Source: Natronomonas moolapensis 8.8.11
GTDB lineage: Archaea > Halobacteriota > Halobacteria > Halobacteriales > Haloarculaceae
Direction of reading: 5' to 3'
Assembly (NCBI RefSeq): GCF_000591055.1
Contig: NC_020388.1
Location: forward strand, 248,001-312,000
Length of the DNA stretch: 64,000 nt
Within the stretch, counting starts at the first letter, position 1, and every line of letters begins with the position of its first letter. Below the pieces are notes generated by a model that was given only the letters and a program-made list of their open reading frames with translations, was not told the origin of the DNA and made no database searches. Both the position numbers and the translations under genes were made by a program. Below, in pieces: positions 1 through 64,000 of this stretch.

Positions 1-534
1 CGTCGAGAAGCCCAACACCCCGTGTAGCAGCTCCTCGGGCTCGGGGAGACCCACCTCGCGTCGGACCTTCGACCGGGGGCCGTCGGCCCCACAGACCAGC
101 CGTCCCTCGAACGTCTCGAGACCGTCGGGACCGCTGGCGTCGACCTCGACGCGGTCGGAGCGCTCGCGGACGGCGGTGACGCGGTGGCCCGGACGGACCT
201 CCGCGCCGGCGTCGCGGGCACAGTCGGCCAACGTCCGGTCGAGGCCGACGCGGTCGATCGCGTTCGAGACGGCGCCGTCCTTGTAAAACCGGTGGGCGGG
301 GCTGTCGGCTCCACCGAGGTGAAACCGCGCGCCGCGAATCTCGTTTTGGAGCAGTTCTCCGCGGGCCCGGTCGGGGACGAACGCCCAGATGTCGAGGCTG
401 ACGTGACCGGAACACGCAAGCGGGCGGCCGATCTCGCCGGATTCGAGCACTACTATGTCCCGGCCGCGCTCGGCCGCCGAGCGCGCAAAGCGCGATCCGG
501 CGGGACCAGCGCCCACGACGACGACGTCGTACAT
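1..534 (-). CDS. Geranylgeranyl reductase family FAD-dependent oxidoreductase (partial, 3' end outside window)
   Basis: The first 178 codons are present and the rest runs off the left edge. The protein opens MYDVVVVGAGPAGSRFAR, a Rossmann FAD-binding GxGxxG motif at residues 8-13, followed by an acidic end of the second strand (VLES) and a CSGH segment near residue 40 typical of geranylgeranyl reductases. Known family role: FAD-dependent reduction of the geranylgeranyl chains of archaeal ether lipids or of other isoprenoids at the membrane. The substrate cannot be told from this part. It is transcribed in the same direction as hisE but is separated from it by a 155-base gap with a hairpin. 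Confidence 0.85.
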   Translation of the reverse strand, partial: MYDVVVVGAGPAGSRFARSAAERGRDIVVLESGEIGRPLACSGHVSLDIWAFVPDRARGELLQNEIRGARFHLGGADSPAHRFYKDGAVSNAIDRVGLDRTLADCARDAGAEVRPGHRVTAVRERSDRVEVDASGPDGLETFEGRLVCGADGPRSKVRREVGLPEPEELLHGVLGFST

Positions 535-608
535 ACCCTTTAGACGGCGGTCGACGGACAAGTATGCTGCGTCACGCCTCATACTGGTGGACGACATCAA
601 ATAACACC

Positions 609-662
609 GACGCACGAGGATCACGCCGTTCGACGGCGCGACCGGCGGATCACTCGTGCGTC
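609..662. terminator. Hairpin between hisE and the reductase gene
   Basis: A perfect 10-base inverted repeat (609-618 GACGCACGAG, 653-662 CTCGTGCGTC) encloses a smaller hairpin CGCCG-TTCGA-CGGCG. It lies just after the hisE stop and before the next gene on the same strand. A terminator or an RNA-processing structure is an inference from position; there is no U tract. Confidence 0.35.
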
Positions 663-689
663 GTGTGTATATTCGTTTGTCTGTCAGTA

Positions 690-1046
690 TCAGTATCGTT
701 CCTGGAGCTCCCTGCGGAGATCCTCGAGGTCCATCCCCTTCATCGACAGCAACACGAGCATGTGATAGACGATGTCGGCGGCCTCGTGGGCGATCTCCTC
801 GGTGTCGTCGTCCTTGGCCGCGAGGACGAGTTCGGTCGTCTCCTCGCCCAGCTTCTCGAGGACGGCGTTGTCGCCCTTCTCGTGAGTGAACAGCGAGGCG
901 GTGTAGGAGTCCGCCGGGAGTTCGGCCTTTCGGGACTCGATCACTGCAAAGAGGTCGTCGAGGATCTCCGAGTCGGGCGTCTGTTCGGCGTCCGCCGGGG
1001 CGGGTGCCGGGTCGGCGTCCGCCGGATCGGGGGCGTCGTCGTTCAT
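690..1046 (-). CDS. hisE: Phosphoribosyl-ATP pyrophosphatase HisE
   Basis: 118 residues. Hydrolyses phosphoribosyl-ATP to phosphoribosyl-AMP and pyrophosphate, the second step of histidine synthesis. The MazG-like all-alpha fold is visible in EKLGEETTELVLAAKD followed by EIAHEAADIVYHMLVLL, which supplies the Mg-binding acidic residues. An acidic, proline-rich N-terminal tail of about 24 residues precedes the domain. The ATG overlaps the stop of the upstream DUF151 gene by four bases (ATGA), so the two are probably translationally coupled. It stands alone, without other his genes nearby. Confidence 0.93.
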   Translation of the reverse strand: MNDDAPDPADADPAPAPADAEQTPDSEILDDLFAVIESRKAELPADSYTASLFTHEKGDNAVLEKLGEETTELVLAAKDDDTEEIAHEAADIVYHMLVLLSMKGMDLEDLRRELQERY

Positions 1047-1489
1047 GCGCCGATCATTTCCCGGATGTCCTCGAGGCCCGCGTACTCCTCGATCGGTTCA
1101 CGCCCGGTGTCGAACACCGACGAGTCGACCTCGATGTCGGCCCCGGTCCGCGCGGCGAGTGCTAACGAGTCGCTCGGGCGGGCGTCGACGACGGCCGACT
1201 CGCGGGGCGTGTCGAGGTGGAGATCGGCGATGTAGGTGCCGTCGTCGATCGACGAGACGGCGACGCGGTCGACCCGACCACCCAACTCCTCGATCACGTC
1301 GAGCAACAGATCGTGCGTGAGCGGGCGGCCGATGTCGGCCGCGTCGAGGCCACGGGCGATGCTCGCGGCCTCCTCGAACCCGACGAAGATCGGCAAGACG
1401 TCCGTCCCGTCCTCGACACCGAGCGTCACCACGGCGACGACCCCCGAGGGGGACTCGGCGACGCGGACGCCCTCGATGTGTGCGTCCAT
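1043..1489 (-). CDS. Bifunctional nuclease domain (DUF151) protein, copy 1
   Basis: 148 residues from the ATG at 1489, which begins MDAHIEGVRVAES; an upstream in-frame start would add residues encoded by the 43-base repeats and is rejected. The protein has the DUF151 pattern: a first half with LPIFVGFEEAASIARGLDAADIGRPLTHDLLLDVIEELG and a second with DARPSDSLALAART. DUF151 proteins are described as nucleases acting on DNA and RNA, but the archaeal members are poorly characterised. It lies between pdxT and hisE. A second paralogue sits at 37,772-38,209. Confidence 0.85.
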   Translation of the reverse strand: MDAHIEGVRVAESPSGVVAVVTLGVEDGTDVLPIFVGFEEAASIARGLDAADIGRPLTHDLLLDVIEELGGRVDRVAVSSIDDGTYIADLHLDTPRESAVVDARPSDSLALAARTGADIEVDSSVFDTGREPIEEYAGLEDIREMIGA

Positions 1490-1533
1490 ACCGTCCCGAA
1501 GCGGGCGGAGGATAAAAACCCAGGCGGTCGGGG

Positions 1534-1628
1534 CGGGCCGCCCCGTGTGGTCGGGACACACCACCTCCGTGCGGTCGGGCTGGACCGGGCCGCCCCGTGC
1601 GGTCGGGACACACCACCTCCGTGCGGTC
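1534..1628. repeat. Two 43-base direct repeats, period 52
   Basis: Copies at 1534-1576 and 1586-1628 differ at a single base. Each contains smaller repeats of CCGACCGCACGG (minus strand). The block fills the space between the pdxT stop codon (its first base is the last base of copy 2) and the DUF151 gene, so it would be transcribed as a spacer inside that operon. Confidence 0.85.
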
Positions 1629-2206
1629 TACTGAAAGAAGGCCAGCCCGTGGAGCCGCGAGTCGTCGGTCAACTCGGGGTGAAACGACGTGCCGAAGACG
1701 TTGTCTTGCCGGACGGCGACGGGCCGGTCCTCGACTGACGCCAGGATCTCGACGCCGCCGTCGACCGAATCGATCGTCGGCGCACGGATGAACACCGCCG
1801 GGAACGGCTCCGTGAGGCCGGTCACGTCGAGGGCGGCCTCGAAGCTGTCTTTCTGTCGCCCGAAGGCGTTCCGGTCGACGCTCACGTCGAGGAGATCAAG
1901 CGTCTCGACGCGGTCGTCCTTGGCGTCCGAACTGGCGACGATGAGGCCCGCACAGGTTGCGAGCACCGGTTTGCCGGCGGCGGCGAACGCTTCGATCTCC
2001 TCGTCGATCCCCTCCTCGGCGAGCAGCCGCGAGATAGTCGTCGACTCCCCGCCCGGCAACAGGAGCAGATCGCAATCGGGGACGGTACCCGACGAGCGGA
2101 TCGTCTCGACGCGGCAGACCTCGCCGTGTCGCTCGGCGGCGCGCTCGATCGCCGCGGCGTGTTCGGCGACATCGCCTTGGACCGCGATGACGCCCGCAGT
2201 GAGCAT
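1628..2206 (-). CDS. pdxT: Pyridoxal 5'-phosphate synthase glutaminase subunit PdxT
   Basis: 192 residues. PdxT releases ammonia from glutamine and passes it to PdxS, which makes pyridoxal 5'-phosphate. Visible class I amidotransferase features are the start TAGVIAVQGDVAEH, the oxyanion segment LLPGGESTTISRLL, the nucleophile in LATCAGLIV, and the His-Glu pair in SFHPELT near the C-terminus. Length is normal for the family. pdxS is not in the window. The gene heads the run pdxT-DUF151-hisE on the minus strand. Confidence 0.95.
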   Translation of the reverse strand: MLTAGVIAVQGDVAEHAAAIERAAERHGEVCRVETIRSSGTVPDCDLLLLPGGESTTISRLLAEEGIDEEIEAFAAAGKPVLATCAGLIVASSDAKDDRVETLDLLDVSVDRNAFGRQKDSFEAALDVTGLTEPFPAVFIRAPTIDSVDGGVEILASVEDRPVAVRQDNVFGTSFHPELTDDSRLHGLAFFQ

Positions 2207-2339
2207 ACCGAACGTTGGGCGGACGACGAAAAAAAGGGCTCGATACGGGCCGTTCCGTCCCCCGTCCGGATCGCGGGACCGATACGGGCGACGACGCGAC
2301 GGTCGGTGGGCATTTGTCGGGCGGTCGCCAACCGCCGGT

Positions 2340-2861
2340 ATGCTCGCTGTTCTGTCCGATACGCACGGCCGCGAGGACGCCCGGCTTTCGGGGCGGACCG
2401 CCGAGGCCGTCGAGGACGCGTCGGAGATCGTTCACGCGGGGGACTTCACGACCGCGTCGGTGCTCGATGATTTCGAGTCGTACGGACGCGTCCACGGCGT
2501 CTCGGGCAACAACGACACGCCCGAAGTGTGCGAGCGCGTCCCGACGGATCGCGTTCTCGAGTGGCGTGGGCTCCGGATCGCCGTCGTCCACGGCCACGAA
2601 CACACCGACACCGCGGTGTCGATGTTCGGTCGACAGTCGAGCGCCGACCTCGTCGTCGTCGGCCACTCGCACGAACCGGCGTTCCGCGACGGCGTCGTGT
2701 CGGTTCTCAACCCCGGCAGCCACGCCGACCCGCGCTGGCACCGACCCGCCCATGCCGAACTGGAGTGGGACGACGCCGGGGGCGTAGCGCGGGGACGACT
2801 GGTCGAACCCTCCGGGGAGGTGTTCGATCGCTTCACGGTCGAAGCGCACGGGGGTCGGTGA
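2340..2861 (+). CDS. YfcE/MJ0936-type metallophosphoesterase
   Basis: 173 residues starting MLAVLSDTHGRED. Metal ligands of the calcineurin-like fold are all visible: SDTHG at 6-10, VHAGDF, GNND, and the pair VVHGHEH and VVGHSHEP, followed by LNPGSHADPR. Known relatives are small Mn/Ni-dependent phosphodiesterases with broad in vitro activity; the biological substrate is unknown. The ATG was chosen because the conserved domain begins there; the longer reading frame upstream covers pdxT antisense. Confidence 0.88.
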   Translation: MLAVLSDTHGREDARLSGRTAEAVEDASEIVHAGDFTTASVLDDFESYGRVHGVSGNNDTPEVCERVPTDRVLEWRGLRIAVVHGHEHTDTAVSMFGRQSSADLVVVGHSHEPAFRDGVVSVLNPGSHADPRWHRPAHAELEWDDAGGVARGRLVEPSGEVFDRFTVEAHGGR

Positions 2862-3024
2862 GCGTCGACAGAGGGGAACGAAAACGCGCCGAACGCTCAG
2901 CGGGCAGGGGGAGGGACGGCGATGGAGGGCCGAAGCGTTCAGCGCACTCGAAGCGTGACACGGGGACATAAAGAGGCCAGCGTAGGGTACAATCGGCGTT
3001 TTAGATAGCGCGGGGAGGGGCGGC

Positions 3025-3855
3025 TCACGCCGGCCGCCGGGCGCGGAGATACGCTACGCCGACGACGACAGTGAGGACGACCGCGCCACCGAGAAAGAAC
3101 GCGAGACCGGGGGACATCCCGCCGGCCACCAGCCCCTCGAGGATGGCCGAGAGTCCGTCGGCCCCCTCGGCGGCCGCGTCCTCGAGTTCAGGGACCGGCG
3201 TCGCGGTCGGCTCCGGGACAGGCTCCTCGGCCGCTTCGGGCGTCAGTCTCGGGGCGGGCGTGGATTCCGGTTCCGGCGTCGGCGTGTCGACCGGGGCGTC
3301 GAACGCGCCGACGTCGCCGCCGGGCGTCGGCGTGGGTGTCGGCTCCGGGGCGGGTGTCGCTTTCGGCTCCGGGGGCGCCGCCGAACCGGGATCGGCGCCC
3401 GATCCGACGGGCGGGGCGGCGTCGTCCCCGCCGAACAGCGCCTGGATCACGGCCCCGCCGACCCCGAGGGCGAGAAAGCCGGCGAAGAGCCGCGAGAGGG
3501 CCGACCGGAGCCCAGCGGCGCGCTCTTGCTCGCCGGCAACGATGACGAGCGGGCTGTCGGCGGGACCGTAGATCGACATCTCCCGGCCCTTCTCGGAGTA
3601 GGCCGTCCCGACGACCTCGATCGCGCCGGCGTCCTCTAGGTTTTCGAGGTGGTACTGGGCGTTCTGCAGGGAGGTGTCGACGCGGTCGGCGAGCTCGCTG
3701 GGCGGGGCGGGATCCTCGTGGAGCGCCGCCAGGATCCGGCGGGCCGTCGACGAGGAGAGAGCGGCCATCAGTTCGTCGGCCGCCTCGCTGTCGAGGTCGA
3801 CGACCCGCGGATCGCCGCCGGAGGAAACATCCGGACTGGAGGGCAGGAGACTCAT
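3025..3855 (-). CDS. Membrane-anchored winged-helix protein (ArsR-like HTH)
   Basis: 276 residues. Residues about 20-95 form an ArsR-like winged helix (STARRILAALHEDPAPPSELADRV, then QNAQYHLENLEDAGAIEVVGTAYSEKG). A hydrophobic segment near 125-140 (LFAGFLALGVGGAVIQALF) is followed by a long Pro/Thr/Glu-rich stretch with repeated PTPTPTP/PEPEST-like units, and a C-terminal hydrophobic helix (GLAFFLGGAVVLTVVVGVAYL) ending in RARR. The topology suggests a cytoplasmic DNA-binding head and a low-complexity segment between two membrane helices. Such proteins are common in haloarchaea and their ligands are unknown. Confidence 0.7.
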   Translation of the reverse strand: MSLLPSSPDVSSGGDPRVVDLDSEAADELMAALSSSTARRILAALHEDPAPPSELADRVDTSLQNAQYHLENLEDAGAIEVVGTAYSEKGREMSIYGPADSPLVIVAGEQERAAGLRSALSRLFAGFLALGVGGAVIQALFGGDDAAPPVGSGADPGSAAPPEPKATPAPEPTPTPTPGGDVGAFDAPVDTPTPEPESTPAPRLTPEAAEEPVPEPTATPVPELEDAAAEGADGLSAILEGLVAGGMSPGLAFFLGGAVVLTVVVGVAYLRARRPA

Positions 3856-4020
3856 CGACGAGGCGTATCGACCCTGCGGTCATGAGCTTTTATATGCTGG
3901 GCCGGACGGTGTACCGGGCCGAGGCGGCGACAGCGCACCCGGCGAGCCAGAAGTGAAACGATCCGGCGTCCCGAACGACCTCCCCAAAACGGTTTTGCCC
4001 CGGGGGCGCAAGGGCGGGAT

Positions 4021-4227
4021 ATGACAGGACCCGTTCCGGTTTCCCCGGCTCTCGACGCCCCGACGCTTCCAGCTGTCGGCGTTCCGGCGTCACCCTTCTT
4101 CGGCGTCAACCCGGTGCTGGTCGGCATCATCCTGGTGCTCTTGCTCGTCGTCTTCGCGCTCTTTTTGTTCGTCCGAAAGACGCTCGTCAACTTCTCGGAG
4201 GGGATGCGCGACGGCAGGCGGAAGTGA
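4021..4227 (+). CDS. Small single-span membrane protein
   Basis: 68 residues. The N-terminal half is rich in Pro/Ala/Val, followed by one strong membrane helix (NPVLVGIILVLLLVVFALFLFV) and a basic tail ending RDGRRK. No enzyme motif. Its ATG follows a GC-rich region immediately and it faces leuS across an unusually AT-rich gap. I do not recognise the function. Confidence 0.6.
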   Translation: MTGPVPVSPALDAPTLPAVGVPASPFFGVNPVLVGIILVLLLVVFALFLFVRKTLVNFSEGMRDGRRK

Positions 4228-4555
4228 TCCATTTATAAACCAGATATATTTTATTACGGGCGTTTTAGCTGCGTATTATACATACGCGTTGAACACGTTT
4301 TATACGTATGTTTATATTACATATGTTTTATATTTACGTCCATACGAATGGATTATAAATGTTTTATGTATAATTTATGAATGCATCGTATACGATTCAC
4401 AAATGTGTAATATATTATAAACATCTTGTATACTAGCTCCCTGCATCAGGACCCGATCGCCGTGGTACTGTCGCGCCCGCGGGGCCGCCGACGCGACGTC
4501 GGCCGGGCGGCTCCCGCACCGCCGGAGGCCGCCCCGGCCATCCGAAACCGCGCGA
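4228..4555. other. Intergenic region with an extreme AT-rich block (about 4229-4437)
   Basis: No gene is seen. About 200 bases consist almost only of A and T with CG-containing variants of ATACGTATG, TTTATA and TATAAA motifs repeated on both strands, in sharp contrast to the GC-rich genes on either side. The two flanking genes converge, so it is not an obvious promoter region. The last 120 bases return to GC-rich sequence before the leuS stop. Confidence 0.8.
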
Positions 4556-7258
4556 CTACTCCTCGATGTCGATCGCCGGCCGCGACGGTTCGGCCTGTTT
4601 CGCCACGTCGTCCGGGGCCTCGGAGGCGGCGAGGACGCGCACCTCGGCGTCGAACTCCCGTTCGATCAGCCAGGCGGCGGCCTCGAGCGCTTCGAGTTCG
4701 GCCTCGGGATCGAGCGTCCGCTGGAGCGCCTCGCGGTTCTCCTGGAGCGTCTGGCCGTAGGAGGCGGCCGCGTCGCCGTGGCGCTTGATGTCGTCGCGTT
4801 GCATCAACTCGCCGATGACGTTCGGCGCGTCGCTGTCGATGGCGACGTTCAACGCCTCGTGTTTCCAGGCGGGGGTGACGACGATGTCGATTCGCTCGGG
4901 GTCGTCGATGCCCGCGACGTCGACGATCTGGCGGACGTCCTCGCGGGTGTTCTCGACGAGGCGCCGCCGCTTCTCGACGGTCTCGCGGTCGGTGTCGGCC
5001 TCGGGCCAGGCGGCATCGACGACGAAGCCGTCCCCGCCGAGCGTCTCCCAGAGCTCCTCGCAGACGTGGGGGGCGACGGGCGCGAGCAACCGGACGGCGA
5101 CCGACAGCGCGCGCTCGAAACTCTCCCCGTGGACGGCCGCGTACTCGCGGTACTGTCTGAGCGTCCCGACGAGCGACTGGGCCCCGCGGACGGCGGTGTT
5201 GAACACCAACTCGTCGTACTCCTCGGTCGCGACGACGACGGCCGCCTCGGTCTCGCTTTCGAGGTAGTCGGCGATCGGACCCGCTTCGTCCGTCGTCTCG
5301 ATACCCCCGGCGGCGTAGGCCTCGACGAGTTCCGACAGCCGCGCGAGGAACGCGTACGCCGACTGGACGCCCTGCTCGGACCAATCGAAGTCCCGCTCGG
5401 GCTGGGCGGCCTGCATCGTGAACAGCCGCGCGGTGTCGGCGCCGTACTCCGAGACGATCGCCTGCGGGGAGACGACGTTGCCCTTCGATTTCGACATCTT
5501 CTCGCCTTCGAGTTGAACCATCCCCTGTGCGAGCAGGTTTTCGAAGGGCTCGCGGTGATCGAGCCCCTCGTGGTCGGCGAGCGTCTTCGTGACGAACCGC
5601 GAGTACAACAGGTGCATCACGGCGTGTTCGATGCCGCCGACGTACTGGTCGACGGGCATCCAGTCGTTGGCGCGCTCGCGGTCGAAGGGGGCCTCGTCGA
5701 GTTCCGGGGAGACGTATCGCAGGAAGTACCACGACGAATCGACGAAGGTGTCCATCGTGTCGGTCTCCCGTTCGGCGTCGCCGCCACAGTCGGGACAGGT
5801 CGTCCGTTTCCACTCCTCGGCGGCGTCGAGGGGGTTGCCGGTGGTGTTGACGAACTCGGGGAGTTCGACCGGCAACGCCTCGTCCGGGACCGGAACCGCC
5901 CCGCACGCCTCGCAGTGGACGATCGGGATCGGGGTACCCCAGTAGCGCTGTCTGGAGATGCCCCAATCGCGGAGCCGGTACTGGGTGGCCGTCTCCGCCC
6001 CCTCGATGTCCGCCGTGAGCCGATCGCGTGCGGTCTCGCTGTCGAGGCCGTCGTACGTCCCGGAGTTCACGAGGACGCCGTCCTCGGTGAACGCCGCCGA
6101 TTCGACGTCCGGGACGGTCGGCTCCTCGCCCGCCTCCGGTTCGGGGGCGACCACCGGCCGGATCTCGAGGCCGTTCTTTTTCGCGAAGGCGTGGTCGCGC
6201 TCGTCGTGGGCCGGGACGGCCATCAGCGCGCCGGTGCCGACCTCCGAGAGGACGAAGTCGGCGACGTACACCGGGATCGCCTCGCCGGTGGCCGGGTTGG
6301 TCGCCGTCAGCCCCGTCGCGACGCCGTTCGGCTCGTCGCCGTCCGGGTCGGCCTCCTCCTCGACGAACCGGCGGACGTCGGGGTCCGTCTCCGCAAGGGA
6401 CTCGCTGATCGGGTGATCCGGCGCGAGCGCGAAGAAAGTCGCGCCGTGGATCGTATCGACCCGGGTGGTGAACGCCTCGACGCTCCCGTACGCCTGCGGT
6501 TCGGTTCCCTCGTCGCGTCCATCGGGGGCGCGTGGTGTCTCGGTGATCTCGAAGGGCAGTTCCGTCCCGCCCTGGCGGCCGATCCAGTTGCGTTGCATCT
6601 GCCGGACGGAGTCCGGCCACCCTGCGAGGTCGTCGATGTCGTCGAGGAGTTCGTCGGCGTACTCCGTGATCTTCAGGAACCACTGCTCGAGATCGCGGGT
6701 CCCGACGGGGGTGTCACAGCGCCAACACAGTTCGTCGTCGCCCTCGACCTGTTCGTCGGCCAGGACGGTCTCGCACTCGGGACACCAGTTGACCTCGGCG
6801 TCGCGGCGCTCGGCGAGCCCCTCCTCTAGGAACCGCACGAAGAGCCACTGGTTCCACCTGTAGTACTCGGGCGTGCAGGTCGTGATCTCGCGGTCCCAGT
6901 CGTAGCCGAATCCCATCGACTCCATCTGGCCTTTCATCGTCTCGATGCAGTCGACGGTCCAATCGCGGGGGTTGGTGTCGCGCTCTTTGGCGGCGTTCTC
7001 GGCGGGGAGCCCGAACGCGTCCCACCCCATCGGGTGGAGGACGTCGTCGCCGCGCATCCGCCGGTACCGGGCGTAGGCGTCCGTGATCGTGTAGTTCCGG
7101 ACGTGGCCCATGTGAAGCTGTCCGGACGGGTAGGGGTACATCCCGAGGACGTACGTCGGGTCCTCGACGTCGTCCGGAGTCCGGTACACGGAGGCGTCGT
7201 CCCAGGCCTCCTGCCAGCGTCGTTCGACCGCGGCGTGGTCGTATCCGTCGTCGTGCAT
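4556..7258 (-). CDS. leuS: Leucyl-tRNA synthetase (bacterial-type)
   Basis: 900 residues from the ATG at 7258 (MHDDGYDHAAVERRWQEAW). Charges tRNA-Leu with leucine. Class I signatures are visible: the HIGH equivalent HMGH in PYPSGQLHMGHVRNY and KMSKSKGN near residue 600. The CP1 editing domain contains a T-rich segment in AFTTRVDTIHGATFF. Two Cys pairs (CPEC...CWRC, CEAC...CPDC) suggest zinc sites. The order of motifs is that of the bacterial LeuRS form, which haloarchaea are known to use. An upstream start would add 69 residues with no family counterpart. Confidence 0.95.
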   Translation of the reverse strand: MHDDGYDHAAVERRWQEAWDDASVYRTPDDVEDPTYVLGMYPYPSGQLHMGHVRNYTITDAYARYRRMRGDDVLHPMGWDAFGLPAENAAKERDTNPRDWTVDCIETMKGQMESMGFGYDWDREITTCTPEYYRWNQWLFVRFLEEGLAERRDAEVNWCPECETVLADEQVEGDDELCWRCDTPVGTRDLEQWFLKITEYADELLDDIDDLAGWPDSVRQMQRNWIGRQGGTELPFEITETPRAPDGRDEGTEPQAYGSVEAFTTRVDTIHGATFFALAPDHPISESLAETDPDVRRFVEEEADPDGDEPNGVATGLTATNPATGEAIPVYVADFVLSEVGTGALMAVPAHDERDHAFAKKNGLEIRPVVAPEPEAGEEPTVPDVESAAFTEDGVLVNSGTYDGLDSETARDRLTADIEGAETATQYRLRDWGISRQRYWGTPIPIVHCEACGAVPVPDEALPVELPEFVNTTGNPLDAAEEWKRTTCPDCGGDAERETDTMDTFVDSSWYFLRYVSPELDEAPFDRERANDWMPVDQYVGGIEHAVMHLLYSRFVTKTLADHEGLDHREPFENLLAQGMVQLEGEKMSKSKGNVVSPQAIVSEYGADTARLFTMQAAQPERDFDWSEQGVQSAYAFLARLSELVEAYAAGGIETTDEAGPIADYLESETEAAVVVATEEYDELVFNTAVRGAQSLVGTLRQYREYAAVHGESFERALSVAVRLLAPVAPHVCEELWETLGGDGFVVDAAWPEADTDRETVEKRRRLVENTREDVRQIVDVAGIDDPERIDIVVTPAWKHEALNVAIDSDAPNVIGELMQRDDIKRHGDAAASYGQTLQENREALQRTLDPEAELEALEAAAWLIEREFDAEVRVLAASEAPDDVAKQAEPSRPAIDIEE

Positions 7259-7379
7259 AGAGAGGAAGTTACCCGACGTTCCGGCGGTTCGGCCCTTAAA
7301 CTTTCCATCCGGCCGCAACGTGCCCACGAACTGGGAACGAGGGTAAAACGTCATACCGTCGCGGGCCCAAGCGTGGGAT

Positions 7380-7589
7380 ATGGTCCAAAATACCACACTG
7401 GGGCAGCTGCGAGGGGCGGTGCGGTCGGTGCGGAATCCGGCGAGCGAAAGCGACCAGTTGGCCAACCCGAAAGTTGTGGCGGCGGCGCTGTTGTTGGTCG
7501 TGTTGCTCCCGCTCGTGCCGTTCCTCGCGGTGGCCCTGACGATCTCGCGGACGCTGAAGGGCGTCCGGCGGCGCGTCTCCTGGGAATGA
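7380..7589 (+). CDS. Small membrane protein
   Basis: 69 residues with one long hydrophobic stretch (VVAAALLLVVLLPLVPFLAVALTI) and a basic C-terminus (KGVRRRVSWE). It is divergent from leuS, with 121 bases between the starts, and convergent with uvrC. No recognisable catalytic motif; function unknown. Confidence 0.6.
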   Translation: MVQNTTLGQLRGAVRSVRNPASESDQLANPKVVAAALLLVVLLPLVPFLAVALTISRTLKGVRRRVSWE

Positions 7590-7603
7590 GTTCCGGGGGC
7601 CGT

Positions 7604-9334
7604 TTATAAGGACCGGTCGATCGCCTCGGCCGTCGCCTCGCCGACGCCCTCGACCGACGCGAGTTCCCCGGCCGAGGCGGCGCGGACGCCTTCGACGCTG
7701 CCGAAACGACCGAGCAGCCGGTCTCTGAGCTCCGGGCCGACGCCCGGAACCTCGTCGAGTGGCGTCGAGACCGTGTCTCGGACGGTCCGGTGGTACTGGA
7801 CGGCGAAGCGGTGGGCCTCGTCTCGGACGCGCTGGAGGAGGTGCAAGACGGGATCGTCGTCGTCCCACGCACAGGCACCGTCGTCGGTGATCACGCGCTC
7901 GTCGGCCTTCGCGAGGGCGACCACGGGAACGTCCCACCCGACCGCCTCGATCGCCTCGCAAGCGGCGTTGCGCTGGCCGTCGCCGCCGTCGATCAACAGC
8001 AGGTCGGGGTCGGGACGGTCGTCGCGGCCCTCGACCGCGCGCTCGGCGCGCCACCGCAGCAGGGTCTTCATGTTCGCGTAGTCGTCGTTCGTCTCGTCGA
8101 GTTTCCGGCGGCGGTAGCCGCGCTTTTCGGGGTCGCCGTCGGCGAAGACGACGTCGCTTCCGACGACGTCCCGGCCGCCGGCGTGGCTCACGTCGAAGCC
8201 CTCGATCCGGTCGATCCGACCGATCCCGAGCCGCCGGGCGAGGTCGCCAGCGGGGTCGGCCCCGCCCGCCCGGCGGCTGGCGTTCTTGATCGCCAACTCG
8301 ACGAGCGTCGCCTCCCGCCCCGCGCCGGGCACCCGCACCGAGACGCCCTCGGCGTCGAGCCACCGGTCGAGGTCGCGGTCGTCGTAGCGCTCCGGTAACA
8401 GCAACGCGTCGGGCAGCGGGCGGTCGGCGTAGAACTGCGGGACGAAGGCGGCGAGGAGCGCGTCGACGCCCGCGCCGGCGTCGGGCGCGTCGACGCGGTG
8501 GCGCTCGCGGTCGACCAGCTTGCCGCCCTCGCTGTGGAGCCTGGCGACGGTCGCTTTTTCGCCCTCGATGGCCACGCCGAGGACGTCGACGCGCTCCTCG
8601 CTATCGCCGACCACGGCGTCACCGCCGCCCCCGTGGAAGGCCTCGACGGCGTCGAGTTCGTCCCGCAGGGCCGCCGCGCGCTCGAAGGCCTGTTCCTCGG
8701 CGGCCGCCCCCATCCGCCGACGGAGCGGTTCGGCCAGCGCGCCTGTCTCGCCCTCGAGAAAACGGATCGCCGACTCGACGTCCTCGGCGTACGACTCGGG
8801 AGAGATTTCGCCGGTACAGGGGGCGCTACACAGCCCCATCTCGTGATCGAGACACGGGCGCTCGCGCCCCTCGTACTTGTGGTCCGAACACCCCCGGAGG
8901 CCGTAGACCCGCCGGATCGCCTTCAGGACCGTCTCGACGCGTCCCTTGTCGGTGAAGGGGCCGAAGGCCGTTGCGCCCTCGTCGGGGTCGCGGGTGACCT
9001 CGATCCGAGGGACCTCGTGGCGGGTGACCGAAACGAGCGGGTAGGACTTGTCGTCCTTCAGCCGGACGTTGTACCGCGGCTGGTGGCGCTTGATCAGGTT
9101 GGCTTCGAGCAACAGCGCCTGCGTCTCGGTGTCGGTGACGGCGAAGTCGATCCGGGCCGCGGCCTCGACCATCCGGCGGATCCGCTCGCTTCGGGGGTCG
9201 GCGTACGAGCGGACCCGCTCGCGGATGTCGAGTGCCTTCCCGACGTACAGCGTCCGGTCGTCGGCCTCGAACAGGTAGACGCCCGGATCGTCGGGCAGCG
9301 CCGACGTCCGTTCGCGAACCGCCGCCGCGTCCAT
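7604..9334 (-). CDS. uvrC: Excinuclease ABC subunit C
   Basis: 576 residues from the ATG at 9334 ([22 protein letters not shown]). UvrC makes the two incisions in nucleotide excision repair with UvrA and UvrB. Visible are the GIY-YIG domain ([24 protein letters not shown], residues about 18-45), the C-x-C cluster region [13 protein letters not shown], a UVR-like coiled segment around 205-240, the RNase H-like nuclease part ([20 protein letters not shown]), and C-terminal helix-hairpin-helix motifs ([25 protein letters not shown]). Confidence 0.95.
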
Positions 9335-9495
9335 ACCCGGATCGAGAGGCCGCGGTCGTATCAGCCTAACGCGTCGCAACGACCGCTCGGGGTGCAGACG
9401 AGCCGACGGAACGGCCGAAGCCACCGGGACGGGCGGGGTCACAGAGAGGTGCGGACCGACCGAACGTTCAGGTGGCCGGCGGACGACCTCCGAAC

Positions 9496-9912
9496 ATGGA
9501 AAAAACGCCGCAGGGTACGTCCGTTGGCGTCGACGATCCCTACGCGGTCGTCGAGCGGTGCGACTTTCTCACCGACGACGGGCGCTGCCGGTACGCCGCC
9601 GAGTACGGCCACAACGACCCCGAGTTCGCGCAGGCGCGTCGCGCCGACGGCTTCCGGTGTCCGGCCGCCGACCCCGAGGGGGAGTGGGCGTGGGCCGACT
9701 GCCCGAAGTTCCGCGCGACCGACGCCGCGCGGACGTGTCGCCGCTGTGGGCTCGCGGAGCGACGGCTGGCGGGCGAGGACCCCCGGCCGCTCCTCGAGGA
9801 GCACCACCTCGAGTACGCCGACGACGACCGGGCCGAACTGACACACGAGATCACGGTGTCGCTGTGTCGGTGGTGTCACGCCTACCAACTGGGATCGTAT
9901 ATACAGGCTTAA
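9496..9912 (+). CDS. DUF7097-like zinc-finger protein, 3' end replaced by element sequence
   Basis: Encodes 138 residues, of which about 129 belong to the original gene: Cys-rich segments [41 protein letters not shown] and CRWCHA suggest several zinc-binding sites. After CHA (codons 127-129) the frame crosses the 8-bp repeat at 9874-9881 into the integrated element, which supplies nine new codons and a TAA. The lost native end (KVHDSWARIDDD..., 48 codons) is found intact and in the same frame at 35,394-35,540. The family name is from memory. Whether the shortened protein works is unknown. Confidence 0.8.
9874..9881 (+). other. attL core (8-bp direct repeat TGTCACGC)
   Basis: Exact copy of 35,388-35,395. 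It reads TGT CAC GC as codons 127-129 of the interrupted host gene. Flanking bases differ between the two ends, so the identity is limited to 8 bp. Confidence 0.85.
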
Positions 9913-9936
9913 TACGCAGGTGTGTTACGTGTTAGT

Positions 9937-10272
9937 ATGGTCAAGGACGACCAGATACTGATTAGATTAGAGTCCAGTCAAAAAGAGAAGTGGCAGGAAC
10001 ACGCGGAAGATGAAGACCGTTACCGTGATACTACGGATTTAGTTGAACAGGCAGTTGAGGATAGAATATCTACCGATACAGAGGAGTACAGTCCAGAAGA
10101 CGCTATCCTCCAGATGAGTCAAGACATTCAGAATCTCTCGTCTGATATTGCTGAAATAAAAGAACTGAACGAAAAAATCGACAACACGCAGGCGACGAGT
10201 CTGGAGTTAGAGGAAACGGCGGATAGACTGGAGACGTTCATTAAAACGCGATTCGGTGGTGATGATGACTGA
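9937..10272 (+). CDS. Small RHH-like/coiled-coil protein preceding the integrase
   Basis: 111 residues from the ATG at 9937; a GTG at 9922 is less likely because a TTAATA box lies about 28 bases before 9937. The start (KDDQILIRLESSQKEKWQEHAED, then TTDLVEQAVEDRI) looks like a ribbon-helix-helix unit, and residues about 55-105 look like a coiled coil with heptad-spaced hydrophobics. Its last bases overlap the integrase start by 11, which suggests coupled translation. A role as excision or copy-control partner of the integrase is only an inference. Confidence 0.65.
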   Translation: MVKDDQILIRLESSQKEKWQEHAEDEDRYRDTTDLVEQAVEDRISTDTEEYSPEDAILQMSQDIQNLSSDIAEIKELNEKIDNTQATSLELEETADRLETFIKTRFGGDDD

Positions 10273-11266
10273 GGAAGTTGTATCAGATTTCTTAGAGGAT
10301 AAGTCGGATTTAGATGAGTCTTGGTTCGGTACGTGTAGGCGTATGACTGAGCATTTAGACGGGTTTCTTGAACAAGAGAATCTGAATCCTGAGGAAGTTG
10401 AGTTCCGAGGTCAGGATATAGAGGATTTTCAGGACTACTTACAGGATAATACAGATTGGGCTGATAGCACGGTGAAAAACCATGTAATGGCATTTCGTGA
10501 GCTAATCCGTTACGCTGTTGAACGTCGTTACGGATGGGATGCTCTGTTCAACAAAGGGAACCCTATGTCTATCTACTCTGCCGATCTGGATGATGGTCTC
10601 AAGTGGGAGGAGGAAACTGGAGAAGACATTCCTTACATTACTGAAGAGGAACACGAAGCGTTGCTGGATGAGAATGAGAATCCACGTGATGATGTAGTTT
10701 TACGCACGCTATGGGATACAGGTTGCCGACCAGCAGAATTACGTCGATTGACTCTTTCAGAAATAGACAAGACGGAGCTCATCAAGAATCGCAAAGTTAC
10801 GGTTCAAACCGCGAAACGAGAGAATCACGAAAGAGACGTTTACCTCTCACCTACAACAAGGAGTAAGTGGGTGTTCTGGCTCTACAAGGGCAAACGAGAC
10901 GCATACGGTAATAGTAGCCATTCCTCTGAATACGTGTTTCCGACACAGCGGACTGAAAAAATGAGTCAGGGAACGGTGAACAGACAGATTAAGAGATTAG
11001 CTGATAGAGCGGATATTCAGACTGTTGGATATGAACTGGAAGCAAATAATTATCTGAGAGGTGAGATGAAGAGTAAGACGCGTGAAATGGTTGAAATAAA
11101 CGCTAAGGCATATCGACATTCATTTGCTGTGCGTGCGTGTAAAAATGGAATAAATCTCGCTCTGCTGGCTGAATTGATGGGTCATGCGGATGAATCGAGC
11201 TTGAGTTCCTATACGAAATTTTTACCCTCTGATAAAAAGGAGGCTTGGGAACGATTCATTCACTAA
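10262..11266 (+). CDS. int: Tyrosine recombinase / integrase
   Basis: 334 residues from ATG 10262. The N-terminal half is a SAM-like core-binding domain (LNPEEVEFRGQDIEDFQDYL...). The catalytic half shows R156 in TGCRPAELRRL, K185 in QTAKREN, the box-II arginine R285 in KAYRHSF with Lys in place of the usual His three residues before it, H308 in LMGH, and nucleophile Y317 in LSSYTKF. It lies about 380 bases from attL, as expected for the enzyme that inserted this element. Confidence 0.93.
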   Translation: MMTEEVVSDFLEDKSDLDESWFGTCRRMTEHLDGFLEQENLNPEEVEFRGQDIEDFQDYLQDNTDWADSTVKNHVMAFRELIRYAVERRYGWDALFNKGNPMSIYSADLDDGLKWEEETGEDIPYITEEEHEALLDENENPRDDVVLRTLWDTGCRPAELRRLTLSEIDKTELIKNRKVTVQTAKRENHERDVYLSPTTRSKWVFWLYKGKRDAYGNSSHSSEYVFPTQRTEKMSQGTVNRQIKRLADRADIQTVGYELEANNYLRGEMKSKTREMVEINAKAYRHSFAVRACKNGINLALLAELMGHADESSLSSYTKFLPSDKKEAWERFIH

Positions 11267-11390
11267 TCGTTCATCGCTGTTTGATCAGCACTCGTCTAAG
11301 TTACGCTCAGTAGTTTCTGCTGACTTGCGAGTACAGCCTCTCTATACAAGCCATCAATATCTAACAAGCACACATAGGATTATTAACAAT

Positions 11391-11972
11391 ATGGAACAAA
11401 ACCTAATCAATATGGAAGCAGAGGATTATATTGACCAACTTATTGAAACCGAACGAGAGGGTATGAATCAACGAGCCAAGTGGATTTCTGAACACAGACC
11501 GCAGTACTCACACGGGATGTCGATGTTCGGAGGTGAAAAAGCACTAACCCTCTATGAAGATTCACAACTCTCCTACATCTATGGTACATTCTCTGGATCC
11601 ATACTGCTTAGTCAGTCGTTTATAGAGCAGTCAATCTGTGCTATGGCACACGACGCAGGTGAATTTACAGAAGATGACCTGCTTGGATACCACGACGCTG
11701 TCAATTTCCTCACCGAGCGGGATATTGTGGATCCAAATGAAGTTAGTGGAGTCCCGCTGGATGAGCTTCATAATCTCAGGAATCCAGTAGCTCATTTTCG
11801 AGACCCCTCAGACGAAGACAGCCTATCACGCAGAAAAGTAACTAACGCTCGTAACGAACCTGAGTCAGTTGCCCCCACAACGAATGAAATGCTAAAAGAC
11901 GATGCTGAAAAGATACTGAAGACAGTATTCTCCGTAGCAACCTTATTTGGAGTCGGATACAGGTCAGATTAA
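11391..11972 (+). CDS. HEPN-type protein with RNxxxH motif
   Basis: 193 residues from ATG 11391. The sequence is mostly helical and contains LHNLRNPVAHFRDP at residues 127-139; R130-N131...H135 is the Rx4H motif of HEPN ribonucleases (seen: the motif; known: it forms the active site in a dimer; inferred: RNase activity). No nucleotidyltransferase (MNT) partner gene is adjacent, so this is not a standard HEPN-MNT pair. It could act as a toxin or an abortive-infection nuclease of the element. GC content is low compared with host genes. Confidence 0.6.
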   Translation: MEQNLINMEAEDYIDQLIETEREGMNQRAKWISEHRPQYSHGMSMFGGEKALTLYEDSQLSYIYGTFSGSILLSQSFIEQSICAMAHDAGEFTEDDLLGYHDAVNFLTERDIVDPNEVSGVPLDELHNLRNPVAHFRDPSDEDSLSRRKVTNARNEPESVAPTTNEMLKDDAEKILKTVFSVATLFGVGYRSD

Positions 11973-12075
11973 TCATTAAGCAGTAGATTGCGATACCTTC
12001 CTTCTCCAATACATTCGATCTAATAAATCACCGTACAGATAGGGACATCTGGACTCGGTTCATTGATATAGGGAT

Positions 12076-12654
12076 TTAGCGACGATTCTGCTGTTGAGCA
12101 CGTTGTTGCTCGAATAGTCGTTCCATTTCGTCTTCGACCACGCTGTCTTCGGTAAGATAGTGAGTAGTGGAACGTGGGTACTCCTTGCCGCAATGCGGGC
12201 ACACCCATGCTTTCTGGTCGAAAACAAACCATTTTGGAACGGTTCGAGATTTCAGCTTACGGTCGTCATCTGGGCAAAACGGTCCTTCGACATATACATA
12301 ATCGTCGTCTCGACTGGTGTATGAGCGGTCTCGGAATGTACCGTACTTGCCTTTCCATTTGACGCCGAATTTCTCAATCTCGCACTCAGCGTGTACTGTC
12401 CTTGGTTCGCTCTTCGATACAAACCCAGCAGGGGCATTCTGTTTCCTGAACTTCTTCCTGCGTTTGTTGAGGTAACTGAGCACAGCGTAAATTACGAGTA
12501 CGACGATGATAGTGGTTCCAGCACTGCGAACCCATACGTTGCTGAGGACTCCCGTATCAACTGGATTAATTCGTTGAGAGATACCTAAGAGCTCAGCGAG
12601 GGCAGTAGTAATTAGCCCTAAAACAATGCTGGCTATCGCTGTTCTCCAATTCAT
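12076..12654 (-). CDS. Membrane protein with C-terminal zinc-ribbon-like region
   Basis: 192 residues. Two membrane helices are seen at about 5-23 and 47-63, followed by a basic stretch (NKRRKKFRKQ) consistent with a cytoplasmic C-terminus. The soluble part has cysteines at GPFCPDD and WVCPHCGKEYP that could bind zinc, and a polar tail (EQQRAQQQNRR). No known family recognised. It is the first of three minus-strand genes, two of them membrane proteins, in this part of the element. Confidence 0.6.
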   Translation of the reverse strand: MNWRTAIASIVLGLITTALAELLGISQRINPVDTGVLSNVWVRSAGTTIIVVLVIYAVLSYLNKRRKKFRKQNAPAGFVSKSEPRTVHAECEIEKFGVKWKGKYGTFRDRSYTSRDDDYVYVEGPFCPDDDRKLKSRTVPKWFVFDQKAWVCPHCGKEYPRSTTHYLTEDSVVEDEMERLFEQQRAQQQNRR

Positions 12655-12771
12655 TTAATACGTGGATTGCGGGTGCGAGTAAATAAAATCCGAGTGCCAC
12701 CTCATTCCACGAACAGTACGATACCGAGTCCAGCGACCAGACCTCGTCTAACGTGCTCAGTAGCTGAATTA

Positions 12772-13029
12772 TTATTTGAACACAAGCCAGAGCGGTGCGA
12801 TCACTACTACGATTAGTGCGACTGGAACCAGCAACGGGGAAATGAAAAGCAGAGGCAAGGCTACAACGGCGAATCCAGCCCCGACAGCAATAATCAACCC
12901 ACCTGATACCACCAGATTCACAAACTGCTCCATCCTGAAAATCATAAACCAAATCAAAAAACCGAATACGACCGCTTGCGTGCCGTAGTATAGCACGTCA
13001 TATAACAAACTGCTGAAGATCTCCAACAT
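12772..13029 (-). CDS. Small multi-span membrane protein
   Basis: 85 residues from ATG 13029 (a GTG at 13035 would overlap the preceding stop). Two to three hydrophobic segments: YYGTQAVVFGFLIWFMIF, then LVVSGGLIIAVGAGFAVVALPLLF and LLVPVALIVVVIAPLWLVF. It follows the coiled-coil gene at 13,032-13,337 directly and is probably cotranscribed with it. Holin-like or immunity roles would be guesses. Confidence 0.6.
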   Translation of the reverse strand: MLEIFSSLLYDVLYYGTQAVVFGFLIWFMIFRMEQFVNLVVSGGLIIAVGAGFAVVALPLLFISPLLVPVALIVVVIAPLWLVFK

Positions 13030-13031
13030 AC

Positions 13032-13337
13032 TCACTCACCGTCTCCGTCCTCCTCGTTGATTCGGCGTCCTCGATGTAGCTCTACGTCTCGGTTAAATTC
13101 GCATGCGTCTTTCCTCCGTTCCAAGTCCTCTAAATCCGCTTCCAATCGCTTCTTTCTCGTTTCTAAAGCGTCCTCTTCGAGTTCTTCGAGGTACTGGTAT
13201 TCGGGGGGGACACAGGTCTCAAGATGAGTCTGGGTTATGTTTTGCCAGTCCCCTGTCTTGCTCATATTCTTCTTGACAGCCACCACCTCCTTGATCGCAC
13301 GAATTTCTCTTTTGATGCGTTCTCCCTCAGAAGCCAT
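13032..13337 (-). CDS. Short coiled-coil protein
   Basis: 101 residues from the ATG at 13337 (MASEGERIKREIRAIKE). That start is favoured by a TATA-like box 25 bases upstream (13358-13366), which fits a leaderless transcript; a longer frame adds 19 residues over this promoter. The C-terminal half (LEELEEDALETRKKRLEADLEDLERRKD) is a strong coiled coil. Function unknown; it probably acts with the adjacent membrane protein. Confidence 0.6.
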   Translation of the reverse strand: MASEGERIKREIRAIKEVVAVKKNMSKTGDWQNITQTHLETCVPPEYQYLEELEEDALETRKKRLEADLEDLERRKDACEFNRDVELHRGRRINEEDGDGE

Positions 13338-13647
13338 ACTGGTACATAACCGTGAAATTATATTAAGAGCGCCGATCTGACTATCGTCTACCAATTTTTA
13401 ACTACCAAATATATTATACTACTCTGCGTCCCTTTCGATGCTCAGAGACCTCACGCATCATCTGTCTTCCCTTGTTGCTACACATTGGTGTCTCTGGCAC
13501 AGCGAACAGTCCTATTATAGTACTTGTTGAGACGCCATCTCCCCATGTAACTCCACATCGGTCGACAGGTGGCGTGGTGGCACAATATGTCGGAGCTGTC
13601 CTTTGCTCTGAGTAATACTTATAGGGTATTTGTCATTACTTGGGGAT
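13338..13647. promoter_or_regulatory. Divergent intergenic region with two promoters
   Basis: 310 bases without a gene. On the minus strand a TATA-like TTAATATAA (13358-13366) serves the coiled-coil gene. On the plus strand ACTTATAGG around 13617-13625 lies about 28 bases before ATG 13648. Between them I see no clear repeat or RNA gene. Confidence 0.6.
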
Positions 13648-14007
13648 ATGGAACGGTTAGATCTGGAATCACAGTTTATTCTATACTTCATTCGAGAACA
13701 GAATATTCCCGTGAAGCGGAGAGAGATTGAGACGAGGTATTCACGAATGACTAAGGAACAGATTCAGTATCGACTCAGCAAGATGCGGAAGGGGGGGTTG
13801 ATACGAAAAACAGAGCATCAGGAGTACGGTCAAGGGGTCAACCCCACATACCACTGGCGGGCAGTGCCCTCAAAGGTTGAGCAGTACGAGGATGAGCATT
13901 CACGATTAGCTACCCCAGATTGGAAATGGCGGGAGTACGCAGACAAGTACTTTGACGCATTTGAGAGCCGTCTCAAGAAGCTGGAGAAGCAGGTACAAGA
14001 CGGGTGA
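13648..14007 (+). CDS. Winged-helix DNA-binding protein
   Basis: 119 residues from ATG 13648, preceded by a TATA-like box at the leaderless distance. It has helix-turn-helix character: FILYFIREQNIPVKRREIETRYSRMTKEQIQYRLSKMRKGGLIRKTEHQEYGQG, the last part resembling a wing, and a coiled C-terminus (ESRLKKLEKQVQDG). Likely a transcriptional regulator of the element. Its targets are unknown. Confidence 0.6.
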   Translation: MERLDLESQFILYFIREQNIPVKRREIETRYSRMTKEQIQYRLSKMRKGGLIRKTEHQEYGQGVNPTYHWRAVPSKVEQYEDEHSRLATPDWKWREYADKYFDAFESRLKKLEKQVQDG

Positions 14008-14250
14008 TGTGGTCGAATCATTAGAGCCGATCTTTGGAAAGAGCGTGTAGTAACGAACGGCGGGTGCGTCTTTACCACTGATTCGTGGTAAGGTCAAACC
14101 TGTTGCTGTACGCATCTGACTATTATTTCGATATTCTACACGCCTTTCGTAGAGACATCCACGATTAGGATATATTATACAATATCCAGTTAACTTAGAG
14201 TCTATATTTGATAAAGATTTTTATAATTGGAGTCCTATCAGTATTATTGT

Positions 14251-14427
14251 ATGAGTAGTAACATACAACCGACATATAGAAGAGACGTTACAAGCACAGG
14301 ACAGGTAACAATCCCATCCGATTTCCGTGACGACAAGACGGTTGCCTACCTGATTCAAGAATCGACCGACAACGAAGGAAGAGAGCATCTCAAGCTCTAC
14401 CCAATTCCAGACCACGATGACAACTAA
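14251..14427 (+). CDS. AbrB-like swapped-hairpin protein
   Basis: 58 residues from ATG 14251, with TTTTTATAATT (about 14217-14227) 26-30 bases upstream. The sequence YRRDVTSTGQVTIPSDFRDDKTV is the AbrB/MazE-type swapped-hairpin signature (G-Q-V-T-I-P). Such small proteins are DNA-binding dimers, often regulators or antitoxins. It sits 26 bases before the replication gene and may control it; no toxin gene is adjacent in the same direction. Confidence 0.7.
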   Translation: MSSNIQPTYRRDVTSTGQVTIPSDFRDDKTVAYLIQESTDNEGREHLKLYPIPDHDDN

Positions 14428-14453
14428 GACTACACAACAAAAGGTGAACTACT

Positions 14454-17171
14454 ATGACTACACGCAATACTATACATTCAAATGTAATAGAACTATCGCA
14501 TATTCGTAACGAATCGTTACTGACCGAGTATCAGGATGAGAACTGCTGGCTCTGCTGGCGATCTGAGGAAAGCGAAGAGGACGACAAGCCAAGGAAAGTT
14601 CCAGTTGACCCACGTACAGAGAGAATAGCAGACGGGACGGATCCAGCAGTTTGGATAGATTATAACACAGCACAGACGTGCTACGAGCAAGGCAAGTCCG
14701 ACGTTTCAGGACTCGGGATCGCTCTGGGGTTCGGGGATTTGGTTGGTGTCGACCTTGATAACTGTCGTGACCCCAAGACAGGAGATGTTGAGGGATGGGC
14801 AATTGATATTGTAGAGACGCTTGATTCGTACGCAGAGGTGTCGCCAAGTGGCACGGGATTACACGTCCTTGTCGAAGGGGCACTTCCGAACGATGCTCGG
14901 AATCGCCAGAAGGATATCGCTTCGACTCTTTCCCAATTTGACGAAGCAGAGATTGAAATCTACGACAGTACCCGCTACTTCACATTTACTGGCGACCACG
15001 TGGAGGGGACGCCGACCTCTATCAAATCCCGACCAAGTGAACTGCTGGACATCCACGATGAGTACGTCGGTAAGGAAGACAACAGAGCGGAGTCCTTGAC
15101 ACCAGAGTCAGAGACAGACCTCAACCTCAACGATGAGGAGTTACTTGAGAGAGCCAAGGACGCTGAGAATGGCGACACCTTTGAGCGACTATGGGATGGG
15201 GATACGTCTCTCCATGACAATGACCATAGTCGGGCAGATATGGCGTTACTACAACATCTGGCATACTGGACACAGTGTGATCCTCAGCAGATGGAGCGGA
15301 TGTTCTCTCAGAGTGGACTCGGACGACGAGACAAGTGGCGAGACCGTGAGGACTATCGAGAGAGGACGGTACGGAAAGCGATTGAGAACTGTTCTGAAGT
15401 ATATTCTCCACAGAGTAGTAATAATAAAAACGACGATGCGAGGCACGTTGGAGAGGACAGCACAATTCTGAAACGTGACGATGGGTATCATAAAGAGCGT
15501 GAAAACAACGACGGTGAAGTGTATCACGACCGAATAACCAATTTCCATCTGGACGTGAACGCATACGTCGTTGACAAAAATGGGGGAAAGCAGGTTGATT
15601 TGACTATTCAACCATGCTCCGAGGTAGAGGATGAATATGAAGCGGTTGTCCCGTTTACCGTTTTCAACGAGACCAGAGCATTCCGAAAGCAGGTTGTAAC
15701 AGGTCGAACTACCATCTTCGAGGGCGGTATCAGAGAGCTCAACACCCTCCGTCAGGTCGTCGCCACGCAGGAAGCCCCAGTACGCCACCTAACAAAGAAA
15801 CTCGGCTTACAGGATGGAGAGATCGTCACGCCAGAGGGGGTACTCGGTGTCGATGAACCAACGTTCCGATACGTGGATCAGGGGACAGCCCTCGAACGAA
15901 AGTTCGCTCTTGACGATCTTGGTGATTACGACAAAGAGGAGGTCAGGCGTATCGTTGAACTTCTCCCACAGATACGGGAGAAGGAACGGGGATTGCCAGT
16001 CCTTGGCTGGTGGTATGGGTCGCTATTTGCCCCACATATCAGGAGCGAAGAAGGCGAACTGCCAGCACTAACGGTCACAGGTGAGACTGGAGCGGGAAAG
16101 ACAGCCCTGCTACAACTACTGTCGCAACTGTTCGGACTCGATCCTGAGCCAGCCAGCCCGAAGACGACCCGTTTCTCGCTTATTCGGCATATGAGTGCGA
16201 CGACCAATATCCCTGTCTGGTTCGATGAGTACAAGCCCGCCGAGATGTCCAAATACGAGGCAGACCGTTTCCACGACCTGTTTCGGAAGCATACACGAGG
16301 GGTTGACGTAACGCGAGGAAGGCAAGACCAGTCAGAAGAGAGCTATTCGCTGACAGCTCCAATTGTCCTCTCTGGTGAGCAACAGATACAGGGCAACGCC
16401 GAGCAACGGCGGGCAATCCGAGTGAGACTCAAGAAAACTCACGATGAGACCCAAGAGGCATGGTCAAGGCTGACTGGCGAAAGCTACGAGACATCGCAAA
16501 AAATCGTCCATCCTGATAGCTACGACTTCTCCCAGCACGTTCGGGCTGTGTGGACTCTGTTGACTGAAATAGACGCTGATGAGTTTCAACAAACGTGGGA
16601 ATCTGCGAAGGAGTCAACGTATGATGCCCTTTCACGCACGGGACGAACCGATCTTGAGCCACTGGAGGAGGTTAGTCTGGCGATGGTGAAATTCGGGTTA
16701 GCTGTCTTCCAGCTACTCGCCAGTCGGGTTAATGCCGATCCAGACATCACAGACAGGGACATTGAACAGGCAATGAAATACGTGATTGAAGGGAGCGGAC
16801 AGGAAGAACGAATCAGCCACGTCGAGGAGTTCTTACGATTCGTCGAAAGCTCTGCCCGTGCGGGATACATAGAGAAAGAGATCCACTACGACATAGTCGA
16901 AAAGCGTGGCAACGATAACGATGAACTCTGCTTGAAATTGCCAGATACTCACGCAGAGGTCAGTCGCTATCTCAAAGATAGAGAGGTGAATGCTGACTTC
17001 TTCGACAGTCACACCGACTATCGGGAGCGGTTCCAAGAATTACACGATGAGGGGGGGCTTGTTACTGACACAAGCAAGGTACACCGAGAATTGAACCGCT
17101 GTGTTGCCTTCGACATTGAGGAGCTGGATGAGCAACTGGCTGACTTCGAGGCAGAGACGTTCTCTTACTAA
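14454..17171 (+). CDS. PrimPol-helicase replication protein
   Basis: 905 residues. Residues about 25-200 form an archaeo-eukaryotic primase/PrimPol-like domain: D100-L-D102 in LVGVDLDNC, SPSGTGLHVLV at 130-140, and YDSTRYFTFTG at 170-180. A linker is followed by a helicase/ATPase domain with Walker A GETGAGKT at 543-550 and Walker B VWFDE at 588-592, then an arginine-rich sensor region (NAEQRRAIRVRLK). This arrangement is typical of replication initiators of plasmids and viruses. A ribosome-binding GGTGA lies 9-13 bases before the ATG. The candidate origin follows directly. Confidence 0.85.
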   Translation: MTTRNTIHSNVIELSHIRNESLLTEYQDENCWLCWRSEESEEDDKPRKVPVDPRTERIADGTDPAVWIDYNTAQTCYEQGKSDVSGLGIALGFGDLVGVDLDNCRDPKTGDVEGWAIDIVETLDSYAEVSPSGTGLHVLVEGALPNDARNRQKDIASTLSQFDEAEIEIYDSTRYFTFTGDHVEGTPTSIKSRPSELLDIHDEYVGKEDNRAESLTPESETDLNLNDEELLERAKDAENGDTFERLWDGDTSLHDNDHSRADMALLQHLAYWTQCDPQQMERMFSQSGLGRRDKWRDREDYRERTVRKAIENCSEVYSPQSSNNKNDDARHVGEDSTILKRDDGYHKERENNDGEVYHDRITNFHLDVNAYVVDKNGGKQVDLTIQPCSEVEDEYEAVVPFTVFNETRAFRKQVVTGRTTIFEGGIRELNTLRQVVATQEAPVRHLTKKLGLQDGEIVTPEGVLGVDEPTFRYVDQGTALERKFALDDLGDYDKEEVRRIVELLPQIREKERGLPVLGWWYGSLFAPHIRSEEGELPALTVTGETGAGKTALLQLLSQLFGLDPEPASPKTTRFSLIRHMSATTNIPVWFDEYKPAEMSKYEADRFHDLFRKHTRGVDVTRGRQDQSEESYSLTAPIVLSGEQQIQGNAEQRRAIRVRLKKTHDETQEAWSRLTGESYETSQKIVHPDSYDFSQHVRAVWTLLTEIDADEFQQTWESAKESTYDALSRTGRTDLEPLEEVSLAMVKFGLAVFQLLASRVNADPDITDRDIEQAMKYVIEGSGQEERISHVEEFLRFVESSARAGYIEKEIHYDIVEKRGNDNDELCLKLPDTHAEVSRYLKDREVNADFFDSHTDYRERFQELHDEGGLVTDTSKVHRELNRCVAFDIEELDEQLADFEAETFSY

Positions 17172-17683
17172 CTGCTCTCCGTTACGCCCCTCATTACGCC
17201 ACAATGACTCCTATATTACGCCTCGAAACCGCGTAGCTGGGGTGTTACGACATTGCGGTGTTTTACACCCCCTTTGTGAATGTTGAGAGAATGTTCATGA
17301 TGGGTAGTAGCGTATATTGTTCTTTTAATATATTATGGTATTATAAATTAATCGTAACATCGTGAATAAATCAGAGCAGTCCTGCGATTTTGGGGTGTAA
17401 TATTGGCGTAACGGAAGCGTCGCTGGGGTAATGAGTTTAATAGCCATCACTATGTGTCAGAACTGACCCCCCGTGTTGTTAGTTTTTAGCTACGGTAGTT
17501 GTAGAGGAGTATTCTCCGAAAATATTACTATCGAAACCCTGCCCAGAGAATCGAACTCTGGAAGTGCCAACCACAGGTGAGGGGGTAAAGTGCTCTTGTT
17601 GTGCTTACCAGCGTTCTTATTTCCATCTGTGCCTCTCGTACCGCTCCTGACAGGGGTCTGAAAATGACTTAGAGACTGTCTTA
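17172..17683. other. Candidate replication origin with iterons and AT-rich core
   Basis: 512 bases without a gene, directly after the replication gene. TTACGCC occurs at 17183, 17195 and 17217 and in reverse at 17405-17411. GGGGTGTWA occurs at 17240-17248 and 17392-17400 and in reverse at 17264-17272. Between them, about 17319-17357 is almost pure A/T. Iterons around an AT-rich stretch beside a rep gene are the usual layout of plasmid origins; use as an origin is inferred. A tRNA-like T-arm fragment lies at 17537-17583. Confidence 0.55.
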
Positions 17684-18706
17684 TCAGAGTTCATCGTTGA
17701 GTTCACTCTCAGCTACCTTCCACGTTCGACCATGCGTAGTCCAAGTATGCTGACCAATCTTCTCGTACTCGTGCCTCTCATCCTCGATACTCTCTTTGAT
17801 AAATTCGACCGCATCTTCTTCATTTGTGAAGCAGGAGGTCGCATCAATGGATTCGGCAGTCCGTAAGATTGCGACGTACACACTCTGTGTCTTCGACTGC
17901 GATTCTCTCAGAGCTTCAGATACGTAGGTGCGGACAACATCGAAGTCCTCGTTACGATTGATGTGTTCAGCTAATTCTCGGTGGCTGGAATACTCGACCC
18001 GTTCTGCGATCTCACAAATCTTCTCCTTCTTTGTCTTCGGTTTCGCATCCCAATACCCGTCTATCTCCTTGATTGTCTTGCGTAGCATCGCTTTAGAGAC
18101 ATCGTACCCACGCTTACGCACTTCTTCAAGCAACTCAGACCCCGTCTTTTTTGTCTCGTTGAACGCTCGGATAATAGCACGCTTCTTCGTCCCATCCTGC
18201 TTCCTCTTCTGTTTCGGCGTATTCTCGGACACCACACCCCAGACGTACGAATATGTTACATCGAGACCTTGTTCTCGACACTTATTGTAGATTGTGCGGT
18301 AGCTCTCATTCTGGTTGAGTCGACCTATTCTGAGTACTTCCTGACGAGTCTCATCAACGGGTTCGTCAAACTCAGGTTTGCCATTGTCTGGGAGGCTAAA
18401 TCCGTCAATGTCTATATTTTTATTGAGAACATTTGAGACATATGACTGAGAAACATCGAACCCACGGTTGTCTTCTATCTCCTGATAGAGCTCCCCAGTA
18501 TCAGTAATGCCTGTCTCAACACAGACCTTCGCTATTTTTTGCCCTTTTGTTAGTGTAGGGCTCAACGCATCGGTTGCTTGTAACTCCCCCTCAGAGTGCT
18601 CATCGGCAGGGGATTCGAGGCGTTCCGATTTCTCGTCGAGGTCTTTCTCAGTAATGTACTCCATCGTTCCATCAAGCGGATCTCCCTCATATCTTCTCTC
18701 AGCCAT
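17684..18706 (-). CDS. Protein with about four tandem HTH-like repeats
   Basis: 340 residues. After an acidic N-terminus, four related units occur: ITDTGELYQEIEDNRGFDVSQSYVSNVL, ESYRTIYNKCREQGLDVTYSYVWGVV, GSELLEEVRKRGYDVSKAMLRKTI and SSHRELAEHINRNEDFDVVRTYVSEAL. Each has the pattern of two helices, a [FLY]DV turn and a recognition-like helix with [ST]YV. This suggests a multivalent DNA-binding protein. It is the last gene of the minus-strand operon 21,892 to 17,684. Function otherwise unknown; partitioning or chromatin-like binding are possibilities. Confidence 0.6.
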   Translation of the reverse strand: MAERRYEGDPLDGTMEYITEKDLDEKSERLESPADEHSEGELQATDALSPTLTKGQKIAKVCVETGITDTGELYQEIEDNRGFDVSQSYVSNVLNKNIDIDGFSLPDNGKPEFDEPVDETRQEVLRIGRLNQNESYRTIYNKCREQGLDVTYSYVWGVVSENTPKQKRKQDGTKKRAIIRAFNETKKTGSELLEEVRKRGYDVSKAMLRKTIKEIDGYWDAKPKTKKEKICEIAERVEYSSHRELAEHINRNEDFDVVRTYVSEALRESQSKTQSVYVAILRTAESIDATSCFTNEEDAVEFIKESIEDERHEYEKIGQHTWTTHGRTWKVAESELNDEL

Positions 18707-18708
18707 AT

Positions 18709-19143
18709 CTATTCACCCCCGTTTGTGAGACGCTCGTCATAATCCGATTCTGTGCGAACAGACTCTTGTCTCCATCTCTGCTCTTCCTGTTCGTCAACGC
18801 AGTATTTCTCGACTGAAAGCGACTCAGAAACAGTCTCGTCTGGCATTTTCAGCATTTGCTCTCGATAGTATTCGGCAAGACCAGAATCCTCAGCAGATTC
18901 ACGCAGTAATTTCAGACAGTGTCTCAGAGCAATATTACACCCTTCTGTCCGTGTCTCCGAACCAGCTACGGAGAGTAGTTCCTTCGCGGTTTCAAGCGTC
19001 TCAGTTGGGGTCTCAACCTGTTCATTCAATTCAGAGAGGATGCTACTGGTATGTTCAACACGCTCGCTGTTTCGTTCTCGCTGTCGCTCACTTACATCGC
19101 TGTACCTCTGTCGCTCCAGTGCTTTGATTCTCGCATCGTTCAT
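18709..19143 (-). CDS. Helical hypothetical protein
   Basis: 144 residues from ATG 19143 (MNDARIKALERQRYSDVSERQ). Charged and helical, with a coiled-coil-like N-terminus and a Cys-containing middle (EGCNIALRHCLKLLRESAED). The stop lies two bases before the start of the next gene, so the two are coupled. Its middle region (VETPTETLETAKELLSVAGSETRTEGCNIALRHCL) loosely recalls the gene at 21,581-21,892 of the same operon. No known family. Confidence 0.5.
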   Translation of the reverse strand: MNDARIKALERQRYSDVSERQRERNSERVEHTSSILSELNEQVETPTETLETAKELLSVAGSETRTEGCNIALRHCLKLLRESAEDSGLAEYYREQMLKMPDETVSESLSVEKYCVDEQEEQRWRQESVRTESDYDERLTNGGE

Positions 19144-19239
19144 ATTTACTACGCACCTTGCGGTGCGGAGGGACACCAGCGGACTCGAACCGCTGTAAAA
19201 GCCAACATGTCCGAATTGCTTGTCTGCCGATACACCTCG
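19144..19239 (-). other. Spacer with hairpin and tRNA-like T-arm/acceptor fragment
   Basis: Inside the operon. A hairpin CGCACC-TTGC-GGTGCG is at 19152-19167. On the minus strand a perfect T-arm (AGCGG-TTCGAGT-CCGCT, 19178-19194) is followed by GGTGTCC, which pairs at six of seven positions with GGACATG at 19206-19212. No D arm or anticodon arm fits between them, so this is not a complete tRNA. Confidence 0.4.
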
Positions 19240-20292
19240 TTACCAGTCGCTGTGGGATTCTTTATTATCGTAGAACTCATCATCATCGTCGGTTACCACA
19301 AACGTACCGCCGTCTGTATCTTCCTCATCACAGCCTCCGCACCAACCTTTGCCATGATGTGATTCGGAGTGGCATCTGACCGTCGAGCACATCCGATGCT
19401 TGCCCGTGATGAACCTGTGGCAGGACGTACACCAAATGCGGTAGTTGTAGTCTGCTGGGGACTTGGAATAGTGGCTGTTCGTCCGCTGAACACCCATAAT
19501 CTCCTCCCACTCGTACCAATTCCCTGTATGACCTGTACTCACGTCTCTGGCAACCGTTCCGTTTGGGAGTTCGACTGTCTCACCTCGGTGCTGGTACTGC
19601 CAGACATGAACCAGCTCGTGCCTGATTGTGTCCTCTACCGCTTCGAAGCCAGCGTTCTCTATTGTATGTTCGCTGATGCCGACAGTAACGTGATTATCAC
19701 CGCTGTAATCGGCTACTCCGTGCCGTCTGCGTGCCCTCTTTCGAGTCTCGAACACCACCTTCGAGAGGTCAACAGCAGAGAGTGCCCACTCGTCGCCGTT
19801 GATGACCTCGTTCGCATACTCTCGGATACGCTCAGTGTACTCGTGATCGTCACCCAATTCACCCTGTGTCATATCCACAGTTGCTGTGGCTGATTTCGGT
19901 TGCTTAGTGGGTATAGTTCCGTCAACGGACGCATTTGTCTCTTGATCTGTTTCAGGCTCAATCTCGAACTCTACCTCAACGCCACAATCTCTGAGAGTTT
20001 CCACGGCTTCCCGAGCAATTTCCTTGATGCCCTCCTCTCGCTGGTCAGCCTGCTGTTGCCGAAGCATCCGTCTAATTACCTTCACCTGCTCGTCCAGTCT
20101 CTCGGTTGCTCGTGTTCGATACGTCCCGACTGTGGATTCTGAAATGTCAAGTTCGTCAGCGACTGTGGCATACGACTTGGTTCGAGTACGACGGACGACC
20201 TCGGCTTCTCGATTCGAGAGCAAGAATCGGTCGTGTTCCAAGTCTGACGGCGATGGATTGGCTACCCGAGAGGATGACCGCTCATCGCTCAT
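19240..20292 (-). CDS. LuxR-type HTH fused to SprT-like zinc metallopeptidase
   Basis: 350 residues from ATG 20292. Residues 25-75 are a LuxR/sigma-like HTH (LSNREAEVVRRTRTKSYATVADELDISESTVGTYRTRATERL). Residues about 150-260 form a SprT/WssA-like domain with HELVH at 225-229, followed by a third-ligand region GHTGNWYEW. The C-terminus has Cys pairs CTSC, C-x4-C and CGGC that look like a zinc ribbon. SprT-like proteases act on DNA-bound proteins in other systems. The ATG overlaps the preceding stop by 11 bases. A regulator with protease activity, or a protease recruited to DNA, are both possible. Confidence 0.7.
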   Translation of the reverse strand: MSDERSSSRVANPSPSDLEHDRFLLSNREAEVVRRTRTKSYATVADELDISESTVGTYRTRATERLDEQVKVIRRMLRQQQADQREEGIKEIAREAVETLRDCGVEVEFEIEPETDQETNASVDGTIPTKQPKSATATVDMTQGELGDDHEYTERIREYANEVINGDEWALSAVDLSKVVFETRKRARRRHGVADYSGDNHVTVGISEHTIENAGFEAVEDTIRHELVHVWQYQHRGETVELPNGTVARDVSTGHTGNWYEWEEIMGVQRTNSHYSKSPADYNYRIWCTSCHRFITGKHRMCSTVRCHSESHHGKGWCGGCDEEDTDGGTFVVTDDDDEFYDNKESHSDW

Positions 20293-21064
20293 TCTCACCA
20301 CCTTGGATTGATTCGTTGCGGGCATTCTCGTCTTCATCGGCTATACTCTCTGCTACCTCCCGCATACACGCATCGCATAGGACAGTTGTCTCGCCGTCGC
20401 TGAGTCCGAGATACCTACCAGCTGGTGTCTCTGCCTGTACTACCCAATGTGTCTCAGCGATTGAAGCACATCTATCACAATCACTGGCAGAGCTCTCCTC
20501 AGCGTCTCCACTTCCTCGATCTTCGCTCTCAACACGCCCTGAGGCAGAGCCCATCCCTGATTTGATGAGACGAACCATCTGCTGGATTTGGTCGATTGCG
20601 AACTGCCGTGCTTCGTACCGACTGTACCAGTCGTCAGTCTGCCCAAGACTTTCATCCTCACCAAACCAGCTGACAGTCCACTTGCCGTCCCCAACCGCAT
20701 CGAGAGTAACCGTGTGATTGCCAGACTCCCAAGTAGCGGAGACGAACCTTGACTCACTTGTTGTGATTTTTCGTTCCCACCCCTCAAACTCCAGAAGTCC
20801 GAAATCGCTGTCTTGAGTGATTTTCTCGGGAACACGATTCCAACAGCGGTCGCATACATCCGCACTGGACGAGCCGACAAGTCCGAGGTAGTTGCCGACC
20901 GTTGTTCCAGCCTCCGCGGTGTGAGCTACATTCCTCGTTCGACCGCAATTACTACACCTGACCTGCTGGCGATTGTGTTGTTCAGTATTGGTGTCTACCT
21001 CACCGTCAGTCGCGGTTGATGAATCAGAGGAGTTCTCCGATGGTGAATCTACGTTCTCACGCAT
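20282..21064 (-). CDS. Protein with duplicated zinc-knuckle module
   Basis: 260 residues. Two related segments are seen: CSNCGRTRNVAHTAEAGTTVGNYLGLVG...CDRC (about 37-75) and CDRCASIAETHWVVQAETPAGRYLGLSD...CDAC (about 195-234). Both pair CxxC motifs around an A-E-[AT]-x-x-[AG]-x-YLGL core, so this is an internal duplication. The middle part (WERKITTSESRFVSATW...WTVSWF) looks beta-rich. It overlaps the gene upstream by eight bases. A DNA or protein-binding role is inferred from the zinc sites only. Confidence 0.55.
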   Translation of the reverse strand: MRENVDSPSENSSDSSTATDGEVDTNTEQHNRQQVRCSNCGRTRNVAHTAEAGTTVGNYLGLVGSSSADVCDRCWNRVPEKITQDSDFGLLEFEGWERKITTSESRFVSATWESGNHTVTLDAVGDGKWTVSWFGEDESLGQTDDWYSRYEARQFAIDQIQQMVRLIKSGMGSASGRVESEDRGSGDAEESSASDCDRCASIAETHWVVQAETPAGRYLGLSDGETTVLCDACMREVAESIADEDENARNESIQGGENER

Positions 21065-21584
21065 CGTTTTTCACCTCGCTTTCATCACGAAGGTCAAGAC
21101 GGCTATCTTGATAATCCAGTGTCCATCGGTCGAACTGCCAGTAGTATTCAACGACAGCCTCTATCGGTGTTTTGCTAAGGTCGTAAACTGTGGCACCGCT
21201 ACCACCACCGTCTGTTACAGCTATCGCCCGTTCTCCAGTCGTGTAAATGGAGGTCTCTGTATAACCCTGACTCAGGGACGCAACAAGGTTAGACGTGTGT
21301 AGCTCGCTCTCAACCTCCAAGCAACCGTACTCGTCGACAGATACCCCTTGCTCTTGTTTGTACGGTTCGTTGGACTCGTCGCTGGACTTCAGCACGAGCT
21401 TCTCTTCGCTCGGTACTGGATACCCACGGACGAGTTCACTGCTGTTGGTGTACTCAAACAGTTGCTCGACCTCTTCGTCAGTTGGGTTTCGTATCTCGAT
21501 CCTATCTTCTCCAGTTTCAATTCGGGCATCAACCAGACTCCTGACCTCAGACTCTACGCTTTCCCAGTTGACCTCTCCGATCAT
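21057..21584 (-). CDS. Hypothetical protein of the minus-strand operon
   Basis: 175 residues, acidic, no recognised domain. The N-terminus (NWESVESEVRSLVDARIETGEDRIEIRNPTDEEVEQLF) resembles a small alpha/beta unit; later segments (GERAIAVTDGGGSGATVYDLSKTPIEAVVEYYWQFDRW) look beta-rich. Its start overlaps the upstream stop by four bases and its end overlaps the next start by eight, so it is firmly part of the operon. Confidence 0.5.
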   Translation of the reverse strand: MIGEVNWESVESEVRSLVDARIETGEDRIEIRNPTDEEVEQLFEYTNSSELVRGYPVPSEEKLVLKSSDESNEPYKQEQGVSVDEYGCLEVESELHTSNLVASLSQGYTETSIYTTGERAIAVTDGGGSGATVYDLSKTPIEAVVEYYWQFDRWTLDYQDSRLDLRDESEVKNDA

Positions 21585-21892
21585 TGTTGATCACCCCCGA
21601 GTTCCAGAGCATCCTCAGCAAGTTCATCGTCTCCATTAGCTACTGCTACGCTGGAAGCCATCCCCATCGCCTTCGAGAAACTACGGTCAAACTCAGCAGT
21701 ACCTACTTCTCGGCTTGCTTTGGCGAGGTAGCTTCGGACTTGCTCTAATTGTGGTTGTACATCACTACCACTCTCAACACGCCCTTCCAGTGCCGTGAGT
21801 ACTTCCAGACCTGACCGCAGAAGGTCAAATTTTCGGCTATCTGTCGTCTCATCGTCAATTGTTTCACTGCTTTCGTTGTTAGCTATTTCCAT
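21581..21892 (-). CDS. Small helical protein, first gene of operon
   Basis: 103 residues, acidic and predicted helical (FDLLRSGLEVLTALEGRV...QLEQVRSYLAKASREVGTAEFDRSFSKAMGMASSVA). No known domain. It heads the minus-strand operon and is divergent from the regulator at 22,005; the 112 bases between them hold direct repeats that may be operators. Confidence 0.5.
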   Translation of the reverse strand: MEIANNESSETIDDETTDSRKFDLLRSGLEVLTALEGRVESGSDVQPQLEQVRSYLAKASREVGTAEFDRSFSKAMGMASSVAVANGDDELAEDALELGGDQQ

Positions 21893-21903
21893 AGAAAAAC
21901 AAT

Positions 21904-21993
21904 AGAATTAGCTACTAATAAATGTTATGATTTGAACTACTAAGTTATTGGACTAATCGAGAACCGAAGGTTTAATCCATAGAAATAGCTACT
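21904..21993. promoter_or_regulatory. Direct repeats in divergent promoter region
   Basis: AGAATTAGCTACT (21904-21916) and AGAAATAGCTACT (21981-21993) differ at one base and sit near the TATA position of each of the two divergent genes. Likely operators for the neighbouring regulator; not proven. Confidence 0.4.
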
Positions 21994-22004
21994 TTTGACC
22001 AGCT

Positions 22005-22673
22005 ATGGGAACAAGTGCGTACCTCCGAGACTCAACAGCCGAATTGCTGAACGCGATTGAACAAGAACTACCAATGGAGAGTAAAGCGAGAATCATCCAC
22101 AATGCTCTCGAAGTGTACGCAGAGTCGATTTTCGACCTATCCAGTTCAGATACACCAGATGCTGTCGGGACAATTGAGCCCGAGGCAATCCGCGACTCTG
22201 AGCGTGTGAATGAACAAGCACGCATACGGCTGTATCTCGACGACCAGCGGATTGGTGTCCCCGAGTCGATTGGGGAGTATGGCTGTGAGAAGTCTGAATA
22301 CTCCCTCAGAGAGGATGACCAGCACGTCCATATTCGCTATCGAAGCGAAACTGATCTTTGGGTACTGCGACAGGACACCTCGGAAGAGATCTCGCTCGGA
22401 CGAACTGTGGATGGTGAACTTGACATCGAGGAATCGTTCGAGAACCTACAACCTGCGATTGCTCGATTGAATGCTCAGTTATTAGCTCTTGATGATACCC
22501 AGTTAACCGTACGTGAGCACGAAGCTTGGTGGCTCACCCGTGAGCATTCTCATAAGCAGGTTGCCGACTGGTTGGGAATAACTGAAGAAACTATCAATAC
22601 CCACCTCTCAAATATCGCTCAGAAGCGTCAAACAGCACAACAGACACTCAGCCTACTCGGGGCGAGCAACTGA
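22005..22673 (+). CDS. Transcriptional regulator: RHH-like N-terminus and LuxR-like HTH
   Basis: 222 residues. Residues 1-45 (GTSAYLRDSTAELLNAIEQELPMESKARIIHNALEVYAESI) resemble a ribbon-helix-helix or dimerisation unit. The C-terminus (LTVREHEAWWLTREHSHKQVADWLGITEETINTHLSNIAQKRQTAQQTL) is a LuxR/sigma-4-type HTH similar to that of the SprT-fusion protein. The middle domain (residues about 70-150) is unrecognised and could sense a signal. It is divergent from the six-gene operon and probably controls it. Confidence 0.65.
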   Translation: MGTSAYLRDSTAELLNAIEQELPMESKARIIHNALEVYAESIFDLSSSDTPDAVGTIEPEAIRDSERVNEQARIRLYLDDQRIGVPESIGEYGCEKSEYSLREDDQHVHIRYRSETDLWVLRQDTSEEISLGRTVDGELDIEESFENLQPAIARLNAQLLALDDTQLTVREHEAWWLTREHSHKQVADWLGITEETINTHLSNIAQKRQTAQQTLSLLGASN

Positions 22674-22770
22674 GTTTCTACACAGTAGAGGTAGTAGCTC
22701 CACAGGAGAACCCCCTGTGATAACATTCATATTTTGTGTACTGCTATCATACACCAAGAACTGTTCAGAT

Positions 22771-23424
22771 ATGAAGCCAGAAGACAAGTTTGGTAACGAG
22801 GTCTACTCCGACGTTTATGATGAACTCTGTGAGTACGGAGTTCAATTGAAGCAGATCGGATATCAGGAGTCTCGAAACAAGCCCAATCTCTTTTACTACC
22901 AGAAGTTCGGTGACGTAACCCTGTTTATGGATATGCGAGGGACTCGCCAAGTGAAGATCTGGGAAGATATCCGTCCGCTCTTCTACTGGAATATTGACCT
23001 TACAATGCCTGACTGGGCGAAGCGGCGAATGCTCAAAGAGGAAGAGGAACGACTGCTGGAGCACCAGATCCCACTTCGGTTGAGCTTCTATGCTGGACTT
23101 GGGGCAGGACTCAGTACGGAAGAAGACACACTTTCCGACCCACTCGGATTTCCTGATGGCTACTGTCGCGTCTGTAATGAGGATATCCGCGAGAATAAGA
23201 ACTATTGCTCAACAGAGTGCGAGCAAGAGCGACGACCGAATCGGTTCTGTGAGACGTGCGAGGAACGACTCGACTGGGACGAGACGATTCGGCATCATGT
23301 GAGTTACTTCCCCGAAGAGACGGTCACAGTCTGCCGTTCCTGCCACAATAAGCTCCATATGGACAATAGCTTCTATCCCGAACTTACACCACCTCAAGAG
23401 GAGATAGATAGGTTCTACGACTGA
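22771..23424 (+). CDS. Zinc-binding HNH-like endonuclease candidate
   Basis: 217 residues from ATG 22771. The C-terminal third holds a first Cys cluster (C132, C135, C146, C150) and a second segment FCETCEERLDWDETIRHHVSYF...VCRSCHNKLHM with C160, C163, H175-H176, C188, C191, H192 and H196. The pattern of two CxxC pairs around a His-His and a CHxxLH tail is that of HNH nucleases. The N-terminal 120 residues are unrecognised. It sits just upstream of the nuclease-like and methylase genes and may belong to the same defence group. Confidence 0.55.
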   Translation: MKPEDKFGNEVYSDVYDELCEYGVQLKQIGYQESRNKPNLFYYQKFGDVTLFMDMRGTRQVKIWEDIRPLFYWNIDLTMPDWAKRRMLKEEEERLLEHQIPLRLSFYAGLGAGLSTEEDTLSDPLGFPDGYCRVCNEDIRENKNYCSTECEQERRPNRFCETCEERLDWDETIRHHVSYFPEETVTVCRSCHNKLHMDNSFYPELTPPQEEIDRFYD

Positions 23425-23516
23425 ATGCCTGATGCCGAGACTCTACAAGTACTGTGGTAGAAGCTGGGGTCTTTGCCCACATTTCTTTGAACTACGGATT
23501 TAGTCTCTATGTAATA

Positions 23517-24584
23517 ATGAACACAACATCAATACAAGACTACGTTGAGTCCGCTAAACCCGTTATCGAAGATTCCCCGCAGATGGGCGAAGCAACGACG
23601 AAAGCGGCTCTTTTGCGTGATTTTATCGAACTACTTGGCTGGGAGATCCCAATGAACACGGAATTGGAGTACTCTGTGAATGCGTTTGGAAAGGTGTTCA
23701 AAGTTGACTACGCACTCGTACTTGACGGGCGACCTGTTGCTTTTCTTGAAGCAAAAGGGCTGGACACCACACTCACTTCCGACCATCGAGAGCAACTGAG
23801 CGAGTATATGCGGAGCGAAGACGTGAACTGGGGAATCCTGACTAACGGACAAAAGTACGAGTTCTACCAACGGCGGGTGATTGATACGAATGTCAAGATT
23901 GAGGCGGTAGAGCAGACGACGCTCCAACAACTCCCAAATAAGGGCAGTATTATTGAGGCGTATTGTACAGAGACTATCCAAGAGGAGGAATCTGGGACTA
24001 TTATTGAGCACATCAGAGAATTGCGAGACTCGTGGGAGACGTTGACTACTGAGAAGGAAGAATTAGCCATAGCCGTTGTGGATACGCTCACTGAGTCCAT
24101 CTCTGACGCCGTCGAACCAGAGGCGAGGTCGCAAGCGAAAGAGATGATTGACAGACTCATCACGGACATCGAAGCCGAGATAGACACTGACACAACGGAT
24201 CAAGTAGGTGAGCCCCCTGTCTCAGGCGGTTCAAGTGGAGATACGCCAACCCTTTCAGATTCGTACTCCGTCGAAATCGTTCAGGGTGGTAACGTTATTG
24301 AGACGTTCGAGGATTCCGTTCAGAGCGACCTGATGGCGTCGGTAGTGAACTACCTCGTGGAAAACTACGACCTCATCGACGCCGTTCAGCCACTCCCATA
24401 CATCCCCGCAGAAAAGCGTGCTATCATCAACGACAGCCCAGCGTACAGCGATACTGAGATGGCACAGCCACGGGAGTTGGAGGAGGGTTACTATCTTGAG
24501 GTTAACTTGAGCTGGGGTCAAAAGAAGCGAGAGATGGAACGGCTGGCTGATGCTTGCGGTCTGGAAATCAATATCGAAGGATGA
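23517..24584 (+). CDS. HsdR_N-type PD-(D/E)xK nuclease-like protein
   Basis: 355 residues from ATG 23517. Residues 20-130 match the N-terminal domain of type I restriction R subunits: GEATTKAALLRDFIELLGWEI, D64 in FKVDYALVLDG, and E78-A-K80 in PVAFLEAKG. No helicase motor follows; instead there is a helical middle region and a beta-rich C-terminus (SYSVEIVQGGNVIETF..., YYLEVNLSWGQKKREMERLADACG). Similar stand-alone proteins occur in defence loci. Catalytic activity is inferred from the intact D-ExK set. Confidence 0.7.
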   Translation: MNTTSIQDYVESAKPVIEDSPQMGEATTKAALLRDFIELLGWEIPMNTELEYSVNAFGKVFKVDYALVLDGRPVAFLEAKGLDTTLTSDHREQLSEYMRSEDVNWGILTNGQKYEFYQRRVIDTNVKIEAVEQTTLQQLPNKGSIIEAYCTETIQEEESGTIIEHIRELRDSWETLTTEKEELAIAVVDTLTESISDAVEPEARSQAKEMIDRLITDIEAEIDTDTTDQVGEPPVSGGSSGDTPTLSDSYSVEIVQGGNVIETFEDSVQSDLMASVVNYLVENYDLIDAVQPLPYIPAEKRAIINDSPAYSDTEMAQPRELEEGYYLEVNLSWGQKKREMERLADACGLEINIEG

Positions 24585-24805
24585 GAGTTGAGCAGGGTAC
24601 GGAAGTCCGAGTTGACATCCCTAATAAAGCCGACCCAGATTTCGAGCAATACCACGGGCGTTGTGGCATAATCGTCGCAAAAATAGAGGACGACGCAGGC
24701 GTGCTGACAGGCGACGACCGTGATGATGTGCTATACCGTGTGGAGTTTGATGACGACGAGCGACAGGACTTCCGTTGGCGAGACCTCCGACCAGTTCCAG
24801 AATAG
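24581..24805 (+). CDS. Small KOW/L21e-like protein
   Basis: 74 residues. The ATG at 24581 overlaps the stop of the preceding gene (ATGA), so the two are coupled. The sequence TEVRVDIPNKADPDFEQYHGRCGIIVAKI...DDVLYRVEFDDDERQDFRWRDLRPV has the SH3-like beta-barrel pattern of ribosomal protein L21e (path HGRxGxI). It is probably not ribosomal but a nucleic acid- or protein-binding partner of the nuclease-like protein. Confidence 0.55.
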   Translation: MRVEQGTEVRVDIPNKADPDFEQYHGRCGIIVAKIEDDAGVLTGDDRDDVLYRVEFDDDERQDFRWRDLRPVPE

Positions 24806-24854
24806 CCCGTTCGGAACTCGTGTCTTTTTACTCTGAACTGGCAAATATCGTGTA

Positions 24855-25409
24855 GTGGCAGGGTTTGAGATTGCGAACGTTGCGGGGACGATCACCTACC
24901 AGCAGGAGCTTGACCTATCAGCGTTGGCTGAGACGTTCAGACAGCGACCTGAAATCAACTCTGTTACCTACGAGCCTGATGAAAACCATTGGTTACAGGT
25001 CTGGTTTGCCCCCAACGATACTTACGTATCGTTCTATCGAAGTGGAAAATGTTCGATTGTGGGAGCGACATCTCCAAAACAATTTGACGAATTAGTAGAG
25101 CGGGTGAATGCTCTAATGCGAGAACTGCTGGAGTTTGATTATGAACCTACCGCTAAAATCAACAACATCGTCGCAACTGCTGAGTTAGATTCACTCGCAT
25201 CATTAGAGACTATCGCTATCGGACTTGGATTAGAGCAAACTGAATACGAGCCTGAACAGTTCCCTGCCCTCATTCACCGTTATAAAGGCTCTGTTCTGCT
25301 CGTTTTCTCCAGCGGGAAGATTGTCTGTACTGGAGCTGCTGAAATGAAACAGGTTTCGTCAGTCATTGATGATATCACTGAGCAGATAGAGGCAATCACA
25401 ATTGAATAA
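24855..25409 (+). CDS. Divergent TATA-box-binding protein homologue
   Basis: 184 residues from a GTG at 24855. Two TBP repeats are visible. Repeat 2 (about 101-183) is recognisable at once: INNIVATAELDSL, EQFPALIHRYKG, LLVFSSGKIVCTGA, with the DNA-intercalating Phe positions F136 and F151. Repeat 1 (about 4-92) keeps IANVAGTITYQQELDLSALAE and FYRSGKCSIVGA but has lost the FPGL-like segment and is shorter on motifs. Known: TBP bends promoter DNA and recruits TFB. Haloarchaea often encode several TBPs. This copy is element-borne and lies 78 bases before the methylase gene. Confidence 0.85.
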   Translation: MAGFEIANVAGTITYQQELDLSALAETFRQRPEINSVTYEPDENHWLQVWFAPNDTYVSFYRSGKCSIVGATSPKQFDELVERVNALMRELLEFDYEPTAKINNIVATAELDSLASLETIAIGLGLEQTEYEPEQFPALIHRYKGSVLLVFSSGKIVCTGAAEMKQVSSVIDDITEQIEAITIE

Positions 25410-25487
25410 ATGTCTTGGCAGAGATGTGCTGTATGCTCTTTTGACTAAGCCCAAGGACTATCAGGATGGTGTAAGAGTATATCTATA

Positions 25488-28400
25488 ATGCCCTCATCAC
25501 AAATCACTGCCGAAGACGTAGCCGACTGGGATTCACTTGGAGAAATAGCGGATTGTTTTGAAGAAAAAAAGAATTTGAAGAGGCGAGAAGGTCTGAGCGA
25601 TAGGGACGACGAACTGGTTTTAGAGATAGACGACGGGCAGTTTATGATTCTTATCGAGTCGGAGCCGAATAGATCTGCCAGCGACTATCAGTCCCGAACC
25701 AATGCGAGGCGTCGGACTAATTTCGTTGCTACACCTGATTATCAGAGCTTCACCTTCACGACACGTAAGAGGTCTTTCGACGAACACGGGGCGATAAATT
25801 TCCAGCAGTTTAGCTTTGACAAGGATGAGATTGTCTCTGGAGGCGGTAAGAGGTTCTCTAAGCTGGAAAAAATAAATGAACTGGAATATGGAGAGCCATA
25901 CAAAATATACGAGCTTTACGATACCAGAGAAGTAGTTGACGAGTTCTATGAGGAGTTCGAAGACTTACGTACCGACCTGATACAGGATGTATCGGGAATT
26001 GATGATAATAGAGGAGACGCAAAGGAGCGTTTCGTTCAGGTACAACTTGACCGTTTACTGTTCCTCTATTTCATACAAGAGAAAGGGCTTCTTGACCTCA
26101 ACCAGAGCTACTTAGACAAAATTCATCAGTCTGCGGTAGGGGAGGGAGAGGACGTGTATGAGTCTTGGCTCAAGCCGTTATTCTTTGATGCTCTTGGAGA
26201 AGGTAAAAGACGAGAGAAACTTGGGAACGTTCCCCATCTAAACGGTGGTCTTTTTAGCCAGAGTCCTATTGAAGAGGAATTTCCAGAAGCTAAATTAGGA
26301 GATTCCAAACAAGAGACGAACGACCTATATAGGGAGACTCTTGACTTTCTTGACGATTGGAACTGGCATGTTGACGAGAGGTTAGATATAGTTGACGAGA
26401 AACGCATATCTCCCGAAGTACTGGGTCATATCTTCGAACAATCGGTCAATCAGAAAGAAATGGGGGCATACTACACCCCTGAAGAAATCACCTCGTTTAT
26501 GGCTTGGAACACAGTTCATCCCTATCTTCTGGATAGTCTCAATGAGGAGGTGGGAAGCTCGTATGAGGAACTGGATGAGGTGTTCGGATTAGACCCTGAG
26601 ATGGACGGATCTGGAGACCGAGCCGTTGCTGACGGAGGGATAGCTAAGACAGGTACAATCGATAGTATACAGACCGACCACGTTGAGACTCTTTATTTTG
26701 ATATACTCAAAAAAATAAGTATTCTCGATCCTGCCGTGGGTAGTGGTGCGTTTCTCCTTGCCGTCCAAGAAGTTCTGATCGACACATATCTCTCCTGTAT
26801 TGAACACTTTCGAAATATAAAATCATTCAAAAGAACAGGGCGTGTACAAAATGAACTCGAAAGAATAGAGGAGAGAGGGAACGCCATCTTATTTGCTAAG
26901 TACGAAATCATCCTCAACAATCTCTACGGGGTCGATATAGACCAAGGTGCCGTTGAGATCTGTAAGCTACGTCTTTGGCTCTCTACGGTTGCGGATATAG
27001 AGAATGACCCTGATGAAGTAGAGCCTCTGCCTAACATCGACTTCAACATAAGGCAAGGTAACTCGTTGATGGGGTATGTCTCCTTCCTTGACGATGACGA
27101 CACGGAGAGTATTCAAGGAACTCTTGAAGAGTGGGGAGCTGTCGAGAACAAGGTGGAATCAAAGTACGGAGATGTACTGGAGGCTATACAAGCACATAAG
27201 AGTGCGTCGAGTGGTGAAGTAGCGTCGCAGAAGCGGAGAGAGGCAGAGGAACTGATACAGGAGTACAGCAAAGATTTTGACGAGAACATTCTCCAACGGT
27301 TCCACGAGATGGGTTACGAGGATATGGGGTTAGGAGACTTACAAGAGTTCTCTCCGTTTCATTGGGTTCTTGAGTTCGCTGAGGTGTACTCAAAGGGTGG
27401 ATTCGACGTGCTGATAGGAAATCCGCCGTGGGATCGTCTCAAGCCACTTCGAGACGATTACTTCTCTAAGTACGATGAGGTTTTCAGGACTCGAATGCCA
27501 GAGGACAAAGACAAAAAACAGGAGGAGTTGCTTGAACGTGAGGAGATAAGCCAAGGCTGGGAGGAGTATAATGAGAGAATGGAGATGCGTGGAGAATACT
27601 ACACTCATTCTCCTGACTACGAGTTACAGAGCCCAACAGTCGGAGGAAGTAAGAGCACAACAGAAAACGACCTTTCAGCCCTGTTCTTTGAGCGTGTATT
27701 CAAACTGGCACGAGAGGAAAGCTACGTCGGGCAGATATTACCAGGTGTAATATTTAACGGAGCTTCCGCGAAGGATTTACGAATGAATCTGCTTAACGAA
27801 ACGGAGTTACAATCTCTGCCCGTATTTACTAATCGTGGAATATTCGATAATATAGATAATAGGTTTGTCTTCGGCATCCCCATTTTCAAAGCGTCTGGTG
27901 AAACAAACGAGATTTATGGCGGTTATAGAGACGGGGATCTCAGTATACTGAATGATATGGAAAACGGAGGTATCCCTATATCGAGAAAAGTTCTTGAACA
28001 GTATTCGCCTGAAGCACGTATTTTCCCATATGTGGAAGAAAGAGAAGAAGTTGAGGTATTAGAGAAGATCTTTGAGCATCCTCCTGTTTCAGAGCCAAGA
28101 GACGGGGCTTGGCACGCTCATCCATACCGCGAATTAGACCGCACCAACGACCGTGATAGGTTTGTGGAAAGCGAAAATGAAGGAGATTATCCAGTTCTGG
28201 GTGGAAGTAATATCTACCAATACGCATACACTCCAGATTACATAGAAAATCTTGAACCCGCGAAGTTCTGGAGCGTAGAGAGTAAGAAAGACCCCGATGC
28301 GAGTGCGAAGCAGAGGATACGTGAGAAAAATTACAGGAAACTAAAACGTGGACTCTATGACGCATTCGATGGTTCAGGTTCGCAAAAGAAGTTTGTCAAC

Positions 28401-29072
28401 AAGATGCTGAGACAGCATCGTGGCGAGGAGCTTTCAGAGGCAGATGTTCTTCTCGACTGTACCGAGTACAGGATAGTTTACAGGGATATAGCACGAGCCA
28501 ATGATGAACGGACTATGATTGCCTCGGTTATTCCAAAAGGCGTTGTTTGTCATAACAAGCTTCATACGATACGTCCATACACAATAGAGCCAGATAACGA
28601 GGATCTCTCTAAGAAACCGTTACATGATGTGTATAAGAGAGTCTTCACCGATAGAGAGCTGTTTGTCGCAGTTGGTCTCCTCAATAGTATACCGTTTGAC
28701 TTTCTGATGCGGACGAAGATAGACTCAACAGTAGTGATGTACAAATTTAAAGAGTCCCAGATGCCCAGACTTACAAAAGGCGACGATTGGTTTGAGTACA
28801 TTTGGACACGCTCCGCACAACTCAATTGTTACGGAGACGAGTTTGGGGAGATGCGTGAACGTCTTGATGGAATAGAGCCTGCTACCGACGAGGATGAAAG
28901 GCGTAAGCTTCAGGCAGAGATTGATGCGGGTGCGTTCCACGCATACGGGCTTGATAAAAAAGAGGTTGAGTACGTTCTTGACGACTTTCACAGAGTTCGG
29001 AATCCTCGTAAGATGACAGAGAGTTATTTCGAGCTTGTGAAAGAAAAGTACAAAGAGTTACAGAGCAGTTAA
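25488..29072 (+). CDS. Eco57I-class adenine-specific DNA methyltransferase, large
   Basis: 1,194 residues. Methylase motif I DPAVGSGAF at 414-422 and motif IV NPPW at 645-648 identify an N6-adenine methylase of the gamma-like order; QKEMGAYYTPEEI (about residue 325) is the usual pre-motif. About 320 residues precede the methylase core and about 500 follow it, the latter probably holding target recognition. I see no convincing D-ExK nuclease motif at the N-terminus, so cleavage must come from another gene if this is a restriction system. It converges with the PLD-SNF2 gene, with 52 bases between stops. Confidence 0.85.
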   Translation: MPSSQITAEDVADWDSLGEIADCFEEKKNLKRREGLSDRDDELVLEIDDGQFMILIESEPNRSASDYQSRTNARRRTNFVATPDYQSFTFTTRKRSFDEHGAINFQQFSFDKDEIVSGGGKRFSKLEKINELEYGEPYKIYELYDTREVVDEFYEEFEDLRTDLIQDVSGIDDNRGDAKERFVQVQLDRLLFLYFIQEKGLLDLNQSYLDKIHQSAVGEGEDVYESWLKPLFFDALGEGKRREKLGNVPHLNGGLFSQSPIEEEFPEAKLGDSKQETNDLYRETLDFLDDWNWHVDERLDIVDEKRISPEVLGHIFEQSVNQKEMGAYYTPEEITSFMAWNTVHPYLLDSLNEEVGSSYEELDEVFGLDPEMDGSGDRAVADGGIAKTGTIDSIQTDHVETLYFDILKKISILDPAVGSGAFLLAVQEVLIDTYLSCIEHFRNIKSFKRTGRVQNELERIEERGNAILFAKYEIILNNLYGVDIDQGAVEICKLRLWLSTVADIENDPDEVEPLPNIDFNIRQGNSLMGYVSFLDDDDTESIQGTLEEWGAVENKVESKYGDVLEAIQAHKSASSGEVASQKRREAEELIQEYSKDFDENILQRFHEMGYEDMGLGDLQEFSPFHWVLEFAEVYSKGGFDVLIGNPPWDRLKPLRDDYFSKYDEVFRTRMPEDKDKKQEELLEREEISQGWEEYNERMEMRGEYYTHSPDYELQSPTVGGSKSTTENDLSALFFERVFKLAREESYVGQILPGVIFNGASAKDLRMNLLNETELQSLPVFTNRGIFDNIDNRFVFGIPIFKASGETNEIYGGYRDGDLSILNDMENGGIPISRKVLEQYSPEARIFPYVEEREEVEVLEKIFEHPPVSEPRDGAWHAHPYRELDRTNDRDRFVESENEGDYPVLGGSNIYQYAYTPDYIENLEPAKFWSVESKKDPDASAKQRIREKNYRKLKRGLYDAFDGSGSQKKFVNKMLRQHRGEELSEADVLLDCTEYRIVYRDIARANDERTMIASVIPKGVVCHNKLHTIRPYTIEPDNEDLSKKPLHDVYKRVFTDRELFVAVGLLNSIPFDFLMRTKIDSTVVMYKFKESQMPRLTKGDDWFEYIWTRSAQLNCYGDEFGEMRERLDGIEPATDEDERRKLQAEIDAGAFHAYGLDKKEVEYVLDDFHRVRNPRKMTESYFELVKEKYKELQSS

Positions 29073-29124
29073 TCAAATATTTGATAGGAAAACTGGAGAA
29101 GATAGAGCATATAACCGTCTCAAA

Positions 29125-32100
29125 TTACTCTTCGATAACTCCCCAGCACATCAGTTCAGCATTAACTCCGCTTGTGCCTGCCAGAGTTTCCTGATACGAC
29201 TTCTCTACGTACTCATTCAAAAACTCCTCTACTTCCTCAAAGAAGTCCTCCGTATCCCAGTCCATAAGCGTGCGTTCGTCCTCACGGAACGTCTCACGCA
29301 GGATTCTGTCCTCGTCTGTCTGGTCAAGACCTACATCAGCTAATCTTCCCCGCAATTTATCCGCCATCTCTATGTCCTCTTTTTGATGTAGATGTTCCAG
29401 ATAACTGATTATCCGTTCCTGCTCTTTGGAGATGTTTCCCCCCTGTTTGAATTGTTCTTCGCTCTGACCTGCCTCAAGTTCCTCACGTCGCTCCTCGGTA
29501 ATCTCTTCTATTTCTGTCCTCTTCTCTAAGACTGCCTCTTCATCCATCGCAACTCTCTTTCCCTCTGTGTCAGCGTCAATATTGAACGCTCTCACTTTAC
29601 CGATGTGTTGCGGTTCTCCTCCAAACGGTACATGACAGAGTGTCCTCTCTATCCTGTTCAGCGGACTGTCCTTGTCATCATACCATATGTGTGCTAAACC
29701 GAATACACCCGCTCCTAATGTTCCCTTGAAGTAGTTGTAACAGGTGTAGAGTAAGTCTCTTTCGTCAGGAGCGGTCTCGAAGTATTCCTCAGCGTATTCA
29801 AAGTCCTCTGGCTCAAGATCGTGGTCATCAAGCAACTCTTCCCTGAGTAAGAGCCTCTCGAAAGCCCTCTCTTCATCACTACCCGCCTGACTGAACACTG
29901 CGTTTCTCCTCGTGTCGTCAAGTTCGTTAATATCTCTAACTGCCCTCGACCGCTTCAGCGTGTCCTCTATCTCATCTCTCTGGATCTCTCCTATCGTCTT
30001 CTCAGTCTCAACACCTGCCCTCTCCAAAACATCGTCCTCATTCGGATCAAGTATGTTGTTCTCCTTTCCAACGATTAATGCGATGTCGCTTATTTTGGCT
30101 TGAAGCCTCTTGAGTAGTTTAATCGTCGCCTCTATGTCTCCGTCAGGGTGGAAGTTGTGAACGTACTTGTCGTCCGTATTGCCTATCCTGTCCACACGTC
30201 CTACTCTTTGAACGATACGCATCGGATTCCACGGCAGGTCATAATTAACAACCGTTTCTACGTCTTGTAGATTAACACCCTCACTCAGGGTGTCGGTCGC
30301 AACGACATGCTGTAACTCTGTCTCACCAGACTTAGTTAGCTGTCTCTGGTAGCCCGACGCATTAGGTGCGAACCGTTTGATAACCTCCTGTTTGTGATCG
30401 TCGCCTCCAACGACAACTGCGGAGTTTGAGGACGTAATCGGTGAATCAGAATGACCCAACAGTGAAGAGTGTACGTAGCGGGCGGTGGCTCGATATTGTG
30501 TAAAGACGAGTACTTTCCCCTCGCTCTCGTTGAGTATCTTGACGAGGCGATCTATTTTTGGGTCTCTGAACTCCCGTAGAGCGAAGACGGATTCGTAGAA
30601 ATCTCTTGTTTTTTCTGGTGCGTCGGAAAGGTCGGCGTTCGGGTATAGAGTCGGGTTTAGTTCGTCCTCTGGCACATCGGGTATGTTGGCAACGCCTTTG
30701 GAGTCCAGCCAGCTTCTGAGTTCTACGCTGTTATCTCTGACTTGGTAAGCCTGTTCACCAATATCCCCGATGAACATCGAGACGAAGTAGGCTAACAGAG
30801 TCAGGTCTTCGTATATGTAGTTGATTACCTCTCCGACGGTGGCGTCCGCCAGTTCCTGTGTCTCCTTTTGGCTACCTTCTCGCAACGAACCTTGGTCGAA
30901 TCCGAGGTCTTCAAGAGTGTTTTCCAGTTCTTGTGCTTCCTCCTCATTCTGAGTGTACTCATCAAGGGTAACCGTCTCCTCTTCTTCGTTGTCGTTCGAA
31001 ACGGTATGTATCTCTCTTATATGTACGTCTTCCTTGAAGTTCTCAAGTAGCGATAGAAGACGTGTTTCGCTGTCGTGAAGCGTCTCTATTGACTTCACGA
31101 AGGCAAACGTAGAGGATTCCAGACGCTTTAGCAGATTAAGCTTATAAAGTGCTTTGAGAGTCATCCCTGCCTGTGGATTCTTGATAGTTATGTGCGGAAG
31201 ATGAAGTGCGTCCATAACGTTAGGTAGGGAGTCATAGACGGGTCTGTACGCCTTTGGGAGCTCGTATTCCTCTGGGTGTACCTCAGGTGGTTTGAAACTG
31301 ATCTCTATATCGTCCTCCTCCTGTATTTGGTCTTTCACGTGGTTCCTTGTTCTAAGAACCATCACCTCGTTGAGAATCTTCGAGATCTCTTCCGAACGCG
31401 TCTGTAAGCGTTTGTTGAGTTCGTCAAGCCTCTTTTGACTCACCTCGTCGTCCCCTGAAACAAGCTCCTTCCTGTCCTCGGAAATGTCTATGTACTCGTC
31501 AAAGGAACTAAAATCAAGATTAGCGTTGTTACGTATCTCATTAGCTCCCGTGAACAGGGTAATCAGGTTCTGAAGATCTTCGACGGTGTTGTTGATTGGG
31601 GTAGCAGTCAGCATTATCATAGTGTTCCCCTTCAACATACGGAGGTTTGCGTGCCGTCTGGTTCCTTTGTAGTCTTCGTCAGAAGTTGCGTCAGCCTTCC
31701 ACTCACCCATATTCCTGAACCTATGAGCCTCGTCAATCAGAATGACATCGAAATGTTCGTCCAAGTTTTCGACCTCTTCTCTCGTGAGGTTCTGAAACTT
31801 ACTGATACTCATAACCCGCAGGTGTTCTCCGTCTACTTGTAGGTTGAAGAACGGGTCTCCATCCTCGTTTGTGTCCTCTTCAAGCAGGTTAGTCCACTGT
31901 TTTGTGAGGTTCGCAGGCACTACCAGAAGGCAGTTTTTCGCTTGGTTTCTGTAATCAACGAGTAATTCTGCTCCGACGAATGACTTACCAAGACCGACGC
32001 TGTCGCTCACTATACATCCGTTGTACTTGTCGAGTTTCTCCCTCGCACTTTCATAACCGATATGCTGGAAGTAATAGAGCGGACTCTCCCTGCCTTCGTC

Positions 32101-32838
32101 CACTTTTCCACCGAGTTCGTCGTATGCCAGCATTTTGTACAGCTCAAAAGGCTCTATGTGGGTACCGAACTCCTCCGTCGTTTCCTCCTGCTCTTCCTTC
32201 CAATCCTGATACTTCTCATTGGTATCTATGATTTCCACGAGATCTTCACTGAACTCCTGAGAATTAGCCCAGTAGTTGTCAAACCACCCCTCAAATTCCT
32301 CCGCTATATCCCTTTCTTCGGTCATCACGTTGAGTTCAACGTTTTGCGTATGACCCTTCTTGGAGAAGTTGGATGACCCTATCACGGTTGTTGCGGTACC
32401 TCTTCCGTTCTCTTCCCTACGAAAACAGGCTCCTTTCGAGTGGAAAATACCCTGATCTGGATCGTGTACCCGTATCTGTACCTTATTCTCGGCTATAAAC
32501 TCCTTCAGATTGTCAAGCCTCTCTATTTGAGGTTTGTTCAGGTCTTCTATTTCTTCAGCTACCGACTTTCGGATGCGTTCCCTGAGGCTCATCCCCTCTT
32601 GTATCTCCTCGGCAGTTCTGGCATCGGTGCTCGTCGCTCCCATTAGAATACGGAGAGGTGCCCTGCCGAGATCATCAGGGTCAGCGAGGTTTTCAAGATC
32701 TTCCTTGACCAGATTGAAACCAGAAACGTAGAAGTAGCCCGTACAGAGTCTTATTTCTCTGCTGTCCCGTGCCAATTTGCTATATACATCGGCTAAGTTC
32801 TCGCCTGTATTGTCTATCAGAGGGTCAAGGTTTGTCAT
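29125..32838 (-). CDS. PLD nuclease-like domain fused to SNF2/DEAH helicase
   Basis: 1,237 residues. Residues 1-185 form a phospholipase D-type domain with IFHSKGACF (H133, K135) and GSSNFSKKG (N157), a single HxK(x)nN half-site. The SNF2 motor follows: Walker A SVGLGKS at 280-286, DEAH at 369-372, TATPINN near 410, and in the second half DTLSEGVNLQ and QRVGRVDRIG. A helical C-terminal tail of about 300 residues ends the protein. Known relatives with these parts act in DISARM-like or other restriction systems. Together with the convergent methylase it probably forms a self/non-self discriminating defence system. Confidence 0.85.
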   Translation of the reverse strand: MTNLDPLIDNTGENLADVYSKLARDSREIRLCTGYFYVSGFNLVKEDLENLADPDDLGRAPLRILMGATSTDARTAEEIQEGMSLRERIRKSVAEEIEDLNKPQIERLDNLKEFIAENKVQIRVHDPDQGIFHSKGACFRREENGRGTATTVIGSSNFSKKGHTQNVELNVMTEERDIAEEFEGWFDNYWANSQEFSEDLVEIIDTNEKYQDWKEEQEETTEEFGTHIEPFELYKMLAYDELGGKVDEGRESPLYYFQHIGYESAREKLDKYNGCIVSDSVGLGKSFVGAELLVDYRNQAKNCLLVVPANLTKQWTNLLEEDTNEDGDPFFNLQVDGEHLRVMSISKFQNLTREEVENLDEHFDVILIDEAHRFRNMGEWKADATSDEDYKGTRRHANLRMLKGNTMIMLTATPINNTVEDLQNLITLFTGANEIRNNANLDFSSFDEYIDISEDRKELVSGDDEVSQKRLDELNKRLQTRSEEISKILNEVMVLRTRNHVKDQIQEEDDIEISFKPPEVHPEEYELPKAYRPVYDSLPNVMDALHLPHITIKNPQAGMTLKALYKLNLLKRLESSTFAFVKSIETLHDSETRLLSLLENFKEDVHIREIHTVSNDNEEEETVTLDEYTQNEEEAQELENTLEDLGFDQGSLREGSQKETQELADATVGEVINYIYEDLTLLAYFVSMFIGDIGEQAYQVRDNSVELRSWLDSKGVANIPDVPEDELNPTLYPNADLSDAPEKTRDFYESVFALREFRDPKIDRLVKILNESEGKVLVFTQYRATARYVHSSLLGHSDSPITSSNSAVVVGGDDHKQEVIKRFAPNASGYQRQLTKSGETELQHVVATDTLSEGVNLQDVETVVNYDLPWNPMRIVQRVGRVDRIGNTDDKYVHNFHPDGDIEATIKLLKRLQAKISDIALIVGKENNILDPNEDDVLERAGVETEKTIGEIQRDEIEDTLKRSRAVRDINELDDTRRNAVFSQAGSDEERAFERLLLREELLDDHDLEPEDFEYAEEYFETAPDERDLLYTCYNYFKGTLGAGVFGLAHIWYDDKDSPLNRIERTLCHVPFGGEPQHIGKVRAFNIDADTEGKRVAMDEEAVLEKRTEIEEITEERREELEAGQSEEQFKQGGNISKEQERIISYLEHLHQKEDIEMADKLRGRLADVGLDQTDEDRILRETFREDERTLMDWDTEDFFEEVEEFLNEYVEKSYQETLAGTSGVNAELMCWGVIEE

Positions 32839-32861
32839 ATCACTACTGTATTCCCCGCTCG

Positions 32862-32873
32862 TTTAATATTTAT
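32862..32873 (-). promoter_or_regulatory. TATA box of the PLD-SNF2 gene
   Basis: TTAATATTTATA (plus-strand reading) is centred about 29 bases before the ATG at 32838, which is the usual spacing for a leaderless haloarchaeal transcript. Confidence 0.6.
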
Positions 32874-33042
32874 ACGGGTTAAGAGAACGAACGTAATCCA
32901 AGCTCTCTCAAACGGTTCGATATGGTCTTAGCGTAGGTGCCACTTTCACCGTGCTCCCCTGAGTGATTTAAGAATTGAGCGTCAATATTTGCGTGGAGCT
33001 TGGAACCCATCACACGCTCCAAGTTCCCCCTTTCCAACCCCT

Positions 33043-33192
33043 ATGTCAAGCTCAGCGTCGGAACTCGGCACGTGTCCGTTCTGCGGGTCGGCTATCACAG
33101 CGGGAGCTATCCTCGTTGAGTACAAGGTCGAGAATGAAACGCGGGTCTTTGCTGAGTGCTACGAGTGCGAAGAGCCTGTTCAGCCACAGTAG
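33043..33192 (+). CDS. Small zinc-finger protein (DUF7837-like)
   Basis: 49 residues from ATG 33043. LGTCPFCGSAITAGAILVEYKVENETRVFAECYECEEPVQPQ has two CxxC pairs framing a short beta hairpin, a pattern common in tiny haloarchaeal zinc proteins of unknown function. The family label is from memory. It is the only plus-strand gene in the right-end cluster. Confidence 0.65.
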   Translation: MSSSASELGTCPFCGSAITAGAILVEYKVENETRVFAECYECEEPVQPQ

Positions 33193-33246
33193 CTGTGGTG
33201 TCCAGAACTGTTATTCTCGATTCCAGCGGAGGCTGGTCTTCTCATC

Positions 33247-33660
33247 CTAACTATGGGAGGAGAGCCCATCAAATATATCTGAGAACGTCTCCGCAAGGGT
33301 TTCAGCAAGTCGCTCCGCCAACTCTTCGGATACCTTTTCATCATACACGAACTCAAAGATAGCCTCCTCAACTCGACTCTCAAATCCGTCTGTGCGGGCT
33401 GAGATGAACTGGATAGGCGTGTACGCCTCCGTTATGTCGTCGGCTACGTTATCGGTCAGCCTGGTATGCTCTTTCAGAACGATTCCAGATGATACGGATT
33501 CGATTTTCCCAACCCGCTCGAATAGACTCGTCTCGTGGCTTATGCGGATAATAGTCGTCGCAGACTCTTGCTCATGTAAACCGTAGTCGTCGTAGTCTAT
33601 TTTCATTTCGATGCTCGGCTCGTGCTCCCCAGCGGGAGTGTTTGAGTTGTCGTCAGTCAT
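33247..33660 (-). CDS. Hypothetical protein, right-end cluster
   Basis: 137 residues, acidic. The N-terminus contains an Asp/Glu-rich tail and a beta-rich segment (ATTIIRISHETSLFERVGKIESVSSGIVLKEHTRL); the C-terminus is helical (EKVSEELAERLAETLAETFSDIFDGL) and amphipathic. No known family. It lies 57 bases after the next gene upstream and has no box of its own, so it is probably read from that gene's promoter. Confidence 0.5.
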   Translation of the reverse strand: MTDDNSNTPAGEHEPSIEMKIDYDDYGLHEQESATTIIRISHETSLFERVGKIESVSSGIVLKEHTRLTDNVADDITEAYTPIQFISARTDGFESRVEEAIFEFVYDEKVSEELAERLAETLAETFSDIFDGLSSHS

Positions 33661-33717
33661 TACTTTCTGGTTCTGTGGAACGTCGAAACTGGTTCGAGAG
33701 CGATGCGTAGAGATAAT

Positions 33718-34044
33718 TCATTCGTCAATAGGAGCGAGACGGGAGATAGGGAAAGCGTACACCTTCGCATCGGCATTTTGAGCCAGAAGAGTTCGCCCTT
33801 CCTCTGTTAGTTCGTGAGGATTAGACGGTAAAGAGTCCGCATAAACGGCTCGCACAACAGCATCGCCACGCTGTACGTACTCGTAGCGAGAATTGAAATC
33901 GTACGCCGTCAAATCCGAGTAGCGATTCTCAGAGGGGTCTCGCTCCCTAATCACGTACTCGTCGGCTCGTTTCGATACGGTCTGGATTACTACTACCTCA
34001 GAGTTCTCTTCTCTATCTCGTAATATCTCACCTTTTTGATACAC
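33718..34044 (-). CDS. Hypothetical protein, paralogue of the next gene
   Basis: 108 residues from a GTG. Beta-rich start (GEILRDREENSEVVVIQTVSKRADEYVIRE), then LTAYDFNSRYEYVQRGDAVVRAVYADSL and a C-terminal VYAFPISRLAPIDE. The order LT-x2-D...DAV-x2-VY...P-x-SRL is shared with the protein at 34,133-34,471, so the two arose by duplication. A TTTAGGGT box lies 32 bases before the start. Function unknown. Confidence 0.5.
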   Translation of the reverse strand: MYQKGEILRDREENSEVVVIQTVSKRADEYVIRERDPSENRYSDLTAYDFNSRYEYVQRGDAVVRAVYADSLPSNPHELTEEGRTLLAQNADAKVYAFPISRLAPIDE

Positions 34045-34060
34045 CTATGCTGGGATCAAC

Positions 34061-34076
34061 GCAACACCACCCTAAA
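34061..34076 (-). promoter_or_regulatory. TTTAGGGT promoter-like box, copy 1
   Basis: Minus strand TTTAGGGTGGTGTTGC; its first base is 32 bases before the GTG at 34044. It shares 15 of 16 bases with copy 2. The position is that of a TATA box, but the sequence is not TATA-like. Confidence 0.5.
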
Positions 34077-34132
34077 TGTATTATCGCTAATGGGTTCTGG
34101 TTGCTCAGTGGGGAGCCTCAACACAGCCACAG

Positions 34133-34471
34133 CTACTGTGGGTAGTCTTGAAAAAGAAGTCGTGATTCGGGGAGACTCATCACCTGTACCTCCGAGTGCC
34201 AGAGATAGTCGTACCGTTCCTCTCTGTCCATCTCAACCAGTTCATCCCGCGATTTCTCTACGCTATTGCTGTCGACCGCTTGGAGATAGACGACGCCATA
34301 GACCGCATCCGATGGAGAGCACTCGTAGTAGAGGTCGTTCACCGTCAGTTCCTCATCCAAGTTTACAAAAACCTCGTCAGCTGGACGGTCAAACTCCTGA
34401 ATGACGCAGACAAGTAGGTCAGTATTCAATTCATATGCTAATTCACCTCCCTTAGAATATTGATAGTTCAC
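34133..34471 (-). CDS. Hypothetical protein, paralogue of the previous gene
   Basis: 112 residues from a GTG. LLVCVIQEFDRPADEVFVNLDEELTVNDLYYECSPSDAVYGVVYLQAVD and a C-terminal VQVMSLPESRLLFQDY align with the neighbouring 108-residue protein. No known domain. A TTTAGGGT box starts 28 bases before the start codon. Confidence 0.5.
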   Translation of the reverse strand: MNYQYSKGGELAYELNTDLLVCVIQEFDRPADEVFVNLDEELTVNDLYYECSPSDAVYGVVYLQAVDSNSVEKSRDELVEMDREERYDYLWHSEVQVMSLPESRLLFQDYPQ

Positions 34472-34482
34472 AGGGAAACTGA

Positions 34483-34499
34483 CACAATACCACCCTAAA
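34483..34499 (-). promoter_or_regulatory. TTTAGGGT promoter-like box, copy 2
   Basis: Minus strand TTTAGGGTGGTATTGTG; first base 28 bases before the GTG at 34471. Near-identical to copy 1 over 16 bases. Confidence 0.5.
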
Positions 34500-34526
34500 G
34501 GAGTTACTCGCCCTCATCTGCGGTAG

Positions 34527-34874
34527 TTAGCTGTCGAGAAATCCCTGTGATCGCAGATTCTCTGCCCACGTCTCCAACACGTCGTCTATATCCAGCCCTT
34601 CGGTGCTGTATTCGTATGCGTTCAGAGCGTCAATTCGATACGCAATCGGCGTCCATTCACCGTCTGATTCGACTCGAAACCTAATCTCGGGATCTCGCAT
34701 CAGGTCGCCCCGCTGGAGGTAGTACTGGCAGATAGTGAGTTCGTCCCCGTGTCGTTCAATACTCAAATCCATTATTTCGTCCGAGTCAGACTCGATGTCG
34801 AGATAGAACTCAGAGTCGATTGATTCGCCGTGCTGACTAACGATAGAAGTGATAATATTCCTGAATTTCACCAC
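34527..34874 (-). CDS. DUF6908-like small protein
   Basis: 115 residues from the first of two tandem GTG codons. The segment SIERHGDELTICQYYLQRGDLMRDPEIRFRVESDGEWTPIAYRIDALNAYE resembles a small domain common on mobile elements (DUF6908, from memory) with a GDLMRDPE core. The remaining C-terminus is helical (DDVLETWAENLRSQGFL). Function unknown. Its box copy 3 overlaps the end region of the gene upstream. Confidence 0.5.
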   Translation of the reverse strand: MVKFRNIITSIVSQHGESIDSEFYLDIESDSDEIMDLSIERHGDELTICQYYLQRGDLMRDPEIRFRVESDGEWTPIAYRIDALNAYEYSTEGLDIDDVLETWAENLRSQGFLDS

Positions 34875-34892
34875 GCTGAAGTCGACTCAAAA

Positions 34893-34902
34893 TAACCCTA
34901 AA
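34893..34902 (-). promoter_or_regulatory. TTTAGGGT promoter-like box, copy 3
   Basis: Minus strand TTTAGGGTTA; first base 28 bases before the GTG at 34874. It lies only four bases after the stop codon of the gene upstream (34,907). Confidence 0.45.
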
Positions 34903-34906
34903 AGAG

Positions 34907-35212
34907 CTATGTCGGGTCGGGAACGACACGATACGCGACGTGTCCGTGTTCAGTCGTCGTTCCTGCTTCAACCGTCCCGATAGCAAGCCAGTAGTCGGTT
35001 TTTTGCTGTGCTCTGTTAGCTGAAACCCCAGCTCCGTCCGCCAATTCGTCAGGGGTAAATGAGCCCATCATCTCACTCGCTACTTCGAGTTTTTCGTCTT
35101 CATTCAGCGAAGATTCCGTCTCCTGCTCGATCTCGTCTATCATCTCGGTGATTCTTTGTTTGACCGTCTCGAAACCAAGGTCGTCGTCAAGCCGTGGGAT
35201 TGCCTGTGTCAT
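34907..35212 (-). CDS. Helical hypothetical protein, HTH-like
   Basis: 101 residues. ETVKQRITEMIDEIEQETESSLNEDEKLEVASEMMGSFTPDELADGAGVSANRAQQKTDYWLAIGTVEAGTTTEHGHVAYRV looks like helices followed by a helix-turn-helix and a small wing. Probably DNA-binding, possibly a regulator of the right-end cluster. It is the outermost gene of the element at the right end and has its own box copy 4. Confidence 0.5.
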   Translation of the reverse strand: MTQAIPRLDDDLGFETVKQRITEMIDEIEQETESSLNEDEKLEVASEMMGSFTPDELADGAGVSANRAQQKTDYWLAIGTVEAGTTTEHGHVAYRVVPDPT

Positions 35213-35230
35213 AGGCGTAGATACACGCTA

Positions 35231-35240
35231 TCACCCCAAG
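35231..35240 (-). promoter_or_regulatory. CTTGGGGT variant box, copy 4
   Basis: Minus strand CTTGGGGTGA; first base 28 bases before the ATG at 35212. It aligns position by position with TTTAGGGTGG of the other copies, with three differences. Confidence 0.35.
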
Positions 35241-35387
35241 TAATTGCTGAGGCGATTATTGAGTCCTCAGTCACCACAGACTCAGGGGCGAGGGTTGACG
35301 CGGTTGTTTGAGTGTTTAGAACCTGCCAAACGCACACGCCGAGACACGCTCTAATTGTATTTCTATCGTATATATGTTCTCAAGACC

Positions 35388-35395
35388 TGTCACGC
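35388..35395 (+). other. attR core (8-bp direct repeat TGTCACGC)
   Basis: Exact copy of 9874-9881. The reading frame of the interrupted host gene resumes here as C-H-A-K. Confidence 0.85.
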
Positions 35396-35540
35396 GAAGG
35401 TCCACGACTCGTGGGCGCGGATCGACGACGACGTCGAACCCGACCCCGAAGCGTTGGCGGCCGCCGAGGGCCGGCGCTCCGCCGAGCGCGCGGAGTTCGC
35501 CTTCGAGTCCGCCGCCGACCGGTACGGCGACGACGGGTGA
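35388..35540 (+). pseudogene. 3' remnant of the interrupted DUF7097-like gene
   Basis: Reads CHAKVHDSWARIDDDVEPD... to a TGA, 50 codons, in high-GC host style. Joined to codons 1-126 at 9,496-9,873 it restores one uninterrupted protein of 176 residues. In the present arrangement a TTG at 35,355 inside the element could give an in-frame start, but no native start exists. Confidence 0.85.
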
Positions 35541-35671
35541 CGGGTCGTCCCGGGGGGCGACCCGAGGGCGGTCGAGCCACCCCGATGTCCGAACCCCTGA
35601 ACGGGGACACGCCAACGCCATGCTGACTGAGTTCCGCAAGATTATTAGTATTTCAATACATTCGTTCAGGT

Positions 35672-35842
35672 ATGGCCGAAAACGCTGGAAGTACGGTGGG
35701 AAGTGACGCCGGCGAGCGCGTCCAAGGTGCCTACGACTACTGCGGGGGGCGGTCGGCGTTTATTATCGCAGACGTCGGCACCGACGACGCCTGGATCGCG
35801 ATCCCGGAGGGCCAGGAGGCCTCCGTCGAAGCCTGCCGGTGA
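35672..35842 (+). CDS. Short haloarchaeal protein (DUF7556-like)
   Basis: 56 residues: MAENAGSTVGSDAGERVQGAYDYCGG, then RSAFIIADVGTDDAWIAIPEG and a C-terminal SVEACR. The IAD-[IV]-x-x-DDAW core is one I remember from tiny conserved haloarchaeal proteins. A TTATTAGTAT box lies about 27 bases before the ATG. The stop codon coincides with the right border of the insertion sequence, so the natural C-terminus may have been changed. Confidence 0.6.
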   Translation: MAENAGSTVGSDAGERVQGAYDYCGGRSAFIIADVGTDDAWIAIPEGQEASVEACR

Positions 35843-35940
35843 CATCCTCCTCGCCGTAAACGGAGAGGGACTGAAGATCCCTCAAGCAGCCGGGCGAAGC
35901 CCGGCGACGGCGAGGCTTCCCATGCATGGGGAATACCAGT
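35843..35940 (-). ncRNA. Putative TnpB guide RNA scaffold (reRNA/omegaRNA) and right end
   Basis: Directly after tnpB on the same strand: stem-loops GAGGGA-ctgaaga-TCCCTC (35,865-35,883) and GCCGGGC-gaa-GCCCGGC (35,889-35,905), plus a palindromic CCCATGCATGGG. In this family the RNA spans the tnpB 3' end and the right end, and the guide is the host sequence just beyond. That guide would here match the end of the gene at 35,672-35,842. Inferred from position and structure. Confidence 0.5.
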
Positions 35941-37199
35941 CAGTCGTCGCTGGTAGAGGGTTTCGACTCTTCGTAGGCCGTGAGTGTCATCTGCGCTGGT
36001 GCGCTCGTCTCACGGTGAGTCGTGGCCGTGTCACTACGACTCCCATCCCGAGGCGAGTCATCGCGTCCGGCCTTGTCAAGCGGGACGCTCTCTCCCCACG
36101 GGTCAACCCGTCGTGCGATATTCGCGGAAGCGTTGATGTCGGCCTGAAACGTCGAAACGTGGCAGTCGTCGTGCGGACACCGGAACTCGGCTTGGGAGTC
36201 CCGCCGACCGATGCGGTGGCACGAGTGGCACGTCTGCGAAGTGTACGCCGGATTCACGTACTCGACCGGGATACCTGCTTCCGTCGCCTTGTCCTCGATG
36301 CGCCCTTGCAGTCGAGCAAACGCCCACGAGTGAAGCCGACGGTTCATGTACTTCCCGTAGTCGAGACGCTCACGGATGTACGTCAAGTCCTCCATCACCA
36401 ACACCGGATTCTCGAACTGTTGGGCGTACTCGATGGCTTCCCGAGACGCTTTCTCCACGATGTCGGTGAGCGCGTTCTGGTAGTGGGCAAACCGTTCGTC
36501 GGTACGCCACTCGGATGCGTCACGCTCTTGGAGTCGTTTCAGGGTCGTGTACATCTCTTTGCGGAGATGCTTCGCTCTGCTTCCGCTACGCACAAGCGGG
36601 TCAGTCGGAGAACCGTCCTTGAGGGCACAGCCCGTGATGAGGGCAGTTTCTCCGATGTCTAAGCCGATGTGCGTGATGTCACTGTCCGCCACTGGTTCTT
36701 CGACCGGGTACTCGACGGTGACGTGCAGTACCCAGTTCGTTCGGTGCTGTTGAAGCCGTATCTCGCCCGCTTTCGCGTCCTCCGATACGAGGTCGTGCCA
36801 GAGCCCCTCCTGTTCGGGGTTGATGCGGAGCGGTATCCAGAAGTTCGTCCCGCGCCCCGGTCGGGGGACCCACCATGTGAACTCGTAGTCGCGCTCCTCC
36901 GAGTGGTCGAACGTCGCGGCTTGGTTGGTGAGCCGAACCGGGTGTTCGTCGTCCAACTCCTGCGCGTTGTACGTCTTGCGGAGTTTCGGGATGTAGTTGC
37001 AGAGTGCGGCTTTGGCCTGATACGGCAGGTCGTAGGGCGTCACGATGTCGCTCACCGACGACATGGTACTCGCCCCGGCGTCGAACGCTTCTTGCAGGCC
37101 GTCACGGTACGTGTCGAGTAGGTCGTTCAGTTTCTCCTGTTTGTGCGCGGTAGGTGGCGCGAACGTCGCCTGCAACGTCTTCGTGACGGTCGGAGACAC
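35940..37199 (-). CDS. tnpB: TnpB-type RNA-guided nuclease of IS605 family
   Basis: 419 residues from a GTG one base after the tnpA stop. All RuvC-like residues are present: D in HIGLDIGETAL, E in VLVMEDLTYI, and D in QADINASANIA. The zinc finger reads CHSCHRIG...CPHDDC. TnpB nucleases cut DNA guided by an RNA made from the element's own end. The C-terminal tail after the last Asp is about 55 residues and polar. The protein appears complete. Confidence 0.9.
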   Translation of the reverse strand: MSPTVTKTLQATFAPPTAHKQEKLNDLLDTYRDGLQEAFDAGASTMSSVSDIVTPYDLPYQAKAALCNYIPKLRKTYNAQELDDEHPVRLTNQAATFDHSEERDYEFTWWVPRPGRGTNFWIPLRINPEQEGLWHDLVSEDAKAGEIRLQQHRTNWVLHVTVEYPVEEPVADSDITHIGLDIGETALITGCALKDGSPTDPLVRSGSRAKHLRKEMYTTLKRLQERDASEWRTDERFAHYQNALTDIVEKASREAIEYAQQFENPVLVMEDLTYIRERLDYGKYMNRRLHSWAFARLQGRIEDKATEAGIPVEYVNPAYTSQTCHSCHRIGRRDSQAEFRCPHDDCHVSTFQADINASANIARRVDPWGESVPLDKAGRDDSPRDGSRSDTATTHRETSAPAQMTLTAYEESKPSTSDD

Positions 37200-37200
37200 G

Positions 37201-37593
37201 CTACTGTTTCTCCACGTACTTCATCAGCACGTCGATGCTCACTTGGCCAGTAGTAGCGAGGAAGTACCCCGGTTGCCAGAACGCCTTGTCGAGCGCCTGC
37301 CGAACCTCGGGGTTCTCGTCACGGATTTTGCGGGACGTGACGCCCTTGAGGGAGTTGATGAACTTGGTGAGGTTGGTCGTAGGCTTCGCCGTGAACAGGA
37401 TGTGAACGTGGTCGGAACCGCCGTTGACGTTCTGGATGCTCACGCCGAAATCCTCGGTGATGTCGCTGGCAATTTCACCGATGCGTTCGGCTATCTCGTC
37501 GGTGAGGATGTCCGCGCGGTACTTTGTGACGGTTACAAAGTGATATTGGAGCGCGTAGACTGTGTGCGACCCGGTTTCGAGGTTATACTTCAT
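37201..37593 (-). CDS. tnpA: IS200-like Y1 transposase TnpA
   Basis: 130 residues. HUH motif in GGSDHVHILF, catalytic tyrosine in VLMKYVEKQ at the C-terminus, and the N-terminal YALQYHFVTVTKYR typical of IS200-type transposases. It moves single-stranded DNA by 'peel and paste'. No frameshift or stop is seen, so it is probably active. Confidence 0.93.
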   Translation of the reverse strand: MKYNLETGSHTVYALQYHFVTVTKYRADILTDEIAERIGEIASDITEDFGVSIQNVNGGSDHVHILFTAKPTTNLTKFINSLKGVTSRKIRDENPEVRQALDKAFWQPGYFLATTGQVSIDVLMKYVEKQ

Positions 37594-37771
37594 TTGGCCG
37601 TACTGATTTCTACATACCCAATTCTAATAAAGTTTTGCCGTCGTGGGGTATTCGGCCTGCAACCGACGGTGGAACGTGAGGCAGTTGTCGGCTTCACGCC
37701 CGCCCTGAAGGGCGGGATTCTTGCCTTGAAAAAAGATAGCCGGCCGTCACTCGGGGGTGCCCCCGTTTTCG

Positions 37772-38209
37772 CTATCGAACTTCGAAGGCGTCCGGCGGGC
37801 GGCCGGCCTCGTCGAGGACGGCCTCGCCGACGAGGATCGGACACTCGACTCTGAGCGCCACGGCGATGGCGTCGCTCGGGCGGGCGTCGAAGGTGAGTTC
37901 GCGTCGCTCCCCGCCGGCGTAGCGCTCGGCGTCGACCTTCGCGAGGAACGTGCGTCCGGAGAGGTCGTCGATGCGGACCCGGTCGATCGCCCCGCCGAAC
38001 TCCGTCAGCATCTCGACGAACAGGTCGTGCGTGAGCGGCCGTTCGAAGGGTCGACCGTCGAGGGCGTGCGAGATGGACTTCGCCTGGTCGGTGCTGACGA
38101 AGATCGCAAGCGCCTGCCCCCCTGCCCGAAGGACGACTGCCGGTGCACGTTCGTCCCCCTCGTCGTCGGCGCTGACCCCGAGCCCGCTGACGGTCGCCTC
38201 GTGTGCCAT
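37772..38209 (-). CDS. Bifunctional nuclease domain (DUF151) protein, copy 2
   Basis: 145 residues from ATG 38209 (MAHEATVSGLGVSADDEGDER). Carries the same blocks as copy 1 at 1,043-1,489: LAIFVSTDQAKSISHALDGRPFERPLTHDLFVEMLTEFGGAIDRVRI and DARPSDAIAVALRVECPI. The second half of the fold is shorter. The insertion sequence lies just after its stop. Function in archaea is not established. Confidence 0.8.
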   Translation of the reverse strand: MAHEATVSGLGVSADDEGDERAPAVVLRAGGQALAIFVSTDQAKSISHALDGRPFERPLTHDLFVEMLTEFGGAIDRVRIDDLSGRTFLAKVDAERYAGGERRELTFDARPSDAIAVALRVECPILVGEAVLDEAGRPPDAFEVR

Positions 38210-38268
38210 CAGTTCGCATTCGGCCGACCGCCACCAAAGCTTTTCGCCTCCGGCGTCGAGACGCCGAT

Positions 38269-38556
38269 ATGGAAGACGGTTACGTGGTCGCGGCGAAACC
38301 CTCCGCCCGCCGAGCCAGCGGGACGGTCGGGGCGTGGATCGCCGCGTCGGGGTGCCACCGACGCTTCGACTCGAAGGCGTCGGCCTGCGAGTTCGCGCGC
38401 GCGGCCAGCCCCGAGGGCCGGACGCTGTGGGTACAGGACGCCCACCCGCTCGACCCGACCGAGGCCGACGGCTATCTCTTGGCCCGCCGGAGCAGTCGCC
38501 GGAACAACGAGGCGGAACTGCCCGGCGAGCAGGTCGGCCTCCCGACGCGGCGGTGA
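38269..38556 (+). CDS. Conserved haloarchaeal hypothetical protein
   Basis: 95 residues from ATG 38269. Sequence EDGYVVAAKPSARRASGTVGAWIAASGCHRRFDSKASACEFARAASPEGRTLWVQDAHPLDPTEADGYLLAR suggests a small alpha/beta protein. No known motif. It is divergent from DUF151 copy 2, with 59 bases between starts. Confidence 0.55.
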   Translation: MEDGYVVAAKPSARRASGTVGAWIAASGCHRRFDSKASACEFARAASPEGRTLWVQDAHPLDPTEADGYLLARRSSRRNNEAELPGEQVGLPTRR

Positions 38557-38631
38557 CGGCCGCCCGGAGAGGACGGATCGTGGGCGACGGCGGACCGGCG
38601 GTCTTTTGAGCGAACCGCCGCAAGCGAGGCC

Positions 38632-38868
38632 ATGAACGACGAGCGCGGGACGGACCGACGGGGCGGGAGACGCCGGAAGGCGGCCCTGATAGTCGTTCCC
38701 CTCTTCGTGCTCGGGGTGGGGAACGTCGTCTTGATACTCCAGTGGGATATGAACCCCGTCTGGGGGCTGCTTTTGATTCCACCGGTGATATTCATCTCCG
38801 CGCTGGGCTGGATCGCCATCGAGGGCGGCATCGCGGGCGGGGCGGACGACCGCGGCGGAAACGCGTAG
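38632..38868 (+). CDS. Small two-span membrane protein
   Basis: 78 residues. A basic N-terminus (RRGGRRRK) is followed by two membrane helices (AALIVVPLFVLGVGNVVLIL and NPVWGLLLIPPVIFISALGWIAI) and a Gly/Asp-rich tail. The positive-inside rule suggests both ends are cytoplasmic. Function unknown. Confidence 0.6.
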   Translation: MNDERGTDRRGGRRRKAALIVVPLFVLGVGNVVLILQWDMNPVWGLLLIPPVIFISALGWIAIEGGIAGGADDRGGNA

Positions 38869-38953
38869 TTCGGGACTAAAGACGGCCGTCGTAACTGCAC
38901 CGAGCCCATCCGTGGCGCACTCGGCGCTGCTGGGGTATCGCCATTGAAAAAAG

Positions 38954-39038
38954 CGCCGAGGGTGAGATTCGAACTCACGTGTCCTGATGGACAGTTGCTC
39001 TCGAAGCAACCGCCTTGGCCGGGCTAGGCTACCTCGGC
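38954..39038 (-). tRNA. tRNA-Ser (anticodon CGA)
   Basis: 85 nucleotides on the minus strand. Acceptor stem GCCGAGG / CCTCGGC with discriminator G, anticodon stem GTTGC/GCAAC around loop TTCGAGA (anticodon CGA), a long variable arm (GTCCATCAGGAC hairpin) as expected for serine tRNAs, and T-arm GTGAG-TTCGAAT-CTCAC. CCA is not encoded. No element is inserted here. Confidence 0.95.
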
Positions 39039-39143
39039 TCTGTTTCACGTCGGACGGTGTCGAGTTTATGCGTTTCGATCGACGGCCACGGCGGCACCCG
39101 GCGCCCGGCGGCGATCGGCCGTTCGGAAGCCGTCGGTCGCCGA

Positions 39144-40028
39144 TCAGTCGTCGGCGAGCGCCCCCGAGGCCGACGGGACGTCCAGGACGTCGCCGGAAAC
39201 GACGCGCTCGTTGGTGGTGACGTAGCGCAAGAGCAAGAACGCGAAGACGTACTTCGCGACCACGTCGAGCAGGCTGTAGGCCCACGACGTGACGCCGACC
39301 GGCAGGACGGCGATCCCTTCGACGCCAAGTGCCCACACGACCGGGTAAGCGATCCAGAGGACGACCGTCAGAAGCTTCAGCGTGTTGAAGATGCTCGCGG
39401 TGCCGGCGGCCGCCGCGTCCTCGGGCCACTTCACGAGCAGGACGTAGACGACGACTGCAAAGCACGCACAGCTGATGAAGTACCAGAACCACCGCAGGGC
39501 GTGCGAGGACGTCGTCAACGCGGCGGCGAGGCCCGTGATACACATGGCGATGTCGAACGTGATCGCGGTGATGATCGAGGTCGCATCGGAGCCCGCAAGC
39601 AACCCGAGCGCGAGCAGGATCGCGGGCGTCGACAGCGCCCACGTCAGATAACGGCCCCACAGCGAGACGACGCCGTCGACCGGTTCCCCGCCGATCATCA
39701 CGGAGGCACCTTCGGCGGCGTGCCCGGCCGGCATTTCGAGGATGCCGATCGTGAGTCCCGAGGCGAGCCCGGTGTAGCTCGCGACGGAGACGGTCGGCAC
39801 GAGGAGTACCGAGACGGCGATGAGCCGCGCCCGTGGATCCTCGAGGTCCTTCGTCATAAATACGAAGAGCAGAAGCGACACTCCCGCGAGCGCGATGTTT
39901 ACGTACAGCGAACTCGCGAGGAGGGGGTCGCCGAGGACGTACTCGAAGAGGTCCGTCTGCGTCACCGCCGTTTGCTGCAACGCGACGGGCGACTCAGTCA
40001 CCGGTAGCTGGATTTGCTGGTGCGTCAT
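39144..40028 (-). CDS. hop: Halorhodopsin, light-driven chloride pump
   Basis: 294 residues, seven membrane helices. The retinal-binding lysine is K259 in LDVVAKYVFAF. In helix C, RYLTWALSTP gives R126, T129 and S133, i.e. Thr and Ser where proton pumps have Asp and Thr, the mark of chloride pumps. The whole sequence is very close to my recollection of Natronomonas halorhodopsin, including the ends VTES-AVALQ-type and PSASG. It has its own promoter (TATA at 40,057-40,065). The retinal supply genes lie just upstream. Confidence 0.95.
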   Translation of the reverse strand: MTHQQIQLPVTESPVALQQTAVTQTDLFEYVLGDPLLASSLYVNIALAGVSLLLFVFMTKDLEDPRARLIAVSVLLVPTVSVASYTGLASGLTIGILEMPAGHAAEGASVMIGGEPVDGVVSLWGRYLTWALSTPAILLALGLLAGSDATSIITAITFDIAMCITGLAAALTTSSHALRWFWYFISCACFAVVVYVLLVKWPEDAAAAGTASIFNTLKLLTVVLWIAYPVVWALGVEGIAVLPVGVTSWAYSLLDVVAKYVFAFLLLRYVTTNERVVSGDVLDVPSASGALADD

Positions 40029-40056
40029 AACACTACGCTAGTTTTCGGCGACTAGG

Positions 40057-40065
40057 TATATAAAA
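40057..40065 (-). promoter_or_regulatory. TATA box of halorhodopsin gene
   Basis: TATATAAAA (plus reading) about 30-35 bases before ATG 40028, on the minus strand TTTTATATA. Spacing fits a short leader. Confidence 0.7.
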
Positions 40066-40069
40066 GACG

Positions 40070-40084
40070 ACCCACACTGGTTGG
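40070..40084 (-). promoter_or_regulatory. Weak candidate Bat activator site for hop
   Basis: ACCCACACTGGTTGG directly upstream of the TATA box resembles the bop upstream activator consensus ACCcnactagTTnGG (from memory) in its outer half-sites ACC and TnGG, but the core ACTAGT is not preserved. Position is right; match is partial. Confidence 0.3.
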
Positions 40085-40288
40085 AGCAGCGAGCTGCGGA
40101 CGCGTCTGAACGTGTGCTTCTACTCGCAAATACGCATATACGTATGTTTCGGTCTCCGTGTCGCACCGTCTGCGCTGCCGGCCGACGCCCGACCGCGCTC
40201 CGTCGGGCGTTCGAGCGCCACACGCCCGACGGTCGCGGCGCTACCGTTATCCACCGAGAGAGTCCAGCCGTTTAGTCCGGGGTGGATG

Positions 40289-40714
40289 TCATAGCCGCGT
40301 CCGGAGGGTTTCGAGGGTCCGTTCCAGCTCGCGGCGGTTGAACCGGTCGGCGATCGGGCCGAGGATCGATTCGAGAGCGGCCGGGAGGCCGAGATCGTAC
40401 GCGGCCGCGTAGGTCACGCGCGTCCCCTCGGCCACCGGTTCGAAGCTCCACTCGATCCGACCCTCGATGTCGCCGGTCATTTCGAAGACGATCCGCTCGG
40501 GCGGCTCGTGTTCGATCCCGCAGACCTCGCCCTCGAACCGGAGGCCGAACAGCTGATAGGTGTAGCGCGCGCGTTTGCCGCCGTTGTCGAGCGTGCCGAG
40601 CGTCTCGACTGTGCTCAGCCGCGGGGAGATCCGGGCCTGGTTCTCCGGAACGTCCATGTACTCGAAGGCCGCCTCGGGCGGGCGATCGACGGTCGTGGTC
40701 GCGGTCGCCTCCAT
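40289..40714 (-). CDS. SRPBCC-fold protein
   Basis: 141 residues. METATATTTVDRPPEAAFEYMDV-like start (MEATATTTVDRPPEAAFEYMDVPEN), ERIVFEMTGDIEGRIEWSFEPVAEGTRVTYAAAYDL and a C-terminal amphipathic helix are the START/Bet v 1-like pattern, a hydrophobic-ligand cavity. It lies 45 bases after brp in the same direction, between retinal synthesis and halorhodopsin, so binding a carotenoid or retinal is an attractive but untested idea. Confidence 0.75.
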   Translation of the reverse strand: MEATATTTVDRPPEAAFEYMDVPENQARISPRLSTVETLGTLDNGGKRARYTYQLFGLRFEGEVCGIEHEPPERIVFEMTGDIEGRIEWSFEPVAEGTRVTYAAAYDLGLPAALESILGPIADRFNRRELERTLETLRTRL

Positions 40715-40759
40715 GAGCGCCGTTGGAGCGTCTCAAAAATATACCCCGGGGATCGGACG

Positions 40760-41851
40760 CTACATGGCGTAGAGGCCCTGTTCGCGATCCATCACGGCCA
40801 CGACGATAACGTGCGGAAGCGTCAACACCGCGATCAACACGAGATAGGTTCCGACGAGGTCCAGCGGATCAGTGACGGTCCCGGGAACGGCGACGTAGAG
40901 AAGCACGAGTAGCCCGATGGAGGCGGCGGTAAGCGGGGCCGCATCGCGCGTGAACGAGGCGAGCGCGGCCCCGTAGCGCCGCGACCGAAGCGACCCAGCC
41001 GCGGCCGGGTCGACCGCGAGCAGACGGACGATATGTCGGAGGGCGTGCCACACACAGAAGTACAGCCCGACGGCGAGGATCGGCGGCACGGTCGCGAAGA
41101 AGGCGACGAGCAGCCCGGTCTCGGCAACGTCGAGTGCGAGGCTGCGACGGTCCCCGCCGACCGTCGCGACGACCCCGACGGCTACGGAGAGACAGACGAG
41201 TGCGGCGACCACGGCGGCGACGGCGGCCCGCGCCGCCGGGGTAAAGAGCGCCGACAGCGCCGCCGGAGCCGCAGGATCGAACAGCCCGGCCAGCGTTGCG
41301 ACGACGAGTTCGTACTGGTCGGGAAACGCGACGAACGGGACCGCCATCGGGAGCGAGCCCCGGGTCGCAGCCGTCAGGAGGCGTCCGGTCCGGCCCGCCG
41401 GATGCTCGCCGCCGGCGAGCGCGACGAGGGGATAGACGTCGCCCTGCCCCCAGTGAGCCCACGTCAACAGTATGAATCCGACGACAGCGACGATCGGAGC
41501 GAGAAACCAGACGACTGCGTAGGCCCCGCCGACGACGAGATACAGCGCGCCGACGGCGGCCAGCCACCGCCCGGTGACCGCCTCGCCGCAGGTTCGAGGT
41601 ATCGCGAGGTGATCGACCGCACCGTGTGGCAACCCGAGGAAAGCGACGCTGATCGCGAGCGGGAGCAACTGATACGCCAGCGGGACGGAGACGCCGGCCG
41701 CGAAGACGAGCGTCGTGAGGGCGACTACGACCCATCCAGGCACGAACGCGAGCCGGGAGAGCGCCGCCCGCGCGTCGGACGGGGTGTGGCGGGCGCGTCG
41801 GGTCGGGCGGTCGGGGAGTGGTTCGGGCACGGGACTCGCTTGGGCCGGCAC
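40760..41851 (-). CDS. brp: Brp/Blh family beta-carotene 15,15'-dioxygenase
   Basis: 363 residues starting with a GTG directly after the crtY stop. Multi-span membrane protein with the conserved His residues of the family: FLGLPHGAVDHL, TWAHWGQGD, CVWHALRHI and LPHVIVVAVMD. Cleaves beta-carotene into two retinals, the chromophore for halorhodopsin. Forms an operon with crtY upstream and possibly the SRPBCC gene downstream. Confidence 0.9.
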   Translation of the reverse strand: MPAQASPVPEPLPDRPTRRARHTPSDARAALSRLAFVPGWVVVALTTLVFAAGVSVPLAYQLLPLAISVAFLGLPHGAVDHLAIPRTCGEAVTGRWLAAVGALYLVVGGAYAVVWFLAPIVAVVGFILLTWAHWGQGDVYPLVALAGGEHPAGRTGRLLTAATRGSLPMAVPFVAFPDQYELVVATLAGLFDPAAPAALSALFTPAARAAVAAVVAALVCLSVAVGVVATVGGDRRSLALDVAETGLLVAFFATVPPILAVGLYFCVWHALRHIVRLLAVDPAAAGSLRSRRYGAALASFTRDAAPLTAASIGLLVLLYVAVPGTVTDPLDLVGTYLVLIAVLTLPHVIVVAVMDREQGLYAM

Positions 41852-42706
41852 TCACGTAGTGGTTCGGTCGGGGTTGTCGGCCCGCCGCTCGTCGGCGTCG
41901 GTCGTCGCGACCGGCGGGTCGGCAGGCGGGAGCAACCCCCTGAGAGCGGACGGGGCGGCCCGGCGGACGTCGGAGGCGACCGTCGGCCACTGGTCGACGA
42001 GCCACAGGTACAACACCAGCCCCTGGACGATGAAGACGTTCGTGATCAGAAAGAACACCGCCTCCTCGACCGGCAGACCGAGCGGTGCGATCCCGAGCGT
42101 GTAGGTGTCCGAGAGGGCCCAGAGACCGTTCGTGATGGCGAAACGGTCGATCGCCCACAGGTACACGGTCGGAACGCCGATGCCGACGGCGACGGCCCGT
42201 CGAGCGCGAAGCAGGTGCGGCCACCCGAAGGCCCACTGGATAGCGAGGACGGGGCTGGCCCACGCGAGGATCGCCCCCAGATACAGCGTCGATGGGCCCG
42301 AAAGCAACAGCCCGATCCCGAGTGCGGCGACGGCGACCCCGGCCGCGAGACCGAGAAGCCGCGTTCGGATGGGGATCCGAAGGTCGCCGTCGGTCGGAAC
42401 GTCGAGGTTGTAGAGCCACAGCGCGACCAGGATCGGCTGGAGGACAAAAAACACGTACTCCCCGGCGGGGACGGCGTTGGCGGACGCCCAGACGACACCC
42501 TCGCCGTAGCTCCAGACGCCCCATTGGATGAGAAGTGAGTCCCACGGCGTCGTGTAGCCGACCGCCAGCGCGAGGATCACCCCGAGGCCGACGAAGGGGA
42601 CACGCCCCCACAGCGCGGTGGGCCGGAAATAAGCCGCGGCAACGACGCCGAGCACCGGCGGTACGACAAACGCGAGGTGAAACCCCAGGTACGTCGTGGG
42701 GGTCAT
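41852..42706 (-). CDS. crtY: Lycopene beta-cyclase (CrtYcd fusion type)
   Basis: 284 residues from ATG 42706 (MTPTTYLGFHLAFVVPPV). Two related membrane halves are seen: one with TPWDSLLIQWGVWSYGEGVVW and AGEYVFFVLQPILVALWLY, the second with DRFAITNGLWALSDTYTLGI and VEEAVFFLITNVFIVQGLVLYLW, which carry the PxE(E/Y) motifs of the heterodimer-derived archaeal cyclase. Makes beta-carotene from lycopene, feeding Brp. The ATG overlaps the stop of a 27-codon leader ORF. An upstream start for a longer protein is rejected because the domain starts here. Confidence 0.92.
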   Translation of the reverse strand: MTPTTYLGFHLAFVVPPVLGVVAAAYFRPTALWGRVPFVGLGVILALAVGYTTPWDSLLIQWGVWSYGEGVVWASANAVPAGEYVFFVLQPILVALWLYNLDVPTDGDLRIPIRTRLLGLAAGVAVAALGIGLLLSGPSTLYLGAILAWASPVLAIQWAFGWPHLLRARRAVAVGIGVPTVYLWAIDRFAITNGLWALSDTYTLGIAPLGLPVEEAVFFLITNVFIVQGLVLYLWLVDQWPTVASDVRRAAPSALRGLLPPADPPVATTDADERRADNPDRTTT

Positions 42707-42786
42707 CGTTCCCCCGGCCCGGCCGTCCCGACGGGCCCGGGGCGCGGCGTCGGCAGGAACGTTCGGAACCGTGGATCGATGTGCAT
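42703..42786 (-). CDS. 27-residue leader ORF of crtY
   Basis: Begins MHIDPRFRTFLPT and is rich in Pro, Gly and Arg. Its ATG lies about 25 bases after the TATA box (42,806-42,816), i.e. at the expected leaderless start, and its TGA overlaps the crtY ATG (ATGA). This makes it the first start codon on the crtY-brp transcript. Translation has not been shown; it may couple or attenuate crtY translation. Confidence 0.45.
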   Translation of the reverse strand: MHIDPRFRTFLPTPRPGPVGTAGPGER

Positions 42787-42805
42787 GGTGTGAATTTCGT
42801 CCGGG

Positions 42806-42816
42806 ATATATAAATT
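42806..42816 (-). promoter_or_regulatory. TATA box of the crtY-brp operon
   Basis: Minus strand AATTTATATAT. It lies between the Bat-type activator motif and the leader ORF, with the spacing expected for a haloarchaeal promoter. Confidence 0.65.
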
Positions 42817-42822
42817 GACGCC

Positions 42823-42837
42823 GCCCCACTAGTTAGG
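42823..42837 (-). promoter_or_regulatory. Bop-type upstream activator site (Bat-responsive candidate)
   Basis: GCCCCACTAGTTAGG matches ACCcnactagTTnGG (consensus from memory) at all defined positions except the first. It is centred about 19 bases upstream of the TATA box and overlaps the bat stop codon (42,829-42,831). Confidence 0.6.
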
Positions 42838-44850
42838 CTGCGGCGGCGGTTCGATCTCCTCGAGAAGCGCCCCCATAATTTTGGATTGTGCGGCCCGCAG
42901 GTGCTGGTGGAACGTCGAGCGAGTGATGCCCATCGAGTCGGCGATCGACTCGCCGGAGACCGGGCGCGGCCACTCGAAGTAATCGCTCAAGTAGGCCTTT
43001 TGAACGGTTTCGAGCTGTCTGTCGGTGAGGTCGTCACGGAGCGACTCGGCGAGCTCGGTCCGGGAGTTCGGGTCCCGCTCCCGGCGCCGCTGTGCGGCCA
43101 ACGAGAGGCCACCGTAGCGGTCGATAACGGTCTCGACGACCATGTTCGGGTTGGCCGTCCGGGGGACCTGGATACGGAGTTCGACGTGGTCACCGTCGGC
43201 GGTCAGCCCTCGGATCGAACCGTTGTGATCTAGTACCGTCCGGACGATCGACTCGCCGGCCGGGACGATCTCGAGGAGACACGCGTCGTCGTACGTGGCC
43301 ACCGTATGCACCTCAGGTGGATCCTCAAGCGTCTGGGCCGCCCCCTCAATGGCCTCGGCGTCGGCCCCGGAGGCGACGACCGAGAGGACGAACCGGCCGT
43401 CGCTCCTGGAGACGGCCCCTCGATACGTAATCTCACAGCCCACGCGGTCGGACAGTTCGGCGATCACGGGGGCCGGAGGCCCGCCGGTGAACGTCAACTC
43501 GGTGTACTCGTCGGTCGCCAACAGCCGCTGGTTCTGGAGGGCGTTGATGCCGGTCCCGATCACGCGCCCGAGCGCCTCGAACACCGCGGTCTCGTGGTCG
43601 TCGAGCGGGGCGGCCTGCGAGACGTAGACGACCAAGACGCCGTAGTCGGCGTCGCGGTACCGCAACGGGATCGACGCGACACCGCCTTGAGGGGGTGCAA
43701 AACGATGGTGTGAGGCGTCCGAGGGGAGCGACTCGGTCTCGGCGATGGTCACGGATCCGGTTCTTATGGCTTCGTTGACGGGGTCTTCGGAGGCGTCCGC
43801 CGGGACGAAGAGCTCCTCGACCCCGCCGCAGCCGGCCCGCTCGCCGGCGACGATGCGGTCACTCGTTGCCTGCCGGGTGCCGAACCACGCGGCTTCGTAG
43901 TCGTTGGTCTTGAGGACCGCCGTACAGACGCGCTCTTCGAGTTCCGCCCTGGAAGTGCTTTCGACCGTCGCGGCGGTCACGTGTTGGACGATGCCGTCGA
44001 TCCGGGCCAGGAGACGCTCTCTGGCCCGCCGGTCGGCGCGGAGCTTCTCGGCCTGTCGCCGCGCGCGGAGTTCGACCTCCTTTCGCTCCGTGACGTCCGT
44101 CTGGAAGCCGAGGTAGTGCGTGAGTTCACCGTCGTCGTGGACGGGGGCGACGCTCAATTGGTTCCAGAAGGGCTCGCCGTTCTTTCGGTAGTTGAGTATC
44201 TCGACGGAGATAGACCGCTCGTTGTCGACGGCCTGCCGGAGGCGATCGACCGTCTCGGGGTCGGTCCCCTCGCCCTGGAGGAACCGACAGTTCCGGCCGA
44301 GGATGTCGTAGGTGTCGTAGCCGGTGAGGCGCTCGAACGCCTCGTTGACGTAGATCAGCGGCTCGTCGGGTTCGTGTGGGTCTGCGATCGTGATGCCGAC
44401 CGGGGCCTCGTCCATCGCCAACTCGGCGAGTTTCAGATTCGCGGCCGTCGGGTCCGACTCCTCGACCGTTGCCGAGACGTGGTTCCGCCGGGCCTGCTCG
44501 ATCGCTCTGTCGACGATTCCGTCCTCGGCCGGGTCGTCGCTGGCGGCAACGTAGGCGGTCACGTCGGCGTCGATCGCCGCCTCGGCGACGGCCTCGTCCC
44601 CGTCGGCCGTGTAGAGGACGACCGGCAGTTCCGGGAACGCTTCTCGGACCGAACCGAGGAGGTCGATCCCGTCGCGCTCGCCGAGTGCGTAGTCGGTGAC
44701 GACGCAGTCCACATCGTCACCGTCGAGCGCCTCAAGAGCGTCGTCGACCCCCGAGGCCGTCCTCGTCTCGACGAGTTCTTCGGGGAACGCCTCCGAAACA
44801 GCGGGACGAGAGGGCGCCGTACCGACCAAGAGCACGTCGAATGCGAGCAT
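42829..44850 (-). CDS. bat: Bacterio-opsin activator (Bat) with LOV-like PAS and HTH
   Basis: 673 residues. Domains in order: receiver-like (1-125, with VVTDYALGERD at 51-61), PAS/LOV (about 140-260) with GRNCRFLQG at 185-193, i.e. a Cys188 equivalent to the photoreactive LOV cysteine, GAF-like (about 280-430), bacterio-opsin activator domain (about 440-600), and a C-terminal HTH_10 (LTDRQLETVQKAYLSDYFEWPRP...ITRSTFHQHLRAAQSKI). Bat activates retinal protein and carotenoid genes at low oxygen and light. It lies directly upstream of crtY-brp in the same direction. Confidence 0.9.
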   Translation of the reverse strand: MLAFDVLLVGTAPSRPAVSEAFPEELVETRTASGVDDALEALDGDDVDCVVTDYALGERDGIDLLGSVREAFPELPVVLYTADGDEAVAEAAIDADVTAYVAASDDPAEDGIVDRAIEQARRNHVSATVEESDPTAANLKLAELAMDEAPVGITIADPHEPDEPLIYVNEAFERLTGYDTYDILGRNCRFLQGEGTDPETVDRLRQAVDNERSISVEILNYRKNGEPFWNQLSVAPVHDDGELTHYLGFQTDVTERKEVELRARRQAEKLRADRRARERLLARIDGIVQHVTAATVESTSRAELEERVCTAVLKTNDYEAAWFGTRQATSDRIVAGERAGCGGVEELFVPADASEDPVNEAIRTGSVTIAETESLPSDASHHRFAPPQGGVASIPLRYRDADYGVLVVYVSQAAPLDDHETAVFEALGRVIGTGINALQNQRLLATDEYTELTFTGGPPAPVIAELSDRVGCEITYRGAVSRSDGRFVLSVVASGADAEAIEGAAQTLEDPPEVHTVATYDDACLLEIVPAGESIVRTVLDHNGSIRGLTADGDHVELRIQVPRTANPNMVVETVIDRYGGLSLAAQRRRERDPNSRTELAESLRDDLTDRQLETVQKAYLSDYFEWPRPVSGESIADSMGITRSTFHQHLRAAQSKIMGALLEEIEPPPQPN

Positions 44851-44938
44851 TGACGTTCACGTAGGGGCCGGGCATTAAAAAGGGCCTCGGCGGGGGAGAC
44901 GGCACGACGGCTGCCCGGACGCGACGGGACCGGCTGCA

Positions 44939-45370
44939 TCAGCAGTCGCCGCCGATAACGACGACCGGGACCGGCGCAGCCTCCAGGAGTCGCTCGGCCG
45001 TACTCCCCAACACGAGGCGCTTGAACCCCGATCGACCCGTCGCACCGACGACGACCGCGTCGACCCCGATGTCGTCGATCGCTTCGAGGACGCGCTCGTA
45101 GGGCGGTCCTTCGAGGACGGTCGTCCGGCACTCGACGTCGGTCGCGGCGGCGGCCTCGGCGGCGCGTTCGACGGCAGCCTCGGCGTCGGCTCTGAGGTTC
45201 GCCCGGACCTCCGTGGGGTCGATGATGGCGTTGTCGTAGGCGGTTCGAGTCTCGACCACCGAAACGACGTGGAGCGTCGCCCCCGTCGAAGCGGCGAGTT
45301 CGAGGGCGTGATCGAGTGCGGCTTCGGCGCCGTCGCTGCCGTCGGTCGCGAACAGTATCGTCCCGTACAT
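44939..45370 (-). CDS. Universal stress protein (UspA family)
   Basis: 143 residues. Starts TILFATDGSDGAEAALDHALELA and ends with the ATP-binding G2xG9xG(S/T) motif VVGATGRSGFKRLVLGSTAERLLEAAPVPVVVIG. Length and motifs are those of ATP-binding Usp proteins. Role in stress adaptation is general and its partner unknown. Confidence 0.9.
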   Translation of the reverse strand: MYGTILFATDGSDGAEAALDHALELAASTGATLHVVSVVETRTAYDNAIIDPTEVRANLRADAEAAVERAAEAAAATDVECRTTVLEGPPYERVLEAIDDIGVDAVVVGATGRSGFKRLVLGSTAERLLEAAPVPVVVIGGDC

Positions 45371-45436
45371 GGGCGCCGATAGACCGGCCGAAATGATAAA
45401 CCCGGACGTCGATGTCGGCCCCTGCGGTCGGGAGTC

Positions 45437-46192
45437 TCAGCGGTCGGAATCGGAGCCGGCATCCGCATCGAGTTCGCGGGTCGCGACCGCCGCGAGCAGT
45501 TCGGCGAGGCGATCGGCCGCCGCCGCGAGCAGCTCCGCACCTAGGTCGGCGTCGCCGTCACGGGGGTCGCCGACGACGCCGTTGTCGGTGAACGAGTCGG
45601 AATCGTGTGCGAGGTTGGTGCCAGCGATCCACTCGCCCCACCCCTCGGCCGCGCCCGCGGCGGCGGCGTCGAGGCGGCCCTCGCGGACCGAGCCGGGGTC
45701 GAGGTGGCGGATCACGGCGGTTTCGGCCGGGCCGGCGTGCCCGAAGGCGTCGAAATCCACCGCGTCGAACCAGGTGTAGCCGACGGCGTAGGCGTCGCCG
45801 CTGCGGCTCGCACGCGCACAGAGTTCGCGGATCGCGTCGGTGTTGCCGCCGTGGCCGTTGACGACGACGATCCGATCGAAGCCGCTCGCGGCGAGGCTCT
45901 CGAGCGTCTCGCGGACGTACGATCGGAAGGTGTCCGGCGAGACCCAAAGCGTTCCCTCGAAGCCGCGGTGTTCCTCCGCGATCCCGACGGGGATCGTCGG
46001 GGCGACGACCGGACGCTCGCCGGTCGAGTCGGCGTATCGGTCCGCCCCCGCGTCGGCGATGGCGGCGGCGGTCGTCGAGTCGACGCCCAAGGGCGCGTGG
46101 GGACCGTGCTGTTCGGTGCTGCCGACGGGCAAAAGCGCGAGGTCGGTGTCGGCGTCGCGGGCGTCAGTCCACGTCGACTCGGCGAGTCGCAT
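45437..46192 (-). CDS. arfB: Creatininase-family amidohydrolase
   Basis: 251 residues. Metal-site motifs visible: LLPVGSTEQHGPHAPLGVDS (His and Asp ligands), GIAEEHRGFEGTLWVSPDTF, VVNGHGGNTDA and HAGPAETA. In archaea the family includes ArfB, the formamide hydrolase of riboflavin and F420 synthesis; other members are MftE-like peptidases. ArfB is a reasonable but unproven call. It starts four bases before the L10e gene ends upstream and is probably cotranscribed. Confidence 0.75.
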   Translation of the reverse strand: MRLAESTWTDARDADTDLALLPVGSTEQHGPHAPLGVDSTTAAAIADAGADRYADSTGERPVVAPTIPVGIAEEHRGFEGTLWVSPDTFRSYVRETLESLAASGFDRIVVVNGHGGNTDAIRELCARASRSGDAYAVGYTWFDAVDFDAFGHAGPAETAVIRHLDPGSVREGRLDAAAAGAAEGWGEWIAGTNLAHDSDSFTDNGVVGDPRDGDADLGAELLAAAADRLAELLAAVATRELDADAGSDSDR

Positions 46193-46195
46193 TCC

Positions 46196-46729
46196 CTACG
46201 CGATCAGCAGATCCTCGCCGCGCTCGACGCGAACCGTACACGGCGGGGAGATCTTGTTGTACGCGCGCCGGAGGGCGTCCTTTGCGATCTCGGCGTCCTC
46301 GGGGTTACACCAGATAGTAAAGAGGCGCTCGCCCTTCCCGATCCGGGCGGCCGTGCCGACGATCTTGCCGAAGGACTGCCGCATTCCGTCCGAGACACGG
46401 TCGGCGCCGGCGCCGGTCGCTTGCTTGTTCTCCCGAATGACCTGGTGGGGGAACTTCCGGAGGATCATCTTGTAGTCGCCGTCCTCGCCGAGCTCCTTGA
46501 GCATACGGCGGTTCGCCGAGAGCCGGGACGCCTCGAGCGAGCCGTGGCGAATCTGGACCTCCTCGTCGACGAGGAGGCTGATCTGGACCTCGTAGCTGTC
46601 GGGATCGGCGTCGAAGTTACCCATTTTGTACTGGGCCACCTTCGACCCGGGAATGCCCGTAATGTACTCCCGTCGGGTGTAGGAGGGCTTGTCGATGTCC
46701 CGATACATCGATGCCGGCTTGTCACTCAT
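46196..46729 (-). CDS. rpl10e: Large-subunit ribosomal protein L10e (uL16)
   Basis: 177 residues from ATG 46729 ([31 protein letters not shown]). Binds 23S rRNA near the A site. Typical features are [62 protein letters not shown]. The upstream in-frame extension has no family counterpart. A TTTATTACC box lies about 30 bases before the ATG. Confidence 0.96.
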
Positions 46730-47165
46730 AGTACGTCGTCTGAGGGTCAGTTCGGTAATAAAGGCGTCGAAGCGACGACCGCACGAGACGGCCAAGCGGG
46801 CGGAAACGCCGGCCTCGATGCGCGGGGAACCCCATCCGACGAGGCCACATCCGGCCGTTCGGACTCGAAGCTGGGTCGTTCGGACCCGAAGCCGACCACC
46901 GACGGAGCCGAGCGTTTTCGCTCCCGACGGGCGGGGAGCGTCCCGAGCGGCCGGCGACGCGTTCCGTCGCCGAGGCCATTTATAAACCCCAATCCCGACC
47001 GGCACGAACCTCGCGTGCGTCGCCCGCCATCTCGACCAAGTTAACCGTTACCACAACTGCGCTGTCTGCGTGTTTTGACGAAACGCCCGGAGGATTCGCG
47101 GGAGCCCCTCTCCGTCCGACATCAGACACATTTATATAGAACCGCAGACAATCATTCGGACGACT
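46730..47165. promoter_or_regulatory. Divergent region between L10e and thermosome genes
   Basis: 436 bases without a convincing gene. Contents: L10e promoter near 46,755-46,765, a 16-base direct repeat (46,856-46,871 and 46,877-46,892, one mismatch), an isolated TTTATAAA at 46,979-46,986 whose product is unclear, and the thermosome TATA box TTTATATA at 47,131-47,138, about 32 bases before its ATG. Confidence 0.6.
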
Positions 47166-48848
47166 ATGAGCCAACAGCAACGAATGGGCGGCCAGCCCAT
47201 GATCATTCTCGGCGAGGACTCCCAGCGGATGAAAGACCGCGACGCCCAATCGCACAACATTGCGGCGGCGAAAGCGGTCGCCGAGGCGGTACGCTCGACG
47301 CTCGGCCCGAAGGGAATGGACAAGATGCTCGTCTCCTCGATGGGCGACATCACCGTCACGAACGACGGCGTCACCATCCTTCAGGAGATGGACATCGACA
47401 ACCCGACCGCGGAAATGATTGTCCAGGTCGCAGAGACCCAAGAGGACGAGGCGGGCGACGGCACGACGACGGCGGTCTCCATCGCCGGCGAACTGCTGAA
47501 GAACGCCGAGGACCTCCTCGAGCAGGACATCCATCCGACGGCGATGATCAAGGGGTTCCACCTCGCGAGCGAGTGCGCCCGCGAGGAAGTCGACAACGTC
47601 GCCAACGACGTCGACAGCGAGGACACCGACCTGCTCCGACAGGTCGCCGAGACGTCGATGACGGGCAAGGGCGCCGAACTCGAAAAGGACGTTCTCGCCC
47701 GACTCGTCGTCGACGCGGTCCAGGCCGTCACGGTCGAGGCCGACGACGGCGAGACGATCGTCGATCTCGAGTACGTCAACGTCGAGACCCAGACCGGTCG
47801 TTCGGCCGGCGAGTCCGAACTGCTCAACGGCGCGGTCGTCGACAAGAGCCCGGCCCACGAGGAGATGCCGGTCTCGGCCGGGGACGCGGACGTACTCCTC
47901 GTCGACGAAGCCATCGAGATCGAGGACACCGACGCCGACGCCAACCTCCAACTCGACAGCCCCGACCAGCTCCAGACGTTCATCGACAAAGAGGAAGAAC
48001 AGCTCAAAGCGAAAGTCGACGCCATCGCCGAGGCCGGCGCGGACGTCGTCTTCTGCCAGAAGGGCATCGACGACCTCGCAGAGCACTTCCTCGCGAAGCA
48101 GGGCATCCTCGCGGCCTCCCGCGTCAAAAAGAGCGACCTCTCGTTTTTGCGTGAGGTCACCGGCGGCGACATCGTCTCCGACCTCGACGCGGTCGGCGAG
48201 GCGACGCTCGGCTCCGCGAGCGTCGAGTACGACGAGGCCGACGAACTGTTCTACGTCGAGGGGCTCGCCGACGAGACCCACGGCGTGACGCTTCTGCTCC
48301 GCGGCTCGACCGAACACGTCGTCGACGAACTCGAACGCGGTATCGGTGACGCCCTCGACGTCGTCGCCCAGACGGTCTCCGACGGCCGCGTGCTCGCCGG
48401 CGGCGGCGCCATCGAGGTCGAGGTCGCCCGCCGCGTCCGCGAGTACGCCGACAGCGTCTCCGGTCGCGAGCAACTCGCCGTCGAGGCCTTCGCCGACGCC
48501 CTCGAACTCGTCCCGCGCGTCCTCGCGGAGAACGCCGGACTCGATTCGATCGACACGCTCGTCGACCTGCGTGCGGCCCACGACGACGGCGACGAGACCG
48601 CCGGTCTCGACGTCTTCACCGGCGACGTCGTCGATACCTTCGAGGCCGGCGTCGTCGAGTCAGCCCACGCCAAACAGCAGGGCATCTCCTCGGCCGCCGA
48701 GGCCGCGAACCTCGTCCTGAAGATCGACGACATCATCGCCGCGGGCGACCTCTCGACCGAGGGCGAAGAGCCCGAAGGCGGCGCCGGCGGTCCCGGCGGC
48801 GCCGGGGGCATGGGCGGTATGGGCGGCGGCATGGGCGGCATGATGTAA
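47166..48848 (+). CDS. Thermosome subunit (group II chaperonin)
   Basis: 560 residues. ATP-driven protein folding in a double-ring complex. Motifs: [31 protein letters not shown], the ATPase motif [15 protein letters not shown], and [17 protein letters not shown]. Ends in a Gly/Met-rich tail ([14 protein letters not shown]) typical of haloarchaeal thermosomes. Strong TATA box upstream. Haloarchaea carry several paralogues; which one this is cannot be said. Confidence 0.97.
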
Positions 48849-48936
48849 GGCCGGACGCGTCCCCGCTCCGCCCGCGTTCGTTCGTGCGCTCCCCAAGACG
48901 ACCATTTTTGTACCCGACCGCACGTATCGGCCGACG

Positions 48937-49422
48937 ATGACGCTCTCGGAGGAAGCGACGTCCCGCCTGACGGACATCGTCACGCTACAGCCGACGAAAA
49001 ACGGAGAGTTACAGGACCGCTGGGGGCTCGAAAGCGGCAGCGAGGTCCACAGCTACCTCGAATCGGAGCTGAAGGAGTACTACTACCGCGACGAGGACAG
49101 CCTGATCCGGGCGACGCCGGAAGCGGCCGAGCTCGTCGGGATCGAACTCAACGACGTAGTAGGGGTGCCGCCGCTGCAGGCCGAGGTCATCGACACTCTC
49201 GCCGGCCCCGAGGAGGAACCCCAAAGCGTCGTCTCGGTGTTGCACGCTCTCGAGGACCGCGGCGTCGAGGCCGACGTCGATTCGGCCCGCTCGGCCCTTC
49301 GAGGGCTGGCCGACAAGGGGATCGTCGAGATCGTCCGCAAGACCGTACCGACGTTCCGGCTCGCGACGCAGCGGTCGTCGATCGACGTCGAGGTGCTCGA
49401 CGCGCCGAGCGAGGACACCTAG
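48937..49422 (+). CDS. DUF5797-like winged-helix protein
   Basis: 161 residues. MTLSEEATSRLTDIVTLQPTKNGELQDRWGLESGSEVHSYLESELKEYYYRDEDSLIRATPEA looks like an HTH with wing, followed by a second helical domain (PPLQAEVIDTLAGPEEEPQSVVSVLHALEDRGV...GLADKGIVEIVRKTVPTF) resembling another winged helix. Likely a DNA-binding regulator conserved in haloarchaea (family name from memory). Converges with the next gene, overlapping by four bases. Confidence 0.65.
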   Translation: MTLSEEATSRLTDIVTLQPTKNGELQDRWGLESGSEVHSYLESELKEYYYRDEDSLIRATPEAAELVGIELNDVVGVPPLQAEVIDTLAGPEEEPQSVVSVLHALEDRGVEADVDSARSALRGLADKGIVEIVRKTVPTFRLATQRSSIDVEVLDAPSEDT

Positions 49423-50441
49423 CGTCTGCGGTCCCGTTTCCGGTCGAGCAGTCGCTTGGCCGCCCGACCCGGCCCGCCCGCGATCGGCCACCCGCCGTCG
49501 CGCCAGGCCGGCGGTTCGGGCTCGAACAACGAGCACGATCCCGAACACTCCGCGGCGGTCTGTGGCCGCCCCTTCGCGGCGCACCGCGGGAACGGTCCCG
49601 TCGGGTCCGTCAACTCGAAGTGTCGACAGTCGGGGCGCATCGTCCCCGCGTAGGATCGCCAGCCGCGCTCGTACGCTCGCTCGGCGATCTCGAGGCGCTT
49701 TCGGCGCTTCCAGGTGGGATCGGCGTACTCGAAGCGCGCGGCCGAGCGGCCGTCGCCGGGCCGATCGAGGATCCGGGTGCCGGGCTCCGCGGCAGCCAGC
49801 GTCCGGGGGCGCCAGACCGGCTCGCAGGACCGCGATCCGGACTCGGGCGAGACGACGAGGATCCCCACCTCGACCGGCATCGCCTCCAGTAACGCGGGTT
49901 CGACCCCCTCCGCCGTGGTCTCGGTCGCCAACCAGACCTCGTCGGCGAGCCCGAGCGCCACGTCGTGTTCGAGCTGTTCGCCGAGCCGTCGCGCGGCCGC
50001 GGCGTCGAGGTCCGGCTTGTTCTCGATCGCGACGATCCGGTCGACCCACGCCGGGTAGCGATAGCGCCGCCTGATCTCGATACGGTTTCCGTCCCGCCGC
50101 GTCTCGAGGAACCCCCGGTCGTCGGCCTCGTGGATCGCCTCCCGGACGTACCGCCAGGGGTAGCCGGGATCGGGGAGACACTCCCGGTAGTACGCCCACG
50201 ACGCCGGCGCGTGCCGGGCGAGAAACAGCAACTCCGACCCGAGGCGGGCCCCGCCGAACGGCGCGCGCTCTTCCAGACCCGACTCGGCGGTCTCGACGAC
50301 GATCGTGTCCCAGCGTCGGCGTTTCGTCCCGAGCTGGCGGGCGACGATCGGGGCCCCCACAGCGGTCGCCCCCGGCGGCCAGTTCCGCTCGGCCCACGCA
50401 CAGACCCGTAACTCGAAGCCGAACTCCTTCACGACCGACAC
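49419..50441 (-). CDS. DUF5787-like protein
   Basis: 340 residues from a GTG. It contains RYPAWVDRIVAIENKPDLDAAAARRLGEQLEHDVALGLADEVWLAT, in which D...E-x-K spacing recalls PD-(D/E)xK nucleases, an N-terminal CAWAERNWPP, and a Cys-rich C-terminal part (CRHFELTDPTGPFPRCAAKGRPQTAAECSGSC) that may bind metal, possibly a Fe-S cluster. A nuclease role is inferred only. Conserved in haloarchaea. Confidence 0.6.
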   Translation of the reverse strand: MSVVKEFGFELRVCAWAERNWPPGATAVGAPIVARQLGTKRRRWDTIVVETAESGLEERAPFGGARLGSELLFLARHAPASWAYYRECLPDPGYPWRYVREAIHEADDRGFLETRRDGNRIEIRRRYRYPAWVDRIVAIENKPDLDAAAARRLGEQLEHDVALGLADEVWLATETTAEGVEPALLEAMPVEVGILVVSPESGSRSCEPVWRPRTLAAAEPGTRILDRPGDGRSAARFEYADPTWKRRKRLEIAERAYERGWRSYAGTMRPDCRHFELTDPTGPFPRCAAKGRPQTAAECSGSCSLFEPEPPAWRDGGWPIAGGPGRAAKRLLDRKRDRRR

Positions 50442-50689
50442 TCAGCGAGCGTGCGATGTAAGCGGTTCGGCCGTCGATGCCGTTCCGGGGCCGGAGCTGA
50501 GGCTGCGGCGGGACGGGAGAACGGAAACGGAACGGGACGGGAGTGGATGCGCCGGGCACCGGGCAGACCCGACGCAGACGGGCGCGTGGCGCGGGCGTCG
50601 GAGCGTTCTGCCGTCACGACGAGAAAAGCGTCGTTCGGGCAATCAAAGATACAGCGGCACGACGTATAAACCCTCGCGTCGACGACCGC

Positions 50690-51496
50690 TCACCGGCGAT
50701 CCGAGAGCGCCGGGAACTCCCCGCGTACCTCGGCGACGCGTTCCGGCGGACAGGCCGCGTGGACGATTGCCGGCCCCTCGTCGGTGGCAGCGACCGGCGT
50801 CCCCCAGGGATCATACACCGTCGACCGGCCGACGAGGTCGGCCGCCTCGAACGACCCGGCGCCGTTGACCGCGCCGACGTACAGCAGGTCCTCGACGGCA
50901 CGCGCGCGCGGCAGGAGCTGCCAGTGTTCGACGCGCGGGTAGGGCCACGCGCTCGGTACGAGCACCATCGTCGCGCCCGCTTCGAGCAGTCGCCGGTACA
51001 GCTCCGGAAACCGGAGGTCATAGCAGGTCGTGACGGCGGCGGTGTGACCGCACACCTCGGCCGTCGGGAGCCGATCGCCGGGGACGAGCAGCTCCGCCTC
51101 CGCCGAGTCGTAGCCGAACAGGTGGTGTTTCCGGTACACCAGCTGCCTGTCACCGTCGCTGTCGAAAAGCACTGCGGTGTTCGCGAGGCCCTCCGGTTCC
51201 GGAACGGATTCGCCCGCGGCGGCCGAGGCAGCGAGGTCCTCGACGACCGTCCCGGCGAGCACCGCGACGTCGTGTTCGACCGCGGCCGCCCGGATCGCTC
51301 GGTGGACCCCGCCGCCGATCGGTTCGGCGCTGCGCTCGTAGGCGTCGAAAGCGAAGTAGCCAACGTCGAAGACCTCCGGGAGTGCAACGCAGTCGGCCCC
51401 CTCGGCGGCGGCCGCGTCGATCGCCTCGACCGCTCGCTCGACGTTTCGATCCCGCTTGGCCGGTTCGATCTCGATCTGTGCGAGCGCGAGGTTCAT
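50690..51496 (-). CDS. Nitrilase-superfamily carbon-nitrogen hydrolase
   Basis: 268 residues. Catalytic triad Glu-Lys-Cys is visible: E in CVALPEVFDVG, K in VYRKHHLFG, C in AVTTCYDLRFPELYRRL. Similar to the omega-amidase/NIT2 type. Substrate unknown. Its ATG overlaps the stop of the upstream SRPBCC gene by four bases. Confidence 0.9.
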   Translation of the reverse strand: MNLALAQIEIEPAKRDRNVERAVEAIDAAAAEGADCVALPEVFDVGYFAFDAYERSAEPIGGGVHRAIRAAAVEHDVAVLAGTVVEDLAASAAAGESVPEPEGLANTAVLFDSDGDRQLVYRKHHLFGYDSAEAELLVPGDRLPTAEVCGHTAAVTTCYDLRFPELYRRLLEAGATMVLVPSAWPYPRVEHWQLLPRARAVEDLLYVGAVNGAGSFEAADLVGRSTVYDPWGTPVAATDEGPAIVHAACPPERVAEVRGEFPALSDRR

Positions 51497-51915
51497 CTCC
51501 CCGTTCGCTCGCGGACGGTCGACTCGAGGCTCGCCAGTTCGCCGTCGAGCTTCCGCTTGAAGTACGTCTCGACGCCCGGCAATCGCCCCTCGACCCGAAA
51601 GCGGTTCGTGACCCGGGTGCCCGCCTCGACGGGGTCGAGGACGTGTTCACCCTGTACGTTCATGGCCTTCGATCGGCCGACGAACCGGACGTAGGCCGGC
51701 CCGTCGACCTCGACGTCCTCGGTTTCGACCTCGATCGTCCGGTCGATCCGCGGGATCGGGAGCGACACGTGCCAGATCGCGGTCCGATCGCCGGTCGTCT
51801 CGAAGTCGGTGACGACGCTTATCGACCGGGCCCGGATTTCGGGGTCCGAGATGACGTCCCACACCTCCTCGGGAGGCGCTGGGATGTCGAATACGCGCTC
51901 GATGCGGGCGGTCAT
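51493..51915 (-). CDS. SRPBCC/CoxG-like protein
   Basis: 140 residues. MTARIERVFDIPAPPEEVWDVISDPEIRARSISVVTDFETTGDRTAIWHVSLPIPRIDRTIEVETEDVEVDGPAYVRFVGRSKAMNVQGEHVL is the START-like pattern, and CoxG-type proteins show the same ending with a C-terminal helix. Possible lipid or cofactor carrier. Cotranscribed with the nitrilase gene. Confidence 0.75.
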   Translation of the reverse strand: MTARIERVFDIPAPPEEVWDVISDPEIRARSISVVTDFETTGDRTAIWHVSLPIPRIDRTIEVETEDVEVDGPAYVRFVGRSKAMNVQGEHVLDPVEAGTRVTNRFRVEGRLPGVETYFKRKLDGELASLESTVRERTGR

Positions 51916-52009
51916 ACGTCCCGACTAGGGGGGGACACGTATAAGAAACGGCCGTTCTGTGACCGCCTTGCCGGTCGCCGGAGGAGATATTCGAGCGGTC
52001 GAGAACAGT

Positions 52010-52234
52010 TCACTCGGGGGTGACGCGCCACGTCGTCGAGCGGGCCCGAGACCACTTCTCGATGTCGACGTCCTCGGAGTGTTCGGCCAGCCTCGGGAGC
52101 CGCGTGCCGACCTGCTTGGCCGTCAGGTCGATGGCGTCGGCGATGTGTTTCGACCGAAGGTACTGCTCACCACCCTTGGCGCGCTCCCGCAGGTACGCGA
52201 GGATCCGCTTGTCTTCGTCACTCAGTTCACCCAT
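52010..52234 (-). CDS. Small winged-helix protein (DUF7123-like)
   Basis: 74 residues: SDEDKRILAYLRERAKGGEQYLRSKHIADAIDLTAKQVGTRLPRLAEHSEDVDIEKWSRARSTTWRVT, a compact winged helix with a clear recognition helix and wing. Probably a DNA-binding regulator common in haloarchaea. Confidence 0.65.
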   Translation of the reverse strand: MGELSDEDKRILAYLRERAKGGEQYLRSKHIADAIDLTAKQVGTRLPRLAEHSEDVDIEKWSRARSTTWRVTPE

Positions 52235-52282
52235 GCCCGCGGGTACGGTCGCGAGCGGCTTAAGACCGTTCCTTCCGGTTAC

Positions 52283-52471
52283 TCACCCGTAGACGTGGTA
52301 GGCGGCGACCGACAGCGCCCCTCCGAGCATCGCAACGGCGAGCGCCCCGCCGGAGGCGAGCTGATCGCCGGTGAACCCGAACACTGCCATGCCCACCGCG
52401 CCGAGCACGGCCACGATGCCGAACAGTACCGGAAAGCCGACGCCCTTGTCCGTCGAATCGGCAGTCTCCAT
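52283..52471 (-). CDS. Small two-span membrane protein (DUF7525-like)
   Basis: 62 residues. METADSTDKGVGF, then helices PVLFGIVAVLGAVGMAVFGF and ASGGALAVAMLGGALSVAAYHVYG. Function unknown; conserved small membrane protein type in haloarchaea. Confidence 0.6.
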   Translation of the reverse strand: METADSTDKGVGFPVLFGIVAVLGAVGMAVFGFTGDQLASGGALAVAMLGGALSVAAYHVYG

Positions 52472-52533
52472 ACGCCACTCTACGGCAGGGCGATTATAAA
52501 TCCCGCCGATCCGTCGGAAACGGAGTGCGGAGC

Positions 52534-52923
52534 TCACTCCAGCAACTGTTCGAGCTGGTGGCGACGCCGGTCGATGTCGAAGGCGGGGTCCACGCCACCC
52601 TGGACGTGGAGTCGGTCGAGGAGCAACAGCGGGTCCGCGCCCGCGGCCTCCGCTGCCGGGACCAACTCCTGGAGCGCGCGCCGGTGTAGCGCCAGCGAGT
52701 CGAGGAGTCCGATCGCGACCGCGAGGGGGACCGCCGCCTCGGCGTCGGTCGGGAAGGCGCTCGATATCAACTCGAAGCGCGGCTCCGGGGGCGCGTCGGT
52801 CGCGGCGAGCGTGAGACACTCCGGACACAGCGCCGCGCGCTCGGACGCCCCGGGGACATGGGGACGATACTCGCTCGGGACCTCGAAGACGACGGTTCGG
52901 GCACCGCAGTTCGGACACTCCAT
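52534..52923 (-). CDS. Zinc-finger protein (DUF6276-like)
   Basis: 129 residues from ATG 52923. Zinc site MECPNCGARTVVFEVPSEYRPHVPGASERAALCPECLTL, followed by a helical region (AEAAVPLAVAIGLLDSLALHRRALQELVPAAEAAGADPLLLLDRLHVQGG). Probably a conserved haloarchaeal protein of unknown role. Confidence 0.65.
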   Translation of the reverse strand: MECPNCGARTVVFEVPSEYRPHVPGASERAALCPECLTLAATDAPPEPRFELISSAFPTDAEAAVPLAVAIGLLDSLALHRRALQELVPAAEAAGADPLLLLDRLHVQGGVDPAFDIDRRRHQLEQLLE

Positions 52924-53110
52924 GCGAAACCTACTGCTCCGGGGCGTATGAACGGGACGGAAGGCCGGCGGGAGGGCTCCAGTCTGCGGCCGTATGAACG
53001 GCCGGCGCCGACCCGACACGAAGGTTTATATGACAGATGGGGGCTACTTCGGCGTGTGAGGGCCGTTTCGGAACCGTCCGCCGCGGCTCGGAGCACATAG
53101 AGGACAGCGT

Positions 53111-53611
53111 ATGCACAGGAAGGGACACGTCGGCGCGGCGCTCGCCGCCTACGCTCCGATCGGGGGCCTCCTCGTCGCCGCCGGGATCGACTCGCTCGCG
53201 GCCGTCGGCGGCGTGGTCGCGGTCTGGTTGGCTACGCTGCCGGACTGGGACCGGCGGATCCCCTTCGTCGGTCACCGGGGCGTGACGCATACGGTCCACT
53301 TCGCCGGCGCGGTCGGCGGACTCGTCGGAATCGCCGGCGCGCTGTCGGGCCGCTCGGCCGGGGTCTGGACGGCGGCCACCCTCGGCGGCTTCGGGTTCCT
53401 CGTCGGTTCGGTGACGATACTCTCACACGTCGCTGTCGACGCCCTCACGCCGATGGGCGTCGACCCCTTCCGGAACGGCCGGCGGCGCTCTCTCGACGTC
53501 ACTCGCGCGGCGAACCCGATCGCGAACGACGCACTGTTGGCGCTCGGCGTGGTTTCGGTCGGCGTCGCCTACGTACTCGGAGCGGCGATCGCCGGTTCGA
53601 TACCGGGATGA
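53111..53611 (+). CDS. YdjM-type membrane-bound metal-dependent hydrolase
   Basis: 166 residues with several membrane helices and the conserved polar residues MHRKGHVGAALA (His), LPDWDRRIPFVGHRGVTHT and SHVAVDALTPMGV. These H/D clusters are those of the YdjM/LexA-regulated inner membrane family, of uncertain enzymatic role. TTTATATG at about 53,024-53,031 is a possible promoter element. Confidence 0.85.
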   Translation: MHRKGHVGAALAAYAPIGGLLVAAGIDSLAAVGGVVAVWLATLPDWDRRIPFVGHRGVTHTVHFAGAVGGLVGIAGALSGRSAGVWTAATLGGFGFLVGSVTILSHVAVDALTPMGVDPFRNGRRRSLDVTRAANPIANDALLALGVVSVGVAYVLGAAIAGSIPG

Positions 53612-53624
53612 CAGAGTCGGTCCG

Positions 53625-54317
53625 TCAGTCGTCGGCCGGAACAGTCTCGACCTCGGTCTCGGCGGCCTCTTGGGCTTTCTCTTCGGCTTCGTCCGCCTCC
53701 TTTTTCGCCTTGATCTTCTTCATACGGAAGATCTCCTCGCGTTCTTGCTCTTCGAGTTTCTGCTCGATGTACTCCTGGGCGCCGTGGAGTTCGGGCAAAA
53801 GCTTGAATTCGAGGGCGTTGACCCGGCGTTTCGTCTTCTCGATCTCGTCGAGCATCTTCTTCATCGCCGTCTCGACCTCGGCGGCGAGGATGATCGTCTC
53901 CAGTAGCTCCTCGTAAGCGTCGGCCGCCTCGTCGATGCGCGCCGACGTGCCCACGAGTCCGTAGCCCCGCTGGTCGAGTGACTTTTTCACCTTGGTCGAC
54001 TCGATCTGGGGGACGACCACGCCCATGATGTTCTTCGATTGGCTCGTGATCTCGGGGTGTTCCTTCAGCGCGGCGGCGGCCCCGCGGACGGCGACGTCGC
54101 CTTCCATCGCCCGGGCCATGTTGATGTTGCGCTGGGCGCGCTCGTAGTTGTCGTCCAGATCCGACCGGACGTCCTGGGCCTGATCGAGAATGTCCATGAA
54201 CTCCATGATGAGGCCGTCGCGCTTCTTTTCGAGGGTGTCGTGGCCCCGCTCGGAGAGTTCGATACGATCCTCGATCGCCATGAGGTTCTTCCGAGTCGGT
54301 TTGACGTCCTTAGACAT
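53625..54317 (-). CDS. atpD: A-type ATP synthase subunit D
   Basis: 230 residues. Central rotor stalk. Long coiled coil with [35 protein letters not shown] near the start and [27 protein letters not shown], the family signature, later. Acidic C-terminal tail. Last gene of the operon H-I-K-E-C-F-A-B-D, about 110 bases after atpB. Confidence 0.95.
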
Positions 54318-54428
54318 CTGTTGTGAGATGTTTTCTCCCCGAACACGTTAATTCTTTATCATACGGGGGACCTCGAAACGACGGGGTACCCGGGGGTGAA
54401 AACGAAACTGCGCGACCGATCGGATCGG

Positions 54429-55847
<1,419 letters not shown>

Positions 55848-55849
55848 GG

Positions 55850-57607
55850 TCAGTAGTGCTCCCGAAGCTCCTCGGCGATGTCGTCTTTCAGCTCGTCGAT
55901 GTACTCCTCGAAGTCTTCTTGGGTGTTCATCCGATTGAGCCGCGAGACCGAGTCGACGTCGACGATCTCCTCGACGGGGACGCCGGCCTCGAGCGCCTCG
56001 AAGGCCTCCTCGTTGAAGTGTTGGATCGCGGTCAACATGAGGTAGGTCTTCTCGGGCTCACAGTAGGTGTCGACGTCGTGGAAGGCGTTCTGCTGGAGCC
56101 ACCCCTCGCGGATGTAGCGGGCGACCTCCAGGGTGAGCTGTTGGTCGTCCGGCAGCGCGTCCTTGCCGACGAGTTGGACGATCTCCTGCAGTTCGCTCTC
56201 CTCGTCGAGGACGTCGACGGCCCACTGCCGCACCTCTGGGTACTCCTCGTTGACGTTCTCGCGCCACCACGGATCGAGCTGTTCGGTGTACAGCGAGTAG
56301 GACTCGTTCCAGTTGATCGACGGGAAGTGCCGCCGTTCGGCCAGGTCCGCATCGAGCGCCCAGAAACACTTCACGATACGCAGCGTGTTCTGGGTGACCG
56401 GTTCCGAAAAGTCCCCGCCGGGCGGCGAGACGGCACCGATCGCCGAGATCGAGCCCTCGCTGCCGTTGAGGTTCTGGAACTTGCCGGCGCGTTCGTAGAA
56501 CTCCGAGAGGCGAGCCGCCAGATACGCCGGGTAACCCTCCTCGCCGGGCATCTCCTCGAGCCGCGAAGAGATCTCCCGCATGGCTTCGGCCCACCGCGAG
56601 GTGGAGTCGGCCATCAACGCCACGTCGTAGCCCATATCGCGGTAGTACTCGGCGATCGTGATTCCGGTGTACACGCAGGACTCGCGCGCCGCGACCGGCA
56701 TGTTGGACGTGTTCGCGATGAGACACGTCCGGGACATGAGCGGTTTGCCCGTCTTCGGGTCCTCCAGTTCGGGGAAGTCCTCGATGACCTCCGTCATCTC
56801 GTTGCCACGCTCGCCGCAACCGACGTAGACGACGATGTCCGCGTCGGCCCACTTGGCGAGTTGGTGTTGGGTGACCGTCTTTCCCGAGCCGAACGGCCCC
56901 GGAATCGCCGCGGTCCCGCCCTTCGCGATCGGGAACAGACCGTCGAGGATGCGCTGACCCGAAATCAGCGGCGTCGTCGGCGTCTCCTTTTCGACCGTCG
57001 GTCGGGGCTCCCGAACCGGCCACTCCTGGCGCATCGCGATCTCCTCGCCGCTGTCGAGTTCGACGACCGCCTCGTCGACGGTGAACGACCCCGACTCGAT
57101 CGCGGTGACCTCCCCGCCCTCGTAGCCCGGCGGCACCAACACCTTGTGGTCGATGCTTTCGGTCTCGGGGACGATCCCGACGACGTCGCCCGCAGTGACT
57201 TCGTCGCCGACCTCGACCTCTGGGTCGAACTCCCAGGTCTTTTCGAGGTCGATACCGGGTGCGTCGACACCGCGGTCGAGGAACGCACCCATCTTTTCTT
57301 CGAGAACGTCCAGCGGCCGCTGGACGCCGTCGTAGATACTGTCCAACATGCCCGGACCGAGATCGACCGAGAGCGGTTCGCCCGTGTTCTCGACGGGCTC
57401 GCCGGGGGCGACGTCGGACGTCTCCTCGTACACCTGGATCGTGGTGATGTCCCCTTCGATCTCGATGACCTCGCCCATCAGCCCTTCCTCGCCGACGTAG
57501 ACGACGTCGTTCATCCGGGCACCGAGATCGGTCGCGGTCACGACCGGACCGCTGACGCTCTCGATTACGCCCTCGTCTGTGGTTTCGCTTGCAGTTGCTT
57601 GACTCAT
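55850..57607 (-). CDS. atpA: A-type ATP synthase catalytic subunit A
   Basis: 585 residues. Hydrolyses or makes ATP. P-loop GPFGSGKTV near residue 235, [20 protein letters not shown], and [22 protein letters not shown]. No intein is present. Full length for the family. Two bases separate the atpF stop from the atpA start. Confidence 0.97.
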
Positions 57608-57609
57608 GA

Positions 57610-57930
57610 TTACTCGTCCATCAGGTCGATGCCGATGGCGCGTTTGATCTGCTCGCGCAGATTGCCCGAACCGGTCCCGCCGCCCAGCGTGACGACGACC
57701 GGTTCGACACTCGTTTCGACCCGTTGTCGGACTGTGCGTGACAGCTGTTCGACGTCTTCGTCGTGCATCACGACGATCCCGACGCCGTCGTCGTCGAGCG
57801 CCGACGTGACGGCGTCGTCGAGGTGTTCGTCTTTCTCCTCGTCGGTCACGTTCTCGAAGCGCCGGACGCCGGCGAGACGGAAGCCTGTCGTGAAATCCGG
57901 GCTGCCGACCACGGCGATCTCCTGGCTCAT
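57610..57930 (-). CDS. atpF: A-type ATP synthase subunit F
   Basis: 106 residues. Small central-stalk protein with an alpha/beta Rossmann-like fold: [41 protein letters not shown], and a C-terminal helix. Overlaps atpC by four bases. Confidence 0.93.
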
Positions 57931-58985
57931 TGTATCAGCTCCTCCTCGATCTCCTCGACCGGAAGGCCGGCCTCGCGACCGCGGGCAATCGCCCGGATGT
58001 TCTCGACCTCGCGCTCCTTCGCGAGGATGTACGAGAGCACCGGACAGATCGACAGCGGGTACCGATTCGACAGCTTCTCGGAGTACTCGAGCAGTGCGGT
58101 GTTCAACGCGTGTTCGAACCCGATGAGACTCGTTGCCGACTCGAGTTCGTCAAGCGCCTTCGAGAGGTCGTCGCCGTACGTACTCTCTTTGATCGCCGTC
58201 ACCAAATCGTCGGTGTTCGCCGCGAGCGTACCGAGTTCGGTGGCGTCGAAGAGCTGGCCCCCCTCGATGAAGTACTCGCCCGGGTCGATCTCGGCACCGC
58301 TTCGGGCGATCCGAAGCGCGTTCCGGAGGTTCCGGAAGTCGATCTCGGCCTCGAGGAACTCCCGGTACAGCGCGATCGGCGTGTCCGGTTCCGGCTGTCC
58401 GATGTCGTCGAGCAGGTGCGCGAAGAACGCGCGGTCGACGGCGTTCTCGAGGGGGACCAACACGTCCGAGCTCTCGAAGTCCTCGTAGGCCTCTTCGAGC
58501 GGTTCGCCGAAGATGCTCCCCGACAGCGCCTCGATGGCGTCCTCGATGCTCGTGGCTTCGACCAGTCGATCGAGCGTCCGTCCCGCGAACTCCCCCGTCC
58601 GGATGAGGTCGTCCTCGACGTCCTCGCGGTCGGCGCCGGTGTAGATACCGCGAATGATCGTCTTGATGTTCCAGGCGTCGAACTTCCGGAGGTAGTTCGC
58701 GATGTACTCATAGAGCGGCCCGTCGGCCCACGTCAACAGGTCGTCGAAGTGTTTCGAGAGGTTCCGGTTCAGCGCGTACTCGATGAGATCGACCCCGGAG
58801 TGCCGCGTCCCGAGGGCGTTCATCTCCGTTTCGTACTCGCTGTCCTCCATAAAGCGGGCGATCTCGCCCGGACCCATCCGGACTAGCTTCCGGTAGTCGT
58901 CCCCGTCGAACAGCTTCGCCCGCCGCGATCGCGCTCTCGCGGTGACGTATTCGTAGTTCGAACTTCCCTCAGTTTTGACGCTCAT
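57927..58985 (-). CDS. atpC: A-type ATP synthase subunit C
   Basis: 352 residues from ATG 58985 ([55 protein letters not shown]). All-helical socket linking the rotor ring to the central stalk, with three repeated helical domains. It overlaps atpE by four bases. Upstream in-frame codons are antisense-like and rejected. Confidence 0.94.
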
Positions 58986-59560
58986 TCTTCGAAGAGACGC
59001 GCGCTGATATCGCGCAGGTTCTCCTCCCAGACGTCTTCGAGAACGGAGTCGAACGTGTTGTTCACTCGGACGCGCGAGCCGTCGGCCTCGACGACGACGC
59101 CGCCGAGACAATCGATCGGCTCGCCGACCTCGAAGCCGTCGTACTCGCCGACGATCGACGCCAACAGTTCGGCGTCGGCTTCGCTGCCGCGGACGCGGAC
59201 GGACCCCGCGTCGAACTCCTCGCTTGCGGCGTCCAGAAGCGACCGGGTCAGCGACTCGCGCTCCTCGCCGTCGATCTCGGCGATCTGTGCTTCAACGTCG
59301 TTGCGGACCTCCTCGAGAACCTCACGGCGCGCTTCGAGACGGGCCTGCTTCGCCTCGAGTTTCGCGCTCGAAAGCTTCTGCTCGCGCTCCTGTTCGATCG
59401 TCCGCTCGACCTCGCGGTCGGCCTCCGATCGGATATCGTCGGCCTCCCGTCTGGCCTCGGAGACGATCTCGTCGGCTCGCGTCTCCCCCGTCTCGCGTAT
59501 CTCCTCTGCACGCGCGCGGGCTTCGTCTCGGATGTCCTCTACGACCGTATCAAGGCTCAT
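58982..59560 (-). CDS. atpE: A-type ATP synthase subunit E
   Basis: 192 residues. Peripheral stalk. Long N-terminal coiled coil (VVEDIRDEARARAEEIRETGETRADEIVSEARREADDIRSEADREVERTIEQ) and a globular C-terminal half (VRVRGSEADAELLASIVGEYDGFEVGEPIDCLGGVVVEADGSRVRVNNTFDSVLE) that binds the A/B head. Follows atpK after 22 bases. Confidence 0.95.
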   Translation of the reverse strand: MSLDTVVEDIRDEARARAEEIRETGETRADEIVSEARREADDIRSEADREVERTIEQEREQKLSSAKLEAKQARLEARREVLEEVRNDVEAQIAEIDGEERESLTRSLLDAASEEFDAGSVRVRGSEADAELLASIVGEYDGFEVGEPIDCLGGVVVEADGSRVRVNNTFDSVLEDVWEENLRDISARLFEE

Positions 59561-59582
59561 AGTTTGGAAAAATCCGTGTGGT

Positions 59583-59849
59583 TTAGACCACGAAGACGAC
59601 GACCAGCGCCAGGATGACGAGCGTCTCGGGCAGGACCGTCAGGATCAGGCCCCGGCCGAAGAGGTCTTCGTTTTCAGCCATCGCGCCGACGGCCGCGGCG
59701 CCGATGCCACGCTCCGCATAGCCCGCGCCGAACGCGGCGAGACCGACTGCGAGCGCGGCGGCTGCCGCGGGCTCGATAGCGGGACCGCCTACGGCCCCTT
59801 CTTGGAGTACCGGTGCAACACTGCTGGCGACAGTAGCAAGTTCAAACAT
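59583..59849 (-). CDS. atpK: A-type ATP synthase subunit K (membrane rotor ring)
   Basis: 88 residues, two membrane helices with a small hairpin. The ion-carrying glutamate is in the second helix (TVLPETLVILALVVVFVV). Normal length for a single-hairpin c subunit. A TTTTATG-type element near 59,915-59,925, about 70 bases upstream, may give an extra promoter for the abundant K subunit. Confidence 0.95.
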   Translation of the reverse strand: MFELATVASSVAPVLQEGAVGGPAIEPAAAAALAVGLAAFGAGYAERGIGAAAVGAMAENEDLFGRGLILTVLPETLVILALVVVFVV

Positions 59850-60049
59850 GGTTTGTGTTCCGTTGGTGTGGATTAACTGCTATCCGAACAGTCGGGTATG
59901 TTCGTACTGAGTTCATAAAACTTCCCAAACGCCGTCGTGGACGGCGGGTCGACGCTGCTGCGGCTGTCGGAGGAAAACGCAAACCGCGCCGCGATCGGCC
60001 GCCGCCGGCCCGCCGGAGCCGACCCGACAGACCGCCCCGACGGCCCGTC

Positions 60050-62311
60050 TCAGTCCTCGGTGGTGTAGCGCCGCTCGTAGCCGAACGGCTCGTAGGGCTT
60101 GCCGCCGCCCTCGTAGAACTTCCCGAAGAACTCCACGTACTCGAGACGGATCCCCTGCAGGCCGGCGCTCGTGACCCCGAGCGCGAGCACGAGCAGGTGG
60201 CCGACGACGAGCACGAGCGCGCCGACAACCACGGCGGCGATGCTGCCGTGGACCAGCCCGGGAGACATGATCTCGACGACCTGGTGGCCGTGGAACGACG
60301 TCCCGGCCTCGGCCGGCATCCCGCCGACCCCGAAGTGCCACGCGTCGACGGTCTCGCCCCCGTGGGTCTCCTCGGTGACGTAGACGCCGAAGACGAGCAG
60401 GTTGACCACGAAGGCCATCCCCGCCTTCGCGAGCAGCACGGCCGCGAGCCGGGTGTACGAGAGGACGTTCACGAGAACGTTGAGGAACTCGACGCCCTCG
60501 ACGGGGTCTCCCTTGACGAGCAACACGAGGCCGACGAAGAAGACCCCGAGGCCGACGAGCCCGACCGTAGTGGGGAGCCCCGCAAAGCCGAGTGCGAACG
60601 GGTGTCCGGCGAAGACGGCGCTGTCGGCCGAGACGAGCAGGCCGGGCGCCGCGCCGCTGGGCGGCGCGTCCGCGAACACCCACGCCCAGAAGCCGAACAA
60701 CATCAACAACCACGACCCGCTCTCGGTCATCGCGTCGCCGATGCCGTGTGAGAGGTTCTGATAGAAGTCGATGATCCACCCGACTGCGAGGTGGAGCATC
60801 CCGACGAGCAGGCTCACCACGAGCCACCCGAGCGCGTAGGTGCCGTACTCGGGGGAGAGACCCTTGTGTATGGGCGGAGAACCGCTCGGCCAGACGATCT
60901 CGCCGAGCTGGTGAAGCCCGAATATCTCCCCGTATAGCACGCCGAAGATCGCGGTGAATATCCCGGCCGCGACGGCGACGCCACCGAGCGAACGGATTCC
61001 CGGCGACTCGAAGCGCCGCATCAGGGCGTAGCCGATGGCGACGTAGAGGATCCCGTATCCCAGATCGCCGATCATGAACCCGAAGAACGCCGGGAACGTC
61101 AAGAACAGGATCAGCGTCGGATCGATCTCCGTGTATCTGGGCCGGTTGATGACGCCGACGAGCATCTCGAAGGGCTTCGCGATTGCGCTGTTGTCCTGGA
61201 CGACCGGCGGCGAACCGCCGCTCATCGCTCGACCGCCGTCGGCGACGGCCTCGCCGTCCCCGCCGTCCGCGACGGCGTCCGGTTCACCGGCTGTGCGTCC
61301 GCCAGCGCTCTGACCGCCGGATTTCCCCGACTCCTCGATCTCCTCGTGTTCGTGGGCGTGGCCGTCCTCGTCGTAGGACGCCCGTTCGAGTTCGTCGACC
61401 TCGACGTGGTCGCCGGCGCGGGCGTCGAGCGTATCGACGAGGTCGTCGACCCGCTCCGTCGGGATCCAGCCCTCGGAGACGAAGGCGTTCTCCGTCGTCG
61501 CGAAGGTCAGCGGCGCTTCCCGCTTTTGGACCTCGATCGAGAGCTTCTCTTCGGCGGCGAGCAGGAAGCCAGAAACCTCGTGTTTGAGGTCTTCGAGGCG
61601 GCTCTCGACGGTCTCGAGGTTCGATTCGAGCTGGCCGCGGCGGTGGTTCAGATCCTCGATGTACGCCTCCGGACTCGTCGCCTCGCCTCCTTCGCCGAGG
61701 TCCGGGATCTCGTACTCGGTGAAGGCCGCGCCGACCAGCGCGTCCTCGAGGTCCACGTCAGGATAGACGAAGGCGGCGACGTACTCGTCCTCCGCGTACA
61801 GCTCGTACGCTTCGACCGCCTCGCTGTCCTCGAGTGCCGCCTCGATCTCGCCGCGGTCGCCCTCGCCGACCGCGGCGGTCAGCGAGTCGTATCCGGACAG
61901 CAGATCGATGTCGAGCCCCAGCGCGGCGAACGGACGCGCCGACTCGATCCGCTCGTCGATCTCGCGGAGCTCGTCGTCGATCTCCGAGCGCTCGTCGTCG
62001 AGGTCGTTGACCCGCGTTCGGACGTCCTCGAGTTCCGATTCGAGTTCGTCGTCGTCGATGATCCGGGGTCGGCCGGCGTCCGACTCCTCGACGCCGAGGG
62101 TGCTCTCGAGGGCGCGGACGGTGACGAGTCTACTCGCGGCCTCCTCGGCACCCTCGATCGGGTTCCCCGGGGAGAACCCCTCCCAGGCGCCGTCGTAGTC
62201 GGTGACGTGGACCAGGTTCAACTCGTGGACGGCCTCGATGGCGTCGTCCATCACGCGTTTGGATCCCGTTACCGAGACCCGGCTCATCCGTTTAGGTCTG
62301 AGACTGGACAT
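60050..62311 (-). CDS. atpI: A-type ATP synthase subunit I
   Basis: 753 residues. N-terminal cytoplasmic part with coiled coils (residues about 1-350), then about seven membrane helices (LILFLTFPAFFGFMIGDLGYGILYVAIGYAL... LAAVLLAKAGMAFVVNLLVFG). It forms the ion half-channels and binds the peripheral stalk. The ATG at 62311 gives SSLRPKRMSRVSVTGSKRVMDD, matching the family start (LRP-x2-M-x2-V-x-VTG), so this start is preferred over 62287 even though it overlaps atpH by 20 bases. Confidence 0.93.
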   Translation of the reverse strand: MSSLRPKRMSRVSVTGSKRVMDDAIEAVHELNLVHVTDYDGAWEGFSPGNPIEGAEEAASRLVTVRALESTLGVEESDAGRPRIIDDDELESELEDVRTRVNDLDDERSEIDDELREIDERIESARPFAALGLDIDLLSGYDSLTAAVGEGDRGEIEAALEDSEAVEAYELYAEDEYVAAFVYPDVDLEDALVGAAFTEYEIPDLGEGGEATSPEAYIEDLNHRRGQLESNLETVESRLEDLKHEVSGFLLAAEEKLSIEVQKREAPLTFATTENAFVSEGWIPTERVDDLVDTLDARAGDHVEVDELERASYDEDGHAHEHEEIEESGKSGGQSAGGRTAGEPDAVADGGDGEAVADGGRAMSGGSPPVVQDNSAIAKPFEMLVGVINRPRYTEIDPTLILFLTFPAFFGFMIGDLGYGILYVAIGYALMRRFESPGIRSLGGVAVAAGIFTAIFGVLYGEIFGLHQLGEIVWPSGSPPIHKGLSPEYGTYALGWLVVSLLVGMLHLAVGWIIDFYQNLSHGIGDAMTESGSWLLMLFGFWAWVFADAPPSGAAPGLLVSADSAVFAGHPFALGFAGLPTTVGLVGLGVFFVGLVLLVKGDPVEGVEFLNVLVNVLSYTRLAAVLLAKAGMAFVVNLLVFGVYVTEETHGGETVDAWHFGVGGMPAEAGTSFHGHQVVEIMSPGLVHGSIAAVVVGALVLVVGHLLVLALGVTSAGLQGIRLEYVEFFGKFYEGGGKPYEPFGYERRYTTED

Positions 62312-62630
62312 TCACCGCCTCCGTGAACAGATCGACCGTATATTCGACCGCCGCCTCGCGGTTCTCCGCGGCGCGTTCCTCGAGTGCCTCGCGCTCGGAC
62401 TCGCCCTCGGCGATGATCTCCTCGCGTTCGGAGTCGATATCCTCGCGCGCCTCCTCGAGGCGCTCCTGTTTGTGGGCCTGCGCCTCCTCGTGGGCGTCCT
62501 CGCGGATGCGGTCGGCCTCCTCGCGCGCCTCGGCAATGCGCTCTTCGCGCGCCTCCTCGGCCTCGGCGACGATGTCGTCGGCCTCATCCTCGGCCCCCTT
62601 GATTCGGTCAAGAACCTCTGGCCTGGCCAT
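62292..62630 (-). CDS. atpH: A-type ATP synthase subunit H
   Basis: 112 residues, almost entirely Ala/Arg/Glu coiled coil (VLDRIKGAEDEADDIVAEAEEAREERIAEAREEADRIREDAHEEAQ), with a short C-terminal VQSQT. Forms the peripheral stalk with subunit E. First gene of the operon, with its own upstream gap of 57 bases after aIF6. Confidence 0.92.
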   Translation of the reverse strand: MARPEVLDRIKGAEDEADDIVAEAEEAREERIAEAREEADRIREDAHEEAQAHKQERLEEAREDIDSEREEIIAEGESEREALEERAAENREAAVEYTVDLFTEAVNVQSQT

Positions 62631-62687
62631 AATTATATCAAATGTCGCTTCGGAAAGCGGCTATTTGGTAGTTGCGGAACGGAGGCG

Positions 62688-63353
62688 CTACTCGATGTAG
62701 CCGAGGGCGTCCTCGATGCGGCCCAGTTCCGGCCCGGTCGTTTCCTCGCCGGTGACGTAGCCGCTGGCGTTCGCGATCAACCCGGAGCCGACGAGCGGGC
62801 CGCCGTAATTTATCGTCCCGATGTCGGCGTAGACGCCGAAGAGGTCCTCGAGGAAATCGAGCGTCTCGTCCGTGGTTTTCGGGTGACAAAGCACGCCGTT
62901 CTCGGTCACGACGGCGGCGGTTCCGACGGTCCGGACGCCGGCGATCTCCCCGCGCTCGACGGGAACGTCGAGCGTATCACCCACTGCGCGTACGGCCTTC
63001 CGGGAGAGGTCCGGGTGTGCCAGCGCCCCCCGGTCGTTCGCGAGGACGACGTTGCCGGCGGCGTTGATCCGGCCGGGCAGCTCCCCGACCGAGAGGTCAG
63101 TTTCGCCCTCGATGCGGTCGCGCTCGCGGTCGGTGACGCGTTCGCTGACGAGCAACCCGTTCTCGTTGCCGACCGCGAGCGCGCCGACGGTGCCCGATCC
63201 GGCGACGGTCGTCGGCACGGCGGGCACGTCGAGTTCGGTCTCGAACGCCTCGAGGAGCGAGGCCTCTATGTCCGGACGGACGAGCAGGCAATCGTCGGTC
63301 GCCCGGCCGAAGACGCCGACGTAGGCGGACCCGGAGAGCGACGCGCGGAGCAC
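62688..63353 (-). CDS. eif6: Translation initiation factor 6 (aIF6)
   Basis: 221 residues from a GTG. Pentein-like repeats: [82 protein letters not shown] and [40 protein letters not shown]. Binds the large subunit and prevents joining. Part of the L39e-L31e-aIF6 cluster, common in archaea. Confidence 0.95.
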
Positions 63354-63354
63354 G

Positions 63355-63627
63355 TTATGCGGTCTCTGCTTCGACGACGGCCTCGCCCTCCTCCTCGAAG
63401 CGGGCCGCCCGAACGCGGAGCTTCCGCGGCGGCTTCGACCGGCCGCGCTCCCAGACGGACTCGTTGATCGAGGGGTCCAGCCGAACCGCGTCCTCCTCGA
63501 CGTTGAAGTGCTGTGCGAGGTGCGAACGGACGAGGCGCATCGCCTTGTCCGCGCGGTCGGTGTTCGAGCCGGCGAGGACGTCCCGGAGCGGGACGGTCAT
63601 GACGCGCTCGTCGAATTCGGCGCTCAT
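63355..63627 (-). CDS. rpl31e: Large-subunit ribosomal protein L31e
   Basis: 90 residues. [77 protein letters not shown] matches L31e, with the acidic extension usual for haloarchaea. Overlaps L39e by four bases and ends one base before aIF6 starts. Confidence 0.96.
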
Positions 63628-63776
63628 TCGTCCGTATCACTCCGACGCCAGTTGCGGCGTTTGTGGTTGCGCAGCGTGTCGCGGTCGGTCTTCATGATGA
63701 CCCACGCGGGGACGCGGTTGTTCTGCCGTTCGAGCTTCCCGAGCCGCTTTTTTTTCGCCTTCGATTTCTTGCCCAT
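63624..63776 (-). CDS. rpl39e: Large-subunit ribosomal protein L39e
   Basis: 50 residues from ATG 63776: [50 protein letters not shown]. Very basic, as expected for this exit-tunnel protein. Start supported by the TATA box TTTAAA 28 bases upstream. Confidence 0.96.
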
Positions 63777-63801
63777 AGTGGAGAACTGTTCCGCCGCTGT
63801 G

Positions 63802-63807
63802 TTTAAA
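63802..63807 (-). promoter_or_regulatory. Promoter TATA box of the L39e-L31e-aIF6 operon
   Basis: TTTAAA about 28 bases before the L39e ATG. Further upstream (63,834-63,849 and 63,908-63,923) a 16-base direct repeat CGAGCGACAGCGAGCG occurs. No other gene is recognised between 63,777 and the window end. Confidence 0.6.
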
Positions 63808-64000
63808 TCCTTGTTCCTTTGGGTACGATATCCCGAGCGACAGCGAGCGATGTCGGAAATACGAGCGGCGAGAAGCGACACGACGAACCGCGAGCGGGGC
63901 GGAGCCTCGAGCGACAGCGAGCGGTCTCGACGGTCCGAACCGAACGGAATCGAAAACGAGTGAGAAGCACTGGACGCCGAGTGACACCCTCGACGTCCGG

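Follow-up and report, generated by a model that had tools for sequence, protein, structure and literature searches.

A TATA-binding protein (TBP) gene in the stretch of Natronomonas moolapensis DNA analyzed here (64,000 nucleotides, hereafter the window) is a member of a large group of haloarchaeal TBPs that have lost both intercalating phenylalanines of the N-repeat, retain a canonical C-repeat, and are encoded beside, and often overlapping, genes of DNA-methylation-based defence. The defence types adjoining the group are type I restriction-modification (R-M) systems, type IIG/Eco57I enzymes with an SNF2 helicase, and BREX-like PglX/PglZ/BrxHII loci. The window TBP probably acts as a transcription factor that serves defence cassettes of this kind, and is probably not a decaying spare copy. 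The asymmetry itself was already known, and what is new is the linkage to defence and the selection acting on the rebuilt half. The abundance of TBPs in haloarchaea has been a question for two decades and is most often discussed in terms of environmental promoter selection. Through their association with R-M and BREX-like genes, together with the purifying selection, the asymmetric TBPs gain a concrete and testable setting.

A Genuine TBP with One Canonical and One Rebuilt Repeat

The TBP gene (24855-25409, + strand) begins with a GTG start codon and encodes 184 amino acids. The protein matches Pfam PF00352 with E=5.2e-34 and 116 bits (cut-off 22.9). In a Pfam genome scan its repeats score singly at 76.5 bits (C-repeat) and 42.6 bits (N-repeat), each above the curated PF00352 cut-off, the N-repeat weakly so, and the two repeats of the host main TBP score 104.8 and 106.1 bits in the same scan. 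An AlphaFold2 model, whose input included 17 relatives, forms the TBP saddle (mean pLDDT 92, pTM 0.83), and its top PDB matches are 1MP9 (TM 0.85), 1QNA, and 1AIS (TM 0.83). By fold and descent this is a genuine two-repeat TBP, though a non-canonical one, and an origin of the ORF by chance or artefact is rejected on the basis of Pfam, fold, and conservation. The original prediction of a TBP with an asymmetric pair of repeats is thus upheld by Pfam, by the fold, and by alignment to the host TBP; the saddle, whose lack was to have counted against it, is present in the predicted structure.

When aligned to the host main TBP, the N-repeat stirrup changes from YDPEQFPGL to YEPDENHWL. The rebuilt segment N44-H45-W46-L47-Q48 (24984-24998, +) replaces (Q)FPGL(V); residue pairing here could slip by one, and no alignment puts a phenylalanine there. 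The second phenylalanine of the pair is substituted by Y61 (25035-25037, +), as seen in the alignment of symmetric and asymmetric TBPs. Overall, QFPGL becomes NHWLQ and F becomes Y, both intercalating phenylalanines are gone, and the signature of the four positions is NYFF versus the canonical FFFF. The C-repeat retains the stirrup EYEPEQFPAL (25242-25271, +), which serves DNA intercalation and carries the TFB docking loop (EPEQ), along with LLVFSSGKIVCTGA, the segment LLVFSSGK, and both intercalating phenylalanines, as had been predicted for the second repeat.

The first repeat had been described as having lost its FPGL-like stirrup and keeping only the beta-strand outline. The first part is correct, and the loss even extends past the stirrup to the second phenylalanine. 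The second part does not hold, because N8, R62, G64, and G70 are retained and new residues have become invariant: N44, H45, W46, Q48, Y57, F60, Y61, S67, and others are identical across 18 relatives of 50-73% identity. More broadly, FPGL is present in 91-100% of symmetric TBPs, and the position of Y61 is F in 114 of 114 symmetric TBPs and Y in 91% of TBPs lacking both N-repeat phenylalanines. Among 85 haloarchaeal TBPs of the latter type, the N-stirrup mostly reads YH(G)L or NHWL, and YEPEQFP of the C-stirrup is 96-100% conserved.

In TBP-DNA complexes, the C-repeat contacts the upstream half of the box and uses its stirrup loop to dock TFB/TFIIB, and the N-repeat contacts the downstream half. 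Because the DNA-contact residues of one half differ from those of the host TBPs, altered DNA specificity relative to the host proteins is plausible. The host genome carries three further TBPs, each with four phenylalanines. Canonical archaeal TBPs (haloarchaeal TbpE; solved structures 1MP9, 1AIS, and 2Z8U) share with the window TBP the saddle, the TFB docking loop of the C-repeat, and its phenylalanine pair, whereas the window TBP has a replaced N-repeat pair and FPGL stirrup and resides on a mobile defence cassette.

The closest described relatives are the tbpC-like TBPs. According to Becker et al. 2014 (PMC4230888), these proteins lack the N-terminal phenylalanine pair and other TBPs lack only the C-terminal pair, and the choice between non-functional and specialised tbpC-like proteins is left undecided. 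Like them, the window TBP is an accessory haloarchaeal protein of two repeats that shows the defining loss of the N-terminal pair and retention of the C-terminal pair. The TBP of pNRC100 (YYFF) fits their description of tbpC. However, the window TBP falls in a separate, strongly supported clade carrying NHWLQ rather than YHGL, and neither linkage to R-M genes nor purifying selection on the N-half appears in the available text of that paper.

The TBP Gene Is Part of a Mobile Defence Cassette

The prediction that the TBP is encoded by an element was also confirmed. The gene lies within a 25.5-kb low-GC island (44-54% versus 64-71%) that carries a tyrosine integrase gene (10256-11266, +; Pfam PF00589, 1.3e-19) and the attachment core TGTCACGC at both ends, with the right copy (35388-35395, +) matching the left copy (9874-9881, +). 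The element is integrated inside a protein-coding gene whose ORF is split at the core (...CRWCHA / KVHDSW...). A tRNA-Ser gene was considered as the attachment site and rejected, because it is not repeated and the core lies in the protein gene. Elsewhere in the element, a gene at 19240-20337 (-) encodes a LuxR-type helix-turn-helix (HTH) fused to an SprT-like metallopeptidase domain. Just beyond its right end (35940-37593, -) is an IS200/IS605-type insertion in which a likely TnpA gene accompanies a gene for a TnpB-like RNA-guided nuclease with a Cas12f1-like TNB domain.

Directly upstream of the TBP gene is a gene for an HsdR_N/PD-(D/E)xK-like nuclease (23520-24584, +; Pfam PF13588, 4e-7), whose single-sequence structure model was uninformative (pLDDT 36). 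The TBP gene of Haloquadratum walsbyi plasmid PL100 has the same neighbor, which shares about 71% DNA identity with the HsdR_N-type gene of the window. Directly downstream lies a gene for an Eco57I-type (type IIG-like) DNA adenine methyltransferase (25488-29072, +; Pfam PF07669, 1.4e-24; PADLOC REase_MTase_IIG, 1.5e-67), which is the sole Eco57I methyltransferase found by Pfam in the host genome. A convergent gene of the same cassette (29125-32838, -) encodes a PLD and SNF2 helicase protein (Pfam PLDc_2, SNF2, and Helicase_C) that is nearest to HKD+Snf2 of PADLOC (7.8e-79) and weakly similar to DrmD. In total, Pfam recognizes HsdR_N, Eco57I, the PLD/SNF2 helicase, a zinc ribbon, and an HTH protein among the neighbors of the TBP. 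The scanned window neighbors include no PglZ of BREX with BrxHII and no DrmB of the DISARM set (DrmA, DrmB, and DrmC with DrmMI/DrmD).

Asymmetric TBPs Are Linked to DNA-Methylation-Based Defence Genes

Relatives at 52-74% identity form a distinct clade that occurs on plasmids and in genomes of many haloarchaea, after which identity falls to about 40%. On the TBP tree, the window clade (18-19 rows, SH-aLRT 99) stands apart from the group holding the pNRC100 TBP, and the deeper branching order of the TBP groups is weakly supported. On the four plasmids examined first, the TBP gene adjoins type I R-M genes and a gene for a YgjP/SprT-like peptidase. Across the sampled loci the context is type I hsdMSR, Eco57I plus an SNF2 helicase, or a single PglX-like enzyme. 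More distant members are found next to Hma-like genes or within BREX-like loci that encode PglX, PglZ, and BrxHII, and PglZ lies beside PglX in two of these relatives (L235 and L257). The pNRC100 TBP gene of Halobacterium NRC-1 is the final gene of a methyltransferase-helicase-TBP run.

Asymmetric TBPs are found in mobile settings that include both plasmids and viruses. In the haloviruses HRTV-9 and HJTV-2, the TBP gene adjoins type IIG (HRTV-9) and Eco29kI-type R-M genes; a single-protein viral scan gave no match. As a separate observation, TBP-linked operons of type I R-M (L044, L045, L046, L048, L043, L076, and L078) regularly carry a gene for a YgjP/SprT-like metallopeptidase after hsdR.

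Among haloarchaeal loci, 82 of 85 TBPs lacking both N-repeat phenylalanines have an R-M or BREX-like/defence-helicase component within 5 kb, versus 1 of 34 symmetric TBPs, a contrast with a Fisher p of about 1e-24 that is not corrected for kinship. The one linked symmetric TBP is among the 19 canonical copies, and none of the 15 accessory copies is linked. Loci were picked for their resemblance to the window TBP, except in 59 genomes, where a Pfam TBP match alone was used, and context was not a criterion; R-M genes were detected with profiles built from these same loci and a motif. The symmetric accessory TBPs form the comparison set. When nine control genomes were scanned in full with Pfam, no N6_Mtase or Eco57I gene fell within 10 kb of their symmetric accessory TBPs, and most of the nine do hold such genes elsewhere. 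In a second set, consisting of named genomes, a methyltransferase gene lies within 10 kb of 7 of 10 asymmetric TBPs versus 1 of 73 symmetric TBPs.

The asymmetric TBPs trace back to a small number of ancestors, and the linkage counts are not independent; a test by independent pairs of phenylalanine loss against R-M linkage yielded only 3-6 pairs and had no power. Stronger evidence than these kinship-limited p-values comes from the tree, on which the type of partner switches at least 21 times, indicating that TBPs and unrelated enzymes came together anew many times. We regard the linkage of asymmetric TBPs to methylation-based defence genes as nearly certain. Our search of the open-access literature returned no report of a linkage between haloarchaeal TBPs and R-M genes, and TBPs go unmentioned in two surveys of R-M systems in archaea and haloarchaea.

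One alternative is that accessory TBPs and R-M genes merely share plasmids and islands and have no functional tie, given that all of these TBPs are on mobile or accessory DNA and that many R-M systems have no TBP nearby. Chance co-residence of this kind is improbable, as none of the 15 symmetric accessory TBPs is linked, and the R-M genes lie only one or two genes from the asymmetric TBPs and often overlap them. Specifically, in 19 cases the R-M gene closest to the TBP gene overlaps it from upstream on the same strand, and in 11 more it lies within 50 nucleotides, and in many operons the TBP gene comes last, with overlapping stop and start codons.

This tight packing could also mean that the TBP is no transcription factor and instead serves as a DNA-binding subunit or target-presenting cofactor of a restriction or defence complex. 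Bacterial TOTE and TALON conflict systems offer a precedent, with TBP-domain proteins encoded in defence operons (PMC12458937). Those systems differ in combining bacterial TBPs with TPR-OB/CSD proteins, and Pfam finds no TPR-OB/CSD protein among the genes neighboring the window TBP. Moreover, the partners (type I, IIG, BREX-like, and Eco29kI-type) have no mechanism in common, and a part that stays constant while the enzymes around it change is likelier to be a regulator than a fitted subunit. The TFB docking loop, superfluous for a subunit, is almost invariant and points to transcription, and TBP genes of the window clade usually have a putative promoter of their own at -30. We consider the subunit role unlikely, though less so than chance co-residence.

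The Rebuilt N-Half Is under Purifying Selection

Pairwise dN/dS values were calculated by the Nei-Gojobori method for pairs with measurable dS. Between the window TBP and its two closest relatives, dN/dS is 0.16-0.18 overall, 0.12-0.13 in the N-half, and 0.18-0.25 in the C-half. The remaining pairs give 0.05-0.24 overall, and across all pairs tested the whole-gene values span 0.05-0.25 and those of the N-half 0.00-0.22. The altered N-half is under strong purifying selection. This low N-half dN/dS and the invariance of N44, H45, W46, Q48, and Y61 argue that the rebuilt half is not decaying.

Decay of a TBP copy under relaxed selection was considered for TbpC by Becker et al. 2014, and it would account for the loss of residues used in DNA bending. 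According to that study, Halobacterium tbpC, with the same phenylalanine loss, is dispensable and its transcript was not detected in one strain (PMC4230888). For the window TBP, simple decay is disfavored by the dN/dS values, and given also the new invariant residues and intact ORFs, we regard this explanation as highly improbable.

A different possibility is that the protein is a decoy or dominant-negative TBP, which binds TFB through its C-half, forms no productive complex, and thereby damps host or viral transcription. The loss of one phenylalanine pair with retention of the TFB loop would suit such a role, and metazoan TRF2, which lacks the intercalating phenylalanines, does not bind TATA boxes (PMC10005294). 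However, the invariant new residues of the N-stirrup and the strong purifying selection on the N-half exceed what a mere loss of function needs, and N8 and other minor-groove residues are retained. We judge a decoy role quite unlikely.

Putative Promoter Boxes of the TBP Clade

A putative TATA-like box, TTTTTACT, is located at -30 of the TBP gene (24825-24832, +). Of 16 genes of the clade, 15 have a TTWW box that starts at -30 or -29 relative to the start codon, as expected for leaderless transcripts. The consensus of the clade box is TTWWNMCY. An earlier test found no difference between clade and controls in the G+C content of the 3' half of the box (p=0.52), and a G+C-rich 3' half is rejected as a general promoter signal. 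Only a C at position 7 is enriched (13 of 15 clade genes versus 24 of 107 control genes), in a test chosen post hoc. The box evidence for an altered target is only suggestive, and we infer that the rebuilt N-half may read an altered downstream half of TTWWNMCY. The TBP coding sequence and about 60-80 nucleotides upstream are conserved among the window, H. walsbyi PL100, and genome G026, and the R-M partner differs. TBP and promoter thus appear to travel as one unit.

Another recurring box in the window, TTTAGGGT, was evaluated as a target of the TBP and rejected. It occurs three times, approximately 21-32 nucleotides upstream of small genes on the minus strand (33718-34044, 34133-34471, and 34527-34874), and a similar box, CTTGGGGT, precedes the gene at 34907-35212. 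No link to the TBP was found, and the boxes and small genes are conserved in the chromosome of H. walsbyi C23 (L264), which lacks the TBP cassette. The longer motif shared by the C23 boxes may just as well serve as the operator of a different regulator. A small protein tested from the TTTAGGGT genes has only one relative in 392 genomes.

A Possible Role in the Control of Defence Cassettes

Our preferred explanation is that the asymmetric TBP is dedicated to a defence cassette and recruits host TFB to particular promoters with a controller-like logic, a proposal to which we assign an even chance of being correct. Under this mechanism, the canonical C-half would bind the upstream half of the box and dock host TFB, and the rebuilt N-half would read a different downstream half, with the second kink either absent or different. 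Host polymerase would then be steered to the TBP's own promoter, and perhaps to those of the cassette, rather than to host TATA boxes. The role might resemble that of the C proteins of bacterial R-M systems by controlling when methylation and restriction set in after a mobile cassette has entered a new host. Alternatively, the TBP could sustain expression of the cassette while host transcription is disturbed. On whether transcriptional control of the cassette is the function of asymmetric TBPs, our judgment is evenly divided.

The likeness to bacterial C proteins concerns only this proposed role, in which a mobile R-M cassette brings along its own small regulator. An HTH fold and C-box operators define the C proteins, whereas the window TBP has the fold of a basal transcription factor. 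Metazoan TRF2/TLF/TBPL1 is alike in principle, being a TBP paralog that has lost intercalating phenylalanines and serves a subset of promoters, but it is eukaryotic, arose through an unrelated event, and has no defence context.

Several considerations weigh against a dedicated transcription factor, among them the dispensability of Halobacterium tbpC noted above. Efficient DNA bending by the TBP of M. jannaschii needs both phenylalanine pairs (PMC4041446), and the window TBP might not bind promoters at all. In addition, overlapping operons in which the TBP gene comes last fit a stoichiometric subunit and a feedback regulator equally well.

We offer more tentatively, as a broader scheme that we think somewhat less likely to be true than false, that haloarchaea run methylation-based defence with a dedicated, half-rebuilt TBP. 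This protein would read an asymmetric box, with a T/A-rich upstream half and an altered downstream half, and would couple host TFB to defence promoters, so that a TBP would take the part that controller proteins play in bacteria, sometimes as complementary half-rebuilt pairs in one operon. If this is true, a basal factor serves as a portable cassette regulator. The asymmetric TBPs also offer a test, set up by nature, of the capabilities of a TBP that has only one phenylalanine pair.

Loci with Two TBPs

Mirror-image TBP pairs occur within one operon at each of two loci, L108 (2821-3369 and 6310-6858) and L228 (9691-10248 and 6180-6728). In each pair, one TBP lacks the phenylalanine pair of the C-repeat (FFSP) and the other lacks that of the N-repeat (YYFF), and the gene order is methyltransferase, TBP, SNF2 helicase, TBP. 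About 16 more haloarchaeal loci carry two TBPs, at least one of which is asymmetric.

A different arrangement, with no methyltransferase gene nearby, is seen in contigs from Thermoplasmatota and related Euryarchaeota. There, a second TBP that has lost one or both N-repeat phenylalanines directly precedes a canonical TBP with all four (L146:1797-2872, L171:7571-8670, L173:748-1932, L193:8066-9165, and L201:587-1686).
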